Below are positions 1 through 16,893 of a stretch of DNA of 16,893 nucleotides, piece after piece. Origin of the DNA: an uncultured Flammeovirgaceae bacterium (lineage in GTDB: Bacteria; Bacteroidota; Bacteroidia; Cytophagales; Cyclobacteriaceae); contig CAMPJM010000024.1 in the NCBI GenBank assembly GCA_946886805.1, positions 1 to 16,893 on the forward strand. The letters are read 5' to 3'. Every line of letters starts with the position of its first letter. The stretch's first letter is position 1. The notes under the pieces are model-generated. The model had not been told where the DNA came from. It made no database searches and worked only from the letters and a program-made list of their open reading frames with translations. The translations under genes and the position numbers were made by a program.

Positions 1-58
1 ACATTAAACTGTTATCAAAAGCATAAAGTCGAGTTTCTGGACGTACAATTTATACCAT

Positions 59-96
59 AAAAAAAGCTGCCGAAGAAAATTTTCTGTCGGCAGCTT
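59..96 (-). terminator. Rho-independent terminator of clpC
   Basis: Read on the minus strand, a perfect 10-bp stem (AAGCTGCCGA pairing with TCGGCAGCTT, arms at 64-73 and 87-96) is followed directly by a run of seven T (59-65). It lies about 25 bases past the clpC stop codon, so it is the expected 3' end of the clpC transcript. The first 58 bases of the window hold nothing I can recognise. Confidence 0.88.
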
Positions 97-121
97 CATT
101 ATTTTATATTGAATTTACAAA

Positions 122-2668
122 TTAATCTTTCTGATCTTTCTGTTCTTTAGTAGCTTTCTTCTTTTTTACCTTTAGATTCAAGACTTCGCCCTTTCCATCA
201 TAATCAGCAATAATCACATCTCCATCTACTAAATCACCTTTCAATATTTCTTCTGCAACAAGATCTTCCAAATACTTTTGGATGGCTCTGTTAAGGGGTC
301 TTGCTCCATATTGAGGATCATATCCTTTATCGGCAATAAAGTCTTTGGCTTTTTCGCTCAGCTCCACCGTATATCCTAAAGCGGTGATCCTGGCAAAAAG
401 TTTTCCCAAAGTAAGATCTATAATGCGGTGGATATGCTCCCTTTGAAGCGAATTGAACACAATAACATCATCAAGACGATTCAAAAACTCAGGACTAAAT
501 GCCTTCTTTAAAGCGTTCTGAATAGTCGATTTCATTAAATCATCCATCCCGTCCACTTTGGTTTGCGTGGCAAAACCTATTCCTGATCCGAAATCTTTTA
601 AATCCCTTGCTCCAATATTTGAAGTCATTATGATGATTGTATTCCTGAAATCAACTCTTCTTCCCAAACCATCAGTTAAAATACCGTCATCCAAAACTTG
701 TAACAACAGGTTATAAACATCAGGGTGAGCTTTTTCGATTTCATCCAGCAACACTACGCTATATGGTTTTCGCCTTACTTTTTCGGTAAGCTGTCCACCC
801 TCTTCATATCCTACATAACCTGGAGGTGCTCCTACCAATCTGGAAACACTGAATTTCTCCATGTATTCACTCATGTCTATTCTTATCAGAGACTCTTCTT
901 TGTCAAAGAGATAAGTTGCCAATACTTTGGCTAATTCTGTTTTACCAACACCGGTAGGTCCTAGAAAAACGAACGAGCCAATTGGTTTTTTAGGATCTTT
1001 AAGACCTACTCTGGTTCTTTGAATAGCTTTAACAAGCTTTTTGATGGCTTCATCCTGCCCAATAACTTTACCTTGCAGTTCTTCGGCCATTCCACGAAGT
1101 TTCAAGCTCTCATTTTGAGCTATTCTGTTCGTAGGAATCCCCGTCATCATACCAATAACTTCTGCTACACTTTCTTCATTCACTTCGTAGCGTTTGGAAT
1201 TTGTTTCCTCTTCCCAACGAGCCTTGGCTTTTTCTAGCTGATCCAGCAGCTTCTTCTCTTTATCTCGAAGCTGTGCGGCTTCCTCATATTTCTGGCTTTT
1301 TACAACCTTGTTCTTTTCCTTTTTAATATCTTCAATCGCTTCTTCGAACTGAATTATTTCATCAGGAACATGAATATTGTTTATGTGGACACGTGCACCT
1401 GCCTCATCCAAAACATCAATGGCTTTGTCGGGAAGGAACCTGTCACTAATATACCTGTCGGACAACTTTACACAAGCATCTATGGCCTCTGCTGTATAAT
1501 TTACGTGATGGTGATCTTCGTATTTATCCTTAATGTTGGTAAGAATCTGGATTGTTTCTTCAGGAGTAGTAGCATCTACCATCACCACCTGAAATCTCCT
1601 TGCAAGCGCGCCATCTTTCTCAATGTATTGTCTATATTCGTCAAGAGTAGTTGCGCCTATGCATTGTATCTCGCCCCTTGCCAACGCCGGCTTGAACATA
1701 TTGGAAGCATCCAAAGAACCGGATGCACCACCGGCTCCTACAATTGTATGCAACTCATCAATGAACAGAATAACCTCAGGAGATTTCTCCAGCTCGTTCA
1801 TCACGGCTTTCATTCTTTCCTCAAACTGGCCGCGATATTTTGTACCAGCAACCAAAGAAGCAAGATCAAGTGTGACCACTCTTTTGTTGAACAAAACCCT
1901 TGAAACTTTCTTTTGCACAATTCTTAATGCAAGACCTTCTGCGATGGCAGTTTTACCTACCCCAGGCTCACCAATCAATATTGGGTTATTCTTTTTTCTT
2001 CTACTCAGAATTTGAGCAACCCTTTCGATTTCCTTTTCTCTCCCAACTATCGGGTCTAACTTATCAGCTTCCGCAAGTTTGGTGAGGTCTCTGCCGAAAT
2101 TATCCAGCACAGGGGTTCGGGATTTTTCCGTGCTTTTTGTAGCAGAAGATTCCTTACCCGTAGAAGAGCTACCAAAAATCCTTGACGAATCATCATCCGG
2201 ATCATCTGTGTCTGACGAAGCCATCGGATTTTGGGTCTGATATTCTAGCAATTCTTTTACCACATCATAATTCACATCAAATTTTTCCATAATCTGTGTA
2301 GCAATATTATCTTCGTCCCTTAAAATGGATAGAAGTAAGTGTTCTGTTCCTATTAATTGACTTTTAAATATTTTCGCTTCCAGATAGGTTATTTTTAAAA
2401 CTTTTTCTGATTGACGAGTGAGAGGGATGTTAGCAAGATTCTTTACATTATTGGTGGCGGTTCCTTTGGTAGCTTGTTCCACAGCGATCCTTAGATCGTC
2501 CAGGGAAACCCCAAGCTTTTTAAGTAAACTAACAGCCACGCCTTCGCCTTCACGGATCATTCCTAAAAGTAAATGTTCTGTTCCTATATAATCATGGCCA
2601 AGCCGCAATGCTTCTTCTCTGCTTAGTGATATTACCTCTTTTACTCTATTTGAAAATTTTGCTTCCAT
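122..2668 (-). CDS. clpC: ATP-dependent Clp protease ATP-binding subunit ClpC
   Basis: AAA+ unfoldase that feeds substrates into the cytoplasmic ClpP peptidase. The 848 residues match full-length ClpC. A double Clp N-domain spans about 1-145 (two repeats each with an IGTEHLLL motif, at 28-35 and 107-114). A Ser/Asp-rich linker follows to about 190. AAA module 1 has Walker A GEPGVGKT at 233-240 and Walker B LFIDE at 301-305. A UVR-type M-domain coiled coil lies around 440-490. AAA module 2 has Walker A GPTGVGKT at 570-577 and Walker B VVLLDE at 638-643. The IGF tripeptide at 697-699 is the ClpP-docking loop. The C-terminus is a Lys/Glu-rich tail, usual in Bacteroidota ClpC. The ATG start places the N-domain at the normal distance. 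It is probably transcribed alone or as the last gene behind wbqC (135-base gap), and it ends at the hairpin at 59-96. No ctsR or mcsAB neighbours are present, as expected outside Firmicutes. Confidence 0.97.
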
Positions 2669-2803
2669 ATTCGAGGTTTGTTTATCTAAATATAAATATA
2701 TATACGTAAAATTTAATTCTATAAGCTATAATATCTGTTAATAAAGGCAAATTATTTGTTACAGTCAACTACAAAACGAAGAAAGAAAAATAATTGTTCA
2801 GAT

Positions 2804-3430
2804 TCATTTCCCGATAGCGGACTGCAGGAGAATGTGACGAGCATTTGGACCTTCACAAAACAACAGATCAATAATACTCATATTTGCTGCAAAATTATTG
2901 CCAAATACTTGATTATATATACATGGTTCTAAGAAACCATTATTTTTATAGGAATTTTTAGGGTGTATCACCTCCCTAAAATCATTAACGGGCGATAGAG
3001 GAAATTTCTCATACTCATCGGTGAGTGACAATGTTACCTCATTTTCCAAGAGCTTAAGACAAAGTGTCAGCAAATCTAAATTCAAATCATACAGGTACGA
3101 ATGTTTTTTCTCGTACACCTGCCGGAATAAATCCTCATAATGCTCAAAAAATGGCGATTTACCATAGGCTGTTTGAATAGAACGCCAATGGTTTTTTACC
3201 CAAAGTTGATCATAATCTATTTTTATTTCCCGGATCTTCACTTTGCTGTTACCTCTGCAAACCGGAACAATCAAAGCCTCAGTCTTTTGTGATGATTTAA
3301 TATAACATCTGTTTCTATAGCTTTGTTTGATGTAGTTTTCACAGGCTTCCAGTGATATTCTCTCATATTTCATGATACAAGCGAAATACTCAATACATGG
3401 AAGGTAGTGTAGCGATAACAGTGCAATCAT
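2804..3430 (-). CDS. WbqC family protein
   Basis: A 208-residue protein that I recognise as the WbqC family. Features seen are the N-terminal signature LHYLPCIEYFA at about residues 7-17, a central KIREIKIDY-x-QLWVKNHWRSIQTAYGKSPFF-like segment, and the following helical region LLTLCLKLLENE. Members are common in Bacteroidota and some occur in O-antigen loci, but the reaction is not established, so the role stays open. A longer frame could start at a TTG at 3487. I chose the ATG at 3428-3430 because family members begin a few residues before the LHYLPxxEYF motif and the extra 19 residues look non-native. There is no signal peptide or membrane segment, so the protein is cytoplasmic. It lies between the YrdC-like gene and clpC on the same strand. 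The gaps of about 200 and 135 bases argue against tight operon coupling. Confidence 0.85.
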   Translation of the reverse strand: MIALLSLHYLPCIEYFACIMKYERISLEACENYIKQSYRNRCYIKSSQKTEALIVPVCRGNSKVKIREIKIDYDQLWVKNHWRSIQTAYGKSPFFEHYEDLFRQVYEKKHSYLYDLNLDLLTLCLKLLENEVTLSLTDEYEKFPLSPVNDFREVIHPKNSYKNNGFLEPCIYNQVFGNNFAANMSIIDLLFCEGPNARHILLQSAIGK

Positions 3431-3631
3431 TAGAGAATTTTGTGAGAAGTAGTTTATACCGAAATATGCGTTGGCAATCTCGTCCAAATGACCGTCGGGG
3501 ATTCAACTCAGAAGCTATTTGGGTTACACCATATTTTCTTCGTTTTAAGCTTAGGAATCGCAATCGCGTTTATTGTCCTTAAATATTCCCCTTCAATGGG
3601 TTCGGAATTTTACCTGAAAGGAAGAAAATAT
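3431..3631. other. Intergenic region with an unexplained plus-strand frame
   Basis: This 201-base gap separates the YrdC-like gene from wbqC. On the plus strand, an ATG at 3488 opens a frame whose first 48 codons lie outside any gene. They read like a start plus one transmembrane helix: residues 11-31 are LFGLHHIFFVLSLGIAIAFIV. After about 3632 the frame runs antisense inside the YrdC-like gene, so an intact gene is unlikely. It could be the 5' remnant of a membrane-protein gene or pure chance. No terminator or clear promoter is visible. Confidence 0.25.
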
Positions 3632-4261
3632 TTAAACATATTGTTCAATATCGCCTTTTCCTTCCCTTACTATTTCATAGGACTCTTTGGTGCAATCGAC
3701 AATGGTAGAAGCTATATTATCCCCATACCCGCCATCTATGACAATATCGACCAAATTAGCAAATTTTTCATATATCAAACTCGGATCTGTTGAATATTCT
3801 ATTACATCATCTTCATCACGGATGGAAGTGGTTATGATTGGATTTCCCAATTGTTTGACTATTGTTCTTGGTATGTTATGATCGGGAATTCTTATACCTA
3901 CCGATTTCTTTTTCGCATTTAATATCTTAGGCACACTGCTATTGGATTCAAGAATAAAAGTAAATGGACCAGGCAATGCTTTTTTCATTATTTTAAAAAC
4001 AGGGGTCGACAAGTGCTTTACGTAGTTTGAAATATCACTTAGATCATAGCAAATAAAAGAGAGATTGTTCTTAGCGGGGTTTATTCCTTTAATTCTACAA
4101 ACTCTTTCCACTGCCTTCTGATTAAAAATATCACACCCTATTCCATAAACAGTATCTGTTGGATAAATTATCACTCCTCCGTTTCGCAATACCTCAATAA
4201 TTTTATCCATCTTTTTTTGGTCAGGATTTTCTTCGTATAGTTTTATAAGTTCTGCGGTCAT
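3632..4261 (-). CDS. YrdC/Sua5 family protein, YciO-like
   Basis: A cytoplasmic protein of 209 residues. It matches the YrdC/Sua5 fold throughout: [17 protein letters not shown] at 28-44 (nucleotide and threonylcarbamate pocket), [12 protein letters not shown] at 58-69, LPGPFTFIL at 96-104, GIRIPDH at 122-128, and the C-terminal REGKGD motif. Authentic TsaC/Sua5 makes threonylcarbamoyl-AMP for tRNA t6A. This protein lacks the C-terminal Sua5 domain, and the usual TSAN-type loop is replaced by TTSIRDED at about 144-151. Together with the shape of the C-terminus, that places it nearer the YciO branch, so t6A synthesis should not be assumed. Its start faces the mltG operon across 270 bases. A near-consensus -7 box on the minus strand (TACATTTA, 4295-4302) lies 33 bases upstream of the start, without a well-placed -33 TTG. 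Confidence 0.85.
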
Positions 4262-4427
4262 AATAAACTATTTATAGCTTCTTTGAAGTTATATTAAATG
4301 TAGCGTAATATAAGTTTCAACATGGATTTTTGTTGCATTGTTTTTAACAAAACCCTGATTTCGGACACTATTTTCCCTAAAATATTACAATACTAAGACA
4401 GAGAAGCCCAAATCAAAAACAATTGCT

Positions 4428-4435
4428 TAATTTTG
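4428..4435 (+). promoter_or_regulatory. Candidate -7 box for the mltG operon
   Basis: TAATTTTG matches the Bacteroidota -7 consensus TAnnTTTG exactly and lies about 96 bases before the mltG start. No TTG sits at the usual -33 distance, so this is a moderate candidate. Between it and mltG are a short palindrome, AAGATGACCATCTT (4472-4485), and a 12-codon frame at 4475-4513. Confidence 0.35.
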
Positions 4436-4531
4436 TTGGGAGAAAAATATAAGCTGTCCTCTCGTGTGGTTAAGATGACCATCTTCAATTGCTCTGACGA
4501 GGATATTCAATAGGTTATTAAAACATAATTA

Positions 4532-5566
4532 ATGAAAAGGAGAAAAGTTTTTATAGTTATCATCCTCATATTTTCTATATTATTGTCCTCGTTTGGGCTT
4601 TATTTTTATCAGTTATTCATGACTCCCAACATTTTGGTTGAGAAATCTGATACAGCGTTTTTAATTCCACCAGGAGCTACTTTTAAAGATGTCCAGAATA
4701 ATCTTCACGATGAGGGCTTTGTTCAAGACCTGGTAGCCTTCAGTTTTCTAGCCAAATTGATGGATTATGATGAAAATGTAAAGGCCGGCAGATTTATGCT
4801 TAGAAAAGACATGACCAATTTTGAGGCCATTAAATTGTTACGCTCCGGGAATCAGGCCCCATTGAATATCACCTTTAATAACGTAAGATTAAAAAAGGAA
4901 CTTGCCGAGAAAATCTGCGCCAATATAGCTGCGGATGAGGACAAATTTTATGAGCTCCTTCAGGATACTGCTTTTATAAGCGATTATGGATTTGATGAAT
5001 ATACCATCGTAAGCATGTTTATCCCAAACACCTATGAGGTTTACTGGACTATCTCAGAAAAGGAACTTTTTGACCGGATGAAAGCAGAATATGACAAGTT
5101 TTGGAATAATGAAAGAATGGCTAAAGCAGATTCGATTGGTTTAACACCGGAAGAAGTATCCACACTCGCTTCGATAGTACAGGCGGAAAGCAAAAAAAAT
5201 GATGAGAAGCCAAAGATAGCTGGAGTATATCTCAACCGGTTGGAAAGAGGGATGGCCTTGCAGGCTGACCCTACCCTGGTTTATGCCGCCGGGGATTTTA
5301 CTATCAAGAGGGTCTTGAATGTTCATAAAGAAATAGAATCTCCATATAATACCTATAAATACGCTGGACTACCCCCCGGCCCTATTAATGTTCCTCCTAT
5401 TTCTGCAATAGATGCCGTTTTAAATTATACTTCGCATAACTATCTTTACTTTTGTGCAAAAGAGGATTTTTCAGGCTATCATAGTTTTGCAACAAATCTG
5501 AGGCAGCACTTGAACAATGCGAGACGGTACCAAAGAGCTTTAAACGAAGCAAAACTTTATAGATAA
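4532..5566 (+). CDS. mltG: Endolytic murein transglycosylase MltG
   Basis: An inner-membrane lytic transglycosylase (YceG family) that cuts nascent peptidoglycan glycan strands and is thought to terminate their growth. The 344 residues are usual for the family. There is one N-terminal membrane anchor at about 6-28 after MKRRK, and a LysM-like region at about 35-110. The catalytic YceG domain follows, with FIPNTYEVYW at 163-172, the catalytic glutamate E219 in IVQAES, then GVYLNRLERGMALQADPT at 231-248 and YNTYKYAGLPPGPINVP at 272-288. All core motifs are intact, so it should be active. It is the first gene of a plus-strand operon; the thioesterase begins 14 bases after its stop. The ATG start is supported by the classical anchor that follows it. 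Confidence 0.95.
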   Translation: MKRRKVFIVIILIFSILLSSFGLYFYQLFMTPNILVEKSDTAFLIPPGATFKDVQNNLHDEGFVQDLVAFSFLAKLMDYDENVKAGRFMLRKDMTNFEAIKLLRSGNQAPLNITFNNVRLKKELAEKICANIAADEDKFYELLQDTAFISDYGFDEYTIVSMFIPNTYEVYWTISEKELFDRMKAEYDKFWNNERMAKADSIGLTPEEVSTLASIVQAESKKNDEKPKIAGVYLNRLERGMALQADPTLVYAAGDFTIKRVLNVHKEIESPYNTYKYAGLPPGPINVPPISAIDAVLNYTSHNYLYFCAKEDFSGYHSFATNLRQHLNNARRYQRALNEAKLYR

Positions 5567-5580
5567 TTAAGCAAATAAAA

Positions 5581-5997
5581 ATGTTTGTATATAACCATTC
5601 CCTAAGAGTACGATATGCTGAAACTGACCAAATGGGATATGTTTATTATGGTAATTATGCAACCTACTATGAGGTAGCACGGGCTGAGTCCCTCAGAAGC
5701 CTGGGCCTTTCCTATAAAGAAGTAGAAGAATCAGGTGTTATAATGCCGGTTTTGCGGAATAGTTCACTGTACATAAAACCCGCCCGTTATGACGATTTGC
5801 TTGACATTAAAGTAATATTGAAATCATTACCACAAGCAAGGATCACTTTCCATTATGAAATTTACAATTCGGCTACGCTAATACATTCCGGAGAAACTAC
5901 GCTTGTTTTCGTGAACAAGGAAACCTTTAAGCCCTGCAAAGTGCCAGAATTAATGGAAAATGCTTTAAAACCATTCTTCAATGAGGGAAAAGATTAA
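5581..5997 (+). CDS. Acyl-CoA thioesterase, YbgC/FadM-type hotdog fold
   Basis: A cytoplasmic hotdog-fold thioesterase (4HBT family) of 138 residues, the usual single-domain length. The YbgC/FadM signature is complete: RVRYAETDQMGYVYYGNY at about 9-26, with the expected catalytic Asp at position 16, then a long helix carrying YYEVARAE at 29-36. It should hydrolyse an acyl-CoA or related thioester; the substrate cannot be read from sequence. The gene lies 14 bases behind mltG and overlaps the next gene by 17 bases, so translation of the three is probably coupled. The link to envelope genes is context only. In proteobacteria ybgC accompanies the tol-pal genes, but none of those are here. Confidence 0.9.
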   Translation: MFVYNHSLRVRYAETDQMGYVYYGNYATYYEVARAESLRSLGLSYKEVEESGVIMPVLRNSSLYIKPARYDDLLDIKVILKSLPQARITFHYEIYNSATLIHSGETTLVFVNKETFKPCKVPELMENALKPFFNEGKD

Positions 5998-6940
5998 AAA
6001 GAAAATTGGAGGATCCAGAAGATTTCTCAGATTTTTGGTCTTCCTGAAAAATTTGAGAATTAAAAAAAGAAATGTTTCTTTATATGATGTAATCATTGTT
6101 TTTATTGACAAAGTCAGGAAAGATGAAATTTTTGAGCGGGCAAATAGTGTTGCCTTTAATTTCACGTTGGCTATTTTTCCAACAATTATATTTTTATTTA
6201 CGCTTATCCCTTATATTCCATATCCTCCGGCATTAGATGTTAAAATCCTTCGATTTCTGCAAGATGTAATGCCGTATAGCACCTATGAAGCGGCGGCGGG
6301 TACAATCGAAGACATTGTGAGTAAACCTCGAGGTGGATTGCTTTCTTTTGGTTTTGTTTTAGCCTTGTATCTAGCCACCAATGGCATGAGTTCTTTGATG
6401 CTGGCCTTTAACAAATGTTACCGGACAGTGGAAAGAAGAGGATTTTTAAAAACACGTTTAATTGCTACCATACTTACTTTTACCCTTGCCTTTGTGGTGT
6501 TTCTTGCAATTTTATTACTTATTGTAGGCCAGTTTTTTATTACGGCTATGCAGCATTATGTATTTATGGAGGACTCTGTCGTTTATCTGATCATACTCCT
6601 AAGATTCATAGTAATATTTATAATATTTCTCACAGGAATATCCTGTATTTATTATCTGGCACCTGCTGTACATGACCGATGGAGATTCTTTTCATTTGGC
6701 TCCCTCATTGCTACCCTCTTAAGCTTGGGCATTTCCTATGGCTTCTCGTTTTATATCAACAATTTTGGAACTTACAATAAGGTTTACGGATCTATTGGGG
6801 CACTTATAGCCATTATGATTTGGCTCTTCATTTTGAGCGTGGTACTTTTAATAGGATTCGAAATAAATGCAAGTATTGATACCGCCACAAAATTAAATCT
6901 CGACAAAAAAATAAATGCCAAAGCTGGTTTAGAGACGTAA
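5981..6940 (+). CDS. YihY/BrkB family inner-membrane protein
   Basis: A polytopic membrane protein of 319 residues with about six helices (roughly 57-79, 118-142, 160-186, 199-224, 236-258, 271-296) and a basic N-terminus. The family hallmarks are present: ERANSVAFNFTLAIFPTII at 52-70, LYLATNGMSSLMLAFNKCY at 129-147, and the C-terminal NFGTYNKVYGSIGALIA at 261-277. The family was once called RNase BN in error; its function is still poorly defined. The start at 5981 overlaps the end of the thioesterase gene by 17 bases. That overlap and the basic leader suggest translational coupling as the last gene of the mltG operon. Confidence 0.9.
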   Translation: MREKIKKKIGGSRRFLRFLVFLKNLRIKKRNVSLYDVIIVFIDKVRKDEIFERANSVAFNFTLAIFPTIIFLFTLIPYIPYPPALDVKILRFLQDVMPYSTYEAAAGTIEDIVSKPRGGLLSFGFVLALYLATNGMSSLMLAFNKCYRTVERRGFLKTRLIATILTFTLAFVVFLAILLLIVGQFFITAMQHYVFMEDSVVYLIILLRFIVIFIIFLTGISCIYYLAPAVHDRWRFFSFGSLIATLLSLGISYGFSFYINNFGTYNKVYGSIGALIAIMIWLFILSVVLLIGFEINASIDTATKLNLDKKINAKAGLET

Positions 6941-6947
6941 AGCGTCT
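6933..6947 (+). terminator. Weak hairpin at the convergent yihY end
   Basis: AGACG and CGTCT form a 5-bp stem around the yihY stop codon without a U-tract. A second inverted pair, GTTTAGAG (6927-6934) and CTCTAAAC (7003-7010), brackets the 69-base gap between the two convergent genes. Either could help end transcription from both sides, but neither is a textbook terminator. Confidence 0.25.
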
Positions 6948-7009
6948 GTTGCAAGACCGCTCTATGTATTCGGGTTAAGTTGCTTTGGGCAGTTATATTT
7001 ACCTCTAAA

Positions 7010-7870
7010 CTAGGGACTTACTTTCCAAATTTTATCTGAAGCCTCCAGATATTCAGGTAGTGCTGCGGAACCATACCAATTGTACAACTCAATTGCTAAC
7101 AATCCACTTTTAATGGCAGGATCTGTTTGCATTAATTTCTCAGCTTCTTCAAGAGTGGTAACATTGAGGATAAAAATTCCTCGATAATTATTGTCATTTT
7201 TCCCGAGCGGTCCTGCCACTATCAATTTCCCTTGCTCCACCAGACGATTAATGTTTTCGAGATGTCCCCTGAAACTATTGCTAATGAAGGCTTTGTCGGT
7301 AGTTTGGTTCTCCCCCGTTTTGAGCATAACCAGTACATAGCCTTTCATTCCATAATCGTCGGCTCCCAGCTTTTGGGCTAACGAGGCATCATAATTTGGA
7401 TTTGAAATTGTGGAATCTTTTTCGATGATTTTTTCGACCTGCTTTTCCATTTTGTAGGCAGATCCATTCTCCTTACCATCCGATACCTGAACAAATATTT
7501 CAGTATCGTCTAATATTTTATAAGTGATCTTTTTTGGAAAATTATGGGTTGGATTCTCAAAAACATAAACACTGTCGGACTGCGTAAGCTTGAAGGGGAT
7601 TTTCTCTCCCTGGTTTTGGTTCAGAACACTCGCAGTATAAATAATTTCGTTGTCTTTTCGTGAAATTTCCAGGTATTCAGAAACTATCATTCGTCCGTCC
7701 GCTATCTTATATGAAAAGCCTTTTAGGGTATTCTCATTAAGGCTGTCCCAATGTTCATAGCTTTCTTTGTTTTCTACTTTCCATGTCCCCGGCAAAAAAT
7801 CAGGAAAATCTGATTGAGCAAAAGCTCCATCAGTTAAAAACAGCATTAATAATACTATAGAAAATTTCAT
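7010..7870 (-). CDS. Secreted DUF6265-like + YCII-related fusion protein
   Basis: A 286-residue protein with a type I signal peptide (residues 1-19, cleavage after AFA before QS), so it is likely periplasmic. Two domains follow. Residues about 22-145 resemble the lipocalin-like DUF6265/DUF4440-neighbour families, with FLPGTW at 25-30, the GRMIVSEY strand at 59-66 and ENPTHNFPKKITY at 105-117. Residues about 168-275 are a YCII-related domain (ferredoxin-like fold, found alone or fused). It carries the conserved His203 in RGHLENINRL and Asp250 in QTDPAIKSGL, the proposed His/Asp active pair. The chemistry of YCII domains is mostly unknown, and export to the periplasm is unusual for stand-alone YciI. 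The gene is convergent with yihY and appears monocistronic. The 204 bases upstream show no clear promoter, only the palindrome AACTTATAAGTT at 7948-7959. Confidence 0.75.
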   Translation of the reverse strand: MKFSIVLLMLFLTDGAFAQSDFPDFLPGTWKVENKESYEHWDSLNENTLKGFSYKIADGRMIVSEYLEISRKDNEIIYTASVLNQNQGEKIPFKLTQSDSVYVFENPTHNFPKKITYKILDDTEIFVQVSDGKENGSAYKMEKQVEKIIEKDSTISNPNYDASLAQKLGADDYGMKGYVLVMLKTGENQTTDKAFISNSFRGHLENINRLVEQGKLIVAGPLGKNDNNYRGIFILNVTTLEEAEKLMQTDPAIKSGLLAIELYNWYGSAALPEYLEASDKIWKVSP

Positions 7871-8074
7871 TTTTCAATTACCCGTTTTGACATGCATACT
7901 TTTAAACATTGCGAATAAATTATATCGCCCTTCGTGCGACGTTCCGTAACTTATAAGTTGTGTCAGCTTAAGATGATCCAGTTTATGAAGGCAAACTGTG
8001 ACTATACAAGTTTATGAGCATGTTTAGGATCTCCAATGTTTTGCAGCTTTATGCAAAGAATGCTCAATTTCTCC

Positions 8075-8428
8075 CTATCCTATTCTTACTTTTTTCTGCA
8101 CAAACGAAACGGAGATAACAAAAATCAAATTTATAAAAAAGCTTAATATCATAATTTGAAAAAAATCAGTCTTGTAATGATCATAAATCATAAAAACTAT
8201 CACTCCGTAAAAAATAGAAAGTCCCATTATAGATTCAAATAACTGCTTCGGAACCTTTGAAATCTTTGTAGATAGGTAAAATGTTAATATGGGTGTTAAT
8301 ACGAACCAAAATAAGAATAGAGTAAACAAATTCCAGCCGACCAACATCGAAAACGGAAAAAAAACTATGGAAAGACCAAGTGGAATCGCAAAAATTCCTT
8401 TTAGGCTGTTAGTAAGTTCCTTTTTCAT
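8075..8428 (-). CDS. Small hypothetical membrane protein, four helices
   Basis: I do not recognise a family. The 117 residues are mostly hydrophobic, with helices at about 12-32, 33-53, 66-83 and 89-110. There is a Lys-rich N-terminus and a basic tail, QKKVRIG. No catalytic motif is visible. The start ATG follows an AT-rich stretch; AGGAGGAA (8446-8453 on the minus strand) is 17 bases upstream, too far to act as a normal ribosome binding site. It lies 194 bases beyond the AraC gene on the same strand, so it is probably a separate transcript. Base composition is AT-rich like the core genes. Confidence 0.6.
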   Translation of the reverse strand: MKKELTNSLKGIFAIPLGLSIVFFPFSMLVGWNLFTLFLFWFVLTPILTFYLSTKISKVPKQLFESIMGLSIFYGVIVFMIYDHYKTDFFQIMILSFFINLIFVISVSFVQKKVRIG

Positions 8429-8622
8429 TATAAATATATTTACGGTTCCTCCTGACGATCAAACTGCTTCAATTAAAAATACAACTTTTTAGATATTTAT
8501 AGAAGCCTTTCTTGAAAATAAATTTATTAAAGTTTCGTATTTACTTTAATGAGTTTAAGAGGCGTATTAAGCTTCCACACTGCTCTTGTATGTAGGCATT
8601 GCAAAGCATTCAGGTTTAAAAA

Positions 8623-9546
8623 TCAATTAAAGGAAGCCCGAAATTCCAATGGTGAAATCTGGGTTTTGTTCTTGAATAACTTACTAAATGATTGCGGATG
8701 TTCAAAGCCCAGCGCATACGCAATTTCGCTCACAGAAAGTTCGGTGGTAGATAATTTCTCCTTGGCTTTTTCAATTAGTTTATTGTGAATGTGCTGTTGC
8801 GTGCTCTGTCCAGTGAGTGTTTTGAGCAAGCCGCTTAAATAGTTGGGAGACACGTTGAGCTTATCAGAAATATCCTGCACCCTTGGCAAGCCATTTAAGA
8901 CTAAATCATTACTGTTGAAATAATCTGCAAGGAGGTTCTCTAACTTATCGACGGTTTTATGATTAGATATTTTGCGGGTAATAAATTGACGGTGGTAAAA
9001 CCGATCTGCATAGTGGAGCAACAACTCGATCTGGGATATAATAATGCCCTGGCTGAATTTATCGATGTTGCTATGATATTCCTGCTGAATATTTTGCATA
9101 ATTCCCACAATAACGCCTTCTTCCTTTTCTGAAAGAAACAGCGATTCATTGACCGTGTAGCCAAAAAAATCATATTGTTTGATTGCCTTTGCTAGCGAAG
9201 TATTCCATAAAAAATCAGGGTGCACAAGCAACAACCACCCCGAGGGCTGCGTGCTTTCTTCACCATCAATCACTTCTACGCTAAAAACCTGTCCTGGTGC
9301 GATAAAGGACATTAATCCTTCATCAAAATCAAATTCCTGCTGTCCGTACCTGAACTTGCCACACACATCTCTTTTTAAGCCTATCGTATAAAAATCCTGT
9401 ATCCAGGTAACCCGGTTATTTTCGGTGGAATGTTTGATTTGACTATAATCCACCAAACTGATTAAGGGGTGCTCTGGAGTAGACAAACTTCTGATTTTAT
9501 GAAATTCACTAATGGTCTTGATTCTATGAATTTGTTTGCTTGCCAT
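8623..9546 (-). CDS. AraC family transcriptional regulator
   Basis: A DNA-binding regulator of 307 residues, typical for the family. The N-terminal cupin-like sensor contains GKFRYGQQEFDFDEGLMSFIAPGQVF. The C-terminal AraC/XylS domain holds two helix-turn-helix units: VQDISDKLNVSPNYLSGLLK at about 223-242, and LSVSEIAYALGFEHPQSFSKLFK at about 270-292, followed by SPLEFR. A TTG at 9588 in frame would overlap the preceding gene. I chose the ATG at 9544-9546, ten bases after that gene's stop, because its MASKQIHRIKTISEFH opening is usual for this subgroup. It is the last gene of an NmrA - VOC - membrane protein - AraC run, an arrangement that allows autoregulation. It is the only AraC protein in the window and therefore a candidate for the 21-bp-spaced direct repeats at 13452-13485 and 14100-14133, but that link is inference. 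Confidence 0.9.
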   Translation of the reverse strand: MASKQIHRIKTISEFHKIRSLSTPEHPLISLVDYSQIKHSTENNRVTWIQDFYTIGLKRDVCGKFRYGQQEFDFDEGLMSFIAPGQVFSVEVIDGEESTQPSGWLLLVHPDFLWNTSLAKAIKQYDFFGYTVNESLFLSEKEEGVIVGIMQNIQQEYHSNIDKFSQGIIISQIELLLHYADRFYHRQFITRKISNHKTVDKLENLLADYFNSNDLVLNGLPRVQDISDKLNVSPNYLSGLLKTLTGQSTQQHIHNKLIEKAKEKLSTTELSVSEIAYALGFEHPQSFSKLFKNKTQISPLEFRASFN

Positions 9547-9556
9547 GTTTGTTGTT

Positions 9557-9805
9557 TTATGATTTCCCGCGTGAAAGCCATTTGTCAAACACCTTATTAT
9601 AAAAGGGGAGTAAAATATATGACATAAGCGGCACTAATATAATCGTAAGAATCAATGTTCTCACAGGGATTGGGGATTTTGCAAGAAAATCCCCAAACAG
9701 TAGAGATATAACCGTTATCAGCGGATAGATCGCGAGCCAAATTAAAAAGACCTTTTTATGTTGCAAGTTTTTCATTATTTTTTTTACACTTGATATTATA
9801 CGCAT
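9557..9805 (-). CDS. Two-helix membrane protein like the COG3224 C-terminal domain
   Basis: An 82-residue protein with two predicted membrane helices (about 19-38 and 47-68), joined by a short loop with SPIPVRT, and a basic end. The pattern W-x-AIYPL...P-x-PVRTL...VPLMSY...P...F-x-KWL matches what I know as the C-terminal membrane segment of COG3224-type antibiotic-biosynthesis-monooxygenase proteins. The monooxygenase half is absent. It could be a stand-alone membrane subunit or a degenerated remnant that kept its frame. The tight spacing (13 bases after the VOC gene, 10 before araC) favours a working gene. The reaction or partner is unknown; the YgiN-like monooxygenase at 14353-14634 is one possible partner. 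Confidence 0.7.
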   Translation of the reverse strand: MRIISSVKKIMKNLQHKKVFLIWLAIYPLITVISLLFGDFLAKSPIPVRTLILTIILVPLMSYILLPFYNKVFDKWLSRGKS

Positions 9806-9818
9806 TTTTGTTTACTAA

Positions 9819-10265
9819 TTATCCGATATCTTCACAAAATTCGATGCTGTTACCAAAAGGGTCCTTAATAAAGGCCACTCGTTTGCCAATAGCCTGAACA
9901 CTGAAATTCCGTATGATGCTTATGTTTCGTTTATTAAGTTCCTCGATTGTTTTATCTAAATTTTCAACATTGAAACATAAATGGTTGTAGCCAGATTTTA
10001 CTTCTTCATTATTTAACTTTTCATTGCTATTATTAGAAATAATCTCAATAATAAAATCATCGTCATTGGGTGGTGCGATAAAGGCCCGCTGAATTTCACC
10101 GACTATCCATTTACGAATAATCCTAAAATCAAGAATTTCTTCGTACCACTTTAATATTTCAATGTACTTCGCAGTACGGATTCCAACGTGCCTGGCCTTA
10201 ATATCACTAAACTTACTGTGCGTATTTTCTTCTGAAAATGCAAGGGCTATGATTTGGTTATCCAT
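9819..10265 (-). CDS. VOC superfamily protein (glyoxalase/dioxygenase fold)
   Basis: A cytoplasmic protein of 148 residues with one vicinal-oxygen-chelate domain made of two beta-alpha-beta-beta-beta modules. The metal-ligand positions look intact: His26 in ARHVGI, Glu74 in FIIEII, His95 in GYNHLCF and Glu142 in SIEFCED. The loop KDPFGNSIEF at 134-143 is the common VOC ending. The family includes glyoxalase I, ring-cleavage dioxygenases and antibiotic-binding proteins, so the substrate cannot be assigned. It starts 12 bases after the NmrA-like gene and ends 13 bases before the next, so the genes are almost certainly co-transcribed. A role in handling a reactive carbonyl or aromatic compound with the NmrA-like partner is plausible but inferred. 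Confidence 0.85.
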   Translation of the reverse strand: MDNQIIALAFSEENTHSKFSDIKARHVGIRTAKYIEILKWYEEILDFRIIRKWIVGEIQRAFIAPPNDDDFIIEIISNNSNEKLNNEEVKSGYNHLCFNVENLDKTIEELNKRNISIIRNFSVQAIGKRVAFIKDPFGNSIEFCEDIG

Positions 10266-10277
10266 AAATTGAATATT

Positions 10278-11174
10278 TTATTTTTGATTAAAGGTTTGCG
10301 CAAACTCCTTTGCGAAATCTTCCAACTTCACTTCTCCAAATGTAGGATTGTTCAGGTAATAATCTTCCGCCAATAAGCCATTACGAAGACCGGCATACAT
10401 TTCAACCAAACCCTCTGCAATAGTTGGGTTCATTCCAGCGGCAACTAGACCATTTTTTGTTTGTTCGTCCGTAATGAGGAGCCATTCCAGATCCGGCTTC
10501 CCAATTGCTTTGCCTATGATACGCGCAGTTTCTTTACCGGTAACTTCTTCGCTTGCGACGTAACGGACTTTTCTGCCAACAGGCGGAGCCAACAGTTCTT
10601 CTGCGACTGAAGCGGCAATATCTATGGGAGAAACCCAGGGAATGATGTCTTCTGCGCCATAGTTTGCTGCGATAATACCTTCACTTTTTATCATCTCTGC
10701 ATAGCCATATAAATTATAGTAGAAAGAAGTTGGGCGAATGTGGGTAATAGCTACATCAGAAGGCAGCTCATCAATAATCTTCTCAACATCGTGCGCACCA
10801 AGTAAAATTCCATTGCCCTTGTCCATATGAGCGCCAATGCTACTAAGATTTACCAAGTGCTTTACGCCCGATTGTTGAACAGCGTGCGCATAGTTATGGC
10901 CAAGTCTTCTATAATAAGCCAATAGGTCAAGGTTATGGTCAAAGTAATTGTTCGGCGGCACCATACTATATACCGCATCTGCTCCGGTAAAAGCACCTGT
11001 TAAAAAATCCACATCTTCCAACGAGCCAATGGCTGCCTTAGCACCCAGTGCCATAATCTCCTCTTGTCGCTTCGGCTCACTGCTGATAACAGTCACCGAA
11101 TGGCCTTTTTTCACTAATGTTTCGGTTAAAGGTTTGCTGATGTTTCCTAAGGAACCTGTTATTGTGATTTTCAT
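10278..11174 (-). CDS. NmrA-like NAD(P)-binding protein (atypical SDR)
   Basis: A 298-residue Rossmann-fold protein. The dinucleotide motif TGSLGNIS follows the first strand MKITI; the third Gly of GxxGxxG is replaced by Ser. The rest matches the NmrA / NAD(P)H-quinone-reductase-like group: SVTVISSEPKRQEEI, GADAVYSMVPPNNY, VKHLVNLSSIGAH, ITHIRPTSFYYN and the VSPIDIAASVAEEL segment. There is no Tyr-x-x-x-Lys catalytic pair, as is usual for NmrA-like proteins. These act as redox sensors or as reductases of quinones. An upstream TTG at 11180 is also in frame, but the ATG at 11172-11174 begins directly at the first beta strand and is preferred. It is the first gene of the operon with the VOC protein, the two-helix membrane protein and AraC. 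A 25-base remnant of a sister gene start lies upstream at 11464-11488. Confidence 0.87.
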   Translation of the reverse strand: MKITITGSLGNISKPLTETLVKKGHSVTVISSEPKRQEEIMALGAKAAIGSLEDVDFLTGAFTGADAVYSMVPPNNYFDHNLDLLAYYRRLGHNYAHAVQQSGVKHLVNLSSIGAHMDKGNGILLGAHDVEKIIDELPSDVAITHIRPTSFYYNLYGYAEMIKSEGIIAANYGAEDIIPWVSPIDIAASVAEELLAPPVGRKVRYVASEEVTGKETARIIGKAIGKPDLEWLLITDEQTKNGLVAAGMNPTIAEGLVEMYAGLRNGLLAEDYYLNNPTFGEVKLEDFAKEFAQTFNQK

Positions 11175-11489
11175 TTTCAATATGTTGTTTAAAAAGATTT
11201 AAAATGGTCAATTTTTAATAGTTATCCTGTAGACTCTTGTAGTTCAATACTTTATGATTCAATTGCCTTGTGCTTGTAGCGATACATGCTGCCACTTTTC
11301 CCAGGCCTCTATTCAAGTCGGTTTCGTATTAAAATTGATGCTAACTATTTTTTAATTGTTAATTCCTTTGTGCCGTCAATCAATTAAACGACTGTCGGGA
11401 ATGCCAAAAGAGACTATCGTACCTTTGATTTAAACATTTTGCTGAATATTCGGAGGTTCGTTGGAGAACCTGTTATTGTGACTTTCATT
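11175..11489. other. Intergenic region upstream of the NmrA operon
   Basis: This 315-base stretch holds no complete gene. It should contain the promoter of the NmrA operon, but I find no good TAnnTTTG box. TAG-containing elements spaced 21 bases apart (11217-11229 and 11238-11250) weakly recall the direct repeats upstream of the SDR and DUF1097 genes. At its far end lies the broken NmrA-like gene start described separately. Confidence 0.5.
11464..11488 (-). pseudogene. 5' remnant of a second NmrA-like gene
   Basis: On the minus strand, ATG at 11486-11488 opens MKVTITGS, nearly identical to the MKITITGS start of the intact gene at 11174. The first 23 bases differ at one position only. Identity stops abruptly after GGTTC. 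The frame then continues with unrelated codons (PTNLRIFSK...) to a stop about 25 codons in. It begins one base after the stop of the PQQ-dehydrogenase gene. The simplest reading is that a duplicated or older NmrA-like gene was deleted, leaving only its first codons. Conservation of the MKxTITGS motif alone could explain the protein match but less easily the DNA match. Confidence 0.55.
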
Positions 11490-12581
11490 TTATTCTAATA
11501 TTATTCTTAGCAATTTATCGTCTCCCGGTCTCGGTGCTGTTCCTCCCCAAGTGGCGTCATCAGTATTTGAGCTAATTAACCAAAGAGCCCCGTCAGGAGC
11601 GACTTCGACCGCCCTGATCCTGCCATATTCTTCTACCAGGTGTGCCACAGGTTCCCCATTGAGCATTCCGTTTTCCACTGGTATCTGGTATAACCGTTGC
11701 CCGCCTAGCGCTCCCATCCATAAAGAACCGCGCGCATAGGCCATTCCCGAGGGGGAACAGTCATCCGGATGAAATACTGCAAGCGGTGGTTCTCCAAAAT
11801 TTCCCTCAGTTCCTTCCGACTGAGGCCAACCGTAGTTTAGTCCGGCTTCTATCACGTTCACTTCGTCCCAGGTTCTATGGCCCAACTCCGAAGCATAAAC
11901 AGTACCGTCCGGCCCAAATGCAATACCTTGTACATTGCGATGTCCATAGGAATAGACGGGGCTGCCGTTTAGGTTTCCCTCGGGAATGGAGCCATCTATT
12001 TTGATTCTTAAAATCTTTCCATTCAATGATCCTGCATCTTGCGCTAACTCGGGCTGAAATGCATCACCGGTACTGATCCACAGATTGCCATCTTGCCCAA
12101 TTTCCAGGCGGCCGCCATGATGCCTGTTAGCATTTGTTATCCCCTCAAGCAATACTGTAGTTACTTCAAGATCGCTGAAATCTTCTGCGATCCTAATAGA
12201 TACAACCCTGTTGGAAGGCCGGGCTGATAGATAAGCGTAAATAGTCCTATCGTCTTCAAAGGAAGGTGAAGTTTCCAGTCCCAGCAGACCTCCTTCCGCG
12301 CTAAAAGATACACCAGGGACGGTACCAACAAGTTGAGGAGTCCCTCCCTCCGCAGGTATCCTGTGAATCTGGGCAGTTGTCCTTGATGAAATCAATAATG
12401 AGCCATCGGGCAGAAAGGTTAGTCCCCATGGAGCAGTCAAACCTTTAGCCATTTCAGTTATCTTCCCTAAATTCTGCTGCTGGTACTGCTGCTCCGTTGG
12501 TTCATGCTCACTGATATTATTGTCCGACTGCTCGCAAGACAAGAGAGAGAATGTAAATATAATTTGTGTTAACCGAATCAT
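11490..12581 (-). CDS. PQQ-dependent sugar dehydrogenase, lipoprotein
   Basis: A soluble-glucose-dehydrogenase-type six-bladed beta propeller (GSDH family) of 363 residues, which oxidises sugars or related polyols with PQQ and passes electrons to the respiratory chain. A short signal peptide ends in the lipobox LLSC, with lipid-bearing Cys16 followed by EQSDNN and a low-complexity linker. The mature protein is thus membrane-anchored outside the cytoplasm. Family motifs seen are [12 protein letters not shown] at 49-60, [22 protein letters not shown] at 152-173 with the conserved His pair 154-155, LNGKILRI at 186-193, [11 protein letters not shown] at 212-222, LNYGWP at 248-253 and [12 protein letters not shown] at 320-331. 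The protein is shorter than Acinetobacter GDH-B and closer to the Asd/YliI type, so glucose specificity is not assured. It lies 35 bases behind the SDR gene and is probably co-transcribed. No PQQ biosynthesis gene is in the window. Confidence 0.88.
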
Positions 12582-12616
12582 AAGTTCATGGTTTATTGGC
12601 TATCATTACTTAGCAC

Positions 12617-13387
12617 CTATATTGCTTGCCCACCGGACACTTCGATGCGCTGGGCATTGATCCAATAGGCCTCTTCCGTACAAAGAAAGGCAACGACAGG
12701 CCCAATATCTGTTGGCAATCCTACCCTGCCCAAGGCTGTGAGGGAAGCAATGTGGTCGTTTACTTGTTTGTTATCCCTAACAAAACCTCCACTAAAATCT
12801 GTCTCAATAGCACCTGGAGCAACTATATTTACCCTTATCCTACGCTGAGCCAACTCCTTGGCCTGATATTTTGTAAGGGTTTCCAGAGCACTCTTCATGG
12901 ACGCATAGGCAGAAGAGCCAGGATAAATAATCCGCGTCAATCCAGAAGAAATATTCACAATCCCTCCACCTTCGTTCAGGTACTCCAAGGCCTGTTGCGT
13001 GAAAAAATAACCCGCTTTGAAATGTATATTTAGCAAGTCATCAAATTGAGAAACCGTTGTTTCAGCAAAAGGAGTCGATAATCCGGTTCCGGCATTATTG
13101 ATCAGAAAGTCGAATTTGGAAGTACTGAACGTCTCTTGAAGTCGCGGCCTCAGTTCATTACTGAAAAAGCCAGCGTACTTGTTATGGTCTGAAACATCCA
13201 GTTGCAATGCCAGGGCTTTTTGTCCGCTGTTTTCAATTTCGGCCACTACTGTATCTGCAGCTTGCTTGTTGCTTTTGTAGGTGAGTACAACATTTATTCC
13301 TTTTTTAGCAAGATTGATGGCCATGTCCCTGCCCAACCCACGGCTTCCTCCGGTTACTAATGCAATTTTGTTTTCCTGTGTGTTCAT
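12617..13387 (-). CDS. Classical short-chain dehydrogenase/reductase (FabG-like)
   Basis: A cytoplasmic NAD(P)-dependent oxidoreductase of 256 residues. The whole classical SDR set is present: TGGSRGLG at 13-20 (cofactor), DVS at 64-66, NNAG at 97-100, Asn120, Ser148 in NISSG, and catalytic Tyr161 and Lys165 in SAYASMKSA, then PGAIETD at 191-197. The C-terminus LGRVGLPTDIGPVVAFLCTEEAYWINAQ...SGG is typical of FabG-like members. The substrate cannot be assigned; fatty-acid synthesis is unlikely because no other fab gene is near. It is the first gene of an operon with the PQQ dehydrogenase. Its upstream region carries a promoter-operator block nearly duplicated in front of the DUF1097 gene, so both genes probably answer to one regulator. 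Confidence 0.92.
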   Translation of the reverse strand: MNTQENKIALVTGGSRGLGRDMAINLAKKGINVVLTYKSNKQAADTVVAEIENSGQKALALQLDVSDHNKYAGFFSNELRPRLQETFSTSKFDFLINNAGTGLSTPFAETTVSQFDDLLNIHFKAGYFFTQQALEYLNEGGGIVNISSGLTRIIYPGSSAYASMKSALETLTKYQAKELAQRRIRVNIVAPGAIETDFSGGFVRDNKQVNDHIASLTALGRVGLPTDIGPVVAFLCTEEAYWINAQRIEVSGGQAI

Positions 13388-13423
13388 CTTTTTTATATTT
13401 ATTTTTTTGCTTATTTGTTGCTA

Positions 13424-13485
13424 CAAAGTTCCGTTATGATCATTGATTGGATTTAGCCAAATCTCTTGTTGTTGTAGTCAAAAGT
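13424..13485 (-). promoter_or_regulatory. SDR promoter with tandem direct-repeat operator
   Basis: Minus-strand GAACTTTG (13424-13431), one base from the TAnnTTTG consensus, lies 36 bases before the SDR start. Twenty bases upstream of it is TTTAGCCAAATCT (13452-13464), and exactly 21 bases on is TGTAGTCAAAAGT (13473-13485), both written on the plus strand. There is no -33 TTG, and the first repeat covers that position. This layout fits an activator-dependent promoter with two half-sites on one DNA face. The same layout recurs at 14072-14133. Confidence 0.6.
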
Positions 13486-13494
13486 TGCTATATC

Positions 13495-13510
13495 CTCTCT
13501 CTCTCTCTCT
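13495..13510. repeat. (CT)8 dinucleotide repeat
   Basis: Eight uninterrupted CT units lie nine bases outside the SDR operator, in the gap between the SDR and DUF1097 genes. Such tracts can change length by slippage. Because it lies upstream of the operator, length changes would not alter promoter spacing. Confidence 0.85.
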
Positions 13511-13552
13511 TAAAGAAGAATGTTGGCTATTGGATGGATATTAACAGAAGGC

Positions 13553-14047
13553 TTATTGGGTGGCTTGTTCATTCGCAGCGACATTCCCGTGGACAAATTT
13601 TGTTAGGATTGTATCCAATGTATAGCCGAATAAAAATCCGACAGCCAGAGGGAGTAATAATAAACGGGCAATGGAAACCACCTCCAGGTGCGGTTCTACA
13701 CCGAAGAAGACAATCAAACCGATAAACCAGGCAGCAAGATCCCTCAAACCTTTTATCTTAGTGAGGAAAGCCAACGAGCCGATAAGCAGGAATACGGCCA
13801 AGTATAAACCCCACATACCAATGCGCTCAGAAAAAAGTTTTCCAAACATCTCTATCAAGACGCCAAGGCCAATCCCCAAAATAATCTGAAGATAAATGTT
13901 AAGCGATTTCTTTAGTGATTTACCAAAGAGATAGAAGCTAACCCATGCTATGAATAAAACCCAACCAGGCCATCCAATTGAAATTGACAGGAAAACGGCC
14001 AGTGTGCCAAATAACCCCATTATGGCTCCAAAGATTAATGTTTTCAT
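13553..14047 (-). CDS. DUF1097-like integral membrane protein
   Basis: A 164-residue membrane protein with about six helices (roughly 4-22, 27-43, 51-70, 77-95, 105-118, 126-146). Length, helix pattern and the segments WPGWVLFIAWVSFYLFG and LGIGLGVLIEMFGK resemble the DUF1097 family (E. coli YcdZ type), whose function is not known to me. The ATG at 14045-14047 begins directly at the first helix. It has its own promoter-operator region at 14072-14133, closely similar to that of the following SDR gene. The two are therefore likely co-regulated but separately transcribed, with a 165-base gap between them. Assignment to DUF1097 is from pattern memory and moderately sure; membrane location is clear. 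Confidence 0.65.
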   Translation of the reverse strand: MKTLIFGAIMGLFGTLAVFLSISIGWPGWVLFIAWVSFYLFGKSLKKSLNIYLQIILGIGLGVLIEMFGKLFSERIGMWGLYLAVFLLIGSLAFLTKIKGLRDLAAWFIGLIVFFGVEPHLEVVSIARLLLLPLAVGFLFGYTLDTILTKFVHGNVAANEQATQ

Positions 14048-14352
14048 ATGTTTTTGCTATTTTAGTTTCTACAAAGCTCAGCAATAATCCAAAGATAGAT
14101 GTAGCCGGATCTATGGTTGTTGTAGCCGAATCTTCCAGGTCAAAGAGGAGGATAGCGAAAAGGTCGTTCTGCTAGAATTTGGGAACAGGGGCAATAAAGG
14201 AGCATATTAAAAAAGGGATCAAACGGAAATGGGCGGAGTTCAATACATAATCCACGAATGGATTACCATGCACCCATTGCGTGAATTAGTAATTGAAAGC
14301 AGGAAAAATCCTGAACAGGCTCCTCAAATAGCATTCTAGAACGTTAATTCGA
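14048..14352. other. Intergenic region upstream of the DUF1097 gene
   Basis: This 305-base gap carries the DUF1097 promoter-operator in its left third. The remainder (14140-14352) has only a 36-codon plus-strand frame, 14229-14339, beginning MGGVQYIIHEW. It has protein-like composition but no recognisable family and no ribosome binding site. No terminator for the YgiN-like gene is visible. Confidence 0.5.
14072..14133 (-). promoter_or_regulatory. DUF1097 promoter with tandem direct-repeat operator
   Basis: Minus-strand GAGCTTTG (14072-14079) lies 24 bases before the start codon. After a 20-base gap come TGTAGCCGGATCT (14100-14112) and TGTAGCCGAATCT (14121-14133), plus-strand notation, spaced by exactly 21 bases and identical at 12 of 13 positions. 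A second box, TATCTTTG (14090-14097), matches TAnnTTTG fully, but its position is not conserved in the SDR promoter. It could be the true -7 with the repeat acting differently. Confidence 0.6.
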
Positions 14353-14634
14353 TCATTTCAGCATCTGAACCATGGGCGGGCACTCCAACATTGCAGGAAC
14401 ATTTTTAATAAAATCCAAAATATAAGGCTGCTCATTATGTAAATCCAATCCTTCCTGATTCTCCCAAACCTCATAGAAAATAAATTTATTCGGCTCATCC
14501 AGACTTTGATGTAAATCATACTGCAGGCAGGCTTTTTCATGCCTTGTTTGCACTACCAGATTCTGCAGCTTTCCTTTAACTGCCTCAGCATATTGGGGCT
14601 TACTTTCTATGATTGCTATTAAGTATATTCGCAT
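14353..14634 (-). CDS. Antibiotic biosynthesis monooxygenase-like protein (YgiN-like)
   Basis: A 93-residue dimeric alpha-beta-barrel ABM domain, the usual single-domain length. It shows CLQYDLHQSLDEPNKFIFYE at about 36-55, then WENQEGLDLHNEQPYI, with the conserved His66. The family includes YgiN quinol monooxygenase, polyketide monooxygenases and haem-degrading proteins. The CLQYDLHQS-x-D-x-P-x-x-FxFYExW pattern points to the YgiN/quinol group, which needs no cofactor. It lies 50 bases behind the extended SDR gene, which in turn follows mdaB. In E. coli ygiN also lies beside mdaB, where the two are proposed to cycle menadione-type quinones. That context supports the assignment, but the substrate is inferred. 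Confidence 0.85.
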   Translation of the reverse strand: MRIYLIAIIESKPQYAEAVKGKLQNLVVQTRHEKACLQYDLHQSLDEPNKFIFYEVWENQEGLDLHNEQPYILDFIKNVPAMLECPPMVQMLK

Positions 14635-14684
14635 TATTTGATTTCTTTTGATGTTTTTAAATATTTTACAGAAACGATTACAAG

Positions 14685-15575
14685 CTATATATAATCATGT
14701 ATGGAAACATGCTTTGGCCGCCATCCAAGTAGGGTTCGCGCTTTGTCGGCATTGCAGCGGCTGTTTGAAGCAAAACCAAAATATGCTCCGGCAGGGCCAA
14801 ACAACTGAACTGCTTCGTCTATACCAATGGATATTGTCTGCTCTGCTCCTAATTTCTTACTGATGGACTTAGCGATTTCTTTCAGGGATGTTTCTCCATT
14901 TTCTGCATAAAACAATGCACCCGGTTTGGCTTTTTCCAGAGTATTGAGGTATAGTTGAGCAAGATCCTCAATATGTACCGTGGACCAAATATTCTCTCCT
15001 TTTTCAATATAGAAGCCGACACCTTTTTGGTTTGCGATTTTTAATAGAGCGGGTACCTGTATGCTATCCTTCTTTAACCCCAAACCTTCGCCGTATACCA
15101 TTGGCGGCACAATTACAATGCTACGAATGTTCTGCGTTGCTGCCTGAAGAACGTGGTTATTGATAATTACCCGGTGAGCCATCTCGAGACGAGGTTGCAA
15201 AGGAATATCTTCCGTGAAGACAAAATCAGTTTTTTCGCCATTGTCTTTGCCACCAAAAATGGCCGAGCCTGATGTAAAAATAAAGGTTTTGCCTGTTCCT
15301 TTTAGAGCTTCCAGAAAAGTATCTACTACATAGGGATTATCTGCAGAGTCTGCGGTATGAATAATTGCATCGGCTTTAAGGGCTTGCTCCCTCATTAATG
15401 GCGCATCATGTGTGGTGCCCAATACTGCGGCCACTCCCAGTGCCTGCAATTTTTCAGCATCTGCTTCTTTTCGCACAAGTCCCGTGACATGATACCCCTT
15501 TCTGATTAATAAGCTGGCTACGGAGCCACCAATATAGCCGGTAGCTCCAGTGATAAACACATTTTTAATATTCAT
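14685..15575 (-). CDS. Extended SDR, NAD-dependent epimerase/dehydratase-like
   Basis: A cytoplasmic Rossmann protein of 296 residues. The cofactor motif GATGYIGG spans 10-17. It is followed by HVTGLVRKEADAEKL at 29-43, an AIIHTADSAD segment, FIFTSGSAIFGG at about 98-109, IVPPMVYGEG, and the late WSTVHIEDLAQLYLNTLE motif typical of COG0451 proteins. The catalytic Ser region is present, but the usual Tyr-x-x-x-Lys is missing: the matching helix reads MAHRVIINNHVL. This is common in the NmrA/YwnB-like and isoflavone-reductase-like side of the superfamily, and the protein may bind NAD(P) without classic dehydratase chemistry. The C-terminus stops soon after LGWRPKHVSIHDYI, slightly short. It lies between mdaB and the YgiN-like gene, same strand, and is probably part of the same response operon, though the 133-base gap to mdaB holds a large palindrome. 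Confidence 0.86.
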   Translation of the reverse strand: MNIKNVFITGATGYIGGSVASLLIRKGYHVTGLVRKEADAEKLQALGVAAVLGTTHDAPLMREQALKADAIIHTADSADNPYVVDTFLEALKGTGKTFIFTSGSAIFGGKDNGEKTDFVFTEDIPLQPRLEMAHRVIINNHVLQAATQNIRSIVIVPPMVYGEGLGLKKDSIQVPALLKIANQKGVGFYIEKGENIWSTVHIEDLAQLYLNTLEKAKPGALFYAENGETSLKEIAKSISKKLGAEQTISIGIDEAVQLFGPAGAYFGFASNSRCNADKARTLLGWRPKHVSIHDYI

Positions 15576-15636
15576 AATATGTTTGTTTTAATGGTGAGTT
15601 AGGGCTTGATATAAAATAACTTGAACATTTATACTT

Positions 15637-15703
15637 GTTTTTTTGTCCTTTCTCTACGTTGTCCCGAAAGCTTTCGGGACGCCTTGATAAAGAACAAAAA
15701 AAC
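15637..15703. repeat. Compound palindrome (67 bp) between mdaB and the SDR
   Basis: The centre is a perfect 20-bp palindrome, GTCCCGAAAGCTTTCGGGAC (15661-15680). It is flanked by outer arms GTTTTTTTGTCCTTTCTC (15637-15654) and GATAAAGAACAAAAAAAC (15686-15703), which pair at 16 of 18 positions. In RNA from either strand it folds into one long stem with a small internal loop. As transcribed from mdaB, no U-run follows the inner stem, so it is not a standard terminator. It may attenuate or stabilise the transcript. CCCGAAAGCTTTCGGG-type palindromes are, as I recall, frequent between genes in Bacteroidota. Confidence 0.8.
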
Positions 15704-15708
15704 TGCCT

Positions 15709-16386
15709 CTACTCTGTACAACTTATTTCGTAACAAGCCCTTAGTGTTGATGTTGAAATTTTTGTTTTGATAGCTAAACTTCCATCCTCAGGAAAAATCT
15801 GCCTCAGATGCTCCAGGTACTGCCCTCGGTAGTTGGCAATCTTTGCTTCGTTTACATTTTTTTCCATGTCATGAAAATGAAAGCTTTGTAAAGCTTCCAT
15901 GCCCGTAAAGGCATTCATTCTGTGGAATCCAAACATAACTCCTTCGTCCACAGATTTTTGACAAAAGAATTCTCCCTGTATCGTAAACGCAGTTTCAGGT
16001 GCATTCCAGCTTGTTGTTAGCATATATTTGGTGCCGTGCAACAGGCCACCTGTACCATAATTTATAGCAGGATTTTTGGAACTCCTGCCGTCGCTGTGAT
16101 AAATACCTTTGTTATGCCCCACGGTAAATACCACATCTATGTACTCTTTCAAACCATGCGGCAACTGAAACCACCAAACAGGTGTGTGATATATAATTAA
16201 ATCAGCCCAAACAAATTTTTCGACCTCTTCGTCGGGATCGTATGGCTGGTTAATGTCTGTGTTTTTGACTTCAAAACCATTCATGTTATTAAAAAATGTT
16301 GCTGTTTCAGCTGCAATGGTGGCATTAAATCTTCCTCCTGAGTGGCCAAATTGCTGGCCTCCGTTAATGATGAATATCTTTCTCAT
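15709..16386 (-). CDS. mdaB: NAD(P)H:quinone oxidoreductase, MdaB-like
   Basis: A flavodoxin-fold FAD/FMN-dependent reductase that performs two-electron reduction of quinones and protects against redox cycling. It is cytoplasmic, 225 residues. MdaB signatures run through the protein: INGGQQFGHSGGRFN at 7-21 (flavin phosphate loop), EEVEKFVWADLIIYHTPVWWFQLP at 53-76, LKEYIDVVFTVGHNKGIYHSDGR at 79-101, YGTGGLLHGTKYMLTTSWNAP at 110-130 and FHRMNAFTGMEAL at 154-166. The conserved fold ends near 200 (RQIFPE). The last 25 residues (DGSLAIKTKI...ISCTE) are an unusual tail that runs almost to the palindrome at 15637-15703. A LysR gene diverges upstream. TAATTTTG on the minus strand (16411-16418), 24 bases before the start, is a full -7 match. 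The ATG start gives the usual family N-terminus. Confidence 0.92.
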   Translation of the reverse strand: MRKIFIINGGQQFGHSGGRFNATIAAETATFFNNMNGFEVKNTDINQPYDPDEEVEKFVWADLIIYHTPVWWFQLPHGLKEYIDVVFTVGHNKGIYHSDGRSSKNPAINYGTGGLLHGTKYMLTTSWNAPETAFTIQGEFFCQKSVDEGVMFGFHRMNAFTGMEALQSFHFHDMEKNVNEAKIANYRGQYLEHLRQIFPEDGSLAIKTKISTSTLRACYEISCTE

Positions 16387-16410
16387 AGTTTGTTTTCAAT
16401 TATTTTTTTG

Positions 16411-16418
16411 CAAAATTA
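16411..16418 (-). promoter_or_regulatory. -7 box of the mdaB promoter
   Basis: Minus-strand TAATTTTG fits TAnnTTTG exactly and stands 24 bases before the mdaB start, a normal distance in this phylum. A -33 TTG is not at the standard spacing, in keeping with control by the divergent LysR regulator. Confidence 0.5.
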
Positions 16419-16430
16419 TCTCAACAATAA

Positions 16431-16479
16431 CTATTATAAAAATAAGATAAATCATACATTCGTATCAGAATTATAATAG
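16431..16479. promoter_or_regulatory. Candidate LysR operator region
   Basis: Two nested dyads lie between the divergent mdaB and lysR starts. CTATTATAA (16431-16439) and TTATAATAG (16471-16479) are exact reverse complements, 40 bases centre to centre. Between them ATAC-N4-GTAT (16454-16465) is a short dyad of the kind LysR proteins bind. The sequence is very AT-rich, so chance dyads are possible. Confidence 0.4.
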
Positions 16480-16489
16480 ATGATCTAAT

Positions 16490-16893
16490 ATGGTAAATCT
16501 TGAATGGTACCGCTCTTTTAAGGCAATCTATACAACCGGTACGCTTACGGGTGCTGCGGAGGCCTTATTTATTTCTCAACCTGGGGTAAGTCTTCATCTT
16601 AGTTCTCTGGAGAGCTATGTAGGTTATAAGTTGTTTGAAAGGACAGGCAGGAAAATGCTTCCGACAGAAAGAGGAAAGATATTGTACAATGTAGTAGTTG
16701 AACCCTTGTCCAAACTGGAAGATACTGAAAAGAATTTTCAAAAAAGCACCGAAAGACATACCCCTACCATTAGTGTAGGCATGTGCTTTGAAACTTTTCA
16801 GGTGACACTGGAGCAGTACATTTCTACGCTCCCTTTTAACGTGATCATTAGATTTGGTAATTATCCTGAAATGTTGGAAAATCTGGACAAAGG
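16490..16893 (+). CDS. LysR family transcriptional regulator, N-terminal part
   Basis: The gene is cut by the window end after 134 codons with no stop. The N-terminal winged helix-turn-helix is clear: residues 1-60 read MVNLEWYRSFKAIYTTGTLT, then GAAEALFISQPGVSLHLSSLE as the HTH, then GYKLFERTGRKMLPTERG, all typical LysR positions. The effector domain begins around residue 90 with TPTISVGMCFETF, a little atypical in having CFETF where many members have a Pro/Gly-rich strand. The ATG at 16490-16492 starts the family motif at the normal place. It diverges from mdaB with 103 bases between the starts, the standard layout for a LysR regulator acting on its neighbour, so control of mdaB and the genes behind it is likely but inferred. 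Confidence 0.92.
   Translation, partial: MVNLEWYRSFKAIYTTGTLTGAAEALFISQPGVSLHLSSLESYVGYKLFERTGRKMLPTERGKILYNVVVEPLSKLEDTEKNFQKSTERHTPTISVGMCFETFQVTLEQYISTLPFNVIIRFGNYPEMLENLDK

Follow-up and report, generated by a model that had tools for sequence, protein, structure and literature searches.

Two successive genes on the minus strand of a stretch of DNA from an uncultured Flammeovirgaceae bacterium, one for a classical SDR oxidoreductase and one for a DUF1097 membrane protein, are each preceded by a block of similar sequence. What are these blocks, and which protein would read them? The whole stretch, 16,893 nucleotides long and referred to here as the window, had already been interpreted from its letters alone, and this original prediction took the blocks for two copies of a promoter-operator unit with the direct repeats of an AraC-type activator. 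Our comparison of related genomes leads to a similar answer. We consider it likely that the blocks are operators of an AraC-type activator, most probably the one encoded at 8623-9546, which would co-induce the SDR gene, together with the glucose/sorbosone dehydrogenase-type (GSDH) gene, and the DUF1097 gene.

Positions 13421-13485 and 14069-14133 pair without a gap, as had been claimed, with 44 of 65 bases identical. When the alignment is shifted by 9 bases the count becomes 45/65, the highest for any direct ungapped pair of 65-mers in the window; at any other offset the best pair reaches 39/65. The repeat TGTAGYCRRAWCT occurs without mismatch at 14100 and 14121 and with one mismatch each at 13452 and 13473. 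With up to two mismatches allowed, 10 matches are present in the window, where 3.82 (sd 2.03) would be expected, and none of 200 shuffles reached 10. Read on the minus strand, in the sense of the genes, both blocks have the same layout: approximately GATTnGRCTACA twice with a period of 21 bases, a 20-base spacer and the box GAnCTTTG, as originally described. The proximal half-site of the SDR operator departs from the pattern in having CTAAA instead of CTACA. Identity between the two blocks is concentrated in the half-sites, the linker and the box, while the upstream flanks agree at 10/60 positions and the spacer at 12/24. A scan of the window for GRCTACA-N14-GRCTACA-N24-TTTG with up to four mismatches returned the two promoters (0 and 1 mismatch) and one further match, with 4 mismatches, within the Clp-type ATPase gene at 122-2668. 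Just upstream of the SDR operator lies a (CT)8 tract (13495-13510), missing at the same place in the nearest relative, which is possibly a tract of variable length.

Table 1 Predicted operator and promoter elements and the associated genes of the window.
Feature	Position	Strand	Basis or remark
Distal half-site, DUF1097 operator, GAAGATTCGGCTACA	14121..14135	-	Repeat match, geometry scan
Proximal half-site, DUF1097 operator, ATAGATCCGGCTACA	14100..14114	-	21 bases from distal half-site; at -33 position
-7 type box GAGCTTTG (SAnnTTTG), DUF1097 promoter	14072..14079	-	Predicted start ~14067
Distal half-site, SDR operator, CAACTTTTGACTACA	13473..13487	-	Repeat match, geometry scan
Proximal half-site, SDR operator, AGAGATTTGGCTAAA	13452..13466	-	Repeat match, geometry scan
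-7 type box GAACTTTG (SAnnTTTG), SDR promoter	13424..13431	-	Predicted start ~13419
DUF1097 membrane protein gene	13553..14047	-	Pfam PF06496, E 4.5e-21; first gene behind an operator
Classical SDR oxidoreductase gene	12617..13387	-	Pfam PF13561, E 1.3e-49; 84% relative in L001; second gene behind operator
Glucose/sorbosone dehydrogenase-type (GSDH) gene	11490..12581	-	Pfam PF07995; 35 bases downstream of SDR
NmrA-type oxidoreductase gene	10278..11180	-	Same gene row as AraC gene
AraC-type regulator gene	8623..9546	-	Pfam HTH_18 and HTH_AraC; proposed cognate activator

A genome scan with the window SDR yielded 80 loci. The nearest relative found was locus L001, from Parapedobacter tibetensis, with an SDR 84% identical to that of the window and the best match (85% identical) of the window AraC protein. 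There the AraC gene lies directly upstream of the SDR gene on the same strand, and the two repeats and GAACTTTG stand between them. Two further loci have the AraC relative directly downstream of the SDR gene and the repeats upstream of it (L002: SDR 71%, AraC 72%; L053: SDR 65%, AraC 59%). We called the genes of these three loci orthologues by match and place. That the best-matching AraC lies beside the best-matching SDR in all three agrees with the AraC-type reading.

We then aligned the SDR promoters of the window and L001 without gaps. The distal half-site is identical at 13/15 positions, the linker at 5/6, the proximal half-site at 11/15 and the box at 8/8, followed by 12/20 over the 20 bases after the box; the upstream flank agrees at only 11/60, i.e. 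at random, and the spacer at 8/20. According to the original prediction, repeats as diverged as their flanks in an orthologous locus would speak against it. What L001 shows is the reverse, since half-sites and box are kept beside a randomized flank.

In Sphingobacteriales, the element takes the form GATTnGRCTACA-N9-GATTnGRCTACA-N20-SAnnTTTG; a half-site spacing of N8 had given nothing in three genomes, and N9 proved to be the right spacing. Homologues of the window AraC at E 1e-40 or better are present in 245/300 genomes of the order. In a sample centred on such genes (29 loci, L088-L116, with 1.5 kb fetched; L087 was left out, being the L001 region), pairs of GRCTACA with a summed mismatch of at most 1 were found 19 times at period 21, and each of the other periods between 10 and 40 had at most one; the reversed sequences of the same loci gave at most 4 pairs at any period. 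Not all 29 loci are independent, as the sites of L101 and L102 are identical. Of the 20 period-21 pairs listed, 19 are followed by TTTG at a spacing of exactly 24 bases; other spacings within 10-44 were not seen. Counted by locus, 19 of the 29 have a site within 1.5 kb and 10 have none within the 1.5 kb fetched; in 3 of these 10, a pattern match lies ~1.9-2.7 kb upstream of the AraC gene.

The complete pattern, GRCTACA-N14-GRCTACA-N24-TTTG with at most one mismatch, gave 254 matches in 139/300 genomes of the order, against 57 matches in 51 genomes for the reversed pattern. We examined 30 of these pattern loci. In 27, the locus contains an AraC homologue and the site stands before an oxidoreductase gene, of the SDR family in 22 and of the NmrA type in 5; the SDR-family genes are only 23-31% identical to the window SDR, and for the NmrA-type genes the figure is 50-66%. 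The other three (L126, L139 and L140, each a one-mismatch locus) contain no AraC, SDR or NmrA match. A wider, selected set of 73 loci holds 66 sites in 62 loci, preceding 41 SDR, 18 NmrA and 3 AraC genes, 1 gene of another kind (L182) and the window DUF1097 gene; 2/66 have no assigned gene behind them (one in L180 and one before a decayed remnant in L001). Only the 27/30 is a fair count of linkage, because 40 loci of the wider set were picked from the pattern matches. In L111, L116 and L175 the operator lies directly before the AraC gene itself, which suggests autoregulation of this gene in some relatives.

Sequence, geometry, conservation and gene linkage could thus be observed directly, and they have the features of a class II-type AraC operator: direct half-sites ~21 bp apart, a fixed distance to the core promoter and a linked AraC gene. 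With repeats, period and box distance recurring beside AraC genes in many Sphingobacteriales, the proposed AraC-type operators are well supported by comparison.

Which AraC protein would bind them? The protein encoded in the window carries both C-terminal HTH motifs (Pfam HTH_18, E 1.3e-19; HTH_AraC, E 5.7e-16), and its N-terminal part has no Pfam match. An AlphaFold model based on a 12-sequence alignment (mean pLDDT 80.5, pTM 0.61) places the HTH helices at residues 234-245 and 284-295 and shows, with moderate confidence, a beta-rich N-terminal half, a candidate for a cupin-like ligand domain. In Foldseek the model was closest to AraC-family structures, and the regulatory domains of RhaR and AraC matched weakly (E 7e-4 to 6e-2). 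The helix of its first motif (HTH1) reads SPNYLSGLLK. The other PNYLSG AraCs with a paired site (L088, L104, L105 and L188) all have TAGATTCGGCTACA-like sites, as in the window (4/4), while SPDYLS[ST] helices are mostly paired with GGATTAGSCTACA half-sites and PSYLSD mostly with CTCAATTAGGCTACA. When the columns of HTH1 and HTH2 were tested, each of the 20 strongest residue-base associations fell in HTH1; at the site position with the best score, HTH1 columns took ranks 2 to 4 among 230, and HTH2 columns ranked low. As a control, however, columns of the N-terminal domain score as high as HTH1, so clade structure explains part of the association. The covariation of helix and half-site is therefore suggestive at most and was set aside as proof.

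The window AraC gene lies 3.8-4.4 kb from the sites, several genes downstream of them. This arrangement, with several genes in between, would also suit operators of the AraC type whose reader is an AraC paralogue encoded at another place in the genome, or a group of paralogues with a common half-site. Relatives do carry several AraC homologues (4 at E 1e-40 or better in G001, up to at least 7 in others), and several AraC subfamilies are paired with GRCTACA half-sites. In L001, though, the best-matching AraC directly adjoins the same SDR gene and operator, and across AraCs the same HTH1 helix goes with the same 5' half-site. We regard a paralogous reader as unlikely. Because of the recurrent AraC linkage, the L001 neighbourhood and the conserved geometry, the protein encoded at 8623-9546 is instead the likely activator; on these grounds of comparison, the AraC encoded a few genes away probably controls both the SDR and the DUF1097 promoters. 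The GSDH gene is probably on the same transcript as SDR, judging by the 35-base gap.

The window also contains an NmrA-type gene, which in some relatives stands behind the operator; at the promoter of this gene the scan for the full geometry found no intact copy. At ~11447-11489, ~290 bases upstream of the NmrA gene, there is what remains of the start of another NmrA-type gene (ATGAAAGTCACAATAACAGG...); it belongs to the repeat pairs that rank second in the window (39/65). The operator expected at ~11447-11489 may have been lost together with this start.

DUF1097 homologues are present in 4/300 genomes of the order (E up to 1e-8) and 1/395 genomes of the class (E up to 1e-12), and in none of these 5 homologue loci does the canonical site stand before the gene; that arrangement was seen in the window alone. 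L147 has one 4-mismatch match of the site pattern, away from the front of DUF1097. In three of the five loci (L147, L148 and L149), DUF1097 (45-47% identical) lies directly behind an SDR gene (34-37% to the window SDR) and is followed by a second SDR gene (29-31%); each of these three loci also contains an AraC-type gene, from a different subfamily. The remaining two, L150 and L191, show neither SDR nor AraC matches. Before the first SDR gene of the near-identical L148 and L149 we found TTGAATTTTGCAT and TTGGATCCTGCAT at period 21, followed after 25 bases by GACCTTTG. These repeats, of a half-site type seen mostly in Flavobacterium (see below) and at place -38, are weak taken alone, as period 21 ties with 16 and 22 in score. 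L147 has no such repeat before its first SDR gene.

We weighed whether the DUF1097 operator is the leftover of a lost AraC-controlled oxidoreductase gene, with DUF1097 merely lying behind an old promoter. Such a history has a counterpart in L001, where a second intact operator precedes a decayed remnant (6668-6964; an SDR-like start, then the tail of a GSDH gene). This shows that operators of this type can outlive their gene, and the canonical site before DUF1097 in 0/5 homologue loci fits as well. Against it, the DUF1097 site fits the pattern better than the SDR site does, with box and spacing intact, and in L147, L148 and L149 DUF1097 is flanked by SDR genes on both sides, close to an AraC gene. 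Because of these SDR-DUF1097-SDR rows we rate a leftover operator low, as quite unlikely. The small regulon originally proposed is supported by the joining of SDR and DUF1097 genes near an AraC gene in 3/5 loci, although the window's site stands before DUF1097 in none of the five. From the rows it follows that AraC-type co-regulation of SDR and DUF1097 may recur, as one operon elsewhere and through two promoters in the window.

How would such an operator act on its promoter? In the F. psychrophilum map, TAnnTTTG lies at -12 to -5 (PMC9723704); the starts in Table 1 are predicted from this placement, which puts the proximal half-site at ~-47 to -33. The Bacteroidota sigma-A element TTG at -33 is absent from both window promoters, and the proximal half-sites end there. 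Comparison with other loci strongly supports the claim that an AraC-type half-site stands in for the -33 element; among the pairs listed, 19/20 keep the 24-base distance to TTTG. The window boxes GAGCTTTG and GAACTTTG fail the sigma-A consensus TAnnTTTG: the A and the TTTG are kept, and T is replaced by G.

Across 59 distinct AraC-site pairs, an A stands three bases before TTTG in 59/59, a position outside the search pattern; the invariance of GRCTACA and TTTG is partly the result of selection, as both stood in that pattern. As its first base, the box has G 39 times, C 18 times and T once. By comparison, other upstream regions of similar loci, none of them mapped promoters, contain XAnnTTTG 131 times, with T as the first base in 64; the difference between 1/59 and 64/131 has a Fisher p of 3e-12, although the sites are not phylogenetically independent. 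The box is thus best described as TAnnTTTG with T exchanged for G or C. A site in the -33 place and a weak, off-consensus -7 box would suit an activator.

From these observations we infer binding, activation, dependence on a ligand and which AraC is the cognate regulator. Binding would be head to tail, by two monomers or one dimer, to half-sites 21 bp apart, with a consensus of approximately TAGATTCGGCTACA, and the proximal half-site, ending at ~-33, would substitute for the missing promoter element. Since the -7 box deviates from consensus, with GAnnTTTG instead of TAnnTTTG, basal transcription is expected to be low and to depend on occupancy by the regulator, probably loaded with its ligand. 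Between them, the promoters would co-induce the SDR gene along with the GSDH gene downstream of it, and the gene for the DUF1097 membrane protein.

The bound protein might instead be a repressor, or the repeats might belong to another regulator family such as HxlR; L001 has a member of that family (5788-6174; Pfam E 6.1e-26) encoded two genes away from its AraC gene. The occupied -33 place and the off-consensus box suit activation rather than repression, and 21-bp direct repeats just upstream of the promoter, with their steady linkage to AraC genes, make a repressor or an HxlR site improbable. That the similarity of the blocks is a chance match or a functionless duplication of promoter DNA is scarcely credible: one duplication could have produced both blocks, and their spacers are 12/24 identical, but the flanks (10/60), the concentration of identity in half-sites, linker and box, and the recurrence of the element in many genomes already contradict it.

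The same geometry, with other half-sites, was found further afield. Upstream of SDR genes in 21 loci, mostly of Hymenobacter, half-sites end in ...TCACCA, and in 15 loci, mostly of Flavobacterium, they resemble TTTGAATTTCGCAAA; period 21 is the best in both. Over the best 12-column window, period-21 identity is 0.67 in the Hymenobacter set (next 0.41) and 0.74 in the Flavobacterium set (next 0.58), with the half-site placed at -38 and -39 from TTTG. These 36 of 77 SDR loci (L001, L002 and L053 excluded) were picked by eye for a visible site, and many of the remaining 41/77 have none visible in the 150 bases upstream. With no selection, all 81 SDR upstream regions have their highest mean self-match at period 21 (9.94 of 13; next 9.33, at period 14). 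The AraC genes at the Hymenobacter- and Flavobacterium-type loci have different recognition helices. We put forward tentatively, at slightly less than even chances, a more general picture: a module of NAD(P)-oxidoreductase genes with linked AraC-type activators, spread widely in Bacteroidota, with frozen geometry (21 bp, and ~24 bp to TTTG), a detuned SAnnTTTG box in Sphingobacteriales and half-sites swapped between AraC subfamilies, HTH1 reading the variable 5' part and HTH2 the constant GGCTACA. DUF1097 would be a recurrent member, as operon partner of SDR or, in the window's lineage, with an operator of its own.

In E. coli, AraC is an activator that combines a ligand domain at its N-terminus with two HTH motifs. 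At araI1-I2 of PBAD it occupies a direct repeat of half-sites with a 21-bp spacing, of which the proximal half-site extends to the -35 region. The window operators equal araI1-I2 in form and differ in half-site sequence; they have a TTTG-type -7 box and oxidoreductase targets, in contrast to the -35/-10 promoter of PBAD. A second likeness is the AraC-type E. coli regulator YqhC, whose gene adjoins the NAD(P)-dependent reductase gene yqhD that it activates.

Direct repeats with 21-bp periodicity have been described for AraC-family regulators of Bacteroides, Bacillales and Enterococcus (PMC3870299). The predicted Bacteroides RhaR operators in that study resemble those of the window in regulator family, phylum and 21-bp direct repeat, and differ in having rhamnose genes as targets; the sections available to us make no mention of a -7 box distance, of SDR/NmrA linkage or of the window's half-site. 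Beyond this RhaR case, the papers listed in searches of the open-licence literature included no report of this AraC/oxidoreductase module. AraC operators with 21-bp repeats are thus already predicted in Bacteroides, and the window adds an oxidoreductase-linked case. AraC-type regulators are abundant in these genomes, and we found few reports on their DNA sites in Bacteroidota. The fixed spacing to the -7 box makes the targets of many of them predictable from sequence, and the natural pairs of helix and half-site are material on how AraC proteins choose DNA. The uncharacterised DUF1097 membrane family is here tied to oxidoreductase genes under predicted AraC-type control.

Some other features of the window were recorded. 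A search for sigma-70 type promoters in 11000-16893 returned 18 against 13.3 (sd 3.7) expected and was discarded, as the model is uninformative for Bacteroidota, and an Rfam search of the window gave no RNA family at gathering score. The gene row at 8075-16386 comprises SDR, NmrA-type, epimerase-type, flavodoxin-type, ABM and glyoxalase-type genes and may be a set that responds to stress from electrophiles or quinones. A perfect 18-base palindrome, TCCCGAAAGCTTTCGGGA, is located at 15662-15679, upstream of the epimerase gene.
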